From the NCBI GenBank assembly GCA_905233985.1, contig CAJOFA010000017.1, positions 61,112-125,111 of the forward strand: a stretch of DNA of 64,000 nt. Direction: 5' to 3'. The DNA comes from an uncultured Prevotella sp. GTDB lineage: Bacteria; Bacteroidota; Bacteroidia; Bacteroidales; Bacteroidaceae. Below are positions 1-64,000 of the stretch, piece after piece. A model generated the notes under the pieces. That model ran no database searches. It was not told where the DNA came from and was given only the letters and a program-made list of their open reading frames with translations. The translations under genes were made by a program, and so were the position numbers. Numbering within the stretch: the first letter of the stretch is position 1; each line of letters begins with the position of its first letter.

Positions 1-3
1 CTG

Positions 4-1317
4 ATGCTAACAATATCGATGATGGCACAGGAACCCTGGAAAAAGGGAGGTTTCGAAACCGGACAATATCGGAATCTCTTTGTAGAAATGGGCTATTCCC
101 AAGCCGAAGTTGACGCCAAGGTGCAGGAAGTATTCAATGACGTATTCCGTGGTCCCAACAAGGTCTATTTTGAAGTAGGCGACACGCTGGGCTATATATC
201 CGACGTGAAGAACCACGATGCCCGCACCGAGGGCATGTCGTATGGCATGATGATTGCCGTGCAGTTCGGCGAGAAGGATATCTTTGACCGCCTGTGGCGC
301 TGGAGCAAGAAATATATGCAGCATCAGGATGGGCCACGCAAGGGCTACTTCGCATGGAGTTGTAAGACCGACGGCACACGCAATGCAGACGGGGCAGCAT
401 CCGATGGAGAGCTATACTATATCACAGCTCTTATCTTCGCCTCCAACCGCTGGGGCAATGACACAGGTATCAACTACAAGGCAGAGGCACAACATATACT
501 CGACTGCATACAGCCGAAAGAGTATGAGCCGGAAGCCCGACCGGGTTTCGGTAGATTCGGCCCACAGCCGACAGGCCCGCAGAAGATGTACCTCATTGAC
601 CCCGACACGAAACTTATCACATTCACTCCAGATGGATTCGGACAGCGTTTCACCGACCCCAGTTACCATATCCCTGCCTTTTACGAGGTATGGGCTCGCT
701 GGGCGGACGACGGACGCAGCGACTATTGGACGGAATGTGCCGCAAAGAGCCGTGAGTTCCTGCACAAGGCCATTAATGAGAAGACAGGACTGAACGCAGA
801 CATGTGCCAGTATGACGGCAGTGAGATGCAGATGCCGCGCTTCCCAGGAAGGCCAGATCGTCCGCAGGGTGCTCCCCGTCGTAACGGCAGCAACAACTTC
901 CGCTACGACTCATGGCGCGTACCTATGAACATCACCCTCGACTACGAGTGGAGCTGTGCAGACCACGAATGGCAGCAGAAATATGGTGAAACCATCCAGA
1001 ACTTCTTTTATGCACAAGGAGTAGATAAGTTTTTTGACCAGTATCGTGTTGACGGCACGCTGCCTGAGGGTGACGAGATTCTACAGGCAGGCGGTTTTCG
1101 CAAGCTGCGTCACAGCATCGGCCTGGTAGCCACCACAGCAGCAGCTTCGATGATGTGTTCACACAGCAAGAGCAAGGAGTTCGTTGATGCCCTGTGGAAT
1201 GCTAAGCACGAGCCCTTCGAGGACGGCTACTTCGATGCCTACTATGACGGACTGTTACGTCTCTTTGCTTTCATGCACCTCAGCGGACGTTATCAAGTGA
1301 TAACTCCTAATTCATAA
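4..1317 (+). CDS. Glycoside hydrolase family 8 (reducing-end xylose-releasing exo-oligoxylanase-like)
   Basis: 437-aa ORF; GH8-like motifs (DARTEGMSYGMMIAV, ASDGELYYITALIFA, RYDSWRVPMNITLDYEW). 5' end may be truncated by the window edge. Confidence 0.85.
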   Translation: MLTISMMAQEPWKKGGFETGQYRNLFVEMGYSQAEVDAKVQEVFNDVFRGPNKVYFEVGDTLGYISDVKNHDARTEGMSYGMMIAVQFGEKDIFDRLWRWSKKYMQHQDGPRKGYFAWSCKTDGTRNADGAASDGELYYITALIFASNRWGNDTGINYKAEAQHILDCIQPKEYEPEARPGFGRFGPQPTGPQKMYLIDPDTKLITFTPDGFGQRFTDPSYHIPAFYEVWARWADDGRSDYWTECAAKSREFLHKAINEKTGLNADMCQYDGSEMQMPRFPGRPDRPQGAPRRNGSNNFRYDSWRVPMNITLDYEWSCADHEWQQKYGETIQNFFYAQGVDKFFDQYRVDGTLPEGDEILQAGGFRKLRHSIGLVATTAAASMMCSHSKSKEFVDALWNAKHEPFEDGYFDAYYDGLLRLFAFMHLSGRYQVITPNS

Positions 1318-1344
1318 TTCGTAATCATAATTCATAATTATAAT
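1308..1344. repeat. Degenerate heptamer array, core TAATTCN (about 5 units)
   Basis: taattca|taattcg|taatca|taattca|taattat; overlaps the GH8 stop codon and fills the gap to the next ATG. Confidence 0.8.
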
Positions 1345-2934
1345 ATGATGAAACTGAATGACATACTGAGCGGCCAGTTGAATGCTGCAGAATGGGAAGC
1401 CAAGGGCTATCAGCTTCCCAAGTTCGACATTGCTACAATACGCAAGAAGACACATGAACAGCCTACATGGGTACACTTCGGCGGAGGTAACATCTTCCGC
1501 GCCTTCCCTGCCGCTATCCTCAACGACGCATTAAACACAGGAAAGTACGACCGTGGTGTCATCGTCGCCGAGACCTTTGACTTCGAGGTGATTGACAAAG
1601 CATATACACCATATAATAATCTATCGCTGTTGGTAAGCCTCCAGTCAACAGGAACCATCGAGAAGAAAGTCATTGCCAGCGTCACAGAAGCGCTGAAGGC
1701 CGACCCACAGTTTCCCGACTGGCAGTGTCTGATGGAGATTTTCCGTAACCCCTCGTTGCAGATGATTTCATTCACCATCACCGAGAAAGGCTACACCTTT
1801 AATGAGGCTGACTTGGCACGCGGACTCCAGCCCGTCTTCGCTATGGGTAAGGTCTGCGCACTTCTCTTGGAACGTTTCAATGCCGGACAACTGCCATTAA
1901 CGGTACAGAGTATGGACAACTGCTCTCATAATGGTGACAAAGTCAAAGCAGGCGTCTTCGCATACGCAGAGCGCTGGGTCAGCGACGGACTGGTGCCACA
2001 GGGATTCCTTGACTATCTCAAGGATGAGACGAAGATTACCTTCCCCTGGTCGATGATTGACAAGATAACTCCCCGTCCTCACGAGAAAGTGAAGGAACTG
2101 CTGGCCGCCGATGGCTTCGAGGACAACAACTACATTGAAACGGAGAAGCATACATTTACCGCACCCTTCGTGAACGCTGAGGAAGTGCAGTACCTTGTCA
2201 TCGAGGACAACTACACCAACGGCCGTCCCCCACTCGACCTCGGCGGTGCGCTCTACACCACCCGTGAGACGGTGGACAAAGTTGAGACGATGAAAGTGAC
2301 CACCTGTCTGAACCCCCTCCATACGGCGATGTCCATCTATGGCTGTATGTTGGGCTATACGCTCATCAGCGCAGAGATGAAGGACGAAGACCTGCGTGCC
2401 TTTATCCAGAAGATTGGTTATATGGAGGCAATGCCCGTTGTTGTTGACCCGGGTGTGCTGAACCCCTACGAGTTTATTGGCGCCGTCATCAACCGCCGTC
2501 TTCCCAACCCGTTCATGCCTGATGCTCCACAGCGCATCGCCATGGACACCTCGCAGAAACTGCCTATTCGATTTGGTGAGACACTGAAGAAATATATTGC
2601 CCGTGGTCTTGACAAGAGTAACCTCGTATTGATTCCCCTGACACTGGCTGGCTATGCCCGCTACTTGAAAGGCATCAAGGACGACGGGACTCCGTTCGAA
2701 CCTTCCCCCGACCCCATGTTGGCAGAGCTACAGGCCATTGTCGCCCCGCTGGAGATTGGTAAGCCCGATCAGGACTGGAGTTGCCTCAAAACCCTATACA
2801 GCCGTGCTGATGTATTCGGTCTCGACCTCTATGAGGCGGAACTTGGCGAACAGATAGAGGGTATGGTAAAGGAATTGTATGCAGGCACGGGTGCTGTACG
2901 TGCCACATTGCACAAGTACGTCTCAGAGAGATAA
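1345..2934 (+). CDS. uxuB: Mannitol dehydrogenase family protein, probable fructuronate reductase
   Basis: 529 aa; THVHFGGGNIFRAFPA-type N-terminus and mannitol dehydrogenase C-domain; next to uxaB-like gene. Confidence 0.8.
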   Translation: MMKLNDILSGQLNAAEWEAKGYQLPKFDIATIRKKTHEQPTWVHFGGGNIFRAFPAAILNDALNTGKYDRGVIVAETFDFEVIDKAYTPYNNLSLLVSLQSTGTIEKKVIASVTEALKADPQFPDWQCLMEIFRNPSLQMISFTITEKGYTFNEADLARGLQPVFAMGKVCALLLERFNAGQLPLTVQSMDNCSHNGDKVKAGVFAYAERWVSDGLVPQGFLDYLKDETKITFPWSMIDKITPRPHEKVKELLAADGFEDNNYIETEKHTFTAPFVNAEEVQYLVIEDNYTNGRPPLDLGGALYTTRETVDKVETMKVTTCLNPLHTAMSIYGCMLGYTLISAEMKDEDLRAFIQKIGYMEAMPVVVDPGVLNPYEFIGAVINRRLPNPFMPDAPQRIAMDTSQKLPIRFGETLKKYIARGLDKSNLVLIPLTLAGYARYLKGIKDDGTPFEPSPDPMLAELQAIVAPLEIGKPDQDWSCLKTLYSRADVFGLDLYEAELGEQIEGMVKELYAGTGAVRATLHKYVSER

Positions 2935-2981
2935 AAAACCATTCTCTTTTCCGCAAACCTTTACGCAAATAAACAAGATTT

Positions 2982-3015
2982 CGGAGCGTCATAATTTGGC
3001 GCTCCGTTTTTTTTT
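2982..3015 (+). terminator. Intrinsic terminator
   Basis: CGGAGCG-TCATAATTTGG-CGCTCCG followed by T9. Confidence 0.85.
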
Positions 3016-3018
3016 ATA

Positions 3019-3026
3019 TAATTTTG
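3019..3026 (+). promoter_or_regulatory. Bacteroidales -7 box for uxaB
   Basis: TAATTTTG matching TAnnTTTG, upstream of ATG at 3060. Confidence 0.55.
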
Positions 3027-3059
3027 CATCATCAAAAAGAATAAACACAAACATACCAT

Positions 3060-4499
3060 ATGAAACCTTTAAACAAACAGTTCGCTCCAAAGAGCGTGAT
3101 GCCAGAGAAAGTGATTCAGTTCGGAGAAGGTAATTTCCTCCGTGCGTTCGTAGATTGGATTATCTGGAACATGGACCAGAAGACCGACTTCAACGGCTCT
3201 GTCGTCGTCGTACAGCCCATTGAGAAAGGTATGGTTGAATGGCTCAACGGCCAGGACTGCCTCTATCATGTAAACCTGCAAGGACGTGAGAACGGCAAGC
3301 CCGTCAATACATTGGACCGTATTGATGTCATCAGCCGTGCGCTGAACCCATACACACAGAATGCCGCATTCATGGCACTGGCCGACCAGCCTGAGATGCG
3401 TTTTGTCATCTCTAACACTACCGAGGCCGGTATCGCCTTCGACCCCGCATGCAAACTGGAAGATGCACCCGCCAGCAGTTATCCTGGCAAATTGGTGCAA
3501 CTGCTCTATCGTCGTTACCAAACCTTCAATGGTGACCCCGCGAAGGGACTTATCATCTTTCCCTGCGAGCTCATTTTCCTGAATGGTCACGTACTCAAGG
3601 ACTGTATCTATAAGTATATTGAGCTGTGGCAGCTTGGCGAAGGCTTCAAGAAGTGGTTTGACGAGTCTTGCGGCGTATATGCTACCCTCGTTGACCGCAT
3701 CGTGCCTGGTTTCCCGCGCAATGAAATCAAGGAGATTCAAGAGAAGATCTGCTACCGCGACAACCTCGTGGTACAGGCTGAGACATTCCACCTCTGGGTT
3801 ATTGAGGCTCCAAAAGAAGTAGAAAAGGAATTCCCTGCAGACAAGGCCGGCCTGCACGTGCTGTTCGTTCCCTCAGAAGAGCCCTACCACAAGCGTAAGG
3901 TGACACTACTCAATGGTCCGCACACTGTACTCTCACCTGTAGCATTCCTCAGCGGCGTGAATATCGTACGAGACGCCTGTCAGCACGAAGTCATCGGTAA
4001 GTATATACACAAAGTACAGTTCGACGAACTGATGCATACTCTTGACTTGCCAATGAACGAGCTCGAGAAGTTTGCCGGCGACGTCTTGGAGCGTTTCGAT
4101 AACCCGTTCATTGACCATCAGGTCACAAGCATCATGCTTAATTCATTCCCGAAGTTCCAGACACGTGACCTGCCCGGTCTAAAAACATATTTGGAGCGTA
4201 AGGGTGAACTGCCCAAGGGTCTTGTCTTTGGACTTGCTGCTATTATTTCCTATTACAAAGGTGGTAAACGTGCAGATGGTGTGGAAATCGTTCCCAACGA
4301 TGACCAGAAGATTCTGGACCTGTTGAAGAACCTCTGGGTTACTGGCGACACGCAGAAGGTAGCTGACGGTGTTCTCGGTGCTGAGTTCATCTGGCAAGAA
4401 GACCTCAACAAAATAAAGGGTCTCAATGCTCTCGTAAAGCAGTATCTCGACCTTATTCAGCAGGAGGGTATGCTCGAGGCAGTCAAGACTATTCTGTAA
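3060..4499 (+). CDS. uxaB: Tagaturonate reductase
   Basis: 479 aa; IQFGEGNFLRAFVDWIIWNMDQ N-terminus and mannitol dehydrogenase-like C-terminus. Confidence 0.85.
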   Translation: MKPLNKQFAPKSVMPEKVIQFGEGNFLRAFVDWIIWNMDQKTDFNGSVVVVQPIEKGMVEWLNGQDCLYHVNLQGRENGKPVNTLDRIDVISRALNPYTQNAAFMALADQPEMRFVISNTTEAGIAFDPACKLEDAPASSYPGKLVQLLYRRYQTFNGDPAKGLIIFPCELIFLNGHVLKDCIYKYIELWQLGEGFKKWFDESCGVYATLVDRIVPGFPRNEIKEIQEKICYRDNLVVQAETFHLWVIEAPKEVEKEFPADKAGLHVLFVPSEEPYHKRKVTLLNGPHTVLSPVAFLSGVNIVRDACQHEVIGKYIHKVQFDELMHTLDLPMNELEKFAGDVLERFDNPFIDHQVTSIMLNSFPKFQTRDLPGLKTYLERKGELPKGLVFGLAAIISYYKGGKRADGVEIVPNDDQKILDLLKNLWVTGDTQKVADGVLGAEFIWQEDLNKIKGLNALVKQYLDLIQQEGMLEAVKTIL

Positions 4500-4649
4500 C
4501 ACATAGTCATCCCCCAATGTGGGAAACCGACTCTACGTTCAAGAATGCAAAAGATACTTTTTTGTCTGTTGCATTTCTACTGTTTTTATATAACTTGGTC
4601 AACTCTTCGCGGAAATTACTCTCGCTCAATAAAAAAATGAAACATTTTC

Positions 4650-4680
4650 TTTGTATTACCCTCGTTTATTCGTAACTTTG
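4650..4680 (+). promoter_or_regulatory. Bacteroidales promoter for phoH operon
   Basis: TTTG (4650-4653), 19-bp spacer, TAACTTTG (4673-4680). Confidence 0.75.
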
Positions 4681-4706
4681 CAAGCAAATTTTAAATTTCA
4701 GATCAA

Positions 4707-5717
4707 TTGATAGAGAAACATATTGTATTAGAAGACATTGACTGCGTAGTATTCTATGGGGCGAATAACGTACACTTACAGATGCTCAAGTCATTCTACC
4801 CCAAGTTGCGGATAGTGGCGCGTGACAACGTGTTGCGCGTATTGGGCGACGAGGAACAGATGGCTTCATTTGAGGAAAACATCGAGAAACTGCGCAAACA
4901 TATCCTGAAATTCAACTCGCTGGGCGAGGAAGACCTCATCGATATTGTGAAAGGACACCGTACGAAAGACGACATTCCCGAAGGAGTGCTTGTCTATTCT
5001 ATGTCGGGGCGCCCCATCAAGGCGCGCACAGAAAACCAGCAGCGGCTGATTGAATTCTACGAAGCCAACGACATGGTGTTTGCCGTAGGCCCTGCAGGAA
5101 CAGGTAAGACCTACTTGAGTATTGCCCTCGCTGTGAAAGCGCTCAAAGAGAAAACCGCCAAGAAAATCATCCTTTCCCGTCCTGCCGTTGAAGCAGGAGA
5201 GAAACTCGGATTCCTGCCTGGCGACATGAAGGATAAGATAGACCCTTATCTGCAACCACTCTATGACGCATTAGAGGATATGCTGCCTCAAGTCAAATTG
5301 CAGGACATGATGGAGAAGCACGTCATACAGATTGCTCCGTTGGCATTCATGCGCGGCCGAACGCTGAGTGATGCCGTCGTCATCCTTGACGAAGCACAGA
5401 ACACGACACCTCAGCAGATTCGCATGTTCCTTACCCGTATGGGATGGAATACGAAAATGATTATCACAGGCGACACCTCACAGATTGACTTGCCGCGACC
5501 ACAGCAAAGCGGACTGGTAGAGGCCCTGCATATATTAAAGGACGTGGACGGCATCGGTATTGTCGAACTGACAAAGAAAGACATCGTACGTCATAAACTC
5601 GTTACGCGCATTGTCAATGCATACGAGCATCACGACAAGGAACGCGAAGAAAAATCAAAAACAGGAAACCAACAAATAGATAATACAAAAGATGGTGAAA
5701 GCATTAACAAAGACTGA
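4707..5717 (+). CDS. phoH: PhoH family protein
   Basis: 336 aa; TTG start; Walker [12 protein letters not shown], Walker [13 protein letters not shown]. Confidence 0.9.
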
Positions 5718-6642
5718 TTTCAACTTCAAAGGACAGAAGAGCGTGTACCACGGAAAGGTACGCGATGTGTATAACATCAACGACGACCTGATGGTGATGG
5801 TTGCCACAGACCGCATCTCGGCTTTTGACGTTATCCTGCCCAAAGGTATTCCCTACAAGGGCCAGGTTCTCAACCAGATTGCCGCAAAGTTCCTGGATGC
5901 CACCAGCGACATCTGCCCTAACTGGAAACTGGCTACTCCAGACCCTATGGTGACCGTAGGACTGAAGTGCGAGGGATTCCGTGTAGAAATGATTATCCGT
6001 TCTATTCTCACGGGCTCTGCCTGGCGTGAATACAAGAATGGCTGCCGTGAATTATGTGGGGTGCGCCTGCCTGACGGTATGAAGGAGAACGAGCGCTTCC
6101 CTGAGCCTATCATCACCCCGACGACAAAGGCTGACGAAGGCCATGACCTCAATATTTCACGCGAGGAAATCCTTGTGCAGGGTATCGTCAGCCCTGAAGA
6201 CTATGCCGTGATGGAAGACTACACCCGCAAGCTCTTTGCCCGTGGTCAGGAGATTGCCGCCCGTCAGGGACTCATCCTCGTTGATACGAAGTATGAGTTT
6301 GGTAAGCGCGACGGCAAGGTGTTTCTCATCGACGAGATTCACACTCCCGACTCCTCCCGTTACTTCTACGCCGACGGCTACGAAGAGAAGCTGGCCAAGG
6401 GTGAGCCCCAGAAACAGCTCTCAAAGGAGTTCGTCCGCCAGTGGCTCATTGAGCACAACTTCATGAACGAGCCGGGACAGGTGATGCCTGAGATTACCGA
6501 CGAATATGCTGAAAGTGTCAGCGAACGCTATATCGAGCTGTACGAGCACATCACCGGTGAGCAGTTCCAGAAGGCATCTGCCGACGACGACATCGCCGCA
6601 CGCATCGAGCAGAACGTCAGTCAGTGGCTGAAAGAAAGATAA
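5692..6642 (+). CDS. purC: Phosphoribosylaminoimidazole-succinocarboxamide synthase
   Basis: 316 aa; [40 protein letters not shown] motifs; overlaps phoH 3' end by 26 bp. Confidence 0.95.
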
Positions 6643-6648
6643 CAGGAA

Positions 6649-7383
6649 ATGTACGAGCAGGAACAGGTCAAGCCCTACAGTCAGACAGGGGAGAAAGGTC
6701 AGCAGGTGGAACAGATGTTCGACAACATCGCCCCAACCTACGATCAGCTGAACCATCGTCTCTCATGGGACATTGACAAACGCTGGCGGCGCAAGGCCAT
6801 ACAACAGCTGGCCCCATACAAACCCCAGCGCATGCTCGATATCGCAACAGGAACGGGTGACTTTGCCATTCTTGCCGCTCAAATGCTACGCCCGCAACAA
6901 CTGATAGGCGTTGACATCAGCGAGGGCATGATGGAAGTCGGCAGGAAGAAAGTGGCAGAAAAGAAACTCGACGGTATCATCTCCTTTGCCAAAGAGGACT
7001 GTCTCGCCCTGTCGTATGACGACAATGCGTTCGATGCTGTAACTGCTGCTTTTGGCATCCGGAACTTCGCCGACCTCGACAAAGGACTGCACGAGATGTG
7101 CAGGGTACTGAAAAAAGACGGACACCTCTGCATCGTAGAACTGACGACACCCGTCACCTTTCCCATGAAGCAGTTGTTCAAGATCTATTCGCACGCCATC
7201 CTGCCCGTCTATGGCCGCCTGATTTCCAAGGACACCAGCGCCTACAGCTACCTGACACGTAGCATAGAGGCCTTCCCACAAGGCGAGCGGATGATGACTA
7301 TTCTGAAGAATGCCGGCTTTCGTGAAGCCCGATTCCAGCGGCTCACCTTCGGCATCTGCACCATGTATTTTGCAACTAAGTAA
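6649..7383 (+). CDS. ubiE: Demethylmenaquinone methyltransferase
   Basis: 244 aa; class I SAM methyltransferase motifs ([19 protein letters not shown]-type). Confidence 0.92.
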
Positions 7384-7395
7384 CATTCAACGAAT

Positions 7396-8139
7396 ATGGA
7401 CAAATACGGACTTATCGGTTACCCCCTGGGGCATTCTTTCTCCATCAGCTACTTCAACCAGAAGTTTGCTGACGAGGGCATTGACGCTGTCTATGAGAAT
7501 TTCGAGATTGCCAGCATCGACCTCTTGCCCGAAGTGCTTGATATGAACCCTAACCTGAAAGGGCTCAACGTCACCATACCCTACAAGCAAAAGGTGATGC
7601 AGTTCCTCGACAACATCAGTCCTGAGGCACGCGCCATCGGTGCCGTCAACGTCATCAAGGTGAAACACGAGGGAAAGAATATCAAACTCACCGGTTATAA
7701 CTCAGATGTCATCGGCTTCACCAAGAGCATCGAGCCCATGCTGGAGCGTTTCCACAAGAAAGCACTCATCCTGGGCACAGGCGGTGCATCAAAAGCCATC
7801 GACTACGGTTTGAAGTCGTTGGGACTTGAGACCGTATTCGTCAGCCGGTACGAACGCCCTGACACCATCCAGTTTGAAAAGATTACGCCCGAGGTGGTTC
7901 AGGAGTACAACGTCATTGTCAACTGCACACCGTTAGGCATGTACCCCCATACAGATGAATGTCCGCTCCTGCCCTATGAGGCAATGGATAATCGCACCAT
8001 TCTCTACGACCTCATCTATAATCCTGATGAGACACTCTTCATGAAACGTGGTGCAGCAAAAGGTGCCAACGTCAAGAACGGACTGGAAATGCTGCTTCTA
8101 CAAGCCTTCGCCAGTTGGGAGTTCTGGCATGAGAAATAA
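7396..8139 (+). CDS. aroE: Shikimate dehydrogenase
   Basis: 247 aa; GLIGYPLGHSFS, NVTIPYK, LGTGGASKAI, NCTPLGMYP. Confidence 0.93.
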   Translation: MDKYGLIGYPLGHSFSISYFNQKFADEGIDAVYENFEIASIDLLPEVLDMNPNLKGLNVTIPYKQKVMQFLDNISPEARAIGAVNVIKVKHEGKNIKLTGYNSDVIGFTKSIEPMLERFHKKALILGTGGASKAIDYGLKSLGLETVFVSRYERPDTIQFEKITPEVVQEYNVIVNCTPLGMYPHTDECPLLPYEAMDNRTILYDLIYNPDETLFMKRGAAKGANVKNGLEMLLLQAFASWEFWHEK

Positions 8140-8172
8140 AAATAAATCGATAATCCGTAAAACTGAAAATCA

Positions 8173-9360
8173 ATGAACAACAGATATATGATGCGTGGCG
8201 TGAGTGCTGCCAAGGAAGATGTACACAATGCCATAAAGAATATAGACAAAGGAATCTTTCCACAGGCTTTCTGCAAAATCATTCCCGACATCTTGGGAGA
8301 CGACCCGGAGTATTGCAATATCATGCACGCCGACGGTGCCGGCACCAAGTCAAGCCTCGCCTATATGTATTGGAAAGAGACGGGCGACCTCTCCGTCTGG
8401 AAAGGCATTGCCCAGGATGCTATCGTCATGAATACCGACGACCTGCTCTGTGTGGGTGCCGTTGACAACATCCTTGTCAGTTCCACCATCGGACGTAACA
8501 AGATGCTGATTCCCGGTGAGGTAATCTCTGCCATCATCAACGGGACAGACGAGCTTTTGACAGAGCTTCGTGAGATGGGCATCGGCATTTACCCCACAGG
8601 TGGCGAAACTGCTGATGTGGGCGACCTCGTGCGCACCATCATCGTCGATTCCACCGTCACCTGTCGCATGAAACGAAGCGATGTCATTGACAATGCCAAC
8701 ATTCGTCCGGGCGATGTCATCGTAGGTCTCTCCTCCACAGGACAAGCCACCTACGAGAAGCGTTATAACGGCGGCATGGGTTCCAACGGCCTGACCTCTG
8801 CCCGTCATGATGTTTTCGCCAAGTATCTGGCAGAGAACTATCCTGAGAGCTATGACCACGCCGTTCCCAACGAACTCGTCTATAGCGGCAAGTACTGTTT
8901 GACCGACAGCGTTCCGTATGCAGCGACAGAGTCACAGCAAACAGAACTCCCCGACATGGGCCAGCTCGTGCTCTCTCCTACCCGCACCTATGCACCTGTC
9001 ATCAAGAAACTCCTCGACGAGTTGCGTCCTCTAATTCATGGCATGGTACATTGTACGGGTGGAGCCCAGACAAAGGTGCTACACTTTGTCAGCGACAACT
9101 GCCGTGTCATCAAGGACAACATGTTCCCTGTTCCCCCACTCTTCCGCGCCATCCATGAGTGCTCCGGCACCGACTGGAAGGAGATGTACCAGGTGTTCAA
9201 CATGGGGCACCGCATGGAAATCTACGTCCGTCCTGAAGTGGCAGAGCAGGTCATCGCCATCAGCAAGAGCTTTGATATCGACGCCCAGGTCGTTGGTCAC
9301 ATCGAGGAAGGTCCAAAGAGCCTGACCATCCAAAGCGAATTCGGCGAATTCCGTTATTAA
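8173..9360 (+). CDS. purM: AIR synthase (phosphoribosylformylglycinamidine cyclo-ligase) related protein
   Basis: 395 aa; PurM-like MHADGAGTKSSLAY, MNTDDLLCVGA, GGETADVGDLVRT. Confidence 0.85.
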   Translation: MNNRYMMRGVSAAKEDVHNAIKNIDKGIFPQAFCKIIPDILGDDPEYCNIMHADGAGTKSSLAYMYWKETGDLSVWKGIAQDAIVMNTDDLLCVGAVDNILVSSTIGRNKMLIPGEVISAIINGTDELLTELREMGIGIYPTGGETADVGDLVRTIIVDSTVTCRMKRSDVIDNANIRPGDVIVGLSSTGQATYEKRYNGGMGSNGLTSARHDVFAKYLAENYPESYDHAVPNELVYSGKYCLTDSVPYAATESQQTELPDMGQLVLSPTRTYAPVIKKLLDELRPLIHGMVHCTGGAQTKVLHFVSDNCRVIKDNMFPVPPLFRAIHECSGTDWKEMYQVFNMGHRMEIYVRPEVAEQVIAISKSFDIDAQVVGHIEEGPKSLTIQSEFGEFRY

Positions 9361-9401
9361 GAATCTATTTTTGACAATATACATTTAAATAAAATAAGCA
9401 T

Positions 9402-9875
9402 ATGAAAAAACAAATCAAACTGATGAGCTTGTTTCTGAGCATCATGGTATCAATTTTCGCATTGTCAGCATGTGGCGATGATGACAATAACAAAGATGAA
9501 GAAGAAGGTGGCATCAAGGACCGTATTGTCGGTATTTGGGTGTGGGGAGAATCAACTGCATTTAGTCCTTCTGCTCACCACGCAGCACGCTACATCTTCC
9601 GTAGTAATGGCAAATGTGAGTATGAGGAGCATTGGAATGACAGCGATTATTCCTCTCACACAAAAAAATCGGGAACCTTCAGCATTAATAACATCAAACT
9701 GATTATGAACTGGACTTCTGTTACCGTGGACGGAAAAGAACAGGGAACCGAGTTGGATGAAGCAGATATCATGTATCCAGAGTCTGGTGATACAGGGATG
9801 TTCCTGAAACGCTATTATACTGTTGACGGGCGTACCGGTTGGTCAGAAGAGGGTCCTTTCACAAAAGCTAAATAA
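9402..9875 (+). CDS. Hypothetical lipoprotein
   Basis: 157 aa; lipobox LSAC followed by acidic stretch GDDDNNKDEEE. Confidence 0.6.
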   Translation: MKKQIKLMSLFLSIMVSIFALSACGDDDNNKDEEEGGIKDRIVGIWVWGESTAFSPSAHHAARYIFRSNGKCEYEEHWNDSDYSSHTKKSGTFSINNIKLIMNWTSVTVDGKEQGTELDEADIMYPESGDTGMFLKRYYTVDGRTGWSEEGPFTKAK

Positions 9876-9904
9876 CACCTTTCTTCGTACCTGTTAACAA
9901 TTAT

Positions 9905-11014
9905 ATGGAGAATAACAGCATATTACAGAAGCTCGACGGGCTGGAGGCTCGTTTCGAGGAGGTATCGACGCTTATCAGCGACCCGAATGTCATCGGCGAC
10001 CAACAGCGTTTCGTCAAGCTGACAAAGGAATATAAGGACCTGGGCGACATCATGGATGCCCGCAAGCGCTACATTGCCTGCCTGAACAGCATCAAGGAGG
10101 CAAAGGACATTTTGGCCAACGAGGACGATCCCGAGATGAAGGAGATGGCCCGTGAAGAACTGGCCGAGAACGAGGCGTTGCAACCCAAACTGGAGGAGGA
10201 AATCAAGATTGCCCTCATTCCGAAAGACCCTGAGGATGCGAAGAACGTCCAGATGGAAATACGTGCCGGAACGGGTGGTGACGAGGCCTGCCTCTTTGCC
10301 GGCGACCTGTTTAAAATGTATAAGAGCTACTGCGACTCCAAGGACTGGCAGCTCTCTGTAACCAGCGTGTCCGAGGGTGCTGTCGGCGGCTATAAGGAGA
10401 TTGACTTCGCCGTCAGCGGCGCCGATGTCTATGGCACGCTGAAGTATGAGTCGGGCGTGCATCGTGTACAGCGTGTACCCGCCACCGAGACACAGGGGCG
10501 CATGCACACCTCAGCAGCCACCGTCGCCGTACTGCCTGAGGCAGATAAGTTCGAGGTACACATCAACGAGGGAGAAATCAAGTGGGACACCTTCCGCTCC
10601 AGCGGCGCTGGTGGTCAGAACGTCAACAAGGTGGAATCGGGTGTTCGCCTGCGTTATATGTGGAAGAACCCCAACACGGGCGAGACCGAGGAAATCCTCA
10701 TAGAGTGTACAGAGACGCGTGACCAGCCGAAGAACAAGGAACGTGCCCTCTCGCGCCTCTATACCTTTATCTATGATAAGGAACACCAGAAGTATATGGA
10801 CGACATCGCCTCACGCCGTAAGACACTTGTCAGTACGGGCGACCGAAGCGCAAAGATTCGCACCTACAACTTCCCCCAGGGACGCGTTACCGACCATCGC
10901 ATCGGCTATACCACTCACGACCTACAGGGATTCCTCGGCGGCGACATTCAGGCGATGATTGATGCCCTGACTGTGGCCGAGAATGCAGAACGCATGAAAG
11001 AAACAGAATTATGA
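9905..11014 (+). CDS. prfA: Peptide chain release factor 1
   Basis: 369 aa; GGQ motif [18 protein letters not shown]. Confidence 0.95.
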
Positions 11015-11841
11015 CCAGACAAGAACTGATACAACAAATCAAGCAGAAGAAGAGTTTTCTCTGCGTGGGTCTTGATAGTGACCCCAAGAAGATGCCCAAG
11101 TGTGTCTTTGACCTGCACGACCCCATCTTTGAATTCAACCGCTCCATCATCGATGCCACAGCCCCCTACTGTGTGGCCTACAAGCCCAACCTGGCTTTCT
11201 ATGAGGCTTACGGCATCAAGGGAATGGAGGCGTTCGTCAACACATGCAACTACATCAAGGAGAACCACCCGCATCACCTGATTATTGCTGATGCGAAGCG
11301 CGGCGACATCGGAAACACCAGTCAGATGTATGCCCGCACATTCTTCGAGGAATACGACATCGACGCCCTTACTGTCGCCCCCTATATGGGCGAGGACTCC
11401 GTCACTCCTTTTCTGCAATACGAAGGCAAGTGGGTCATCCTGTTGGCGCTGACTTCTAACAAGGGCTCGCACGACTTCCAGTTAACGGAAGATGCACAGG
11501 GTGAGCGTTTGTTTGAGAAGGTGCTGAAGACATCCCAGCAATGGGGCACCACCGAGAACATGATGTATGTCGTAGGCGCTACACAAGGCCGCATGTTTGA
11601 GGACATTCGTCGCCTTGCACCTGACCATTTCCTCCTCGTTCCAGGTGTTGGCGCTCAGGGTGGAAGCCTGCAAGAGGTCTGCCAATACGGAATGACGAAG
11701 GATTGTGGCCTGCTCGTCAATTCCTCACGCGGCATTATCTACGCCTGCAACGACGACCACTTCGCTGAGGTGGCAGGCAACAAAGCCCGCGAGTTGCAGC
11801 AGGAAATGGCAGTCGAATTAGAGAAGGCCGGCATCATTTAG
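11011..11841 (+). CDS. pyrF: Orotidine 5'-phosphate decarboxylase
   Basis: 276 aa; [26 protein letters not shown]; 4-bp overlap with prfA. Confidence 0.93.
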
Positions 11842-11874
11842 GGACCCCGAGGACATCGTTAGGACAACAGCGGC

Positions 11875-12429
11875 ATGGAGAAAATCATCTTAGGCATCGA
11901 CCCAGGCACGAACATCATGGGCTACGGACTCATCAAAGTGCAGGACGGCAAGGCACAGATGCTGACGATGGGCGTCATCGACCTGCGTAAGTTCGGCGAC
12001 GGCTACCTGAAGCTCGGTCATATCTTCGAGCGCGTGACGGGTATCATCGATGCCTATCTGCCCGACGAGATGGCCATCGAAGCCCCGTTCTTCGGCAAGA
12101 ACGTGCAATCCATGCTCAAGCTCGGACGTGCCCAGGGCACTGCCATTGCCGCCGCCATCCATCACGGCGTGCCCATTCATGAGTATGCACCCATGAAAAT
12201 CAAGATGGCCATCACGGGCAACGGCAACGCCTCGAAAGAACAGGTGGCAGGCATGCTGCAACGCTTGCTCAAACTCACCAAGGACGACGTCAACACCTTC
12301 ATGGACGCCACCGACGCCCTCGGTGCCGCCTACTGCCACTATATGCAGATGAACCGTCCGGAGTCGCCTGCCCACTATCGCGGCTGGAAGGACTACGTCA
12401 ACAAGAACAAAGACAAAGTGAAGGGTTGA
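11875..12429 (+). CDS. ruvC: Crossover junction endodeoxyribonuclease RuvC
   Basis: 184 aa; [36 protein letters not shown]. Confidence 0.93.
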
Positions 12430-12431
12430 AA

Positions 12432-12466
12432 CATCAAACGTCAAATTTCAAACTTCAAACTTCAAA
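12432..12466. repeat. Heptamer array NNTCAAA x5
   Basis: catcaaa|cgtcaaa|tttcaaa|cttcaaa|cttcaaa, ending immediately before the ATG at 12467. Confidence 0.9.
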
Positions 12467-13762
12467 ATGATCACCGCCATCATCGGCCGCAATGCCAGCG
12501 GCAAAACCCAGTGGGTGGAACAGTTCCGCCGTCAGACGGCCAGCGACACGCTGCGTTACGTCGCCTTCCGCGATACCTACGGCACCACCGTTGACAGCCA
12601 GTACTACCTGCAGCTGCGCTGGAACCAGCACGACATCGACGCCGAGATGCCTACGGTCAGGGACAAGCTGTTCCTTTACCTGCCCCCCGATGGAACGGTC
12701 AGTCCGTCCTCCCACTTAGCGGAACTTCTCCGGCTCTTCCACCTCGAAGACGCGCTTGACAAATACATCATCACCCTCTCCAGCGGAGAGCTTCGTAAGT
12801 TCCAGCTGGTCAAGACGCTGATGAGCCATCCGAAGATACTCATTCTCGATAATCCCTTCATCGGACTGGATGCAGAGACACGCCAGCAACTGCGTGATCT
12901 ACTGCCCGTCATCGCCCGAGAGCAGCACATCGACCTCTACCTCGTGCTCGCCAAGACCGACGACCTGCCGGAGTATGTGGATAGGACTCTCCCCCAGCCC
13001 CTCCCTATGAGGGAGGGGGGCAATATGTCCAATCCCACCAACTTGCCCTTGAGTGTAATTCCTCCCCTCCCTAACAGGGAGGGGACGGAGGAGGGTCTCT
13101 CTTCCCCCGTCATCCGCATGCGCAACGTCAGCATCCGCTATGGCGAGCGCACCATTCTGAAAGATCTCAACTGGACGGTTCGCAACGGCGAGCGCTGGGC
13201 GCTGTCGGGCAAGAACGGCTCGGGAAAGTCAACGTTGCTGTCGCTGATATGTGCCGACAACCCACAGGGCTATGCCTGCGACATAGAACTCTTCGGACAC
13301 CAATGGGGTGAGAGCGGCATCAGCATCTGGGACATCAAGCGTCACATCGGCTATGTGTCACCAGAGCTTGCCCGCTCCTACCACCGCGACATCCCCGCCA
13401 TCCGCATCGTCGCCAGCGGACTCAAGGACACCGTGGGTCTCTACGTCCGTCCCACCGCCGACGAGCTGGAGCAATGCCGCGCGTGGATGCGCGTCTTCGG
13501 CATCGAACATCTTGCCGAGCGTTCCTTCCTGCATATGTCCAGCGGAGAACAGCGCCTCGTGCTCGTCGCCCGAGCCTTCGTCAAAGACCCCGAGCTGCTC
13601 ATCCTCGACGAGCCCCTGCACGGCCTCGACAACGAAAACCGTCAACTGGTAAAGGACGTCATCGAAGCCTTCTGCCAGCGCCCCAACAAGACACTCATCA
13701 TGGTCACCCACTACGAAGAGGAACTCCCCCCTTGCATCACCCATCACCTCCGCCTCCAATAA
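12467..13762 (+). CDS. Double-domain ABC ATPase (ModF/PhrA-like), no TM segments
   Basis: 431 aa; two ABC domains (GRNASGKT..., LSSGELRKFQL; SGKNGSGKSTLL, MSSGEQRLVLVARAF, LLILDEPLHGLD). Confidence 0.8.
   Translation: MITAIIGRNASGKTQWVEQFRRQTASDTLRYVAFRDTYGTTVDSQYYLQLRWNQHDIDAEMPTVRDKLFLYLPPDGTVSPSSHLAELLRLFHLEDALDKYIITLSSGELRKFQLVKTLMSHPKILILDNPFIGLDAETRQQLRDLLPVIAREQHIDLYLVLAKTDDLPEYVDRTLPQPLPMREGGNMSNPTNLPLSVIPPLPNREGTEEGLSSPVIRMRNVSIRYGERTILKDLNWTVRNGERWALSGKNGSGKSTLLSLICADNPQGYACDIELFGHQWGESGISIWDIKRHIGYVSPELARSYHRDIPAIRIVASGLKDTVGLYVRPTADELEQCRAWMRVFGIEHLAERSFLHMSSGEQRLVLVARAFVKDPELLILDEPLHGLDNENRQLVKDVIEAFCQRPNKTLIMVTHYEEELPPCITHHLRLQ
12990..13100. repeat. In-frame palindromic element, two 21-bp perfect palindromes
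   Basis: CCCCTCCCT-ATG-AGGGAGGGG (12998-13018) and CCCCTCCCT-AAC-AGGGAGGGG (13064-13084) inside the double-ABC CDS. Confidence 0.9.
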
Positions 13763-13776
13763 CATCAATTTATGTG

Positions 13777-14367
13777 TTATGCTTCATGCCAGCGTTTCAG
13801 CTCTTCATAGATGCGCTGGACGGGAAGTCCCATGACATTAAAGTAGCTGCCTTTTAATCCTGTCACACCGATGTAGCCAATCCATTCCTGAATGCCATAA
13901 GCACCGGCTTTGTCCATCGGACGATAGTTCTCCACGTAGTAACAGATTTCATCGTCATCAAGTACCTTGAACGTGACATCGGTACAGACGCTGAAATGAG
14001 TTGTATGGTTCCTGGTCATCATACAAACACCCGTGATGACCTGATGAGTGCGTCCACTCAACAATCGAAGCATACGACAGGCATCAGCAGCATCATGCGG
14101 TTTGCCTAACACTTCTTGTCCGCAGATAACCACCGTGTCAGCAGTAATAACAAGGTCGTTGTCTGCCATCAGCGTGCGATAGGCTTCTGCCTTCTCGGTG
14201 GCTATATACTCCGCCGTCTGACTGACGGGCAAGTCTGCTGGATAGGACTCGCTGACATCAGGCAACACACGTACCTCGAAAGGGATGCCAAGTCCTGCCA
14301 GCAGTTCACGACGACGTGGCGACTGGCTGGCAAGGATAATGTGATATTTACTCAAGTTGTCTAACAT
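13777..14367 (-). CDS. maf: Maf family nucleotide pyrophosphatase
   Basis: 196 aa; LASQSPRRRELLAGLG, ITADTVV. Confidence 0.92.
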   Translation of the reverse strand: MLDNLSKYHIILASQSPRRRELLAGLGIPFEVRVLPDVSESYPADLPVSQTAEYIATEKAEAYRTLMADNDLVITADTVVICGQEVLGKPHDAADACRMLRLLSGRTHQVITGVCMMTRNHTTHFSVCTDVTFKVLDDDEICYYVENYRPMDKAGAYGIQEWIGYIGVTGLKGSYFNVMGLPVQRIYEELKRWHEA

Positions 14368-14391
14368 ATCGGAAGAGGGTTTATGAAGCTT

Positions 14392-14910
14392 TTACCAGCC
14401 GAAGGCCTTGCTGTCTTTGAGCCACTGACCCTGAGCTCGCAGCACCTGCTCAATGACATCGCGGCCACAGCCCTCACCTCCGCGCTTGTCGCTGACATAA
14501 CGGCAAATCTCTTTGATGTCAGAACAAGCGTCTGCAGGACATACAGGACAACCCACACGCATCATAATCTCATAGTCGGGAATATCGTCACCCATATACA
14601 TCACCTCTTCGTCGGTCAGACCGTAATTAGCTAGAAACTCATCGTAGGTCCTCAACTTTACCGTGCAACCCATGAAAATGTTTTCCACCCCGAGACGCTC
14701 ATAGCGCATACGCACGCTCTCGGTAGTGCCGCCTGTCAGGATGACAATGCGCAGGCCTAACTTCATCGCCAACTGTATGGCATATCCGTCCTTGATGTTC
14801 ACGGTACGCATAGGTTCGCCGTTGGGATGCAGCGAGATGGTTTCCTTACTCAATACGCCGTCAACATCAAAGATGATAGCGCGTATCTTACTTAAATCAT
14901 AGTTAATCAT
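14392..14910 (-). CDS. kdsC: HAD phosphatase, KDO-8-P phosphatase-like
   Basis: 172 aa; [26 protein letters not shown]. Confidence 0.82.
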
Positions 14911-14941
14911 TGCTTATCTTTTATTCTTTGATTCTCTGGAA

Positions 14942-15754
14942 TTACTTCTCCTGCGCCCTCTCGTGTATGCTTTCCGACATCAGCTCATAAATTTCCTGCA
15001 TACGGGGCCACTCCGCCAATAGCTGTTGTTGGGCGCTGATGACATTCTCGTCATAACGCACGGCAGGTCCTGTCTGGGCGTCACGTGGCGCCAGCGAATG
15101 AACCTTTCTGGCGGTCTCGTCAATGAGTGGCAGCAACACGTCAAAGGGAAGTCCGTTATCTTCCAGTAGTGTTCCGGCCATATCATAGCAGTGGTTGGCG
15201 AAGTTACACGCAAACACTGCCGAGAGATGAAGGTATTTACGTTGCTCAGACGAGAGGCACCTGACGTTGGTACTGATGCTTCGTGCCAATGTAGTTATGG
15301 TCGCCAATGTTGCATCGCTATTGGCTTCTACAAAACAAGGAATGATGCTGAAATCAACCTCACGATTCTTCGAGAAGGTTTGCATGGGATAAAGTACACC
15401 GTAGTGGCGAGCATAACCCTCAAATACGCTCATGGGTAACGAACCTGCCGTGTGAAGGAAAATGCCTTCTTCCCTACCCTTGCAAATCTGTGTTAACAAT
15501 TGCGGCAGCACGGCATCCTTTAAGGCACAAATATAGATATCTGCATCTGTACGAAGCCTGTCGATATCCGTTATGGCTTCGCCCCCTACCCTCGTTGCTA
15601 ACACATCAGACGACTCTTGCGTTCGGCTGAACACCTGTAGTATCTCATGTCCTGCCTGACGGAGCGCCACCCCTAAGTGCGTCGCCAAATTACCAGCTCC
15701 TATGAGTACGATGCGCATCATATCAGGTCTTTTAGTCTCACCACTTTGATGCAT
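14942..15754 (-). CDS. Rossmann-like / DUF2520 domain protein
   Basis: 270 aa; LIGAGNLATHLG Rossmann motif; usual neighbour of kdsC and maf in Bacteroidales. Confidence 0.8.
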   Translation of the reverse strand: MHQSGETKRPDMMRIVLIGAGNLATHLGVALRQAGHEILQVFSRTQESSDVLATRVGGEAITDIDRLRTDADIYICALKDAVLPQLLTQICKGREEGIFLHTAGSLPMSVFEGYARHYGVLYPMQTFSKNREVDFSIIPCFVEANSDATLATITTLARSISTNVRCLSSEQRKYLHLSAVFACNFANHCYDMAGTLLEDNGLPFDVLLPLIDETARKVHSLAPRDAQTGPAVRYDENVISAQQQLLAEWPRMQEIYELMSESIHERAQEK

Positions 15755-16265
15755 GTACTTGTTCCCATTTCAGCCGGTCTTCATTTTGTGGTTTGCGCTC
15801 GTCGGCCTTGTGTCCGAAAGCTACAATGCACAATACATGAAAATTCTCAGGGATGTCAAGGATGCCGCGAATGACGGTGTCAGCACTTGTTCCGTCAGCC
15901 AATCCACGTCCTCGCATCTGTACCCAGCATGAGCCAAGCCCCAGTTCCTCTGCCTGATACTGCATAGCGACAGCGGCGAGTGAACCATCCTCTACCCAAC
16001 AGTCGTTCTGTACAGGGTCACCCAGTACGACAACAGCCAGCGGAGCGCCTTTCATGAACTGTGAGCCCATATCCTTAGCATCGCTAAGTTTCTCTATGTC
16101 CATGGGGTCGTCAACCACGACGAACTGCCACGCACGTTGTCCTTTCGACGTGGGAGACATCAGCGCGGCACGCATAATCAGTCTCACGTCTTCAGCGTCT
16201 ATCTCTTCTGTGGTAAACTTACGATGCGAACGGCGCAGGCTTACTAAATCCTTAAAATCTGTCAT
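15738..16265 (-). CDS. Nitroreductase family protein
   Basis: 175 aa; LRRSHRKFTTEEI, LMSPTSKGQRAWQFVVV, LGSCWVQMRGR. Confidence 0.88.
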   Translation of the reverse strand: MTDFKDLVSLRRSHRKFTTEEIDAEDVRLIMRAALMSPTSKGQRAWQFVVVDDPMDIEKLSDAKDMGSQFMKGAPLAVVVLGDPVQNDCWVEDGSLAAVAMQYQAEELGLGSCWVQMRGRGLADGTSADTVIRGILDIPENFHVLCIVAFGHKADERKPQNEDRLKWEQVHASKW

Positions 16266-16286
16266 AGTGTTTCTTTTATTCGTTTT

Positions 16287-17378
16287 TTATGTTAGTTCCA
16301 AAAGTATTCTCACGATGCGTTCAGCCGTGCGTCCGTCCCAACGGTCGGGCAATGAAGCACTCTTCCATTGATTGGAGGTCAGCATGTCAAGAGCCTCACG
16401 CAAACGACCGGCATCTTCTCCCACTAGGACATTCGTACCCTGCTTCACCGTCTCTATGTGTTCCGTGTAGCTGTTAAGCGTGATACACGGCACACCATTG
16501 AAGGTGGCTTCCTCGGCTACGTTGCCAGAATCTGTGATGATACCTTTGGCATAAGCCGTCAGCCATCCGAACTCCAGATAAGGCAAGGGAGAGATAAGGG
16601 TAAACTGACCAGTGGCAGTTGACGGGAGTAATTCTGTTACAATCTTAGCTGCCTCACCGCGCAAGGGTGCCAACACGGGTACGCCGGCATTGCTGATGAC
16701 AGAGAGCATGCGACTGAGATTCTCCTTGTCTGACATCAACGCACGGCGATTCAATGTGAACACAACGTATTCGCCTGCCGAAAGATGCAGTTCATCAAGC
16801 ACATTAGGACGCTGCAAACGGCTATGTGCCTGACGTAAGGTGTCCATGAGGATGTTTCCTACCATGTAAATCTTGTGCATCTCGGCTCCTTCACGCGTGG
16901 CGTTGCTGTTCGATGAAACACCTGCCGTAAACAACAAGTCGCTCAAACCGTCAATGACCAGACGGTTTATTTCCTTAGGCATATTGATGTCAAACGAGCG
17001 AGTACCAGCCACGAGGTGTGCCAATCGCAGTCCGTGTTTCTTCGTCACAATAGCCACAGCCATCGTAGAGGCAAGGTCATCGACGACAATGACGACATCT
17101 GTGGTGTGTGTGTCAAGATAATGTTCAAAAGCACTCATCACACGACCCGTCAGTTCGTTTAGGCTTGCACAGTCAACTCCCAAGAACACGTCGGGACGCG
17201 GCATCTGTAAGTCATCAAAGAGAGACTGCTCCAGTGTCGGGTCGTTCTCAGTTCCGGCATAGACTAACTGATAAGATACGCTGGCTCCGTGTGCTGAAGC
17301 CTGCTGAAGAGCCCGCACGAGAGGGGCAACTTTCACGAAGTTGGGCCTTGCGCCCGTAACGATACAAATGTTACGCAT
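16287..17378 (-). CDS. wecB: UDP-N-acetylglucosamine 2-epimerase (non-hydrolysing)
   Basis: 363 aa; GARPNFVKVAPLVRAL, HLVAGTRSFDINMPKEINR, TDSGNVAEEATFNGVPCITLN. Confidence 0.85.
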   Translation of the reverse strand: MRNICIVTGARPNFVKVAPLVRALQQASAHGASVSYQLVYAGTENDPTLEQSLFDDLQMPRPDVFLGVDCASLNELTGRVMSAFEHYLDTHTTDVVIVVDDLASTMAVAIVTKKHGLRLAHLVAGTRSFDINMPKEINRLVIDGLSDLLFTAGVSSNSNATREGAEMHKIYMVGNILMDTLRQAHSRLQRPNVLDELHLSAGEYVVFTLNRRALMSDKENLSRMLSVISNAGVPVLAPLRGEAAKIVTELLPSTATGQFTLISPLPYLEFGWLTAYAKGIITDSGNVAEEATFNGVPCITLNSYTEHIETVKQGTNVLVGEDAGRLREALDMLTSNQWKSASLPDRWDGRTAERIVRILLELT

Positions 17379-17395
17379 ATATGATGGGGATGATG

Positions 17396-18100
17396 TTACT
17401 CGATGACTTTTTTAACCTGTTCAGCAATCTGCTTCATGCCGAGCACATTGGGATGTCCGCATTGCTTGTCTATGTTGTGCAGACGGACAACAGGTATGCC
17501 GTAGTGTCCGCAGATGTTCAGCACGGAGGTATTGATATTATCAGACAGGATGTCATTTAAGATGAAATAGATGCGGACATTGGGGTAATGGTCTATAAGA
17601 TGCTCCAGCATGTAAGCCATTGCGGGACGGAAACTATACATGTCCTGACGTGTCCAGCCCTCATACTGGTAATTGCCGATAGGAGCATGAGCCCACTCGT
17701 CGTTCGTGGCACCGAAGATCAGGATGATGTCAGGAGAGCCCAGCCTGTTGAGTCGCGTACAGAACGAACGGTCGCTGTAGTCAGCCTTGTCGTAACCCGT
17801 GTAGCTGATGGTCGCCCCTGAGAAGGAGTTGTTGACACAGAGGAGCATCCCCGTTTCGCGAATGAGCTGGTGCCACCATGTCTGACGCACAGAGGTGACA
17901 TCGGTACACTCCCACTTGCGGTCCCAATACCACACGGCGTTGGTGTCGGGTGTCAGGTATCCCTCGTAGGTACTGTAGCTGTCACCGAGAATGGAGACGC
18001 GTTGACCGTTGAGCGTTGAGCGTGAGAGGTTGAGGTCTTGGCCGCAGATGCTCATGGTGAGCAAGGTAACGGCAAAGGTCAGGAGTATGCGCTTTATCAT
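17396..18100 (-). CDS. SGNH/GDSL-type hydrolase, secreted
   Basis: 234 aa; signal peptide, VSILGDSYSTYEG, ILIFGATNDEW. Confidence 0.75.
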   Translation of the reverse strand: MIKRILLTFAVTLLTMSICGQDLNLSRSTLNGQRVSILGDSYSTYEGYLTPDTNAVWYWDRKWECTDVTSVRQTWWHQLIRETGMLLCVNNSFSGATISYTGYDKADYSDRSFCTRLNRLGSPDIILIFGATNDEWAHAPIGNYQYEGWTRQDMYSFRPAMAYMLEHLIDHYPNVRIYFILNDILSDNINTSVLNICGHYGIPVVRLHNIDKQCGHPNVLGMKQIAEQVKKVIE

Positions 18101-18151
18101 ATCTTCTATTATATATTTGGGCAGTTAAACATTCTGTTCTTTCAACAAAAG

Positions 18152-18179
18152 AGCCCATCAGACTGGAATCTAATGGGCT
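18152..18179 (-). terminator. Intrinsic terminator of the tRNA-Asp operon
   Basis: minus strand AGCCCAT...ATGGGCT hairpin followed by CTTTTGTTG. Confidence 0.65.
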
Positions 18180-18190
18180 TCGCTTGCTTG

Positions 18191-18264
18191 CGGTGCGTAC
18201 GAGGCTCGAACTCGTGACCTCCTGCGTGACAGGCAGGCATTCTAACCTACTGAACTAACGCACC
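18191..18264 (-). tRNA. tRNA-Asp (GTC), copy 2
   Basis: minus strand GGTGCGT acceptor / ACGCACC-G, anticodon arm CCTGC-CTGTCAC-GCAGG, T-arm ACGAG-TTCGAGC-CTCGT. Confidence 0.93.
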
Positions 18265-18290
18265 CTGTTGCAAGGGTTCCACATCGTCGG

Positions 18291-18364
18291 CGGTGCGTAC
18301 GAGACTCGAACTCGTGACCTCCTGCGTGACAGGCAGGCATTCTAACCTACTGAACTAACGCACC
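18291..18364 (-). tRNA. tRNA-Asp (GTC), copy 1
   Basis: same cloverleaf; one T-loop base differs from the other copy (TTCGAGT). Confidence 0.93.
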
Positions 18365-18394
18365 AGATAGTCGATGTTTCACGTTTTGCGGGTG

Positions 18395-18425
18395 CAAAGG
18401 TATATATATTTTTCGAATATACAAA
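18395..18425 (-). promoter_or_regulatory. Bacteroidales promoter for the tRNA-Asp pair
   Basis: minus strand TTTG-N19-TACCTTTG. Confidence 0.75.
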
Positions 18426-18443
18426 ACTTTTTGCCCAAAAACT

Positions 18444-18944
18444 TCAAAAAAACTTTTGCATCAATACGGCGTCGTCATACTCATGTCCTTCGTAGAGCCA
18501 ATCGTGCAATACAGCAGAGTTACTGAAGCCTGCCTTGACGAACAACTGCACAGCAGCAACGTTCTTCTTGGCGATGATAACATAGAGCTGATGCAGGTGC
18601 AGCACTTCGGTGGTATAATGACACAACTCCGTGACAACTGCCGATGCATAACCCTGCCTACGGTAGGAAGGCTGGATGACCAGTCCTATCTCTGCACGCA
18701 AGTGACGCGGGTCGAAATTCACTAAGTCAACGATGCCTACGACACGGGCATTGTCATCCTCTATCATCAGGCGCAACTGCCGGTCGGCATAGATGTCGTT
18801 TGACGTATTGGCAATATAGTCGTGAAGTACATAGCGGGAGTAAGGAACATTGGTGGTTCCTGCCTGCCACAGTTCCCTGTCGTTCTCTATGCGGTAGAGC
18901 ACGTCAAGGTCTTCGGGTTCAAGTGCACGCAGATGGATGTTCAT
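18444..18944 (-). CDS. GNAT family N-acetyltransferase
   Basis: 166 aa; LRALEPEDLDVLYRIEND, GLVIQPSYRRQGYASAVV. Confidence 0.85.
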   Translation of the reverse strand: MNIHLRALEPEDLDVLYRIENDRELWQAGTTNVPYSRYVLHDYIANTSNDIYADRQLRLMIEDDNARVVGIVDLVNFDPRHLRAEIGLVIQPSYRRQGYASAVVTELCHYTTEVLHLHQLYVIIAKKNVAAVQLFVKAGFSNSAVLHDWLYEGHEYDDAVLMQKFF

Positions 18945-18945
18945 A

Positions 18946-18973
18946 TTGGTGATTGGTATTTGGTGAGTGGTGA
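18946..18973. repeat. Heptamer array NTGGTGA x4
   Basis: ttggtga|ttggtat|ttggtga|gtggtga between the GNAT and GT2 genes. Confidence 0.8.
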
Positions 18974-18976
18974 ACG

Positions 18977-19729
18977 TTATTTCCAGAACATCAGGTAATG
19001 TTTGACAAAGAAGATAAGCATGGCCTTGTAGAACACATAGGCATAGCGGAAGCTGGTCTTGATGGTGCTGCGACCTTTGAAATGCGTGATGTCAAGCGGC
19101 AGGTACCAGTTGACATAGCCGTGTTGCAACAACTGATAGCTGAGGTCGATGTCCTCGCCATACATGAAGTAGTCTTCGTCGAGCAGTCCTACTTGGAAGA
19201 GAGCCTGACGACGAAGAAAGCAGAACGCTCCGCTGACCACCTCAATGCGACAGGGTTTGTCCCAAGGCAGCCAACTCATATAGTACTTATGGCTGTTTCC
19301 CAAGTATTTGCTAACAGCTATCCAAGGCGTAGGCACGGAACGGCGCGACTCAGGGGCGATGGTTCCGTCCTCGTTGTGCATACGGACACCGATGGCCCCT
19401 GTCCCTGCATGGGCATCGGCAAAGGCAATGCACTCACTCAGCACATTCTCGCTGATGACCGTGTCAGGATTCAACAGCAGTACATAGTCGCCCTTACTTT
19501 CCTTGATAGCGATGTTGTTAGCCCGCGAGAAGCCGAGGTTCTGCTTGTTCTCGATGTAGTTCACGTCAGGGAAACGCTCACGCAGGTAAGCCACGGAGTC
19601 ATCGCGTGACGCATTGTCAACCACAAAGACCTCCATGTCTATATCCTTACCAGCGACATAGACGCTCTCCAGGCATTTCTCTACATACTGCTTGACGTTA
19701 TAGTTAACGATGATAACAGATAGTTTCAT
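18977..19729 (-). CDS. Glycosyltransferase family 2
   Basis: 250 aa; SVIIVNYNVKQYVEKCLESV, VDNASRDDSV, LLNPDTVI. Confidence 0.88.
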   Translation of the reverse strand: MKLSVIIVNYNVKQYVEKCLESVYVAGKDIDMEVFVVDNASRDDSVAYLRERFPDVNYIENKQNLGFSRANNIAIKESKGDYVLLLNPDTVISENVLSECIAFADAHAGTGAIGVRMHNEDGTIAPESRRSVPTPWIAVSKYLGNSHKYYMSWLPWDKPCRIEVVSGAFCFLRRQALFQVGLLDEDYFMYGEDIDLSYQLLQHGYVNWYLPLDITHFKGRSTIKTSFRYAYVFYKAMLIFFVKHYLMFWK

Positions 19730-19735
19730 TGCATT

Positions 19736-20155
19736 TTATTCTTCGGTGTCAGCCTTGCAGCGTCCCAACGATGGATACACGAAGGGCAGACAGATGAGCA
19801 GGATGATGGCCATGTAGCCATACGTCGTCTGCATAAACATATAATATAATAAGGTATTCATAATCATCGGCACCAACAGCATGAGCAGTCGCAGCACGCC
19901 CCAGAGGTTCAGGGCCTTTTCCTTGCGCTTCAGCAGGTCGGCATGAACATGTCCGAACTTGAACAGGTATAGCGACAGGGGAATCATGGCCAGCGTCACC
20001 AGCTCCATTATCATCCGCGTCATCACCTCCTGTGAGGCATAGTCCTGCCACACAGCCTTGGGCATCAACCCTGTCTCAAACAGCACGGCCAACAGCACTG
20101 CCAACACAATGCTTCCCCAGAACAGGGACATCAGTATATTTCTTGTCTTCTTCAT
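19736..20155 (-). CDS. Hypothetical membrane protein
   Basis: 139 aa with several hydrophobic segments; collinear with recR/GT2. Confidence 0.6.
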   Translation of the reverse strand: MKKTRNILMSLFWGSIVLAVLLAVLFETGLMPKAVWQDYASQEVMTRMIMELVTLAMIPLSLYLFKFGHVHADLLKRKEKALNLWGVLRLLMLLVPMIMNTLLYYMFMQTTYGYMAIILLICLPFVYPSLGRCKADTEE

Positions 20156-20160
20156 AACTT

Positions 20161-20775
20161 TTAACTTTTAAACGGCGTCCGGTTCAGGATGGACCGTCCC
20201 AGCGTCACCTCGTCAGCATATTCCAGTTCGTCACCCACAGCGATGCCTCGTGCTATCACACTGATGCGCACATCGTAAGGTGCCAGCTTGCGGAAGATAT
20301 AGAAGTTCGTGGTGTCGCCCTCCATTGTCGAACTGAGCGCCAGAATGACCTCCTTCACCCCACCCTCTGCCACACGGCTCACCAGCGAGTCAATCTCCAG
20401 ATCACTCGGTCCAATGCCGTCCATCGGAGAGATGATGCCACCCAGCACATGGTAGAGTCCCTTGAACTGTCCCGTGTTCTCTACAGCCAGCACGTCACGC
20501 ACATTCTCAACCACACAGATAAGCGATGCGTCACGCTGCGGATTGGCACAGATGGGACACAGGTCGCTGTCGCTGATATTATGGCACACGCGACAGTACT
20601 TCACCTCACGCTTCATGCGGCTGATGGCAGCGGCAAACTGCTCCACGTCCTCCGTGTTCTGCCGCAACAGGTAAAGCACCAACCGCAAGGCTGTCTTGCG
20701 TCCGATGCCCGGGAGCTTTGCAAACTCCTCAACGGCCTTCTCCAATAGTTGTGACGGATATTGTTGTTGTATCAT
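20161..20775 (-). CDS. recR: Recombination protein RecR
   Basis: [17 protein letters not shown], four-Cys zinc motif [16 protein letters not shown]; start assigned at MIQQQYPSQ, since upstream codons of the listed ORF are repeat-derived. Confidence 0.92.
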
Positions 20776-20815
20776 TGAATTTTGATGTTTGACATTTGAA
20801 GTTTGAAATTTATGA
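20774..20815. repeat. Heptamer array, minus-strand core NNTCAAA (+ strand TTTGANN), 6 units
   Basis: attgaat|tttgatg|tttgaca|tttgaag|tttgaaa|tttatga fills the recR/ABC-F gap. Confidence 0.9.
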
Positions 20816-22627
20816 TTACCCTTCAATTTCACTTAATTCCAGCCAGCGCATGGACTTCTCGTCGAGTTCATCCTTCAGCTGGGGCAGACGCTTGCTCTTC
20901 TCCGTCAGTTCGTCAACAGAGAGCTTTCCGCTGCACAACGCCTCTTCCAGCGCCTTCTGCTCAACCTCCAACTCATCGATGTCATGCTCCAGCTGTTCCA
21001 TCTCACGCTTCTCCTTAAAAGAGAGCTTGCGCTTCGTATCTCGTACCTCGCGCTTCGTATCTCGTACCTCGCGCTTCGTATCTTGTACCTCACACCTCGC
21101 ACCTCGTACTTTTTCCTTCGCTCCTCGTACCTCGCACCTCGTATCTCGAAGCTTCTCCCACTCCCTATACTGTGTGTAGTTGCCCGGGAAGTCTTTGATG
21201 TTGCCGTCTCCGCGGAACACGAGCAGGTGGTCCACCACCTTGTCCATGAAGTAACGATCATGGCTCACTACGATGACGCAGCCTGGGAAGTCCTGCAAGT
21301 ATTCTTCCAGAATCTGCAGCGTCACAATGTCGAGGTCGTTCGTCGGCTCGTCGAGCACGAGGAAGTTAGGGTTACGCATCAGCACCGTACAGAGATAGAG
21401 CTTGCGACGCTCGCCTCCGCTGAGCTTATACACGTAGTTGTACTGCTGCTCGGGCGTGAAGAGGAAATACTGAAGCAACTGCGAAGCAGTCAGCTTGCGT
21501 CCCCCTAAGTCAATATACTCGGCAATATCACGCACAATATCAATAACCTTCTGCTGCTCATTGAATTGCAGTCCTTCCTGCGAGTAATACCCAAAGCGTA
21601 CAGTGTCGCCCACGATGATGCGTCCTTCATCGGGTTGCACCTCACCGAGCAGCATCTTCACGAACGTTGACTTGCCCGTGCCGTTGTTGCCCACGATGCC
21701 CATCTTCTCAAAGCGAGAGAAGTTATAATAGAAGTCCTTGAGCAGCACGAGGTCGTCATAGCGTTTCGAGATGTACTGGCACTCGAATATCTTGCTGCCG
21801 ATATAGACGTTGTTCGACTTTAGGCGCAACTGCCGTTCTTCCAGGCGTTGCTTCGCTACACGCTCCAGCTCATAGAACGCGTCTTCCCTGTACTTCGCCT
21901 TGTGACCGCGCGCCTGCGGCATGCGGCGCATCCATTCCAGCTCCGTGCGGTAGAGATTATTGGCGCGTGCTATCTCAGCACGGCGTATGTCCAGACGCTC
22001 CTGGCGCTTTTCCAAATAGTAGGCGTAGTTGCCGCGATAGGTATATAGCTGGCGGTCGTCCAGCTCAATGATGATGTTACACACACGGTCAAGGAAGTAA
22101 CGGTCGTGCGTCACCATGAGCAGCGTCTTGTTGCCGCGCTGCAGGAAACCCTCCAGCCACTCAATCATCTCCAGGTCAAGATGGTTCGTCGGCTCGTCGA
22201 GTATCAGCAGGTCAGGCTCAGTGATGAGCACGTTGGCCAGTGCCACACGCTTCTGCTGACCGCCCGAGAGCTGTCCTATGGGCTGCTGCAGGTCACGGAT
22301 TTTCAGCTGCGTGAGGATCTGTTTCGCCTTCAACACCTTTTCGGGGTTCCCCTCATGATTGAAACACGCATCGAGCACGCTCTCCTCGGGGTCGAATTTC
22401 GGCTCCTGCTCTAGCATACCGACACGCAGGTCACGGCGAAACACGATGTCGCCCGAGTCGTAACCCTCATGCCCCGCCAACACCTGTAGCAGCGTCGATT
22501 TGCCCGTACCGTTCTTGGCAATGAGCCCGACGTGCTGTCCCTCGGCTATTGAGAAGCTGATGTCCTCGAAGAGCACCAGCGCCCCGAATGACTTGCTGAG
22601 ATGTTGTACGTCTAAGTAGGGAACCAT
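20816..22627 (-). CDS. ABC-F family ATP-binding protein (Uup-like)
   Basis: two ABC domains, ABC-F linker, coiled-coil C-terminus; start assigned at [15 protein letters not shown] because the longer ORF start (22651) lies inside a repeat array. Confidence 0.9.
21029..21150. repeat. In-frame heptamer array (NTCGNAN-type) in the ABC-F gene
   Basis: cgcttcgtatctcgtacct repeated; period 7 bp; encodes [38 protein letters not shown]. Confidence 0.9.
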
Positions 22628-22635
22628 ATTATTAC

Positions 22636-22793
22636 AACGTTCAATGTTCAACGTTCAATGTTCAACGTTCAATGTTCAACGTTCAATGTTCAACGTTCAA
22701 TGTTCAACGTTCAATGTTCAACGTTCAATGTTCGTTCAATGTTCAACGTTCAATGTTCAACGTTCAATGTTCAACGTTCATCGTTCAACGTCT
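22636..22793. repeat. Heptamer array, alternating AACGTTC/AATGTTC, about 22 units
   Basis: direct reading; strict 14-bp alternation, one truncated unit at 22734-22737. Confidence 0.97.
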
Positions 22794-23388
22794 AGAGTTC
22801 CTTGTTGATTTTCTCGATGTAGTCGAGCACTTCGTCCCTACCCTCTTTCTTCTCGGCAGAGGTAATGAAGATGGGCGGCAACTCCTCCCATGTCTGCAGT
22901 AGTGTCTGCTTATAGGCTTCCACGCTGGCAGTTTTCTTGGCAGTCGAGAGCTTGTCGGCCTTGGTGAACACGATGGAGAACGGTATGGACGAGAGCCCCA
23001 GCCACTCCATGAATTCCAAGTCAATCTTCTGCGGCTCCAGCCTGATATCTACCAGCACGAACACGTTGACCAGCTGCTCACGCTGCAGGATGTAGCCCCG
23101 AATCATCTGGTCGAGCTTCTGCACCTCCTGCTTCGATCGCTTCGCATAGCCGTAGCCGGGCAGGTCCACCAGATACCACTCGTTGTTGATGATGAAGTGG
23201 TTGATGAGCAGCGTCTTGCCGGGCGTGGCCGAAGTCTTGGCCAGTTTTCTGTTGTTCGTCAGCATATTGATGAGGCTCGACTTGCCCACATTCGAGCGCC
23301 CGATGAACGCATACTCAGGCTTCGTGTCCTTTGGACACATCGCCACCGTCGGCGCACTGAGCGTAAATTCAGCTTTCTTAATAACCAT
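22792..23388 (-). CDS. engB: Ribosome biogenesis GTP-binding protein YihA/EngB
   Basis: 198 aa; [35 protein letters not shown]. Confidence 0.93.
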
Positions 23389-23395
23389 TGTCTTC

Positions 23396-24730
23396 CTACT
23401 TAACTACCTTTTTCCCATTCAGGATATAAACGCCCTTGGTGGGATTATTGACGCGGCGGCCCTGCAGGTCGTAATATTCATCAATTGTCAATTGTCCATG
23501 ATCTATTAACTTCATCCCTGAAGGATCATCACCGATGACAACGAGCATCTGATGGAGTGCCAGAATGGTGGAACCTGTCGATATGAATTTTGCAGTAATA
23601 TCGCCATCAGGGATGACAGAGATATAGACATCTAACGAACTACTGGTTCCCCACCATACATCTTCATAGAGACTGCCGTTAATCTCCATATTGCCCTCCC
23701 CTGCCTGGGCACCGGCAGCAAACACATACAGTTTGGCGTGATCTCCCACAGCAACATTCTCGAATTTCGAGGTGAAGCTGGCTTCCATGTTCTTATTGTA
23801 GGTTTTGGCCAGCAAATCAGCCTCTTCGTGGATGTAAACATGCATCAGGTCACCTGTAGGATCGTTGACCATGACAGTCAGTTCGCTGGGATAGACAGAG
23901 GCATTGCCAGCGGCCTTTTCCAAGACAAACGTGTTGTTACCGTCAGCAACGAGATCCGTAACGTCATAAACCACCAGACCGTATCCATAGCCGCCATAGG
24001 TACCGAGGTTCATCTGGTCGCGATAGTTGGCAATAGGCGCAATCGTAGTACCGTTGAAGGTCGTCGTCCAGTCGTTGTAATCGCCAGCAGCCACCTTGTC
24101 CCAGTTGTATGCCACATAGAGGAATGCCTTGTTGACGCTGCCGCCTTTGAACTCCACCGTGAAGGCATCTTCTCTGGAGGTTGCATTATTATTCATGAAG
24201 GTTTCTGCCTCTTGGACCATCACCTTCACCTCACCAGTGAAAGTAAACTGCCTCATCCCCGGATTGGCGATAGGATATTCATAATCCTTGCCGAGATTAC
24301 CATTATACAGGATAACGAATGGGAACTCTTGTGATACTTTCTCTACTCCGCCTTCCTTGATCACCACCTTGTAAATGATATACTCATTATTATCATTGCT
24401 GAGAACTGTATTCTCCGTGACGGGTCGAATCGTCCAGTCAACGACTGGCAAAATCTTCTTCTCACCACCCATAAAGTTGCCCATCTCTATCGTCTCAACA
24501 ATCTCTTCACCGATAAAGACCTGCGCAACAACATCCGCAGCGTCAACTTCGCTGTAAACCTCTAACGACAGGTAGTTTGGACTTCCTGCGTAAATAGTCG
24601 GAACATTTTTGAACTCTGAAATCAGGTTCACGGTGTAGTTGTCTGCCCACGCCGTTGCCGAGGTGAGCAGCACGAGCAACGTCATAGCTGCACGTACCAT
24701 CAAGTTAGTTTTCATTGTTTTCATCATCAA
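23396..24730 (-). CDS. Hypothetical secreted protein with DLQGRRV...KGVYI-type C-terminal tail
   Basis: 444 aa; signal peptide; tail [26 protein letters not shown]. Confidence 0.7.
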
Positions 24731-24771
24731 TTATTTTTAAGTTTTGTATTTACAGCGGCTATCTACCTCTA

Positions 24772-26226
24772 TCAGTTCACTACGACCTTATTGCCATTCT
24801 GGATATAAACGCCCTTGGTGGGTTTATTGACGCGGCGTCCGTTCAGGTCGTACCACACCTGCGTGTCGGCATCTGCCTCGACTGCCTGGATGTCAGCCAG
24901 CGGCTCAATGGTGAAGTCCATCGTGCTCGTCCAGCCGTTCCAGATGACACGACCCGTCTCGTCCTTCACTTCAGCGACAACGGCCAGCACCGTATAGTCG
25001 CCTGATGCAGTGGGCTGTTCGGTGGTATAGGTGTCATCGTCGGCACCCTTCTCCTTATACAGGTAGGTGACAGGTGCATCGCCGTTGTTGCCATAGACGG
25101 TGGGCTGGTTAGGTGAGCCCCACGTCCACCCGACAATATCGACATACTTGGCAAAGGTCTTCAGATAGACGGTGTCGTTGTGTGCTATCCATGCTTTGCT
25201 GTCTTCCTCTGCTCCGGTATTGAGTGCTTCTACAGTCTCGGCAGCGGTGGCAGGAGCCTCCTTGTCTGTTCCCTGGTTCTCCAGTGCAGTTATGAGTCCT
25301 GTGAAGTCCTCAGGGAATTTATAGTAACTATTGGGGGTGGTAATGCTAGGGGTTCCTGTATAGACATTGGAAAATGGATAGAAAGTATTGAATCTATTAT
25401 CCACCTCTTGCGGATGAACATAAGAGTTTGAAATATTTAATTTACTATTATTTATCCTGCCCATAAATCCGCCATTTAATGGGTGTGAGGCTTCCTCTTC
25501 ACCCGTATATCCGGATGTAAATCGCCCATCAACCAGACAGTTTTTGATAATTATGCTATGATTACTACCATCAGAGCCACCTATCATACCTCCAGTGAAA
25601 GATCCTCCTTTGATGGTCTTAATAATCACCACGCTGGATTGACAATTGTATAGAATGGTGTTTAATCCATCAGCATTCTGGATAAAGGTGCCACAGTCAT
25701 ATCTATTATTCCAAATGGTTCCTGCCAACCTCAGATTCCTAATGGAAAGATTATTACCAATGTGGAAAACTAACCCTCCCCATGAGCCATTAGGGTCGGC
25801 ATAAGGGTAATTAATACATTCCACTACATCACTTTGATGAAACGTGATGGTGTGTCCCTGTCCGTCAATATTTCCAGCAAATCGTTGAGGCTGTGCATGA
25901 TTATTAATGAAGGTGATATCGGCAGTAATTTTCACATGAGATTGCTTGTAGCTTGTTCTATTATTGACAAGCCATGCAAAAGCATTCCATTCATCGACAC
26001 TGCCAATCAGAAAAGGCATATCCGCCGTACCGATACCTGGAACGATGACGGTTATATATGCCGGAGAGCCCTCAGGCATGTTCGTAGTATTAGTGGGCAT
26101 GTTTTCTACTGTTACACTCTCATCGCCCTGAATGATGGTCGTTGTCTGTGCTGCGGCTCCCATAGCGCATGCGGCGAGGCAGAATACCGCCAAAAGCCTG
26201 CTGACTGTTTGCTGAATTGTTCTCAT
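24772..26226 (-). CDS. Hypothetical secreted protein with DLNGRRV...KGVYI-type C-terminal tail
   Basis: 484 aa; signal peptide; tail WYDLNGRRVNKPTKGVYIQNGNKVVVN. Confidence 0.7.
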   Translation of the reverse strand: MRTIQQTVSRLLAVFCLAACAMGAAAQTTTIIQGDESVTVENMPTNTTNMPEGSPAYITVIVPGIGTADMPFLIGSVDEWNAFAWLVNNRTSYKQSHVKITADITFINNHAQPQRFAGNIDGQGHTITFHQSDVVECINYPYADPNGSWGGLVFHIGNNLSIRNLRLAGTIWNNRYDCGTFIQNADGLNTILYNCQSSVVIIKTIKGGSFTGGMIGGSDGSNHSIIIKNCLVDGRFTSGYTGEEEASHPLNGGFMGRINNSKLNISNSYVHPQEVDNRFNTFYPFSNVYTGTPSITTPNSYYKFPEDFTGLITALENQGTDKEAPATAAETVEALNTGAEEDSKAWIAHNDTVYLKTFAKYVDIVGWTWGSPNQPTVYGNNGDAPVTYLYKEKGADDDTYTTEQPTASGDYTVLAVVAEVKDETGRVIWNGWTSTMDFTIEPLADIQAVEADADTQVWYDLNGRRVNKPTKGVYIQNGNKVVVN

Positions 26227-26325
26227 TCTCCTTGTGATTTTTTATTGTGAATAATAGATTGTCTAGCTTTATCAGCGGCAAAAATACAAAAATAATATCA
26301 AACGTGCAAGAAAAACTATTTTTAT

Positions 26326-26356
26326 TTTGTATTGTGCTCACTTATTTGTACCTTTG
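26326..26356 (+). promoter_or_regulatory. Bacteroidales promoter
   Basis: TTTG-N19-TACCTTTG upstream of the TonB-domain gene. Confidence 0.75.
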
Positions 26357-26393
26357 TGGCGTTCTATACGGAGTCAAACTTAAAACAAATAGC

Positions 26394-27164
26394 ATGATGA
26401 AAACAAACGCATTTCGATTGATAACCCTGCTGATGCTGCTCGTCGTTTGCGGTATTCAGAATCCTGCGCAAGCGCAGAAGGACAAAATTTACACAGAAGA
26501 TGATGTAAAGAAAGGTTCTGTTAAAGCTCCTTTCTTCAAAAAGTCTGGAGATATGGAACAAAGTATAAAAAAATACCTTGATGATAATTACAGGGCGCCC
26601 TATAGTGCATCCCAAAGAGAAACTTTTGTAATTAGGTTTGTCGTTGAAAAGGACGGGACTCTGTCAAACTTCGATTTCAAAGAAGATAGTGATGACTTTC
26701 ATGGATTTATTCCTGTTGACTACTTGGTGACTAATGAATTACAGCGTGTTTTAGAAGCAATGCCTAAAATGACCCCTGCAAAAAAGAATGGTAAATCCGT
26801 TCGCTATGAAGCATATTTTTATGTTGAATTAACAGACAAACTAAGAGTTTATGATGTTGCTGATGAAATGCCACAGTTCCCTGGTGGGATAAATGCAATG
26901 TTTGATTGGCTCAATAAGAACATACAATATCCTTCCGAAGCCAAGAAAAAAGGCATACAAGGTAGATTCAATGTTCTATTCATTGTAGAGAAGGATGGCA
27001 GTCTTTCGAATGTAGAGGTAGTGAAAAGAGAGAACTCTTCAATTTTTGAGCCAGAGATACATCGCTTGATGAAGACAATGCCCAAGTGGAAACCTGGTAA
27101 AATAGCAGGTGAAGCGGTTCGAGTCAATTTTACGCTTCCTATAATGTTCAGAATTACAGATTAA
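26394..27164 (+). CDS. TonB C-terminal domain protein with two TonB-like repeats
   Basis: start reassigned to MMKTNAFRLITLLMLLVV signal peptide; duplicated FVVEKDGTLSN / FIVEKDGSLSNVEVV segments. Confidence 0.8.
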   Translation: MMKTNAFRLITLLMLLVVCGIQNPAQAQKDKIYTEDDVKKGSVKAPFFKKSGDMEQSIKKYLDDNYRAPYSASQRETFVIRFVVEKDGTLSNFDFKEDSDDFHGFIPVDYLVTNELQRVLEAMPKMTPAKKNGKSVRYEAYFYVELTDKLRVYDVADEMPQFPGGINAMFDWLNKNIQYPSEAKKKGIQGRFNVLFIVEKDGSLSNVEVVKRENSSIFEPEIHRLMKTMPKWKPGKIAGEAVRVNFTLPIMFRITD

Positions 27165-27198
27165 CAGAACTCCCCAAAAAAAGTGTGCAATTGTGGTA

Positions 27199-27392
27199 AT
27201 GGGGTAAAGTGGTAAAGTGGTAAACACACCGAGAAACAGGTAGAAGACATAAGAATGTAGAAATAATAATGAATAAATAAATAGTATAATATTAATGTAT
27301 ATAATATTAATGTATATAATATACTCTTTCCATACTCTCTCTGCCTGCTCTCGACGTCCGTTGAACTTTACCACTTTACCACTTTACCCCAT
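27199..27392. repeat. 26-bp perfect inverted repeat flanking an AT-rich core
   Basis: ATGGGGTAAAGTGGTAAAGTGGTAAA (27199-27224) / TTTACCACTTTACCACTTTACCCCAT (27367-27392). Confidence 0.9.
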
Positions 27393-27620
27393 ATCATCAG
27401 CTCAGGTAATCGCCCTGCGCTGCCACCATGCCACACCCATCGACCCGATGGCTCCCTGGGGTTGACGCAATGGTTGCTTCGGGCGGAGGGAATGGTTGTA
27501 TCAAGGGCAGGAGATGAGGAGATGTAGCGCAGGAGATGGGCAGCTCGGACGCAGGCGATAATCGACTGAAGAAGAGAAAGAAAAATATAAAATATTCAAG
27601 AAAAAAGTAAATAAAAGACT

Positions 27621-27681
27621 ATGGCACAGATGTATGTTAAGTCACAGAACAAGAACTCGAAGTCGGAGGCGTACAACACTC
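27621..27681 (+). pseudogene. Possible N-terminal remnant of a HU-like (histone-like) gene
   Basis: ATG...: MAQMYVKSQNKNSKSEAYN then abrupt low-complexity sequence; resemblance judged by eye only. Confidence 0.25.
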
Positions 27682-27712
27682 CGAGGCTTCGAGAGCTCCC
27701 CGCCCCCTTTTT

Positions 27713-27747
27713 CTTGCCCCATGCCCCTTGCTCCTTGCCCCTTCTTT
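27713..27747. repeat. Heptamer array CTTGCCC-like, about 5 units
   Basis: cttgccc|catgccc|cttgctc|cttgccc|cttcttt. Confidence 0.75.
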
Positions 27748-27759
27748 TTTCTTTAAAGT

Positions 27760-27790
27760 TTTGTGCTTTCAAAAATTTTTTGTACCTTTG
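27760..27790 (+). promoter_or_regulatory. Bacteroidales promoter
   Basis: TTTG (27760-27763)-N19-TACCTTTG (27783-27790). Confidence 0.75.
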
Positions 27791-27837
27791 ACGCCGCAAT
27801 TATAAACTATATTAGAAATAACCAAAAACAATACAAG

Positions 27838-29193
27838 ATGAGAACTGTTTTTATTACGCTGAGCTTAGCGTTTTCGCTCACCATTCATGCACAGAGCCGG
27901 CAGGCCTATGAGAAAAGCGCACTGGAGGAAATCACCGCCGACAAGTTCCTGGCGGGCGGCAATGCCGTTGACTACGACCGACTGCCACGTAAGGCGCTGA
28001 CACCCGCGCCCAAGGGCTATGAGCCGTTCTACCTGAGTCACTACGGGCGACACGGTGCACGCTGGCTGCTGAGCGACCGCGACTACAGCGCACCCGTCAA
28101 CACGCTGAAGGACGCGAAGAAGGCCGGCAAGCTGACTGAGGTCGGCGAGCGTGCGCTGGCGAAGCTGGAGCAGATACAGAAGACGTCGAAGGGACACCTG
28201 GGCGACCTCACCCCCGTGGGCGAGCAACAGCACCACGGCATTGCCAAACGCATGGCCGCGAACTTCCCCGAGATATTCAAGACGCCGGGCCTGCACATCG
28301 ATGCCCGCAGCACCACGTCGGTACGCAGCATCCTGTCGATGATGGCTGAGTGCGAGGAGCTGGCTGCCGCCAATCCGTCGGCCACCATCCACAACGAGGC
28401 AAACGAGGCAAACATGTCGTACATGAACGCCCCGAAGGAGGGCCTGCAGCGCATGAACGAGGCCAAGGCACGCCCGATACAGAGCGAATGGGGTGCCCGC
28501 ATGAGAGACCCCCGACGGCTGATGAAGGTGCTCTTCAACGACCAGGACTGGGTGTATATGAACGTCATGCCCACACAGCTCATGGGAAGCATCTACGACA
28601 TCGCCACCAACCAGCAGAGTCACGACGGCGACACGGAGCTGCTTGACCTCTTCACCCCCGAGGAGCTGCACCGCCTGTGGAACGGCAACAACCTCTACTG
28701 GTACCTGAACTACGCCAACGCGCCGCAGACGGACAACGTGATGCCCTGGATGCACGCCAACCTGCTGCGTAACATCATCGAGACCGCCGATACCATCACA
28801 CAGAAGAAGGCCACGCTGCGCTTCGGTCACGACACCGTCGTGCTGCCCATCGTGGCGCTGATGGAGTTGGGTGGCATGGGCTGCTCCATCGACAACCTCG
28901 AGGAGCTGGACACCTACTTCCGCAGCTATCAGGTCATCCCCACCGCCTGCAACATTCAGCTGATATTCTACCGTCCCAAGAAGGGCAAGACGGGCGGCAT
29001 CCTAGTCAAGGCGCTGCTCAATGAGAACGAGGTGACGCTGCCCGTCGAGACCGACATGTTCCCCTACTACAAGTGGAGCAACGTCAGGGAGTTCTATCTC
29101 GAGAAGCTGAAGAAGCAGCCGAAAAACCCGTTCCCCAACATGCCGCAGCAGAACCAGCAGAACCCGTACATGATTATGATGAATTATAATTAA
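27838..29193 (+). CDS. Histidine-type phosphatase (MINPP/phytase-like), secreted
   Basis: start at MRTVFITLSLAFSLTIHAQ; catalytic SHYGRHGARW. Confidence 0.82.
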   Translation: MRTVFITLSLAFSLTIHAQSRQAYEKSALEEITADKFLAGGNAVDYDRLPRKALTPAPKGYEPFYLSHYGRHGARWLLSDRDYSAPVNTLKDAKKAGKLTEVGERALAKLEQIQKTSKGHLGDLTPVGEQQHHGIAKRMAANFPEIFKTPGLHIDARSTTSVRSILSMMAECEELAAANPSATIHNEANEANMSYMNAPKEGLQRMNEAKARPIQSEWGARMRDPRRLMKVLFNDQDWVYMNVMPTQLMGSIYDIATNQQSHDGDTELLDLFTPEELHRLWNGNNLYWYLNYANAPQTDNVMPWMHANLLRNIIETADTITQKKATLRFGHDTVVLPIVALMELGGMGCSIDNLEELDTYFRSYQVIPTACNIQLIFYRPKKGKTGGILVKALLNENEVTLPVETDMFPYYKWSNVREFYLEKLKKQPKNPFPNMPQQNQQNPYMIMMNYN

Positions 29194-29340
29194 TAATTTT
29201 TAACTCAAAAAAGTTGACTTCGGAAGAACAACGTATCGTTATTTTTAGTAATTTTGCATCGTTTTAGGATGTAATTTTTGAATAGTTACCTGATTTTCAG
29301 GTAGTTAACGTGCGTTAAAGAAAGGAAGAGTTAAAGTAAG

Positions 29341-30213
29341 ATGAGACAGTTAAAGATCCAAAAGAGTATTACCAACCGTTCAAGCGAGGCACTGGATAAG
29401 TATCTCGTAGAGATAGGTCGTGCACCCCTGATTTCGATTGACGAAGAAATAGAACTAGCACAGAAAATCCGTCGAGGCGGTCCCGAGGGCGAACGCGCCA
29501 AGGACAAGCTCGTCACGGCCAACCTGCGCTTCGTCGTTTCCGTTGCCAAGCAGTATCAGCACCAGGGACTGACGCTCACCGACCTCATTGACGAGGGTAA
29601 TATCGGACTAATCAAGGCTGCCCAGAAGTTTGACGAGACCCGCGGCTTCAAGTTTATCTCGTATGCTGTGTGGTGGATTCGTCAGTCAATCCTGCAGGCT
29701 ATTGCCGAGCAGAGCCGCATTGTTCGTCTTCCGCTCAACCAGGTAGGTTCGCTGAGCAAAATCAACCACGAAATCAACAAGTTCGAGCAGGAGAACCAGC
29801 GCCACCCCTCGGTGGCCGAGCTGAGCGCCGCCACCAATCTCGACGAGGAGAAAATCGGCCAGAGCCTGATGGCAGACGGTCACCACGTCTCCATCGACGC
29901 CCCGTTCCAGGACGGTGAGGACAACTGCATGCTTGACGTGATGGCCAGTGGCGACGACAGTCGTACTGACCGCTATGTGGATCATGAGTCGATGGCTCAG
30001 GAGCTGAATACCGTACTGCGTAAGGTGCTCAAGGAGCGCGAGATACAGATATTAACCCAGTGCTTTGGCATCGGTTGCCACGAGAAAGGTCTCGAGGAAA
30101 TCGGCGACCAGCTGGGACTGACACGCGAGCGTGTACGTCAAATTCGCGAGAAAAGCATCGCCAAGCTGCGCGACAGCGGCAATGCCAGAATACTCATGAA
30201 ATATCTAGGGTAG
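29341..30213 (+). CDS. rpoD: RNA polymerase sigma factor RpoD
   Basis: 290 aa; DLIDEGNIGLIKAAQKFDETRGFKFISYAVWWIRQSI, LTRERVRQIREK. Confidence 0.93.
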   Translation: MRQLKIQKSITNRSSEALDKYLVEIGRAPLISIDEEIELAQKIRRGGPEGERAKDKLVTANLRFVVSVAKQYQHQGLTLTDLIDEGNIGLIKAAQKFDETRGFKFISYAVWWIRQSILQAIAEQSRIVRLPLNQVGSLSKINHEINKFEQENQRHPSVAELSAATNLDEEKIGQSLMADGHHVSIDAPFQDGEDNCMLDVMASGDDSRTDRYVDHESMAQELNTVLRKVLKEREIQILTQCFGIGCHEKGLEEIGDQLGLTRERVRQIREKSIAKLRDSGNARILMKYLG

Positions 30214-30279
30214 TAAGAATGCTTGTGACAAGCGAACTTATCACCCTCATAGTTTTATATTAGTTATTGATTATTAACT

Positions 30280-30305
30280 GCCGGCAAGCGTGCCGGCTTT
30301 TTTTT
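30280..30305 (+). terminator. Intrinsic terminator after rpoD
   Basis: GCCGGCA-AGCG-TGCCGGC followed by T8. Confidence 0.9.
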
Positions 30306-30374
30306 GCCCTTTTCTTTTGGTAGTCTCCCCGCTAATTACTATCTTTGTAGGCTGTAAGAAGAAGCACAAGCCAG

Positions 30375-32396
30375 ATGGCCGACAGGTTGTCATTCAAGAT
30401 ATTCCTCACGTCCCTGTTCGTACTGCTGACGACAGGCCTGACGCATGCACAGAATCCGACGGACTCCGTGCTCCTGGAGCGTGTGCTGGACTACCGCAGC
30501 AACTTCCAGCAGCAGAACGACGGCCAGCAGCAGAACGCCTACATGAAATACACGTTCCGTACCGAGCGGCGCAACGTCATGCTCAACCTCGTGCCCACCA
30601 TGTACACACTGGCCAAGGGCGAACGCCTCCGCGTGGGAGAGTCCTACTGCCGACTGACCTGTTCCAACCCTCAGCACATAGACTTCAGGCGGCAGGTGAG
30701 CGCCGGCAACATCGCACACTACAAGAAGGCCATGCCCACCGTCCTCGAGCTCGTCATACCCTTCATCTACGAGGAATGTCTCTTCGACCGCCACATCCTC
30801 TCCCCCTTCTACCGCGGCAACAAGAGGCTCTACCGCTACACCACGGCCAACGCCACAGACGGGATGGCCGTCATCACCTTCACACCTAGGCTGACCAACA
30901 CCCAGCTCATCTCGGGCAAAGCCTACGTGGAGACAGCCACAGGCAGGATTACCGAAGTGATGTTCGAAGGCGAATATGACATGATTGACTTCAAGGTTGA
31001 CGTCATCCAGAGCGACGAGGTCAACCGCACGCAGTTGCCCCGCAGCTGTCATGTGGACGCTGACTTCCATTTCGTGGGCAACAAGGTACACGCACAGTAC
31101 GATGCCGTCTTCGGGTGTGCCACCACCCTGCCCGACTCCATCGAGGACAAGACCGACCACCTGCTGATGGAGCGTCTGCGCCCCATAGCCCTCCGCGACG
31201 AGGAGCGCCAGCTGTATGAGAACTACTACGCCCCCGAGCCCGACAGCATCGCCAACGACACGACGGAGCACAGCAGGGAATGGTGGAGAGACGTCGGCAA
31301 CGCCCTCAGCGACAACCTCTTCAGCAGCATAGGCACCGAGAGCGACAACGCCTACTTCAAGCTCTCGCCTATCATCAACCCGCAGTATATCAGCTACAGC
31401 CACCGCCGCGGACTGTCGTACAAGATGCGCATCGGCGCACGCTACAACTTCTCGCCCCGCCGATACCTCACGCTCAACCCCGAGCTGGGCTACAACTTCA
31501 AGTTCCGGCAGTTCTATTTCACCGCACCCCTGCGCATGACCTACAACCCGAAGCGCAACGGATATGCCGAAATCGTCGTGCAGAACGGTAACCGCATCAC
31601 CAATTCGAGCGTGCTCGACATCATAGAAAAGGAGAACATGGACATTGCCGACCTCGACAACATGGCGCTCGACTACTTCAGGGACACCCACATCGAAGTG
31701 AGCAACAACATCGAGGCCTTCGACTGGCTCACCCTCAAGACAGCACTCTCCTACCACCGCCGCAAGGCCATCAACAGCGCGAAGATGATAGAGATGGGCA
31801 AGCCCGACGTTTACCGCAGCTTTGCACCCGTGCTGACCTTCCAGTTCCTCCCCTGGCACGACGGGCCCCTCTTCACACTCGACTACGAGCGCGGCATCGC
31901 CAACGTGCTGAAGTCTGACCTGCGCTACGAGCGCTGGGAGATGGATGCCGTGTGGAAGATTCCCCTGCGCCGCATGAGCCTGCTGAACCTGCGGGCAGGA
32001 AGCGGTTTCTACACCAACAAGCACACCAGCTACTTCGTGGACTTCGAAAACTTCCGCGACAACAACATCCCGGGCGGATGGAACGACGACTGGACAGGAC
32101 AGTTCCAGCTGCTGGACAGCAAGTGGTACAACGCCTCCAACTATTATATCCGTGCCAACGCCAGCTTTGAGTCGCCCCTGCTCTTCGCCACGTGGCTACC
32201 GCTGGTGGGCAGGTACATCGAGAGTGAGCGCCTCTATGCCGGCGTGGTATTCATGGAGCACACACGACCCTACTATGAGATAGGCTACGGGCTGACCAAC
32301 CGTTACTTCTCGGGAGGACTGTTCATGAGTTTCCTCAACGGCAAGATGCAGGAGTTCGGCGGGAAAATCACCCTTGAGATCTTCCGCAGATGGTAG
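30375..32396 (+). CDS. DUF5686-like outer-membrane protein
   Basis: 673 aa; signal peptide; beta-barrel-like C-terminus (YNFSPRRYLTLNPELGYNFKFRQFYF). Confidence 0.7.
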   Translation: MADRLSFKIFLTSLFVLLTTGLTHAQNPTDSVLLERVLDYRSNFQQQNDGQQQNAYMKYTFRTERRNVMLNLVPTMYTLAKGERLRVGESYCRLTCSNPQHIDFRRQVSAGNIAHYKKAMPTVLELVIPFIYEECLFDRHILSPFYRGNKRLYRYTTANATDGMAVITFTPRLTNTQLISGKAYVETATGRITEVMFEGEYDMIDFKVDVIQSDEVNRTQLPRSCHVDADFHFVGNKVHAQYDAVFGCATTLPDSIEDKTDHLLMERLRPIALRDEERQLYENYYAPEPDSIANDTTEHSREWWRDVGNALSDNLFSSIGTESDNAYFKLSPIINPQYISYSHRRGLSYKMRIGARYNFSPRRYLTLNPELGYNFKFRQFYFTAPLRMTYNPKRNGYAEIVVQNGNRITNSSVLDIIEKENMDIADLDNMALDYFRDTHIEVSNNIEAFDWLTLKTALSYHRRKAINSAKMIEMGKPDVYRSFAPVLTFQFLPWHDGPLFTLDYERGIANVLKSDLRYERWEMDAVWKIPLRRMSLLNLRAGSGFYTNKHTSYFVDFENFRDNNIPGGWNDDWTGQFQLLDSKWYNASNYYIRANASFESPLLFATWLPLVGRYIESERLYAGVVFMEHTRPYYEIGYGLTNRYFSGGLFMSFLNGKMQEFGGKITLEIFRRW

Positions 32397-32441
32397 TGAA
32401 GGACGGAACGTAAACGGAACAAAGAAAGAAAAGACAACAGC

Positions 32442-35400
32442 ATGATGCAAAACAGGAATCGCCCCTTGATGGTATATAAAGCGAGTGCCGGCAGCGGAAA
32501 GACCTTCACGCTGGCGACGGAGTATATCAAGCATGTCATCAACGACCCGCAGTGTTACCGCAACATCCTCGCCGTGACCTTCACCAACAAAGCGACGGAG
32601 GAGATGAAGATGCGCATACTCAGCCAGCTCTACGGCATCTGGAAGCAGCTGCCCGACTCGAATGACTATACCGACGCCATCATCGAGAAGACTGGACTAC
32701 CCGAAGCGGAAGTCAGCAGACGTGCCGAGACAGCACTCCGTAACCTGCTGCACCACTACAGCTATTTCCGGGTCAACACCATCGACACTTTCTTCCAGAG
32801 CGTGCTGCGCAACCTCGCTCGTGAGTTGGAACTGACGCCCAACCTGCGCGTGGAGCTCAACGACCCGCAGGTGGAGGACCTCGCCGTTGACGAGCTGATA
32901 CAGGACCTGCGGACAAGCGACAAGATTCTGAAGTGGATTCTGAAGTATATCATGGACAACATCAGCGAAGACCGTTCGTGGAACGTCATCAGCAGCATCA
33001 AGACCTTCGGGCTCAACATCTTCAAGGACTTCTACAAGGACAACCGTGAGGCGCTGAACGAGAAAGTCAGCCAGGAGGGTTTCTTCGAGTCCTTCACGAA
33101 GAAACTGCAGGAACAGGCAGCGATAGCTGAAAAGCGCCTGAAGGAGATTGGCACCGAAGGACTGAAGGCCTTTGCCGACGAAGGCATCAGCACGGAGGAC
33201 ATCAAGAACGGAAAATACATTCTCTCGTTCTTCACGAAGCTGCAGAACGGCTACTACGACGAGGGCATCGTCACCAAGACCGTCGAGAAGTGCAGCAACG
33301 ACACCGAGGCGTGGATCAAAAAAGGCACTCCTGCCGAGCTGCAACCCCTCATCGACAACCGGCTGCGCCCCATGCTCAACACCGCATTGGAGGAACGGCG
33401 CCGGCAATACCGGCTCTATAAGTCGGCAACCGCCACGCTGCACCACCTCAGCCAAATACGCCTGCTCGACAGCATCGAACAGAAAGTGAAAGACCTGAAC
33501 CGCGCTGCCAACCGGTTCCTGCTCAGCGACACCCAGCACCTGCTCCACGCACTCATCAACGACAACGACTCGCCCTTCATCTTCGAGAAGATAGGCTCAC
33601 AGCTGGAGCACATCATGATTGACGAGTTCCAGGACACGAGCACCGTGCAATGGAAAAACTTCAAGGTGCTGCTGGAAGAGTGCATGAGCCACGAGGGAGC
33701 CGACAACCTCATTGTGGGCGACGTGAAACAGAGCATCTACCGCTGGCGCTCGGGCGACTGGCGACTGCTCAGCAACATACAGCAGGAATTCGAACACCCC
33801 GAACTGATGTTGAAGACCGAGAGGCTCGACGTCAACTACCGCTCCAAGCGGAATATCATCGACTTCAACAACACCTTCTTCCGGCTGGCCGCACAGCAGG
33901 AGTACAACACCGCCTGCCAGAAAGTGGGTGATGCTGCTGCAAAGCAGATACTCGACGCCTATGCCGACGTTCGGCAGGAAATACCCGGACACCGCGAACC
34001 TACGGGCTTGGTCCGTGTCTCGCTACTCCCTGCTGCCAACTATGAACAGCAGAGCATGGAACAGCTGGAGGAAATCATCCGACACCTGCTCGACAACGGG
34101 GTGACACAGAACCGCATCGCCATCCTGCTGCGCTCCAAGAGAAACATCCCGACCATCATCAGCTACATGTCTGAGCACATGCCTGACGTCAACTTCGTTT
34201 CCGACGAGGCCTTCCGCCTCGACGCCTCCCTTGCCGTCCGCATCATGGTGCAGGCGATGTACCTGCTGCTGCATCCCGAAGACAGTCTCATGAAAGCTGT
34301 CGTAGCCAAGGGATATCAGAGCGGCACACAACGGGAAACAGCCGACAGCCAATGGGTCGATGGCGACTTGGATGCGCTGTTGCCCGAGGGGTTCCTCTCC
34401 GAACGTGACCAACTGCTGCGCCTGCCCCTGACAGAACTCACAGAACGCCTCTACGTACTCTTCCGCCTGGAGCAGTATGACGAGGAGGGTGCCTATGTGT
34501 GCGCGTTCTATGACTATATGAACAGCTACGTCAATGACAACTCCACAGACATCGAGTCGTTCGTCAGCTACTGGGAGGACACCCTGTGCAAGAAAACCAT
34601 CTTCAGCGACTCAACCAACGGCATACGTATCATCACCATCCATAAGAGCAAGGGACTGGAGTTTGACAACATCATCATCCCCTTCTGCGACTGGAGACTG
34701 GAGATGCCCAACGAAACCTTCTGGTGCACGGCCGACGAAGCTCCTTACAACGAGCTGTCACTCGTACCCGTTGACTACAGCTCCAAACTGATGGGCACGA
34801 CCTACGAGGCAGCTTACAAGGAAGAGTATCTGCAGAAGGTCGTTGACAACCTCAACCTGCTCTATGTCGCCTTCACCCGTGCACGTAACAACCTGTTTGT
34901 CATCGGCAAGCACGCAACAGAGCGCGCAAAATTGATTCAAGACATACTGCCCGCCGTCAGTCAGGAACTCACCGGTGCCGTACTCACAGAGGATATGTCC
35001 TTCGAATACGGTACGCTGGACACCTCCCTGAAGCAGGAACGCCAGACGGACAATGTCTTCCTGCAGCCCTCGATGCCCCACGAAGTACACATCCGCACCT
35101 TTGAGAACAAGACTAAATTCAGGCAAAGCAACAAAAGTCGCGATTTCATCGAAGGTGAGACGGAAGGCGACAACGCCAATTATATCCAGATGGGTAACGT
35201 GTTACACAGCGTCTTCTCCCAAATCAATACAGCAGAGGACATCGACCGCGTGCTGCAGCAGATGCAGGCCGACGGCATCCTGTACGATGCCAATCTCTCC
35301 TACGAACGGGTGCGCAAAATGCTTCACGAAAGACTTGAAGATTCTCGCGTTGCCGACTGGTTATCAGGACATTGGAAACTCTTTAACGAATGTTCCATCC

Positions 35401-35621
35401 TCAGTGTTGATGCAGAGACGGACGAGGTTGTCTCCCGACGTCCTGACCGTGTCATGACAGACGGAAAACAGATGATTGTCGTGGACTTCAAGTTCGGACG
35501 TCAGCACGAGGAATACCGTGAACAGGTGGAAACCTACAAATCGCTGCTGCGTCGCATGGGCTATGAGGATGTGCGCGGCTATCTGTGGTATGTGTATCAT
35601 AACAGAATAGAAGAAGTATAA
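32442..35621 (+). CDS. addA: UvrD/RecB-family helicase-nuclease (AddA-like)
   Basis: 1059 aa; KASAGSGKTFTLATEYIKH, DEFQDTSTVQWKNF, TIHKSKGLEFDNIIIPF, nuclease domain VVDFKFGRQHEEYREQV. Confidence 0.87.
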   Translation: MMQNRNRPLMVYKASAGSGKTFTLATEYIKHVINDPQCYRNILAVTFTNKATEEMKMRILSQLYGIWKQLPDSNDYTDAIIEKTGLPEAEVSRRAETALRNLLHHYSYFRVNTIDTFFQSVLRNLARELELTPNLRVELNDPQVEDLAVDELIQDLRTSDKILKWILKYIMDNISEDRSWNVISSIKTFGLNIFKDFYKDNREALNEKVSQEGFFESFTKKLQEQAAIAEKRLKEIGTEGLKAFADEGISTEDIKNGKYILSFFTKLQNGYYDEGIVTKTVEKCSNDTEAWIKKGTPAELQPLIDNRLRPMLNTALEERRRQYRLYKSATATLHHLSQIRLLDSIEQKVKDLNRAANRFLLSDTQHLLHALINDNDSPFIFEKIGSQLEHIMIDEFQDTSTVQWKNFKVLLEECMSHEGADNLIVGDVKQSIYRWRSGDWRLLSNIQQEFEHPELMLKTERLDVNYRSKRNIIDFNNTFFRLAAQQEYNTACQKVGDAAAKQILDAYADVRQEIPGHREPTGLVRVSLLPAANYEQQSMEQLEEIIRHLLDNGVTQNRIAILLRSKRNIPTIISYMSEHMPDVNFVSDEAFRLDASLAVRIMVQAMYLLLHPEDSLMKAVVAKGYQSGTQRETADSQWVDGDLDALLPEGFLSERDQLLRLPLTELTERLYVLFRLEQYDEEGAYVCAFYDYMNSYVNDNSTDIESFVSYWEDTLCKKTIFSDSTNGIRIITIHKSKGLEFDNIIIPFCDWRLEMPNETFWCTADEAPYNELSLVPVDYSSKLMGTTYEAAYKEEYLQKVVDNLNLLYVAFTRARNNLFVIGKHATERAKLIQDILPAVSQELTGAVLTEDMSFEYGTLDTSLKQERQTDNVFLQPSMPHEVHIRTFENKTKFRQSNKSRDFIEGETEGDNANYIQMGNVLHSVFSQINTAEDIDRVLQQMQADGILYDANLSYERVRKMLHERLEDSRVADWLSGHWKLFNECSILSVDAETDEVVSRRPDRVMTDGKQMIVVDFKFGRQHEEYREQVETYKSLLRRMGYEDVRGYLWYVYHNRIEEV

Positions 35622-35637
35622 AAACAAGACCGAGGAT

Positions 35638-38529
35638 ATGAAAACTTTTCTGCAATATGTCGCCGAGGACATCATCCGAAAGCACGGCACCGACCTGTCG
35701 CACATGGCTGTGGTGTTTCCCAACAAACGTGCCTCCCTGTTCTTCAACGAATATCTGGCACGCATAGCCGGCAAACCGATTTGGAGTCCTGCCTACATCA
35801 CCATCAGCGAACTCTTCCGACAGCACTCCACGCTGCAGGTGGCCGATTCCATCAAGCTCGTCTGTGACCTGCACAAGTGCTTCACGGCATGTACCGGCAC
35901 AAAAGAGACACTTGACCAGTTCTTCGGGTGGGGACAGGTGCTGCTGGCCGACTTCGATGATATCGACAAAAACATGGCCGATGCCGACAAAGTCTTTGCC
36001 AATCTGCGTGACATCCATGAGCTGGACGACGTCTCTTACCTCACGCCGGAACAAAAACAGATTCTCCGCCAGTTCTTCGGAAACTTTGCAGAGGACCAGC
36101 AGACGGAGATTAAGAAGCGCTTTTTGAATCTTTGGAGCCATTTCATCGACATATATCACCATTACAACGATTCTCTGCAACAACAGCAGTTAGCTTACGA
36201 AGGATCTCTCTATCGGCAGGTCGCCCTCGATGAAACGGTAGATTTTGAATACGACACGTATGTCTTCGTGGGCTTCAACCTGCTGCAACAGGTAGAGCAG
36301 AGACTCTTCGAGCGCCTGAAGAAAGCAGGAAAAGCCCGATTCTATTGGGATTTCGACCACTACTATATGCCTGGGAAGGATGCCAGGAAGGAAAACGAAG
36401 CGGGCTACTACATCGCACAGCATCTGCAGCAGTTCCCCAACAAACTGGACATCAACGCCGATGAAATCTACCGTAATTTCCTCCGTGACAAGCAGCTGAC
36501 CTACATGGCAGCCACTACCGAGAACATCCAGGCGCGTTACATTGCCGACTGGCTGAAAGAGCAGGACCGCATTGCCGACGGCAAGCGTACTGCCATCGTG
36601 CTCTGTGACGAGGGACTGTTACCCTCGGTCATCCACTGTCTGCCTGACGAGATAGAGAAAGTAAACATCACGACAGGCTATCCGCTCATACAGTCGCCCG
36701 TGACCTCATTCGTCCTCCAGCTGCTTACCCTGCAGACCATTGGCAAGACGGCCAACGGACGCTACCGGCTGAAGTACGTCAACCGCGTACTGCGGCATCC
36801 CTATGCCTGCTACCTCTCAGACAACGTTCAGGAACTGCTTGACGAGCTGAACACAAACCACATCTACTATGTCGCACCAGAACAGCTCACGCCTCTCGCC
36901 CTTCATTCCTCATCACTCACCCCTCACCAGCTCTTCCGTTGGCTGACAGACCTGCTCAGCGTGGTTGCCTGCAGCGTCAGGGAAAGAACAGAAGCGGCAG
37001 ACAGAGACCCATTGTTCACCGAATCGCTCTTCCGCATGTACACCCTGCTCAACCGGCTCTGTGACCTGATGAACAGCGGCGACCTGAATGTGGAAGTGCC
37101 TACCCTGCAACGACTGCTGACACAACTCATCCAGTCAACGACCGTGCCCTTCCACGGTGAGCCCGCTGAGGGACTTCAGGTGATGGGCGTGCTGGAGACG
37201 CGCAACCTCGACTTCGACCATGTGCTCATGCTCTCATGCAATGAGGGCAACATGCCGCGTGGCGTCAACGACACCTCATTCATCCCCTATAGCATCCGCA
37301 AGGCATACGGACTGACCACCATCGACCACAAAGTAGCTATCTACTCCTATTATTTCCACCGGCTGCTTCAACGGGCCAAGGATGTGACGTTTATCTACAA
37401 CAATGCGACGGAGGACGGCAAGACAGGCGAGATGAGCCGTTTCATGCTCCAGATGATGGTGGAAAGCGGCCTTTCCATTGGACATCAGACGCTACAGGCA
37501 AACAAGACTCCGTCAGCCAACCAACTCCCGACAGCCGTTCCCAAGACACCCGAGGTCATGGGCCAACTGCTGAAGAGGTTTGCTTTGTCGCCTAAGAATG
37601 AAGACAAGTCCCCGCTCCTCACTCCGTCGGCCATCAACCGTTACATGCGTTGCCAGTTGCAGTTCTATTACAACTATGTCTGCGGTCTGCGTGAGACATT
37701 GTACGACGAAGAGGATGCTATTGACGGACGCACCTTCGGAAACATCTTCCATGAGGCAGCCCATCGCATCTATGAACAGCTGGGCTTCCACATCACCGCT
37801 GCCCCACTCGACTACCTGCTGAAGCAGCGAAAGAACATCGAAGACGCTGTTGACAATGCCATCAAGAGGGAACTGCTGAAGATGAAGAAATCCGACAAGA
37901 TGCCCGACCTGAACGGACTTCAGATTATCAACCGCGCCGTCATCATCCGTTACTTGCGTCAGCTGCTCGAGACAGACAAGACGCTCGCTCCCTTCACTAT
38001 CCTCGGACTGGAGAAGACCGTCAGTCGCTCGTGGCAGGTAAACAGCGGCAAAACATCATTCCAGACCACCATCGGCGGCACCATCGACAGACTGGATAAT
38101 CCTCCGCTGGGCCCTGAAGATAGCGTGATTCGCGTCGTGGACTACAAGACAGGAGGTGGAAAGGTTGACAGTCTGCCCGACGTGGCAGCCATCTTCGACC
38201 CGGAGAATATCGGCAAGAAGCACAGCGAATACTATCTGCAGACATTCATCTACGGGCTCATTGTGAGTGAGTCAAAGGAATACAACAGCAATCAGAAACC
38301 CGTCATCCCTGCCCTGTTCTTTGTCCAGCATGCAGCTCAGGAAAACTATTCGCCCGTGCTGAAAATGGCTGACGAGGACATCGCCAACGTGGAGAGATTC
38401 CGTCAGGAGTTTGAAGAACACCTGTCGTCACTCATCAACGAAATCTTCAATGCCGACATACCGTTCCACCCCACTGCCAACACGAAAGACTGCGCAAACT
38501 GTCCCTACGCACAGCTCTGTCGACAATAA
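35638..38529 (+). CDS. addB: PD-(D/E)XK nuclease family (AddB-like)
   Basis: 963 aa; LTPSAINRYMRCQLQFYYNYV, VVDYKTG, C-terminal CANCPYAQLC (Fe-S-type cysteines). Confidence 0.85.
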   Translation: MKTFLQYVAEDIIRKHGTDLSHMAVVFPNKRASLFFNEYLARIAGKPIWSPAYITISELFRQHSTLQVADSIKLVCDLHKCFTACTGTKETLDQFFGWGQVLLADFDDIDKNMADADKVFANLRDIHELDDVSYLTPEQKQILRQFFGNFAEDQQTEIKKRFLNLWSHFIDIYHHYNDSLQQQQLAYEGSLYRQVALDETVDFEYDTYVFVGFNLLQQVEQRLFERLKKAGKARFYWDFDHYYMPGKDARKENEAGYYIAQHLQQFPNKLDINADEIYRNFLRDKQLTYMAATTENIQARYIADWLKEQDRIADGKRTAIVLCDEGLLPSVIHCLPDEIEKVNITTGYPLIQSPVTSFVLQLLTLQTIGKTANGRYRLKYVNRVLRHPYACYLSDNVQELLDELNTNHIYYVAPEQLTPLALHSSSLTPHQLFRWLTDLLSVVACSVRERTEAADRDPLFTESLFRMYTLLNRLCDLMNSGDLNVEVPTLQRLLTQLIQSTTVPFHGEPAEGLQVMGVLETRNLDFDHVLMLSCNEGNMPRGVNDTSFIPYSIRKAYGLTTIDHKVAIYSYYFHRLLQRAKDVTFIYNNATEDGKTGEMSRFMLQMMVESGLSIGHQTLQANKTPSANQLPTAVPKTPEVMGQLLKRFALSPKNEDKSPLLTPSAINRYMRCQLQFYYNYVCGLRETLYDEEDAIDGRTFGNIFHEAAHRIYEQLGFHITAAPLDYLLKQRKNIEDAVDNAIKRELLKMKKSDKMPDLNGLQIINRAVIIRYLRQLLETDKTLAPFTILGLEKTVSRSWQVNSGKTSFQTTIGGTIDRLDNPPLGPEDSVIRVVDYKTGGGKVDSLPDVAAIFDPENIGKKHSEYYLQTFIYGLIVSESKEYNSNQKPVIPALFFVQHAAQENYSPVLKMADEDIANVERFRQEFEEHLSSLINEIFNADIPFHPTANTKDCANCPYAQLCRQ
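36901..36928. repeat. In-frame heptamer array, core CTCANCN, 4 units
   Basis: ttcattc|ctcatca|ctcaccc|ctcacca, encodes LHSSSLTPHQ within AddB. Confidence 0.6.
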
Positions 38530-38544
38530 ATTTTGTTAAATAAT

Positions 38545-38575
38545 TTTGAATTCTGCTCAGTTTGTATTATCTTTG
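38545..38575 (+). promoter_or_regulatory. Bacteroidales promoter for a structured RNA
   Basis: TTTG (38545-38548)-N19-TATCTTTG (38568-38575). Confidence 0.8.
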
Positions 38576-38579
38576 CAAC

Positions 38580-38769
38580 GTGGATCGTGCTGAATAGATC
38601 GGGATACTCATCAAATGAAATCGAAAACCGAGTCAGCTCCTTCAGTCCATGGCGGGCCACAGGCTCTCACAAGGAGCAGCAGTAATGCCGGTGGATTACA
38701 ACGATTGGAGGGCACTCAAATCTTAGAAATAGGAGTTTTCATCACATCATTGGCACGACCCACTTTTTT
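38580..38769 (+). ncRNA. Structured RNA of about 185 nt (6S-like candidate or ribE leader)
   Basis: closing helix GUGGAUCGUGCUG (38580-38592) with UGGCACGACCCAC (38751-38763), one A.C mismatch, then U6; internal GCTCCTT/AAGGAGC 7-bp stem (38636-38642/38671-38677); own promoter. Confidence 0.6.
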
Positions 38770-38804
38770 CTAAATGGAAAGTTAGAAATTAAAACCAGAT
38801 TACC

Positions 38805-39404
38805 ATGTTTTCCGGAATAGTAGAAGAGATGGCTACCGTTGTAGCCTTGCATCAGGACAGGGAGAATATCGACTTTACCCTGAGTTGTCCATTTACCAGC
38901 GAACTGAAGATTGACCAAAGCGTTGCCCACAACGGGGTGTGCCTCACGGTGGTTGACATTCAGGGCGACACCTATACGGTGACGGCCATGCGCGAGACGC
39001 TACAGCGCTCGAACCTTGGACTGCTTAAAGTAGGCGACCATGTGAATGTGGAGCGCTCCATGCTGATGAACGGACGTCTGGACGGGCACATCGTTCAGGG
39101 ACATGTGGACGGTAAGGCGACGTGTACGTCTGTTGAGGATGCCGACGGCAGCAAAATATTCACTTTTGAATATGAGGCAGACCGTGAGATGGCTAAGCGA
39201 GGCTACTTCACGGTGGACAAAGGTTCTGTGACGGTTAACGGTGTGTCACTCACCGTGTGCAATCCTACTGTTAACAGCTTCCAGGTGTCCATCATCCCTT
39301 ACACGCTGGGGCATACGAACTTCTGCGATATCCGTGTAGGAACGGTGGTGAACATTGAATTTGATATTCTCGGGAAATACATCGCAAGACTTCAGGCTCT
39401 CTGA
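38805..39404 (+). CDS. ribE: Riboflavin synthase alpha chain
   Basis: 199 aa; MFSGIVEEMATV, VAHNGVCLTV, GHVDG, VNGVSLTV. Confidence 0.95.
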   Translation: MFSGIVEEMATVVALHQDRENIDFTLSCPFTSELKIDQSVAHNGVCLTVVDIQGDTYTVTAMRETLQRSNLGLLKVGDHVNVERSMLMNGRLDGHIVQGHVDGKATCTSVEDADGSKIFTFEYEADREMAKRGYFTVDKGSVTVNGVSLTVCNPTVNSFQVSIIPYTLGHTNFCDIRVGTVVNIEFDILGKYIARLQAL

Positions 39405-39442
39405 AGTCCCTTGAAGGTAGGTTGAGGTTGGTGTGAAGGAGC

Positions 39443-40828
39443 TTACCCGAACAGGGCACGAAGCGCTTCCTCAACCTTACGGACAGGTACCAGTTCTATA
39501 CTGAACATCTTACGTTCCAGCGCGCTAAGGTTGTGACGCGGAATAATGATATGGGTAAAGCCGAGCTTCTCTGCCTCGGCAATGCGCTGTTCTATGCGCG
39601 CAACAGGACGCACCTCGCCACTCAGACCGACTTCACCACACATGCACCAGTCGCTGTCAATAGGGGTGTCAACGTTGGATGACAACACGGCAGCAATCAC
39701 GCTGAGGTCCATAGCCATGTCGGTCACACGCAGTCCACCGGCGATATTCAGAAACACATCTTTCTGCATCAGCTTAAAGCCCACACGTTTCTCAAGCACA
39801 GCCAGCAACATGTTCAGACGTCGCTGGTCGAATCCTGTAGCAGAACGCTGCGGAGTGCCGTAGGCTGCCGTAGAAACCAATGCTTGTGTCTCCACCAGGA
39901 AGGGACGAACACCCTCAATGGCGGAACTGATGGCAACACCCGAAAGCCCGTCACGGTCTTGTGTCAGTAACAGCTCTGACGGATTGCTCACCTGTCGGAG
40001 ACCTGTCTGCTGCATCTCATAGATACCCAACTCCGATGTGCTGCCAAAGCGGTTCTTCATGCTTCGCAGGATTCGATACATATAATGCTGGTCACCCTCA
40101 AACTGGATGACGGTATCAACGATATGCTCCAGAATCTTCGGACCTGCCAGCGTTCCCTCTTTCGTGATGTGACCGATGAGGATGACGGGAACTCCTGCTG
40201 TCTTGGCAAAGCGCAGTAATGCCGAAGCACATTCACGTACCTGGGCAATGCTTCCTGCACTGGACTCCACGTCCTCGGTGGAAATGGTCTGAATGGAGTC
40301 TATCACTACGAGTTCAGGCGTCGTCTCCTTGATGTGCTCGAAGATGGTCTCTAACGAGTTCTCGCAGAGGATGAGGAAATTGTCATCGGATGGTTTTGCG
40401 TTCAGCCGTTCTGCCCTCATCTTCAACTGATGGGCACTCTCCTCACCGCTGACATAGAGAATACGCTTCTCGTGCATGTTGAGCATGGTCTGCAACAGAA
40501 GTGTGGACTTGCCTATGCCTGGTTCGCCTCCCAGCAACACGATGGAGCCAGGAACAAGACCACCTCCCAGCACACGGTTCAGTTCTGCGTCGTGCATATC
40601 AATGCGAGGGTCATCATGAGCGCTGATGTCACTTAACTTGAGTACTTTGTTACTTCTCAATGCATGACCTGCCGTAGCAGCGGCACTGGAGGCGACTTGC
40701 TGACGTGTGTCTGCCACACGGATTTCCTTAAACGTGTTCCATTGGCCGCAAGCAGGACACTTGCCAACCCACTTCGGAGACTCCTGCCCGCAATTCGAGC
40801 AAACGTATGCTATCTTATCCTTTGCCAT
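39443..40828 (-). CDS. radA: DNA repair protein RadA
   Basis: 461 aa; CSNCGQESPKWVGKCPACGQWNT, GGEPGIGKSTLLLQ, KNRFGSTSELGIYEM. Confidence 0.95.
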   Translation of the reverse strand: MAKDKIAYVCSNCGQESPKWVGKCPACGQWNTFKEIRVADTRQQVASSAAATAGHALRSNKVLKLSDISAHDDPRIDMHDAELNRVLGGGLVPGSIVLLGGEPGIGKSTLLLQTMLNMHEKRILYVSGEESAHQLKMRAERLNAKPSDDNFLILCENSLETIFEHIKETTPELVVIDSIQTISTEDVESSAGSIAQVRECASALLRFAKTAGVPVILIGHITKEGTLAGPKILEHIVDTVIQFEGDQHYMYRILRSMKNRFGSTSELGIYEMQQTGLRQVSNPSELLLTQDRDGLSGVAISSAIEGVRPFLVETQALVSTAAYGTPQRSATGFDQRRLNMLLAVLEKRVGFKLMQKDVFLNIAGGLRVTDMAMDLSVIAAVLSSNVDTPIDSDWCMCGEVGLSGEVRPVARIEQRIAEAEKLGFTHIIIPRHNLSALERKMFSIELVPVRKVEEALRALFG

Positions 40829-40836
40829 GTTTTTTG

Positions 40837-43800
40837 TTAGGTGTTTGGTGTATTCACCGTCATTTTCATCCTACGGTATTCAGTGGGAGACATGCTGGTC
40901 ATGCTCTTGAAAGAATGGGCGAAATAGATGGGATCGTTGAAGCCGGTGCTTTTGACAACATCGGGTACGCTAATACCTATATGACTATCAAACAACAATA
41001 TGGCTTTCTTGATGCGGAACTCTGTGATGAACTCCTTGGGCGACTTCTTGGTCAGCGTTTCTATTTGACTGACGTAAGCCGCACGTCCTAACGAGGACTG
41101 CGCCACCAAGTCATCAATAGTCAGATTGGAATCGGCATAATTGTCTTCAAGCCAGTTCATCATACGCTCAACCAACTGGTAGTCGTCCTTCTTCTCGAAT
41201 GTCATAGAGTCCGCCCCTATCTTCAGCGTACGACGGCGTAAGTTCCGTTTCTTGCGTACTTGCAATACAAAGACGAGAACCAAAAGGAGGACAGTTATCA
41301 CGATAAGATAGCACCATAATGCTGCAGGTGACAGGAACCAATATGGCGGTACCCTGACTTCAATGGTACGCATATCGAACTGGTCAGGGGACTCCAGCAG
41401 GAATGCCTTGACACGGAAGTGGTACACCCCTACCGGCAAATCTTCATAAGTAGCCGTCAGTTGGTTATCGGCATTATGCCAATCCTCGTCGTAACCCTCC
41501 AGCATATACTGATAGAGCACACGATGCTGAAGCTGGTAGTTCAGCGAAGCAAAGCGGAAGGTAAAGCTACTGCTGCGACTGGGCAACTCCACGCTGCTGC
41601 TCTCTGGAACATAATAGTCATACAGATTGTTGAGACGAGGACTGACCAACTGGTCGTTTATCCAGAAATCAGTAATGCGCAGCATGAGTTGAGATGCCGA
41701 GGAATTAACCAGTTTCTTACGGTCAACGAAATAGTAACCGTCAAGTGTACCGAAGAAGATATTGTTGTCAGGCATCGCAAGGGCGGCACACTCTGAGCAC
41801 AAGGTGTCATCGACGCCATCCTGTGTGGAGAAGATGCAGAAAAAACGCTTCTCGGTATCAAACGACACCAGTTCATCCTCCGTAGCAATCCACGCATTAC
41901 CTTGATTGTCAAACGTAAGACTTCTGATTTCGGCCGATGGAAGTCCGTCCTTGGTATCAAAGTTCTCAAACATCCAGTTGCCGTCATCATCGCGGCCAAT
42001 AGTATGAGACAGTCCCCCACCATTAGTACCGACCCACACAGAACCTTTTGCGTCGCAGGCAAGGCAGATGATGTCGGTGCTGCTGATAACATGCTCCGGA
42101 TTGCTGCAAGGCTTGACCTCTTCTATTTGGAATTGACCGTCGTGGCAGGACATCATCAGCAGGCCGTCTGTCGTACCAGCCCATACCTGGTCATCCTTGT
42201 CAATCGTCAGCGTACGAACCTTCAAATAGGAATCCTTCGGATAATTCAGCCCATTGTCCTTATGCTTAAGTCGGAACGTACCGTCCTTCTGCTTCATCAA
42301 CAAATTCACGCCACCGTCATAGGTCGCAATCCAGATGTTGCCCGACTTGTCCTCTACCGTACAATAGGTGTTATTGTTATTCAAACAGTTGGGATCATCG
42401 TCCTTATGCACGTAGGAGTTGAAGGCGTAGCCACCATCGTCGAGCGGTGTAATTACTGTCACTCCGTCACCATTTGAGGATATCCAGTAGTTACCGGCTC
42501 TGTCCACGCTGATGCCGTAGATACTTCCAAAGGGGCGACCATTGTTGTCGCAGTTCAAATCTATGCGTTTCTTATCCTTCGTCATGATGCACAATGTGCT
42601 CATCTTGTTGCCAATGAGCACCAAATCACGTTTCTTGTCGTAACAGAAGGCACGCACTTCATTGATGTTTGAGTCGCTTGCGTCATTGAAGAGTCGCTCA
42701 CGTCCAATGATGCTTTGCAGGATTTCAAGTCTCTCCAGTCCCTTGCGGGCTGTTGATTCCCACAAAACGCCCTCGGACAGTGGGGCAAAAGCATTAACGG
42801 TGTTCAGCAGGTTCCAAATGTTCGACGGGTCGTTATGGAAAAACTCCACCTCATCAGTTTCCCGGTTGTAGTAGCCAAATCCTCCAAGATTCATTGCTAT
42901 CCATAGGATACCGTTTGTTTCCATCATAACGGCCCCATTTACGTCATGCTGGGGAACCAGAACTTTCTGTGTGAAACTCTTGACTTGTCCTGTTGCAGGA
43001 TTCAAGCGCGACACTCCTTGTGCTTCCTGCGAGAACCATACAAGATTCTGACTGTCAACAAACAACGAGGAAATGGGTGTTTGCAAAACAGCTAATGTCT
43101 TAGGCTCCTGCTCAGAGCCGAAGGAGATGAGTTTACCCGAGTCGGTGCCAACATAGACCCGGCCATTGTGGAAGAACAGGTGTCTTGTTATTTCGTCCTC
43201 GCAGACACCGTTTGACTCTAATGTTCCCTCAGAAAGATTCAAGCAGTGAACACCCTTGTCAGTTCCTACCCAAAAGATGTTTTGACTTCCCTCGACAACA
43301 GACAAAGGCTGAAGACCATCAGTCTTAATCAATTGATTGATAACCTTACCGTTCTTATCCAGGTGCATGACATAAATGCCTTGATTGCGGATGAGGGCAA
43401 TAACTTCGCCTGTCGATGTCACGGTAAGGTCATTGTTGGTCTTGAAATTCTCACCGCCCTGGACATCCTCAAAAGCGCTTTGAATCTTATCCGTCCGGCG
43501 GTTCAGCACAAACACGCGGTCGTCATGCATCCGGAGCCAGACATTCTGTTGACGGTCAATCTGTATGGACGAGATACGATTATGAAGCAACGGGACGCCA
43601 CTACGGTTACCCGTTACATAATTATAGAAGTGGTAACCGTCAAAACGTGACAGACCATTCCACGTAGCAAGCCAGATATAGCCATAATCATCACGCTTAA
43701 TGCATGAAATAGCATTGCTGGCCATTCCGTCGTAGGTGGAATAGTGTGACAGCGTAGCCCTCAGTTCCTGTGCACAAACAGTCTGGGAACACATAGTGCT

Positions 43801-43854
43801 CACAGACACAGCAAACAGTAGCTTGAACAACAGACGGTTACACTTCATGGACAT
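40837..43854 (-). CDS. Membrane-spanning two-component-regulator propeller / Y_Y_Y sensor fused to AraC-type HTH, without kinase or receiver
   Basis: 1005 aa; signal peptide, propeller repeats (GYIWLATWNGLSRFDG, VWVGTNGGGLSH), TM YLIVITVLLLVLVFVLQV, AraC HTH STGFNDPIYFAHSFKSMTSMSPTEYRR. Confidence 0.85.
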   Translation of the reverse strand: MSMKCNRLLFKLLFAVSVSTMCSQTVCAQELRATLSHYSTYDGMASNAISCIKRDDYGYIWLATWNGLSRFDGYHFYNYVTGNRSGVPLLHNRISSIQIDRQQNVWLRMHDDRVFVLNRRTDKIQSAFEDVQGGENFKTNNDLTVTSTGEVIALIRNQGIYVMHLDKNGKVINQLIKTDGLQPLSVVEGSQNIFWVGTDKGVHCLNLSEGTLESNGVCEDEITRHLFFHNGRVYVGTDSGKLISFGSEQEPKTLAVLQTPISSLFVDSQNLVWFSQEAQGVSRLNPATGQVKSFTQKVLVPQHDVNGAVMMETNGILWIAMNLGGFGYYNRETDEVEFFHNDPSNIWNLLNTVNAFAPLSEGVLWESTARKGLERLEILQSIIGRERLFNDASDSNINEVRAFCYDKKRDLVLIGNKMSTLCIMTKDKKRIDLNCDNNGRPFGSIYGISVDRAGNYWISSNGDGVTVITPLDDGGYAFNSYVHKDDDPNCLNNNNTYCTVEDKSGNIWIATYDGGVNLLMKQKDGTFRLKHKDNGLNYPKDSYLKVRTLTIDKDDQVWAGTTDGLLMMSCHDGQFQIEEVKPCSNPEHVISSTDIICLACDAKGSVWVGTNGGGLSHTIGRDDDGNWMFENFDTKDGLPSAEIRSLTFDNQGNAWIATEDELVSFDTEKRFFCIFSTQDGVDDTLCSECAALAMPDNNIFFGTLDGYYFVDRKKLVNSSASQLMLRITDFWINDQLVSPRLNNLYDYYVPESSSVELPSRSSSFTFRFASLNYQLQHRVLYQYMLEGYDEDWHNADNQLTATYEDLPVGVYHFRVKAFLLESPDQFDMRTIEVRVPPYWFLSPAALWCYLIVITVLLLVLVFVLQVRKKRNLRRRTLKIGADSMTFEKKDDYQLVERMMNWLEDNYADSNLTIDDLVAQSSLGRAAYVSQIETLTKKSPKEFITEFRIKKAILLFDSHIGISVPDVVKSTGFNDPIYFAHSFKSMTSMSPTEYRRMKMTVNTPNT

Positions 43855-43863
43855 TCCGGTGGA

Positions 43864-44715
43864 TTAATGTTTCTTGACCATTCTGCGGGCAGAGACGTTG
43901 AGAAAGGGCATGATTTTATCATAGCCCACCACAAACGTAGGCATACCTGCTGCATAAGCTGCAATCTCGTAGGGCTGATAGACAAATTCCACTCCCTTCT
44001 CCGTCATATAAGGCTCTGCACGGGGATGTGACAGATGGTCAATATCGTCCTCGGTCATTACGCAGCTTTTCAGGTCCTCGTCAGTTATATCAACATGTCC
44101 ATCTTCGCTGAAGTAGTCTTTCAACCCTTCCTTGGTGAGTTGATAGAAACCTTCCTTGTAAAGGTTATGCATCATGGCATAGCCGAAGCGACGACCGTCG
44201 CTCTTGCGGAAAGTGACTCCTTCAGCATACTGCATTCCATGAGCACCGCCTAAATAAGTGTCATTGAACGACATGAATGTAACCACGAGGTCTGTCTCAT
44301 AAACCTTGCGTATCTCGAACGACTCATAGAAATCAATGGACATCATGAACTCGCTGTCCATTTCTGACATCATATTTTTATATTCGTCTCTCAGTTCGGT
44401 CCAAGTCTTATGGGCATAGAAGTTTACCATCTTCTGACCGTCTAAGAGTTCCCCCTCATAGGTACCACCCAGTTTTTCATCAATATACTCTGCAACGGCA
44501 TTCCTCAGCAAAAGGCTGCCATCCGTCGGAAAGTCAATGTGAATATTCACCTGAGCGTGCTGTTTGTCTTGATGAACAACAATACTATCCACAGAAAGAC
44601 TGTCTGCATCGGCTCCCATACCTTGCAAGGGCAGTAACTTCTTTGAAATGGCATTGCAGGAGCAGATGAAAACCATTAACAGAACAAGGATTGAAAGTTT
44701 CTTCATACGCTTCAT
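43864..44715 (-). CDS. DUF3298/RsiV-like lipoprotein
   Basis: 283 aa; lipobox-like IC-SC; GGAHGMQYAEGVTF, DLKSCVMTEDDIDHL. Confidence 0.7.
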   Translation of the reverse strand: MKRMKKLSILVLLMVFICSCNAISKKLLPLQGMGADADSLSVDSIVVHQDKQHAQVNIHIDFPTDGSLLLRNAVAEYIDEKLGGTYEGELLDGQKMVNFYAHKTWTELRDEYKNMMSEMDSEFMMSIDFYESFEIRKVYETDLVVTFMSFNDTYLGGAHGMQYAEGVTFRKSDGRRFGYAMMHNLYKEGFYQLTKEGLKDYFSEDGHVDITDEDLKSCVMTEDDIDHLSHPRAEPYMTEKGVEFVYQPYEIAAYAAGMPTFVVGYDKIMPFLNVSARRMVKKH

Positions 44716-44728
44716 TTTAATGATAATA

Positions 44729-44761
44729 AGGAGTATAGGAGTGAAACACTCCCGTACTCCT
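44729..44761 (-). terminator. Hairpin downstream of pgk
   Basis: AGGAGTA..GGAGTG-AAA-CACTCC..TACTCCT; no strong U-tract. Confidence 0.45.
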
Positions 44762-44789
44762 AAAATCTAATCTTTTACTATTAAAGTTC

Positions 44790-46058
44790 TTATCCCTTGA
44801 TGGCAGCAACACCGGGGAGCACCTTACCCTCGATAGCCTCGAGCAGAGCACCACCACCAGTAGAGATATAGCTCACCTTGTCGGCCAAGCCAAACTTATT
44901 GACGCAGGCAACGGAGTCGCCACCACCGATCAATGAGAAAGCACCCTCGGCAGTAGCCTCGGCAATAGCTTCACCGATGGCGCGGCTGCCAGCTGTGAAG
45001 TCGTCGCATTCGAACACACCTGCAGGACCGTTCCAAAGAATGGTCTTCGCACCCTTGATAGCCTTACGAAAGTCCTCCTGAGAAGCAGGACCGGCGTCAA
45101 CACCCTCGAAACCGGCGGGAACGTTGTTGGCAGGGCATGTGATAATCTCTGAGCCGGGCTTGACGGTCATCGTACCGAAGTCCAGACCGTTTGTTGCTGT
45201 GCAGTCGCTACCCAGAACCAGCTCCACGCCGTTCTTCTTGGCCAGCTCCTCAACACCCAGAGCAACATCCAGTTTGTCGAGCTCAACGATAGAGTTACCA
45301 ATCTCACCGTTGTGAGCCTTGGCAAAAGTATAGGTCATACCACCGCAGAGGATAAGCTTATCCACCTTGCCGAGCAGGTTTTCGATGATACCGATCTTGG
45401 AGCTGACCTTCGAGCCACCCATGATGGCAACGAAGGGACGCTTGATGTTAGAGAGCACGGCATCAACAGCCTGAACCTCCTTCTCCATCAGCAGACCCAG
45501 CATCTTGTTGTCAGCGTCGAAGTAGTCGGCGATAACAGCGGTAGAAGCGTGCTTGCGGTGTGCAGTTCCGAAAGCGTCCATCACGTAGCAGTCAGCATAG
45601 GAAGCCAGTGTCTTGGCAAACTCTTTCTGGCTGGCCTTCATAGCCTTCTTGGCATCGTCGTAAGCGGGATCTTCCTTGTCGATACCAACGGGCTTACCCT
45701 CTTCCTCGGGATAGAAACGCAGGTTCTCCAGCAGCAGAGCCTCTCCCATCTTCAGGGCTGCAGCCTGTTCCTGAGCCTTGGCGCAGTCAGGAGCAAAAGC
45801 CACAGGAACGCCGAGAGCCTTCTCTACAGCCTCACGAATCTGACCCAGTGACTTCTTCGCGTCAACCTTTCCTTTGGGCTTACCCATGTGACTCATGATG
45901 ATGACAGCACCACCGTCAGCCAGAATCTTCTTCAGCGTGGGCAACGCACCGCGGATACGGGTGTCGTCGGTTATCTTACCATTCTCATCTAAGGGCACGT
46001 TGAAGTCAACGCGCACAATTGCCTTCTTACCGGCAAAGTTCATCTCGTTAATTGTCAT
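44790..46058 (-). CDS. pgk: Phosphoglycerate kinase
   Basis: 422 aa; [43 protein letters not shown]. Confidence 0.96.
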
Positions 46059-46117
46059 AACTTTTTACGATTTACAAATTACTATTTATGAATTGTTGTT
46101 ACTTGATTTTTCGCGTG

Positions 46118-46149
46118 CAAAGGTACAAATAAGCAAGCAGAATACCAAA
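46118..46149 (-). promoter_or_regulatory. Bacteroidales promoter for pgk
   Basis: minus strand TTTG-N20-TACCTTTG. Confidence 0.6.
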
Positions 46150-46165
46150 AGAAACACCACATTTT

Positions 46166-48499
46166 TTAACCCTGCACAGAGAAGTAGTGTTCGCGAAGGG
46201 GCTTGTTGACCGCGTCACCCTTCAGCGTCACGTCGGACTGCAGACGGATGTCAGCAGATGAGGCCCCCACCTTGACAACATAAGTGCCGGGAGCGATGTT
46301 CCACTGCCGATGCCCCTCATGGCTGTAATAGCCGAACTGCTCCGTATAAAGCTTCACCTTTACGGTCTTCGTCTCACCGGGTTGGAGCGTCACACGGGCA
46401 AAGCCCTGCAAGGTTTGAGGTTTCAGCATTTTCGAACCATCGGCAGGAGACAGGTATATTTGTGCAATCTCATCGGCTGCCATCTTACCCGTATTCTTTA
46501 CCTCAAACGACAGATTCAAACTCTCGTCGGTTGTTATCAATTCACTATCTACCTGCAGGTTACTATATTCAAATGAAGTATAGCTTAAGCCATAGCCGAA
46601 AGGCCATTGGATGTCAGATGACGAGGAACAGGTATTGTAACAGATGGGCTCATAGAGTTCCTTGTTTGGATAACTGACAGAGAGTTTTGCCGAGGGAGAC
46701 ACCTTGCCGAAGAGAATATCTGCCACAGCATTGCCACCCTCTTCACCTGGATACCATGCTTGAATAACAGCAGCACAACGTTCTGCAAGACCCGAGATAA
46801 CCTGTGCACGCCCTCCAAAGACAACGAGCACGACAGGCTTACCTGTTGCCAATAGTTCATTGACAAACTGTTCCTGTTTACCAGGCAGACGCAACCCTTG
46901 ACGGTCACGGTTCTCTCCACATAGCATCACGTTCTCACCCACAGCAGCGACAATGACGTCACACTCTTTTGCCATGCGAAGTGCCTCACTTTTATCTGCC
47001 TTTTCACCAGAATCTACTTTACGATGCAAGATCTCATACTCCCATGCACGTTCATCACCCAGTTCAGAGTACTTTGTCTCAACATCCTCGGTCCAATCGC
47101 ATCCATGCGAGTACATGATTTCAAAATTCTCAGGCTTACAAGACTGCATTCCCTCCAGTAACTTCACGATATGGGGATGCTCAAGGTCTTTCTCCATTTT
47201 CTTCCAGAAGAACGTCATAGAAGGAAACGAATAGTCACCACACATAGCCCACATGGAATTGGCGTTGGGTCCCGTGAGAAGGATTTTGGGCTTTGAACTG
47301 TCAAGCGGCAGGATGCCGTTGTTCTCTAACAGTACCACCGACTGCGTAGCAATGGTATAGGCAGTCTGTCGTTCCTCGGAGGTGTCAAGCACAATCTGCT
47401 CTTTGCTATAGAGATACGCATCCTTGTCGAACAGTCCGGCGCGAAACTTATAACGCAGCACATCCTTCACGGCACGTTCAAAAGCTTCCGGTTTTACCAC
47501 GCCCTTGTCAAGTGCCTCCTGCAGATGTTCATAGTTAGAGCCTCTGGGGAAATCCACATCGTTACCGGCATTAATAGCGGCAGCAGTCTTTTCCACTACG
47601 TCAGCATAAGGCAACTGGTCAATGGCAGTATAGTCACTAACCACCATACCGTCAAAGCCTAAGTAGTCACGTAGGATATCCAACAGTATCTTACCATTGG
47701 CGACGCAATTGACTTTTTCGCCAGTAGTATCGGCCATAGCATGATAGCCTGGCATAACGGCAAGACTGCCACTCAGACGTATCATCGTCTCATGAGGCAT
47801 GAGAATCTCCTCCATCAATTCTTTCTCTTCGGCATCGCCACCACCGCCATAGCCGAGATAATGCTTTGAACAGGCTCCTACCCCCTTCTTCAAATCTCCC
47901 TGCTGCAGACCATGGACAAATGCCGTACCCATTACTGCTGACAAATAAGCATCTTCGCCGTAGGATTCTTCCAGACGATTGAAGCTGGGAACACGACAGA
48001 CATCTACCATTGGTGAGAGCGACAGCACCCCACCCATCTTTCGCATGGTAGTACCGGTCTGCTTTGTCTTTAATTCAGCCAGCTCAGGGTTGAACGAACA
48101 GGCCTGCCCTATCTGCTGCGGATAGATGGTGGCTCCACGGGTGTTGATGCCCGACAACACCTCCTCATGGAAGAGTGCTGGTATGCCGTTGGGCGTATGA
48201 TGTATCAGCCAATCCTGCACAGCTGCCACGCGGTCACGCAACTCATTCGGGTCACAAGGTTTCTGACTGGCATATTGTGAGAAGTGTCCAATACCGTTGG
48301 GTATCAGCTGTCGACATTTCGCAGTATCCAACTGACCCTGTTCGTCAAACAACTCGTCCATATACATACTGCGCAACTGAGCAATTCGCTCTTCCTGCGA
48401 CATCTTGCCGTAGAGTTCATCCACTTGCTGTTCTACGTTGCTGACTTCATTACAGCCAGCCAACATTGCTGCCATGCACATCATTGCTATTTTTTTCAT
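46166..48499 (-). CDS. Glycoside hydrolase family 3 (beta-glucosidase/xylosidase-like)
   Basis: 777 aa; lipobox LAGC; GFDGMVVSDYTAI nucleophile region, GH3 C-domain and Fn3-like domain. Confidence 0.88.
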   Translation of the reverse strand: MKKIAMMCMAAMLAGCNEVSNVEQQVDELYGKMSQEERIAQLRSMYMDELFDEQGQLDTAKCRQLIPNGIGHFSQYASQKPCDPNELRDRVAAVQDWLIHHTPNGIPALFHEEVLSGINTRGATIYPQQIGQACSFNPELAELKTKQTGTTMRKMGGVLSLSPMVDVCRVPSFNRLEESYGEDAYLSAVMGTAFVHGLQQGDLKKGVGACSKHYLGYGGGGDAEEKELMEEILMPHETMIRLSGSLAVMPGYHAMADTTGEKVNCVANGKILLDILRDYLGFDGMVVSDYTAIDQLPYADVVEKTAAAINAGNDVDFPRGSNYEHLQEALDKGVVKPEAFERAVKDVLRYKFRAGLFDKDAYLYSKEQIVLDTSEERQTAYTIATQSVVLLENNGILPLDSSKPKILLTGPNANSMWAMCGDYSFPSMTFFWKKMEKDLEHPHIVKLLEGMQSCKPENFEIMYSHGCDWTEDVETKYSELGDERAWEYEILHRKVDSGEKADKSEALRMAKECDVIVAAVGENVMLCGENRDRQGLRLPGKQEQFVNELLATGKPVVLVVFGGRAQVISGLAERCAAVIQAWYPGEEGGNAVADILFGKVSPSAKLSVSYPNKELYEPICYNTCSSSSDIQWPFGYGLSYTSFEYSNLQVDSELITTDESLNLSFEVKNTGKMAADEIAQIYLSPADGSKMLKPQTLQGFARVTLQPGETKTVKVKLYTEQFGYYSHEGHRQWNIAPGTYVVKVGASSADIRLQSDVTLKGDAVNKPLREHYFSVQG

Positions 48500-48529
48500 T
48501 ACTTATATATTTGCTTTCTGTTTAGTCGA

Positions 48530-48567
48530 AAACAGCGGCGCAACCATTATATAGGTGCGTCGCTGTT
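48530..48567 (-). terminator. Hairpin downstream of mcm operon
   Basis: minus strand AACAGCGACGCACC-TATATAAT-GGTTGCGCCGCTGTT-TT. Confidence 0.5.
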
Positions 48568-48585
48568 GTAGAAGAATAGAGACGA

Positions 48586-50748
48586 TTACTCATCGAGCAG
48601 AATCTTCATCATCTCGATAGCAGAATAAGGAATCGGTGTGCCAGGACCGAAGATGGCAGCAACGCCAGCCTTGTAGAGGAAGTCATAGTCCTGTGCCGGT
48701 ATGACACCACCGGCTGTCACCATGATATCCTCACGACCCAGCTTCTTGAGTTCCTCAATGAGCTGCGGGATGAGCGTCTTGTGACCGGCAGCCAACGACG
48801 ATGCACCAACAATGTGTACGTCGTTCTCGACAGCCATGCGGGCAGCCTCTTCTGGCGTCTGGAACAGCGGTCCCATATCCACGTCGAAGCCACAGTCGGC
48901 ATAACCTGTTGCCACTACCTTTGCACCACGGTCGTGACCGTCCTGACCCATCTTGGCAACGAAGATACGGGGACGACGACCTTCTTTCTTAGCGAACTCA
49001 TCGGTCATTTTCTTGGCCAACTCGAAATCGCTATCGTTCTTGGATTCTGAACTATACACACCTGAAATTGTTCTGATTACTGCTTTATAACGACCTACGA
49101 TCTCCTCGCAGGCATCTGAAATCTCACCTAAGGTACAACGCAGCTGAGCAGCCTTCACAGCCAGGTCAAGCAAGTTATTCTCGCTCTTGCGGCCTTCCTT
49201 GAAGTCACGCACGCACTCGGTAATAGCCTTGAGCGCTTCCTGACAAGCTGCCTCGTCGCGAGTAGAGCGCACCTGAGCCAGACTTTCCTCCTGCTGCTTA
49301 CGTACAGCGGTGTTGTCAACCTCGAGGATGTCGATAGGATCCTCATGCTCAAGGCGATACTTGTTGATACCAACGATGGTCTGAGTACCAGAGTCGATAC
49401 GCGCCTGGGTACGGGCTGCAGCCTCCTCGATACGCATCTTGGGCAGACCTGTCTCAATAGCCTTGGCCATACCGCCCAGCTTCTCAATCTCCTGAATGTG
49501 CTCCCAAGCCTTGTGAACTAGCTCGTTAGTCAGTGTCTCCACGTAGTAAGAACCTGCCCACGGGTCAATCTGCTTGCAGACCTTCGTCTCATTCTGGATG
49601 TAAATCTGGGTGTTACGTGCGATACGGGCAGAGAAGTCGGTAGGCAGGGCGATAGCCTCGTCAAGGGCATTGGTATGCAGCGACTGGGTGTGACCCAACA
49701 CAGCAGCCATAGCCTCGATACAAGTACGACCTACGTTGTTGAACGGATCCTGCTCGGTGAGCGACCAACCAGAAGTCTGGGAGTGGGTACGCAGGGCCAG
49801 CGACTTAGGATTCTTAGCGCCAAAGCTCTTCACGATCTTTGCCCACAACAGACGACCGGCACGCATCTTGGCAATCTCCATAAAGTGGTTCATACCAATA
49901 GCCCAGAAGAAGCTCAAGCGTGGAGCGAAGGCATCCACATCGATACCAGCATTCACACCTGTACGCAGGTAGTCCATACCATCGGCCAGGGTGTAAGCCA
50001 ACTCGATATCAGCCGTAGCACCAGCCTCCTGCATGTGGTAACCAGAGATAGAGATGCTATTGAACTTCGGCATCTTCTGTGAGGTATATTCGAAGATGTC
50101 GGCGATAATCTTCATGGAGAATGCGGGCGGATAGATATAGGTGTTACGCACCATAAACTCCTTCAGAATATCGTTCTGGATGGTTCCTGCCATCTCCTCG
50201 AGCTGAGCGCCCTGCTCCAAACCTGCTACGATGTAGAATGCCAGGATAGGCAGCACGGCACCGTTCATGGTCATCGACACAGACATCTTGTTCAAGGGGA
50301 TACCCGAGAAGAGCACCTTCATGTTCTCCTCGTTACAGATACTTACGCCAGCCTTACCCACGTCGCCTACCACACGGGCGTTATCGGGGTCGTAACCACG
50401 GTGTGTAGGAAGGTCGAAGGCAACGGATAATCCCTTCTGACCGGAAGCCAGGTTACGACGATAGAAAGCGTTTGACTCTTCAGCGGTAGAGAATCCGGCA
50501 TACTGACGGATAGTCCATGGGCGGAAGGGGTACATCATGGAATACGGACCACGCAGATAAGGGGGAATACCGGCGGTGAAGTCGAGGTGCTCCATACCTT
50601 CGAGGTCTTCTTTCGTATAAACCGGGCGAACCTCGATATGCTCGGGGGTCTTCCAGTCCTCTACGATTCCATTGTCTTTAATCCACTTGGCACCATCTTG
50701 AGCCTTGATGCCTGCATAGATATCAATATCTTTAAATTGTTTACGCAT
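48586..50748 (-). CDS. mcmA2: Methylmalonyl-CoA mutase large subunit
   Basis: 720 aa; [23 protein letters not shown]12 motif [24 protein letters not shown]. Confidence 0.96.
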
Positions 50749-52600
50749 AATTCAAGTCTCCTATTCTATTATATTCTTTCAAAGTCTCAAGTACGTTGCA
50801 CTTCACGTGAACGAAGTTCTCGATGCCGGCAGCCTTCAGGTCTTCCATGCAAGCAGGAGCACCGGCCACCACGAACATAGCGCGACCGTTCAAATACTTG
50901 AAGGCAGGAATAGCATACTCAGCATACTCATCGTCGGAAGAGCAAATCACTACGATGTCAGCCTTAGCCTCGAGTGCAGCATCAACACCCTCTTCAACAG
51001 TCTTGAATCCGAGGTTGTCAATCACCTTGTAACCGGCACAGGCGAGGAAGTTGCAAGAGAACTGGGCACGGGCCTGACGCATAGCCAGATTACCGATGGT
51101 CAACATAAAGGCAACAGGCACCTTGGTCTCTTCGGTGTGGATACGCAGGTCCTCGAAGTCGGCAGCCAGACGTGTTGTCTCCAGCTTCTTGAAGGGAGCC
51201 TCACACTGGCCACCATGACAGCATGCCTTAGCTGCAACGGCGCGCTTGCCCTCACTTTTCTCGGTGAAGTTCGGGAATTGGTTGGTACCGAGCATGAACT
51301 CCTTACGCTTGGCAGCATCACCGTGGCGCTTCACGTTCGTAGCATTGATATCGTCCTGAACGATACCTTTCTTGCAGGCCTCCAGGAATCCACCCTCGTC
51401 CTCGATCTTCAGGAACAGCTTCCAACCTTCCTGAGCCAGAGCGTCCGTCAGGTGTTCAATATAGTAGGAGCCAGCCGACGGGTCAACGATACGGTCGAAA
51501 TGAGCCTCTTCCTTGATGAGCAGCTGCTGGTTGCGGGCAATACGCTCGCTGAAGTCAGTAGCCTTCTCGTAAGGTGCGTCAAACGGCATCACCACCATCG
51601 AGTGAACACCACCCAGGGCGGCACTCATGGCCTCCGTCTGAGAACGGAGCAGGTTGACGTAGCTATCGAACAGCGTCTGGTTATACGTTGACGTAGTGGC
51701 ATTTATCGTCATCTTGCAAGCGCAGTCGCATTTCGGCTCATACTGCTTTACAATCTGAGCCCACAACAGACGAGCGGCACGGAACTTGGCAATCTCCATG
51801 AAGTAGTTCTCGCTAACGCCCATGTAGAACTTCATCTGACGAGCGGCCAAATCTACATCCACACCGGCATCCACCAACTGCTGCAGGTACTCGTTACCCC
51901 AAGCCAGAGCGTAGCCCAGCTCCTGGACGATATAGGCACCGGCATTGTTCAGCGTCTCTGTGTGTACCGTCATCACGTGAGCCTTCGGATAGTCCTTCAG
52001 TACTTCAACAATCTTCGGACCGTCAGCCAGCAGTTCTGTCACATCCTTGCCCTTGGTAAGGATGCTCTCGATGGGGTCGAAGCCCACGGTGAACGACAGT
52101 TTCTCCTTGTCAAAGCCCTTCTTCGTGAAGTAGGCGTCAATAATCTTTGCCAGCTCCAGGGCATGGCGCGGACAAGTGCGGAAGTTCAAGTCCACGATCT
52201 CACAGAAGATGTCCTGCAAGAGTGTCTCGATGAACTCTGCGCTCACGTCGGAGCCCTTGATGCGGAAGCCCAGCGAGTCAATACCCTTGTTCAGGATGTC
52301 GAGAGCCTTCTTGTTTGCTTCCTTGACGTCGTCCACCGCAATGTTCTGGCGTACATACCACTCGTTGGAGTCTTTCTTGTTGCCACGCACGAACGGGAAC
52401 TCACCCGGCAGAGAGTCGGGTGTCTTCAAATTCTTCAAGTCCTCGCGGCGGTAGAAAGGCTGTACGTTAAAACCTTCATTGGTTCTCCACACAAGCCGCT
52501 TCTGGAAGTCGGCCCCTTTCAGGTCCACTTCAATCTTGTCCAGCCACTCTTGAGTGGTTGGTGCGGTAAACTCGGTGAAGAGTTTTTCTTTATTAGCCAT
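50741..52600 (-). CDS. mcmA1: Methylmalonyl-CoA mutase small subunit
   Basis: 619 aa; small-subunit mutase fold ([33 protein letters not shown]); 8-bp overlap with mcmA2. Confidence 0.95.
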
Positions 52601-52775
52601 AAATATAAAACGTTTGTATTATTATAATAAGTATAGTCTATAATTATTAGCGTTTTCAATCTGCAAAGATAATAACTTATTTCGGAACAAACGAACTTTT
52701 TAATAATTATTTCATCTTTATGCAAAGATTATGTGCTGTTTCCTGATTGTATTCGAATATACGTGAAATTATTGA

Positions 52776-52804
52776 CAAAAAAAGCCCCTCGCCGAGACGA
52801 GGGG
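52776..52804 (-). terminator. Intrinsic terminator
   Basis: minus strand CCCCTCG-TCTCGG-CGAGGGG followed by CTTTTTTT. Confidence 0.85.
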
Positions 52805-52828
52805 AAATAATCAAAACCGGAAAGTCGA

Positions 52829-53776
52829 TTACAGTTCTTCTGTCTGGTTTTTCTTCTTCATAGTGAAGTGTTGCTCGCCATCGCTAATCAGCCACCCATG
52901 ATTAGTGGTCTTGCGTAGCTGCAGGGAACCTTGTGGGCTGTCAGCACCGCTACTTTCCACGTAGAGGTAGGCATAGTCAATGCCGCCCTCAGTGCGGAAT
53001 GTCTCAGCAGCATGTTCGATGACGACAACCTGATAAGGTTCTGTAGGAGTATATAGGTTTTCAGGGCTGCTACCTGCAAAGTAGCTGCGGAGTCCGTTAA
53101 CCACGGGGAAACCGTTGTCATCATAACCCACGAGATTACTCTGTACGATGTTCTGCATAACGAGGTTAGAAACCTTCTGAATACCGTTTTTACCAACGGT
53201 AGCAGTATGTGTACGGAGGTAGTTGATCATCTCCCAGGCATCTGCACTATTATCTGCAAGGCGGTTGAGGCAGCAGATAAAGAGTGCAGTGACGAAGTGA
53301 GGTGACTCGAAATAGGCACGGTTGTTAACCTCCAGCGTCTTCAGCTCCTCAATGTTACGAGGCAGCGCGTTAAACGTATAGGTATAAGTCTTCTTACCTT
53401 CAAAACGCGTTGAAGTACCCTCCTGTGAGGTGACTGTTATGGTCTGCACAGGCTGTGAATAAGCTGACACTTTCTTGATGGCGATAGTGCCGTCTGTCTT
53501 AGCCAATGTGAACTTTGTACGGTCTGAAGGAGAGTTGCCAATGTAATAGTAGGCATTGGCATCGACATTGCCCGAGAAATTGCCATGAGTGAACGGCAGC
53601 GAGCCTTTAAAGTCGATGTAGTCGTAAGCGGGGTTGAAGAACGTCACGCCATCGGCGGCATACTGTTTGACCTGTTCCAGGTTCTCGGAGAACTGCACAC
53701 GGAAATAGGTCACGCTTTGTGCTGACGCTGTGAGCACTGCCACGAGCATAGTCAGCATGGTGATAGTCTTTTTCAT
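52829..53776 (-). CDS. Hypothetical secreted protein
   Basis: 315 aa; signal peptide MKKTITMLTMLVAVLTASAQ. Confidence 0.6.
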   Translation of the reverse strand: MKKTITMLTMLVAVLTASAQSVTYFRVQFSENLEQVKQYAADGVTFFNPAYDYIDFKGSLPFTHGNFSGNVDANAYYYIGNSPSDRTKFTLAKTDGTIAIKKVSAYSQPVQTITVTSQEGTSTRFEGKKTYTYTFNALPRNIEELKTLEVNNRAYFESPHFVTALFICCLNRLADNSADAWEMINYLRTHTATVGKNGIQKVSNLVMQNIVQSNLVGYDDNGFPVVNGLRSYFAGSSPENLYTPTEPYQVVVIEHAAETFRTEGGIDYAYLYVESSGADSPQGSLQLRKTTNHGWLISDGEQHFTMKKKNQTEEL

Positions 53777-53807
53777 TTTGTCTTAATATTTTTAGTTATT
53801 CTGTTTA

Positions 53808-55400
53808 TTATCTTTTGGTAAATTTCAGCGACTTGTTGCCCACCTTCACGATGTAAAGAGCTGCAGGCAAATGAGCCACAGAGATGGTGGTGGTTCCATT
53901 GGAAACAGGGGCTGAAGCAACTTTGACGCCCCGCAGGTCATAGACCACGGCAGACGTGGCATCACCACATCCAGAGAGTTTCAATTCGAAATGAACAGGT
54001 GTCATGAGATTCAGCATGTCGGGTTCACGGGGCGTAGTGATGGCCACATTACCATTCTTGACAAAGAAGGTAACGTAACTGACGCCTGTGCAGTTGATTC
54101 CGGCATGAAGCACGACTTCGAACTTACCATTGTCATCAACATTGGCCAACATCGCCACATTGCTCAACGGCTGCTCCTCGCCTGTATCGGTAACCATATA
54201 CAGTTCTCCATCAAGTGTACCGGGCTCTTCGGACTGGTCGTCAATAGGATAGAAACCACCAGAATTATAACTCAGTCCGCGGGCAAAGCGCACACTACGC
54301 ACCCCGACAGCATTCTGACCGTCACGTGTCAGAACTTCAAAATGTCCATTCTGGTCAACATTGGCCAATAGCTGTACACGGCTGACGGCGATGGAATCTC
54401 CCTGATCGGTAATCATACACCAAGGGCCTTCGCCTTCAGGATAGGCAGGTTGCTCGCCGTTGATGATTTTCTGGAATCCACCCGACGTCATCGTATTACC
54501 GTGGGCAAAGCGCACATAATTGACGCCGGCGACGTTGGCACCATCGGAAGTGATAACTTCAAAGGTTTTGTCGCCATCGACATTGGCAACCATCTGCACA
54601 CGACTCATGGCAATGGAGTCGTTGCGGTCGGTAATCATACACCAAGGATTAGCGGCGTTTGGATCAGCTGGCGTTGAGCCTCCGACAATCGGCTTAAAAC
54701 CTCCTGAAGTTTTCGTATTACCATGAGCAAAGCGCACGAAGGAGACATCGACACGATTATCACCGTCGGAGGTGACAATTTCAAAACGTCCCTGGCCATC
54801 AACATTAGCCAACAACTGCACGCGGCTCATGGCAATAGAGTCATTACGGTCGGTAATCATACACCAAGGATTGGCCCAGTTGGGGTCAGAGGATGACGAG
54901 CCGCCAGTGATAGGTTCGAAACCACCACTATTTTCCGAAGTGCCGCGACCGAAACGAACATTGGTCACACCAACACGGTTGGCTCCGTCGCTGGTAACAA
55001 TCTCGAACTGGTTAGTGCCGTCAACATTCGCCAACAACTGTACACGACTCATGGCAATGGAGTCTCCCTGGTCGGTAATCATACACCACGGCCCTGTTTC
55101 TGTGGAGACAGGCAACTCACCGTCATCAAGAGCCACATAGGAGGACTCATGCTGTTCAAAGGTAATACTGCTCACCCCTACAGCGCCCTGCCCTTCTCTG
55201 ACAACAACCTCAAAGGTTGACTGACCATCAACAGCAACGAGCATACTGACACGTGCCATCTCAATATACTGTCCTTGATCAGTTTTGAGACACCATTGCA
55301 AGTCCTGTCCCCTCGCCTCAAACGAGACAACAAAAAGCATGAATACAGCCCATGCGAAGGAAACAGCCCATACTTTTGGTTTGAAAGTTCCCATAAGCAA
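53808..55400 (-). CDS. Secreted protein with six tandem ~72-aa repeats and a type IX-like sorting tail
   Basis: WCMITDxxDSIAMSRVQLLANVDGxxxFEIVTSDGxNxVGVxxVRFxxG repeats; tail VVYDLRGVKVAS...LPAALYIVKVGNKSLKFTKR. Confidence 0.8.
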   Translation of the reverse strand: MLMGTFKPKVWAVSFAWAVFMLFVVSFEARGQDLQWCLKTDQGQYIEMARVSMLVAVDGQSTFEVVVREGQGAVGVSSITFEQHESSYVALDDGELPVSTETGPWCMITDQGDSIAMSRVQLLANVDGTNQFEIVTSDGANRVGVTNVRFGRGTSENSGGFEPITGGSSSSDPNWANPWCMITDRNDSIAMSRVQLLANVDGQGRFEIVTSDGDNRVDVSFVRFAHGNTKTSGGFKPIVGGSTPADPNAANPWCMITDRNDSIAMSRVQMVANVDGDKTFEVITSDGANVAGVNYVRFAHGNTMTSGGFQKIINGEQPAYPEGEGPWCMITDQGDSIAVSRVQLLANVDQNGHFEVLTRDGQNAVGVRSVRFARGLSYNSGGFYPIDDQSEEPGTLDGELYMVTDTGEEQPLSNVAMLANVDDNGKFEVVLHAGINCTGVSYVTFFVKNGNVAITTPREPDMLNLMTPVHFELKLSGCGDATSAVVYDLRGVKVASAPVSNGTTTISVAHLPAALYIVKVGNKSLKFTKR

Positions 55401-55604
55401 ATGGTTTAATTAATACAATAAGATGTTGCAAAGATAAGCAATATTTTTTAATTATCCTCCCTTTTTCAACAAAAATATTATAAAAATCTCCATAAAAAAA
55501 AGAAAAAGTAAGATTACGGCAAAAATTTATGGCTAATTATTGCTCATTTCAATGAAAAATGTGTAATTTTGCAGCGCTTTTATAAAAGTTAGTATTTTAT
55601 ATCA

Positions 55605-57299
55605 ATGATGGAAATATTTAATTGGTTGGCACCCTTGTTCACATCTACTGACTCGGTGGCGCATATTGCTTTGTTGTATGCCATCGTGATTGCCGTAGGT
55701 GTCTATTTGGGCAAAATCAAGATTTTCGGCATCTCATTAGGTGTCACCTTTGTGCTGTTCGCAGGTATTGTGGCAGGTCACATCGGCTTTACAGCTCCCA
55801 CACCCATCCTCACCTTTATTCAGGATTTCGGCCTCATTCTGTTTGTCTTTATGATAGGTATGCAGGTGGGTCCGGGCTTCTTCGAGAGCTTCGGCAAGGC
55901 AGGCATCAAGCTCAACGGTCTTGCCGCGACAGGCATTCTGCTAAACATCCTTGTCATGTTTGCCTGTTACTTCATCTTCTTCGACTCAGCAGACAAGAAC
56001 GCTTTACCCATGATGGTAGGTACACTCTATGGTGCTGTAACGAATACGCCAGGTCTCGGTGCTGCCAACGAAGCGCTGACCTCAGTATTCGGACAGGATG
56101 CGCCCCAGATTGCCTCGGCTTACGCCTGTGCCTATCCGCTCGGTGTGCTGGGCATCATCGGTGCCACTATATTAATAAGGTATATCTGCAAGGTTCGTTT
56201 GGAAGAGGAAGAGAACCGGTTGAAAGCAATGGAAGAGGCAGACATCAACAAGAAGCCTTACAAGATGCACTTGGAGGTGACGAACAAATACTTGGAGGGC
56301 AAGACGCTGCTTCAGGTACATAACTTCCTCAACCGCGACTTCGTGGTGTCACGCCTTGTTCACGACGGCGAGCTGTCCATACCTAACCGCGATACGGTGT
56401 TCCACATGGGCGACCAGATGCTCATTGTCTGTGCCGAGGCAGACCAGGAGGCTATCATGGCCTTCATCGGTCCCAAGTTAGACATTGACTTCGAGCAGCA
56501 GGACCAGCCTCTGGTATCTAAGCGAATCCTCATCACCAATCCGAAGATGAACGGAAAGACATTAGGCGCCATGCACTTCTCAAGCATGCACGGCGTCAAT
56601 GTCACCCGTATCACCCGTCACGGCATGGACCTCTTTGCCTCGGCCAGCCTGCCCATGCAGGTGGGTGACCGCATCATGGTCGTTGGTCCCGAAGATGCTG
56701 TTGACCGTGTAGCCAATAAGATGGGTAACAGTATTAAACGACTGAATGCCCCCAACATTGCCACCATCTTCGTCGGCATCATGCTGGGCATCATCTTCGG
56801 TTCCATTCCCGTTTCCATTCCAGGCATGCCCGTAGCGCTCAAGCTCGGTATTGCAGGCGGACCGCTCATCATTGCCATTCTCATCGGACGCTATGGCTAC
56901 AAGATCAAGCTGGTCACCTACACCACGACATCAGCAAACATGATGCTTCGCGAGATAGGACTGGTGCTCTTCCTGGCCAGCGTAGGCATCAGGGCCGGAG
57001 CAGGATTCTGGGACACGGTGATACAGGGCGGCGGACTCTACTATGTGCTCACCGGCTTCCTCATCACCATCATTCCGATCCTGATCATGGGCCCCATCGC
57101 ACGGATGAAGTTCAAGTTCGACTATTTCACCATCATGGGTATGATAGCCGGTACCTACACCGACCCGCCTGCCTTGGCTTACGCCAACAGCGTGTGCTCA
57201 AAGGACGCGCCTGCCGTGGGCTACTCCACCGTCTATCCGCTATCCATGTTCCTACGCATCTTGACGGCACAGATACTGGTACTCTTCTTCTGCGGATAA
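55605..57299 (+). CDS. Putative transporter, YidE/AspT family with RCK_C (TrkA-C) domains
   Basis: 564 aa; duplicated hydrophobic domain, [28 protein letters not shown], central RCK_C segments. Confidence 0.85.
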
Positions 57300-57338
57300 T
57301 TCGAAATTAATATCAACTTATAATAATACACAACGACA

Positions 57339-58367
57339 ATGACTAAATTCGCACTACTGCTAAGCGGCATGCTCACCCTCGGGGTTTCTTCGATGCAGGC
57401 TCAGATGGACCAAAGCATCAAGATCAACGAGGTGCTGACGCATAATACCCAAAGCCTGCAAGACGAATACGGCGAACATGAGGCATGGGTGGAGCTGGCC
57501 AACATCTCCTACTCCACTTACAACATTCGTGGCATGTACCTCACCACCGATCGCGCCGTACTTCAGCCCATGAGTGCCCCCGAGCGAATGAAACGGATGA
57601 GCATCATCCCCAGTGGCGATGAACGGACGAACCTGTCCGGCCGTCAGCACCTGCTGCTCTTCTGTAACAGTAACCCGACGAAAGGCTCTCTTCATCTCAC
57701 CGTCAAGATTGACCCTGCGAAACCGACATGGATTGCCCTTTACAACGGTAATGCAACGGAACTGATAGACTCCGTGACCATTCCCGTGCTGGCAGAGAAC
57801 CAGTCGTATGCCCGTCGCAATGACGGTGCTGCGGAATGGCAGGTGAAAGCCCCTGACGCCGTCACGCCAGGCATTGAGAACTTCATCAAGGCCAACGAGT
57901 CAAAGACCGACCTGTTCAAGCGTGAAGACCCGCACGGTTTTGCCATGACCCTCATGGCTATGGGCATCGTGTTCTTCTGCCTTGCCCTGCTGTGGCTGTT
58001 CTTCACCGTCTTCGGAGCCATCATGAAACATCAGGAAACCGCCAAGAAGGTGGCTCACCAGCAACCCATCAAGCCCATCACCAAGACTGTTGAGAAGACG
58101 ATGGAAGTGGGACACAAGACCGGTGTCATCCTTCAGGAAGGACTCAAGACGAAGGGTATCGACAAGGAAATATACATCGCCGTCATCGGCATGGCCCTCA
58201 AACAATACGAGGACAATGTACACGACGTGGAGAGCGGCATCATCACCATCAAGCCGAAGGACACGGAATGGGATGACGAGTATTCACAGATGACACAGTT
58301 CCACGACCCCGTCTTCCCCACAACCCACACAGCACCGAAGATTCCCACAGGGCCGGAGCTGAGATAA
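57339..58367 (+). CDS. Lamin-tail domain fused to OadG (decarboxylase gamma subunit)
   Basis: 342 aa; signal peptide, LTD-like IKINEVLTHNTQSLQDEYGEHEAWVELANIS, then OadG TM FAMTLMAMGIVFFCLALLWLFFTVFGAIMK. Confidence 0.75.
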   Translation: MTKFALLLSGMLTLGVSSMQAQMDQSIKINEVLTHNTQSLQDEYGEHEAWVELANISYSTYNIRGMYLTTDRAVLQPMSAPERMKRMSIIPSGDERTNLSGRQHLLLFCNSNPTKGSLHLTVKIDPAKPTWIALYNGNATELIDSVTIPVLAENQSYARRNDGAAEWQVKAPDAVTPGIENFIKANESKTDLFKREDPHGFAMTLMAMGIVFFCLALLWLFFTVFGAIMKHQETAKKVAHQQPIKPITKTVEKTMEVGHKTGVILQEGLKTKGIDKEIYIAVIGMALKQYEDNVHDVESGIITIKPKDTEWDDEYSQMTQFHDPVFPTTHTAPKIPTGPELR

Positions 58368-58414
58368 AGGTAAAAAGTAAAAAGGTAAAAAAATAATAAA
58401 GTAAAAAGGTAAAT
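58366..58414. repeat. A-rich degenerate near-heptamer array (NGTAAAA)
   Basis: aaaggtaaaaagtaaaaaggtaaaaaaataataaagtaaaaaggtaaa ending 3 bp before the next ATG. Confidence 0.6.
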
Positions 58415-58417
58415 CAC

Positions 58418-58876
58418 ATGAGCAAATATCAATATAAAGTACAAGGCGTCGATTACGAAGTCGAGATTGAAGAAGTAGAAGGCAACATTGCCAAAGTGAA
58501 TGTCAACGGCATACCTTTCGAGGTTGAACTGCAGCAGCCCATCAATGCTGCCAAGCACCCCACCCTGACCAAACCCAAGGTAGAGCCCGTCGCACCGGCA
58601 GCAGCTCCCGCAGCAGCACCGAAACCAGCCGCCAGCGCCCAACCCCAGGGTGCAGCCGCTTCAGGCACACCCGTCAAGGCTCCTCTGCCTGGAACCGTTA
58701 CAGATATTCTCGTTGCCGTTGGACAGAAAGTCAACATCGGCGACACCGTACTCGTGCTCGAAGCCATGAAGATGCAGAACAACATCGAGGCAGAATATGC
58801 AGGAACCATTACGTCCATCACGGTCAACAAAGGCGACACGGTGATGGAAGGTAGCGTACTTTTAACCATTGGATAA
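58418..58876 (+). CDS. Biotin carboxyl carrier protein (decarboxylase biotin subunit)
   Basis: 152 aa; Ala/Pro linker then VLEAMKMQNNIEAEYAGTI biotinylation motif. Confidence 0.93.
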   Translation: MSKYQYKVQGVDYEVEIEEVEGNIAKVNVNGIPFEVELQQPINAAKHPTLTKPKVEPVAPAAAPAAAPKPAASAQPQGAAASGTPVKAPLPGTVTDILVAVGQKVNIGDTVLVLEAMKMQNNIEAEYAGTITSITVNKGDTVMEGSVLLTIG

Positions 58877-58885
58877 AGAAGCAAC

Positions 58886-60043
58886 ATGGGATTCATCAAC
58901 TTCATAACAGAAAACTTCAATGAGTTCTTGACCTACACAGGCTTTGCCAATGCCTCTGTGGGCAACCTCATTATGATTGTCGTCGGAGTGGTGCTGATCT
59001 ATCTGGCCATCAAGAAAGACTTTGAGCCACTCCTCCTCGTACCCATCGGACTGGGCATCATCCTCGGCAACATCCCCTTCCGCGGCGATGCAGGTCTCGA
59101 GATAGGTCTCTACGAGGACAACTCCGTGCTAAACTTCTTCTATCAGGGCGTCCGTCTCGGATGGTATCCGCCACTTGTCTTCCTGGGCATCGGCGCCATG
59201 ACCGACTTCTCGGCACTCATCGCCAACCCGAAGCTGGTGCTCATCGGCGCAGCAGCACAGTTCGGAATCTTTGGTGCCTACATGACCGCTCTGGCACTCG
59301 GCTTCGAGCCCAACCAGGCAGCAGGTATCGCCATCATCGGCGGTGCCGACGGCCCCACAGCAATTTTCCTGTCGTCGAAGCTCTCGCCCAACCTCATGGG
59401 AGCCATCGCCGTGTGTGCCTACAGCTACATGGCCCTCGTGCCACTCATCCAGCCACCCCTCATGCGTCTGCTCACCACCAAGAAAGAGCGCGTCATCAAG
59501 ATGAAGCCCGCCCGTCAGGTCAGCCAGACCGAGCGCATCCTCTTCCCCATCATCGGACTGCTCCTCACCACGTTCATCGTACCCTCGGGACTGCCCCTGC
59601 TCGGTATGCTCTTCTTCGGCAACCTGCTCAAGGAAAGCGGCAAGACCACCCGACTGGCCAAGACTGCCGGCTCAGCCCTCAACGACATCGTCGTCATGCT
59701 CCTGGGCCTTACCGTCGGCTGCTCCACACAGGCATCGGAGTTCCTGACGCTGAACACCATCTTCATCTTCATCATCGGAGCCTGTGCCTTCATCGTAGCC
59801 ACCATGAGCGGCGTCTGCTTCGTCAAGCTGATGAACCTCTTCCTGCCGAAGGACAAGAAGCTCAATCCGCTGATTGGTAATGCCGGTGTGAGTGCCGTTC
59901 CTATGGCAGCACGCATCTCCAACAACCTCGGTTTGGAGTACGACCGCCACAACTTCCTGCTCATGCACGCCATGGGCCCCAACGTTGCCGGCGTCATCGG
60001 CTCTGCCGTGGCAGCAGGTGCCCTGCTCGGATTCCTTACGTAA
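58886..60043 (+). CDS. Na+-translocating decarboxylase beta subunit (OadB/MmdB)
   Basis: 385 aa; GADGPTAIFLSSKL, GNAGVSAVPMAARISNN. Confidence 0.94.
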   Translation: MGFINFITENFNEFLTYTGFANASVGNLIMIVVGVVLIYLAIKKDFEPLLLVPIGLGIILGNIPFRGDAGLEIGLYEDNSVLNFFYQGVRLGWYPPLVFLGIGAMTDFSALIANPKLVLIGAAAQFGIFGAYMTALALGFEPNQAAGIAIIGGADGPTAIFLSSKLSPNLMGAIAVCAYSYMALVPLIQPPLMRLLTTKKERVIKMKPARQVSQTERILFPIIGLLLTTFIVPSGLPLLGMLFFGNLLKESGKTTRLAKTAGSALNDIVVMLLGLTVGCSTQASEFLTLNTIFIFIIGACAFIVATMSGVCFVKLMNLFLPKDKKLNPLIGNAGVSAVPMAARISNNLGLEYDRHNFLLMHAMGPNVAGVIGSAVAAGALLGFLT

Positions 60044-60049
60044 CACCTC

Positions 60050-60646
60050 ATGAACGAAAGGCCACACATAGCCATCATAGACCCCAATACCCTCTCGGCA
60101 TTGGGGCTTCGGCAGGTGTTGCAGAACGTCATGCCTATCATGACCGTCGATGCCTACGGCTCCTTCAGCGAGCTGGTGGCCAACCATCCCGAACGCTATT
60201 TCCACTATTTCGTGTCGTTAGACATCATGCTGCAGCAACGAGACTTCTTCACGGCCCACAACCGTAAGACCATCGTGCTCTCTCCCACCCCCACGCCGGT
60301 GGCAGGCTACCACTCACTCTGCATCAACCAGCCCGAGCCCCTGCTCATCCGTGAGCTGCTCATGCTCGTGCAACATGCCCACAGCCATGGGCGCAACCTG
60401 CCCCCCATCCCCGCCATCCTTCAACAGAAAGTGCTCACCGACCGTGAGACGGAAGTGATGGCGCTCATCGTGCAGGGCTATATCAACAAGGAGATAGCCG
60501 ACCGGCTCCACATCGGACTTTCCACCGTCGTCACCCATCGCAAGAACATCATGGACAAGCTCGGCTTCCGTAGCGTCTCAGCCCTCACCATCTATGCCGT
60601 CATGCACGGCTATGTTGACATCAACACCATCAGCACACCGGAATAA
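60050..60646 (+). CDS. LuxR-type HTH regulator with degenerate receiver-like N-terminus
   Basis: 198 aa; LTDRETEVMALIVQGYINKEIADRLHIGLSTVVTHRKNIMDKLGFRS; 7 bp after oadB-like gene. Confidence 0.8.
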   Translation: MNERPHIAIIDPNTLSALGLRQVLQNVMPIMTVDAYGSFSELVANHPERYFHYFVSLDIMLQQRDFFTAHNRKTIVLSPTPTPVAGYHSLCINQPEPLLIRELLMLVQHAHSHGRNLPPIPAILQQKVLTDRETEVMALIVQGYINKEIADRLHIGLSTVVTHRKNIMDKLGFRSVSALTIYAVMHGYVDINTISTPE

Positions 60647-60685
60647 AACATAAATTATTATTAACCAATAAACAAAAAACAACTT

Positions 60686-62218
60686 ATGAAAAGGCTTTTA
60701 TTACCACTTCTGCTATTTGTAACAGCATCTGTACAGGCTGCAGAAAACCCCGTGTTAACCATCGAAGGCGGTCAAATTCAGGGCGTATTAGCCGATGATC
60801 ATCCTGATGTCTTTGTCTATCGTGGCATCCCCTATGCTGCGCCTCCCATCAAGGAGAACCGCTGGAAGGCACCCCAGCCCGTCGTGCCCTGGAAGGGTGT
60901 GAAGATCTGTGACACCTTCGGCCACCCCAGCTATCAGGCCATTCAGTATCCTGGCGGCTACTATACCGAGTGGGGTTATGGTGACGAGGCCCCCTTCAGC
61001 GAGGACTGCCTCTATCTGAACGTATGGACCAAGGCACCTGGCCAGGTCGGCAAGAAGCTCCCCGTAGCCCTGTGGATTCATGGCGGCGGCTATCGTGAGG
61101 GATGGGGCTCAGAGCCCGAGTTTGACGGACAGGAATGGGGTGCCAAGGACGTGGTACTCGTTTCTATTAACTACCGTCTCGGTGTGTTTGGCTTCCTCGT
61201 TCATCCCGCTCTGTCGGCAGAAAATCCGAATCATGTATCAGGCAACTATGGCATACTCGACCAGATTGAAGCCCTGAAGTGGATTCAGAAGAACATTGAG
61301 CAGTTTGGTGGCGACCCCAACAACGTGACCATCTTCGGACAGAGTGCCGGTGGCGGTAGCGTGCGCACCCTCTGCGAGAGTCCGCTGGCCCGTGGCCTGT
61401 TCCACAAGGCAGTCATCATGAGCGCCCAGGGCCTCACCATCCCCGATGCCAACGGCAACATGATGGGAGGTCGCTATAGCGGTGGCTCCTTTGCTGATGC
61501 CGAAGCCAATGCCAAGAAAGTCTTTGACTGGGCAGGACTCACCGACCTCGAGAAGATGCGTGCAGCATCTACCGAGACCATCTTCGCCCTCAACACCATC
61601 TACCACCAAATCAACAACGACGGACAGCCTGCTAACGGGTTCGCAGCCATGTTCAGAGGTCTGCCCTTCATGCCGATGATTGACGGCTATGTCAGCAAGC
61701 TGAGCTTCGACGATGCCACCCGTGGCGGCACGCTGGCCGACGTTCCCTATATGATAGGCTTCACCCTCAACGACATGGGCAATATGGCACCCAACATTGC
61801 CGAGTTCTGCAAGGTTCGTGAACAGAAAGGCGGCAAGGCCTGGGCTTACGAGTTCGCCCGTCCGCTGCCCGATGACGGTTCACATCCTGAGGTGACTGTA
61901 CGACTGAAGGGAGCCTTCCACAGCAGCGACCTCTGGTTTGTGTTCAAGTCATTGAAGCATTGCTGGCGTCCCTGGACACAGGGTGACTGGGATCTCTCAG
62001 AGAAGATGCTCACCGCCTGGACCAACTTCGTGAAGTACAGCGACCCCAACGGTCCTCAGGGTGGTGTCTGGAAGCCCTGCACGGCCAAGAACACCAAGTT
62101 CATGGTCTTCAAGCTGAACGACCAGGATGTAGAAGCCTCGTTCTTCGGTGAGCCCGAGATAGCCCCCCAGCCTCAGGGATTCCCATTCGGCGGCCCCGGC
62201 GCTTCCAACAGAAGATAA
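60686..62218 (+). CDS. Carboxylesterase type B, secreted
   Basis: 510 aa; YRGIPYAAPP, SEDCLYLNVW, GQSAGGGSV. Confidence 0.88.
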   Translation: MKRLLLPLLLFVTASVQAAENPVLTIEGGQIQGVLADDHPDVFVYRGIPYAAPPIKENRWKAPQPVVPWKGVKICDTFGHPSYQAIQYPGGYYTEWGYGDEAPFSEDCLYLNVWTKAPGQVGKKLPVALWIHGGGYREGWGSEPEFDGQEWGAKDVVLVSINYRLGVFGFLVHPALSAENPNHVSGNYGILDQIEALKWIQKNIEQFGGDPNNVTIFGQSAGGGSVRTLCESPLARGLFHKAVIMSAQGLTIPDANGNMMGGRYSGGSFADAEANAKKVFDWAGLTDLEKMRAASTETIFALNTIYHQINNDGQPANGFAAMFRGLPFMPMIDGYVSKLSFDDATRGGTLADVPYMIGFTLNDMGNMAPNIAEFCKVREQKGGKAWAYEFARPLPDDGSHPEVTVRLKGAFHSSDLWFVFKSLKHCWRPWTQGDWDLSEKMLTAWTNFVKYSDPNGPQGGVWKPCTAKNTKFMVFKLNDQDVEASFFGEPEIAPQPQGFPFGGPGASNRR

Positions 62219-62223
62219 TCAGT

Positions 62224-63756
62224 ATGAAGAAACAACTATTCATGGTGGTCTGCGGACTCATGGCGATGGTGGCTGCCGAAGCACAACCCCTGCTAAGAAC
62301 ACATGTGGAAACAGGTGACGTAGAAGGCACGCCCGATGGAACAGATCTTGCCGTGTATAAAGCCATTCCATACGCAGCGCCCCCTGTGGGCGACCTGCGT
62401 TGGAAGGCGCCTCAGCCTGCCCTGCCATGGGAAGGCGTGCTGAAGGCAGAGGATGTCGCCAAGTGGCCTCCACAGCCGGAAAAGAGCTATGTGAGCTATG
62501 ACATGATGAGTGAGGACTGCCTGTACCTGAGTGTTGCCACACCAGCCAAGAGTGTTGATGAAGGCCTGCCCGTAATGGTGTTCATCCATGGTGGCGGATT
62601 CCAGACGGAACATTATGGCGGAGACCTGTGGCAGAGCCTGGCCCGCAAGGGAGTGGTGGCCGTTTCCATCGAGTATCGCGCCGGCTCCTTGGGATTCCTG
62701 GCACACAGCGAACTGGCCAAGGAGTCGCCTGATGGACATACAGGCAACTACGGCATACTCGACCAGATATTCGCCCTGCAGTGGGTACAGCGTAACATCA
62801 GGAACTTCGGCGGCGACCCTGCGAAGGTGACCATCTTCGGAGAGTCGGCAGGAGCCATGAGTTGTCATATCCTCTGCGCCTCGCCGCTGGCCAAGGGGCT
62901 GTTCCGTGCCTGCATCAGCCAGAGCGGAGCCTTCATGTCGGCCACGAATGTGGTCAACCAGGAACTGGCCCAGGTGTTGGGACAGATGTTCATGAGTCAG
63001 CTGCAGAAGAGTTCCATTGCCGAGATGCGCCAGATGGACGCCAAGGAACTGACGGGCAACGGCGTGAACTTCCAGGGCTGTGTGCCCATCGTTGATGGTT
63101 ACGTCATCCCAGAACCCATCTACAACCTCTATGAGAAGGGCAACTACAACGACGTGCCTGTGCTCATCATGCACAACAGCGACGAAGGAGCGGTGTCTTA
63201 CGCTTCGGTCAGTCCTGAGCAGTACGAACAGATGATGAAGCAGCTGCCTGGGCAATGGGCTGACAGCGCAAGGGTTTACTATCCTGGCACCACTGACGAG
63301 GAACGTCTCTTCAGCCTGCGTGACCTGACACGCGACGTGGGCTTCGGATGGGGATCCTATGCATGGGCGACCCTGCAGAAGCAGACGGGAAGAAGTGCCG
63401 TCTATGTGGCTTACCTCGCTCAGAAGTCAGACACCACCGTCTATGCCCAAGGAAATCGTCGAGGTGCAGCCCATGCCGATGACATGCTCTATCTGAAAGG
63501 AGCCTTCGACAAGGAGCCCCTGAAATATCCGCAAGAGAAGAAGGTGAGCGACCTGATGCAGCAGTATTGGGTGAACTTCGCCAAGACGGGTGGCAATCCA
63601 AATGGAGAGGGACTGCCCCTCTGGCCAGTTTTCGAAGAAGACAAGGAAACCGTCATGCAGTTCAACAACGGTGCCTCGCTGATATCCCTGCCAAACAAGG
63701 AGAGAATAAGCCTCATCGACGGCTTCATGCGATACGTACGCCAACTAAGGCAATAG
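62224..63756 (+). CDS. Carboxylesterase type B, secreted (tandem paralogue)
   Basis: 510 aa; YKAIPYAAPPVGDLRWK, SEDCLYLSVA, GESAGAMSCH. Confidence 0.88.
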   Translation: MKKQLFMVVCGLMAMVAAEAQPLLRTHVETGDVEGTPDGTDLAVYKAIPYAAPPVGDLRWKAPQPALPWEGVLKAEDVAKWPPQPEKSYVSYDMMSEDCLYLSVATPAKSVDEGLPVMVFIHGGGFQTEHYGGDLWQSLARKGVVAVSIEYRAGSLGFLAHSELAKESPDGHTGNYGILDQIFALQWVQRNIRNFGGDPAKVTIFGESAGAMSCHILCASPLAKGLFRACISQSGAFMSATNVVNQELAQVLGQMFMSQLQKSSIAEMRQMDAKELTGNGVNFQGCVPIVDGYVIPEPIYNLYEKGNYNDVPVLIMHNSDEGAVSYASVSPEQYEQMMKQLPGQWADSARVYYPGTTDEERLFSLRDLTRDVGFGWGSYAWATLQKQTGRSAVYVAYLAQKSDTTVYAQGNRRGAAHADDMLYLKGAFDKEPLKYPQEKKVSDLMQQYWVNFAKTGGNPNGEGLPLWPVFEEDKETVMQFNNGASLISLPNKERISLIDGFMRYVRQLRQ

Positions 63757-63782
63757 AAACAACAAAGAAGCTTTCTACCAAA

Positions 63783-63825
63783 GACTGCCGACGCTCTGCA
63801 TCAAGCAAAGTATCGGCAGTCCTTC
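63783..63825 (+). terminator. Hairpin after esterase genes
   Basis: GACTGCCGA (63783-63791) / TCGGCAGTC (63813-63821), then CTTCTT. Confidence 0.6.
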
Positions 63826-63835
63826 TTATATCTTA

Positions 63836-63898
63836 CATCAGCCATCAACCATCATCCATCAGACATCAACCATCTTCCATCATCCCTCAGCCATCATC
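63836..63898. repeat. Heptamer array CATCANN x9
   Basis: catcagc|catcaac|catcatc|catcaga|catcaac|catcttc|catcatc|cctcagc|catcatc. Confidence 0.92.
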
Positions 63899-63951
63899 AA
63901 TGTAAGCATTCGATAAACTACAGGTAGTAATACCTATATACTATAGCAATA

Positions 63952-63981
63952 GCAGCTACAATCACATTCGACTGTAGCTGC
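63952..63981. terminator. Perfect 9-bp hairpin near window edge
   Basis: GCAGCTACA / TGTAGCTGC with 12-nt loop; followed by ATTTGTTATTTGTT. Confidence 0.45.
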
Positions 63982-64000
63982 ATTTGTTATTTGTTGTATC

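Follow-up and report, generated by a model that had tools for sequence, protein, structure and literature searches.

A probably mobile palindromic repeat family of Prevotella, read in frame between the domains of a ModF-like double-ABC ATPase and in loops of core enzymes

The window, i.e., the whole 64-kb stretch of DNA analysed here, belongs to contig C17 of a Prevotella MAG (G000; 2.53 Mb, 83% complete). It includes a gene for a ModF-like double-ABC ATPase that hosts a palindromic element (Table 1). The best NCBIfam match of the protein was ModF, with 304 bits, under the equivalog cut-off of 459. The ORF is open through the element, where it reads ...YVDRTLPQPLPMREGGNMSNPTNLPLSVIPPLPNREGTEEGLSSPVIRM..., and, as the initial annotation of this DNA had it, this reading falls between the two ATPase domains. 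The same annotation described two perfect 21-bp palindromes about 45 bp apart. Both were recovered as copies of CCCCTCCCT-NNN-AGGGAGGGG with a spacing of 45 bp; the shuffles gave an expectation of 0.01, and a chance origin of the pair is excluded. No further match to this pattern with up to three mismatches was found in the window. Both palindromes are hairpins of a larger inverted repeat with arms at 12985-13024 and 13058-13097 (40 nt, 80% complementary), and the single-strand fold of the region beats 200 of 200 shuffles (z = -3.65). The window also contains heptanucleotide repeat arrays at 12429-12466, 20775-20811, 21029-21148, 22635-22791 and 63836-63898. Their units differ (AAACTTC, TCGTACC, CAACGTT, CATCAGC), and one array runs directly up to the start codon of the ATPase gene.

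Table 1. Features of the double-ABC ATPase gene and of the palindromic element within it (positions in the window).
Feature	Position	Strand	Evidence
ModF-like double-ABC ATPase gene, 431 aa, hosting the element	12467..13762	+	ORF; two ABC_tran stretches; NCBIfam ModF; orthologues in Prevotella
Palindromic element, 115 bp; in-frame reading, about residues 173-211	12984..13098	.	covariance model; absent in L060-L064; low pLDDT
Left half-unit, 38 nt: arm GGACTCTCCCCCAG and hairpin	12984..13021	+	half-unit alignment; covariance-model match
Variable centre of the element	13022..13060	.	not conserved from copy to copy
Right half-unit, inverted	13061..13098	-	covariance-model match
Perfect palindrome CCCCTCCCT-ATG-AGGGAGGGG	12998..13018	.	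sequence
Perfect palindrome CCCCTCCCT-AAC-AGGGAGGGG	13064..13084	.	sequence

The initial annotation proposed a genome-wide search for the palindrome pairs. Apart from the window element, only two places in the window genome have the exact 19-bp core; what identifies family members is not this core but their arms, which are longer and variable. CTCCCCCAGCCCCTCCC with up to two mismatches was found 25 times in the window genome (13 forward, 12 reverse), whereas a control pattern gave 2 forward and 1 reverse match. From an alignment of 17 half-units, a 38-nt covariance model (R2) was built, which gave 45 matches in the window genome at E <= 0.1 and 20 at 1e-4. The left and right halves of the window element scored 56.0 and 51.6 bits; the window copy is among the 17 half-units used for R2, and its 56 bits are not independent. 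Based on R2, the family is present in 71 of the 120 Prevotella genomes, with counts that are lower bounds in several of them, while across the order 12 of 197 genomes were positive, mostly with weak matches (the window genome is included in both sets). The suggestion of a widespread repeat is therefore supported, and the objection that the palindromes might occur only here fails. It should be noted that most of the genomes compared are MAGs, with one genome per species, and that G117 is a closed genome consisting of a single contig.

The repeating unit is a 38-nt half consisting of an AGACYC-arm and, after it, a G/C-rich hairpin. In many cases, two halves lie head to head and form an element of ~113-117 bp with the pattern AGACYC[AT]CCCCC...GGGGG[TA]GGGTCT, the centre of which varies between copies. 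The ends of the window element are GGAC...GTCT, against the family consensus AGAC...GTCT. Genome G072, the most heavily loaded one and picked for its copy richness, contains at least 106 elements (44 head-to-head pairs and 62 single half-units among its best 150 half-units, to which all its counts refer), with modal lengths of 116, 117 and 101 bp. A search of Rfam returned only chance miRNA-like matches, far under the gathering scores. In the window genome, a related short single hairpin, CCTCCCCCGACCCCTCCCAAGGAGGGG, was also observed, partly in ORFs (L013, L015, L023, L025, L020).

Alignment of the window gene with its orthologues revealed empty sites. The nearest ModF orthologues, L060 and L061 (76% identity over the best segment), have another linker sequence and lack the element, and the same is true of L062-L064, so the objection that all orthologues share the same linker does not hold. 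The length and sequence of the linker vary in all orthologues, which would suit an ordinary low-complexity native linker merely resembling the repeat. However, the 38-nt unit is found at dozens of sites that are unrelated to one another, and its score in the window is 56 bits, albeit for a copy from the training set of R2; this reading is refuted by the dispersed family and retains hardly any credence. Two more distant orthologues carry an element of their own in the same linker, namely L069 (a full pair) and L065 (right-truncated). In the two-domain tree, the three carriers are separated by non-carriers, and independent entries into the ModF linker are therefore most likely. The orthologous linker sequence is missing around the window element. 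It follows that the element replaced the native linker, either at once or by later loss, and that the insertion either was not clean or underwent reworking. Consequently, of the in-frame insertion claimed for the linker, the frame and the element-free nearest orthologues stand, and the clean insertion was dropped, since the native linker is gone.

Listing the copies within coding sequences, as had been suggested, showed that reading through the element is common. In the window genome, an ORF of 200 aa or more continues through the repeat at 16 of the 22 loci; the hosts include RecQ, glutamate synthase, PnuC, LeuC, an RluA-type pseudouridine synthase, HemW and CarA, some of these cases being weaker, related single hairpins. 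For G072, a copy was counted as in frame when its ORF comprised 200 aa or more and extended for 40 aa or more to either side of the element. By this criterion, 79 of the 104 copies examined (76%) are in frame within ORFs, and the value for random positions in the same loci is 78%, so that genes are not avoided there. Among the remaining 25 copies, at most six resemble out-of-frame gene breaks, defined by long open runs on both sides on one strand, which may equally represent two adjacent genes. The picture in the closed genome G117 is different: 15 of 42 copies lie in genes versus 64% in the control, i.e., a depletion, yet 8 of the 10 best-scoring matches are genic. Intergenic hairpins, either older or related ones, may have lowered the genic share in G117.

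A strong hairpin within a coding region might also be skipped rather than translated, by translational bypassing or removal from the RNA. Against this, all 32 gene-internal pairs of G072 are open in the frame of the gene, although they were counted by that very criterion. More telling is that 8 of the 12 pairs outside genes have no open frame in any of the six, together with the small number of candidate out-of-frame breaks. Skipping is accordingly regarded as very improbable, and out-of-frame copies are presumably removed by selection.

Interrupted ORFs passing the curated NCBIfam cut-off include ValS (two elements), IleS, AlaS, CTP synthase (two), PriA, Era (two species), PrmC, DapF and DnaG. 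For the element-bearing genes, score and cut-off are 934/704 for ValS, 838/457 for AlaS, 762/308 for PyrG, 750/621 for IleS, 351/237 for Era and 229/115 for DapF. Some such hosts of the element are also found in the closed genome G117. From the open frames and family scores, it appears that the element-bearing proteins are made and active.

In alignments of the host proteins across the genus, the elements fall in loops. The length of PyrG loop 1 and of both ValS loops varies in many species. Two further PyrG loops are nearly constant, with most of the 30 orthologues empty, and carry half-units in G034, G062, G117 and G334. The PyrG loop-1 insert sits between residues 128 and 129 of PDB 9kao, with no template residue lost, and for LeuC, CarA and PrmC solved relatives align on both sides of the insert. 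The encoded peptide is rich in Pro, Gly and Ser; left halves are mainly read as xTLPQPLPVREGS or xTLPQPLPVGRGVDTS and right halves as TPLPHREGxGxxL or YSPPSQGGAGGGS. No match to this peptide was found in Pfam or PDB. In the AlphaFold2 model of the window protein (28 sequences, mean pLDDT 81), residues 181-210, within the element, have a pLDDT of 44-52, and the flanking domains mostly 75-95. The insert is thus predicted to be flexible, and the simplest reading of the model is a disordered linker between intact domains.

The very stable fold, together with the position of the hairpins between domains or in loops, may suggest that the copies are not passengers but are retained for a function of their hairpins as RNA or DNA, acting in co-translational pausing between domains or in mRNA stability. 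However, host gene, site and orientation mostly show no relation from one species to another, and orthologues do without the hairpins, which makes such a role improbable. It should also be mentioned that the same gene site is occupied in two species (L248 1436-1550 in G072 and L218 1755-1870 in G034). This gene, which we take to be beta-galactosidase-like, acquired its element either by an inherited insertion or by transfer.

No target-site duplication beyond that of shuffled flanks was detected in 42 copies (p = 0.51). No Y1_Tnp was found in the window genome, a MAG that is 83% complete. Among the Prevotella genomes compared, 10 or more copies occur in 9 of the 21 genomes with Y1 and in 8 of the 25 without it (p = 0.55), and none of ten Y1 loci checked carries the repeat (one match at E 0.5). 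No match to phages or plasmids was obtained with a C/G-rich query that was partly filtered as low complexity, and no longer element with a transposase gene was noticed among the loci read. Since neither target duplication, nor a correlation with Y1, nor an autonomous partner among the loci read was found, we infer mobility only from the distribution of the copies.

These results bear on two known classes of mobile repeats. REPINs, i.e., REP doublets mobilised by RAYT (Y1 HUH transposase), likewise consist of two inverted hairpin units, with singles too, and share with the Prevotella element the unpaired end tag, the head-to-head pairing and the absence of target duplication. However, the tag is AGAC instead of GTAG or GTGG, and the Y1 data above give no sign of a cognate transposase; a REPIN proper is therefore rather improbable. 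The second possibility is a MITE, the parent of which would be a DDE-type insertion sequence, so far unrecognised, with AGACYC-matching ends. The inverted ends, the length of 100-250 bp and the numerous near-identical copies fit this, and MITEs with in-frame ORFs (ERIC/RU-1, RU-2, NEMIS) are also short inverted repeats able to fuse in frame. In contrast to them, the Prevotella element has no target duplication above shuffles and no parent IS among the loci read, and most G072 copies are genic, whereas such MITEs are mainly intergenic (PMC2229807). We regard a MITE as unlikely, but as an alternative that deserves some weight.

At the outer flanks of the G072 pairs, additional AGAC is overrepresented (17 of 44 versus 9.8%), so the ends are often iterated. 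Iterated ends (..cagacccagcAGACCC) were observed in L213, L226, L237, L242 and other loci of G072, where they are translated as QQTQQTLP or GGGSAGGGS runs. Furthermore, several longer pairs consist of two inverted half-units that bracket a native segment in place of the variable centre, as in PyrG of G062 and G334 (L260, L259) and in glutamate synthase (G117:C1:264233-264409; L362 3734-3910). The half-unit is therefore probably the basic piece of the element, and the iterated ends and bracketed segments hint that it is itself the moving piece.

Rickettsia provides the best-known examples of in-frame palindromic elements, and it has been discussed whether new protein segments could arise from such elements. 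The Rickettsia palindromic elements (RPEs; Ogata et al. 2000, as reviewed in PMC2229807 and PMC10969869), to which the initial annotation likened the window element, are about 105-150 bp long, palindromic and present in many copies, and the lengths of 115 bp in the window and of modal 116/117 bp in G072 agree with this. Like RPEs, the Prevotella elements, of about 100-150 bp, are inserted in frame in unrelated conserved genes (PMC2229807, PMC10969869), encode a recurrent peptide, have empty sites in relatives and are without a known transposase. They differ in sequence, in phylum and in belonging to a non-endosymbiont genus, and also in a load of up to at least 106 copies in one genome. In G072, genes are struck as often as random DNA, compared with "nearly half" of RPEs in ORFs (PMC10969869). 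Moreover, RPEs of R. conorii have a CGTC end tag (PMC3733652), and the ends here are AGAC...GTCT. Judged by its sequence features, the Prevotella element behaves as RPEs do, but its sequence, end tag and phylum set it apart from them.

CGTC-tagged REPs are similar in having a hairpin with a short unpaired end tag, in being in part genic and in lacking a dedicated transposase (PMC3733652). They are mostly head-to-head dimers; in G072, 44 such pairs stand beside 62 single half-units among the best 150. CGTC-tagged REPs are defined by a terminal CGTC, TGTC or CCTC and by a stem that begins with two A-T pairs, whereas the Prevotella tag is AGAC/GTCT and the C/G-rich stem, CCCCTCCCT, has no such pairs. 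As CGTC repeats have been reported in Bacteroidetes, among other phyla, and gene-internal REPs in other bacteria (PMC3733652), the principle is already known. No report of such elements in Prevotella was found in the open-access literature searched; a published PLPHREG string from a pig-milk study proved to be a chance match within a protein sequence. As far as this literature shows, the Prevotella family, its copy load and the non-avoidance of genes in G072 are new.

Based on the above results, we suggest, with a probability of roughly 0.87, that the window element belongs to a mobile family of palindromic repeats in Prevotella, of which it is a single copy, tolerated in the ATPase linker. 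A copy would have entered the linker of the double-ATPase gene, and the native linker would have been lost simultaneously or afterwards. The gene may have survived because the element, free of stops in the relevant frame, adds a presumably flexible peptide at a place where length hardly matters. A more tentative idea, which we consider rather doubtful, is that the spread favours translated DNA or swaps loops in frame, i.e., that the element is a mobile linker cassette. It arises because the genic share in G072 equals that of random positions, while random insertion with loss of frame-breaking copies should, as a reasoned expectation, leave far fewer, and because native loop residues are often replaced and not split.

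With dozens to more than 100 copies per genome of a gut genus, in aminoacyl-tRNA synthetases and other core enzymes, the family offers many natural insertion experiments with empty-site controls. With these, both the way in which the elements move and the choice between tolerance and usefulness become testable. The family may also account for the recurring peptides PLPHREG and PSQGGAGGGS in Prevotella protein predictions. Finally, PyrG and ValS loops of other Prevotella that are without the palindrome (L262-L274, L305) often contain other repeat-like peptides, such as SEELRVKSEEF, GKVNSEKFA and EGKVKSEKFA. Such peptides may be translated heptad repeats and, possibly, a second kind of in-frame repeat.
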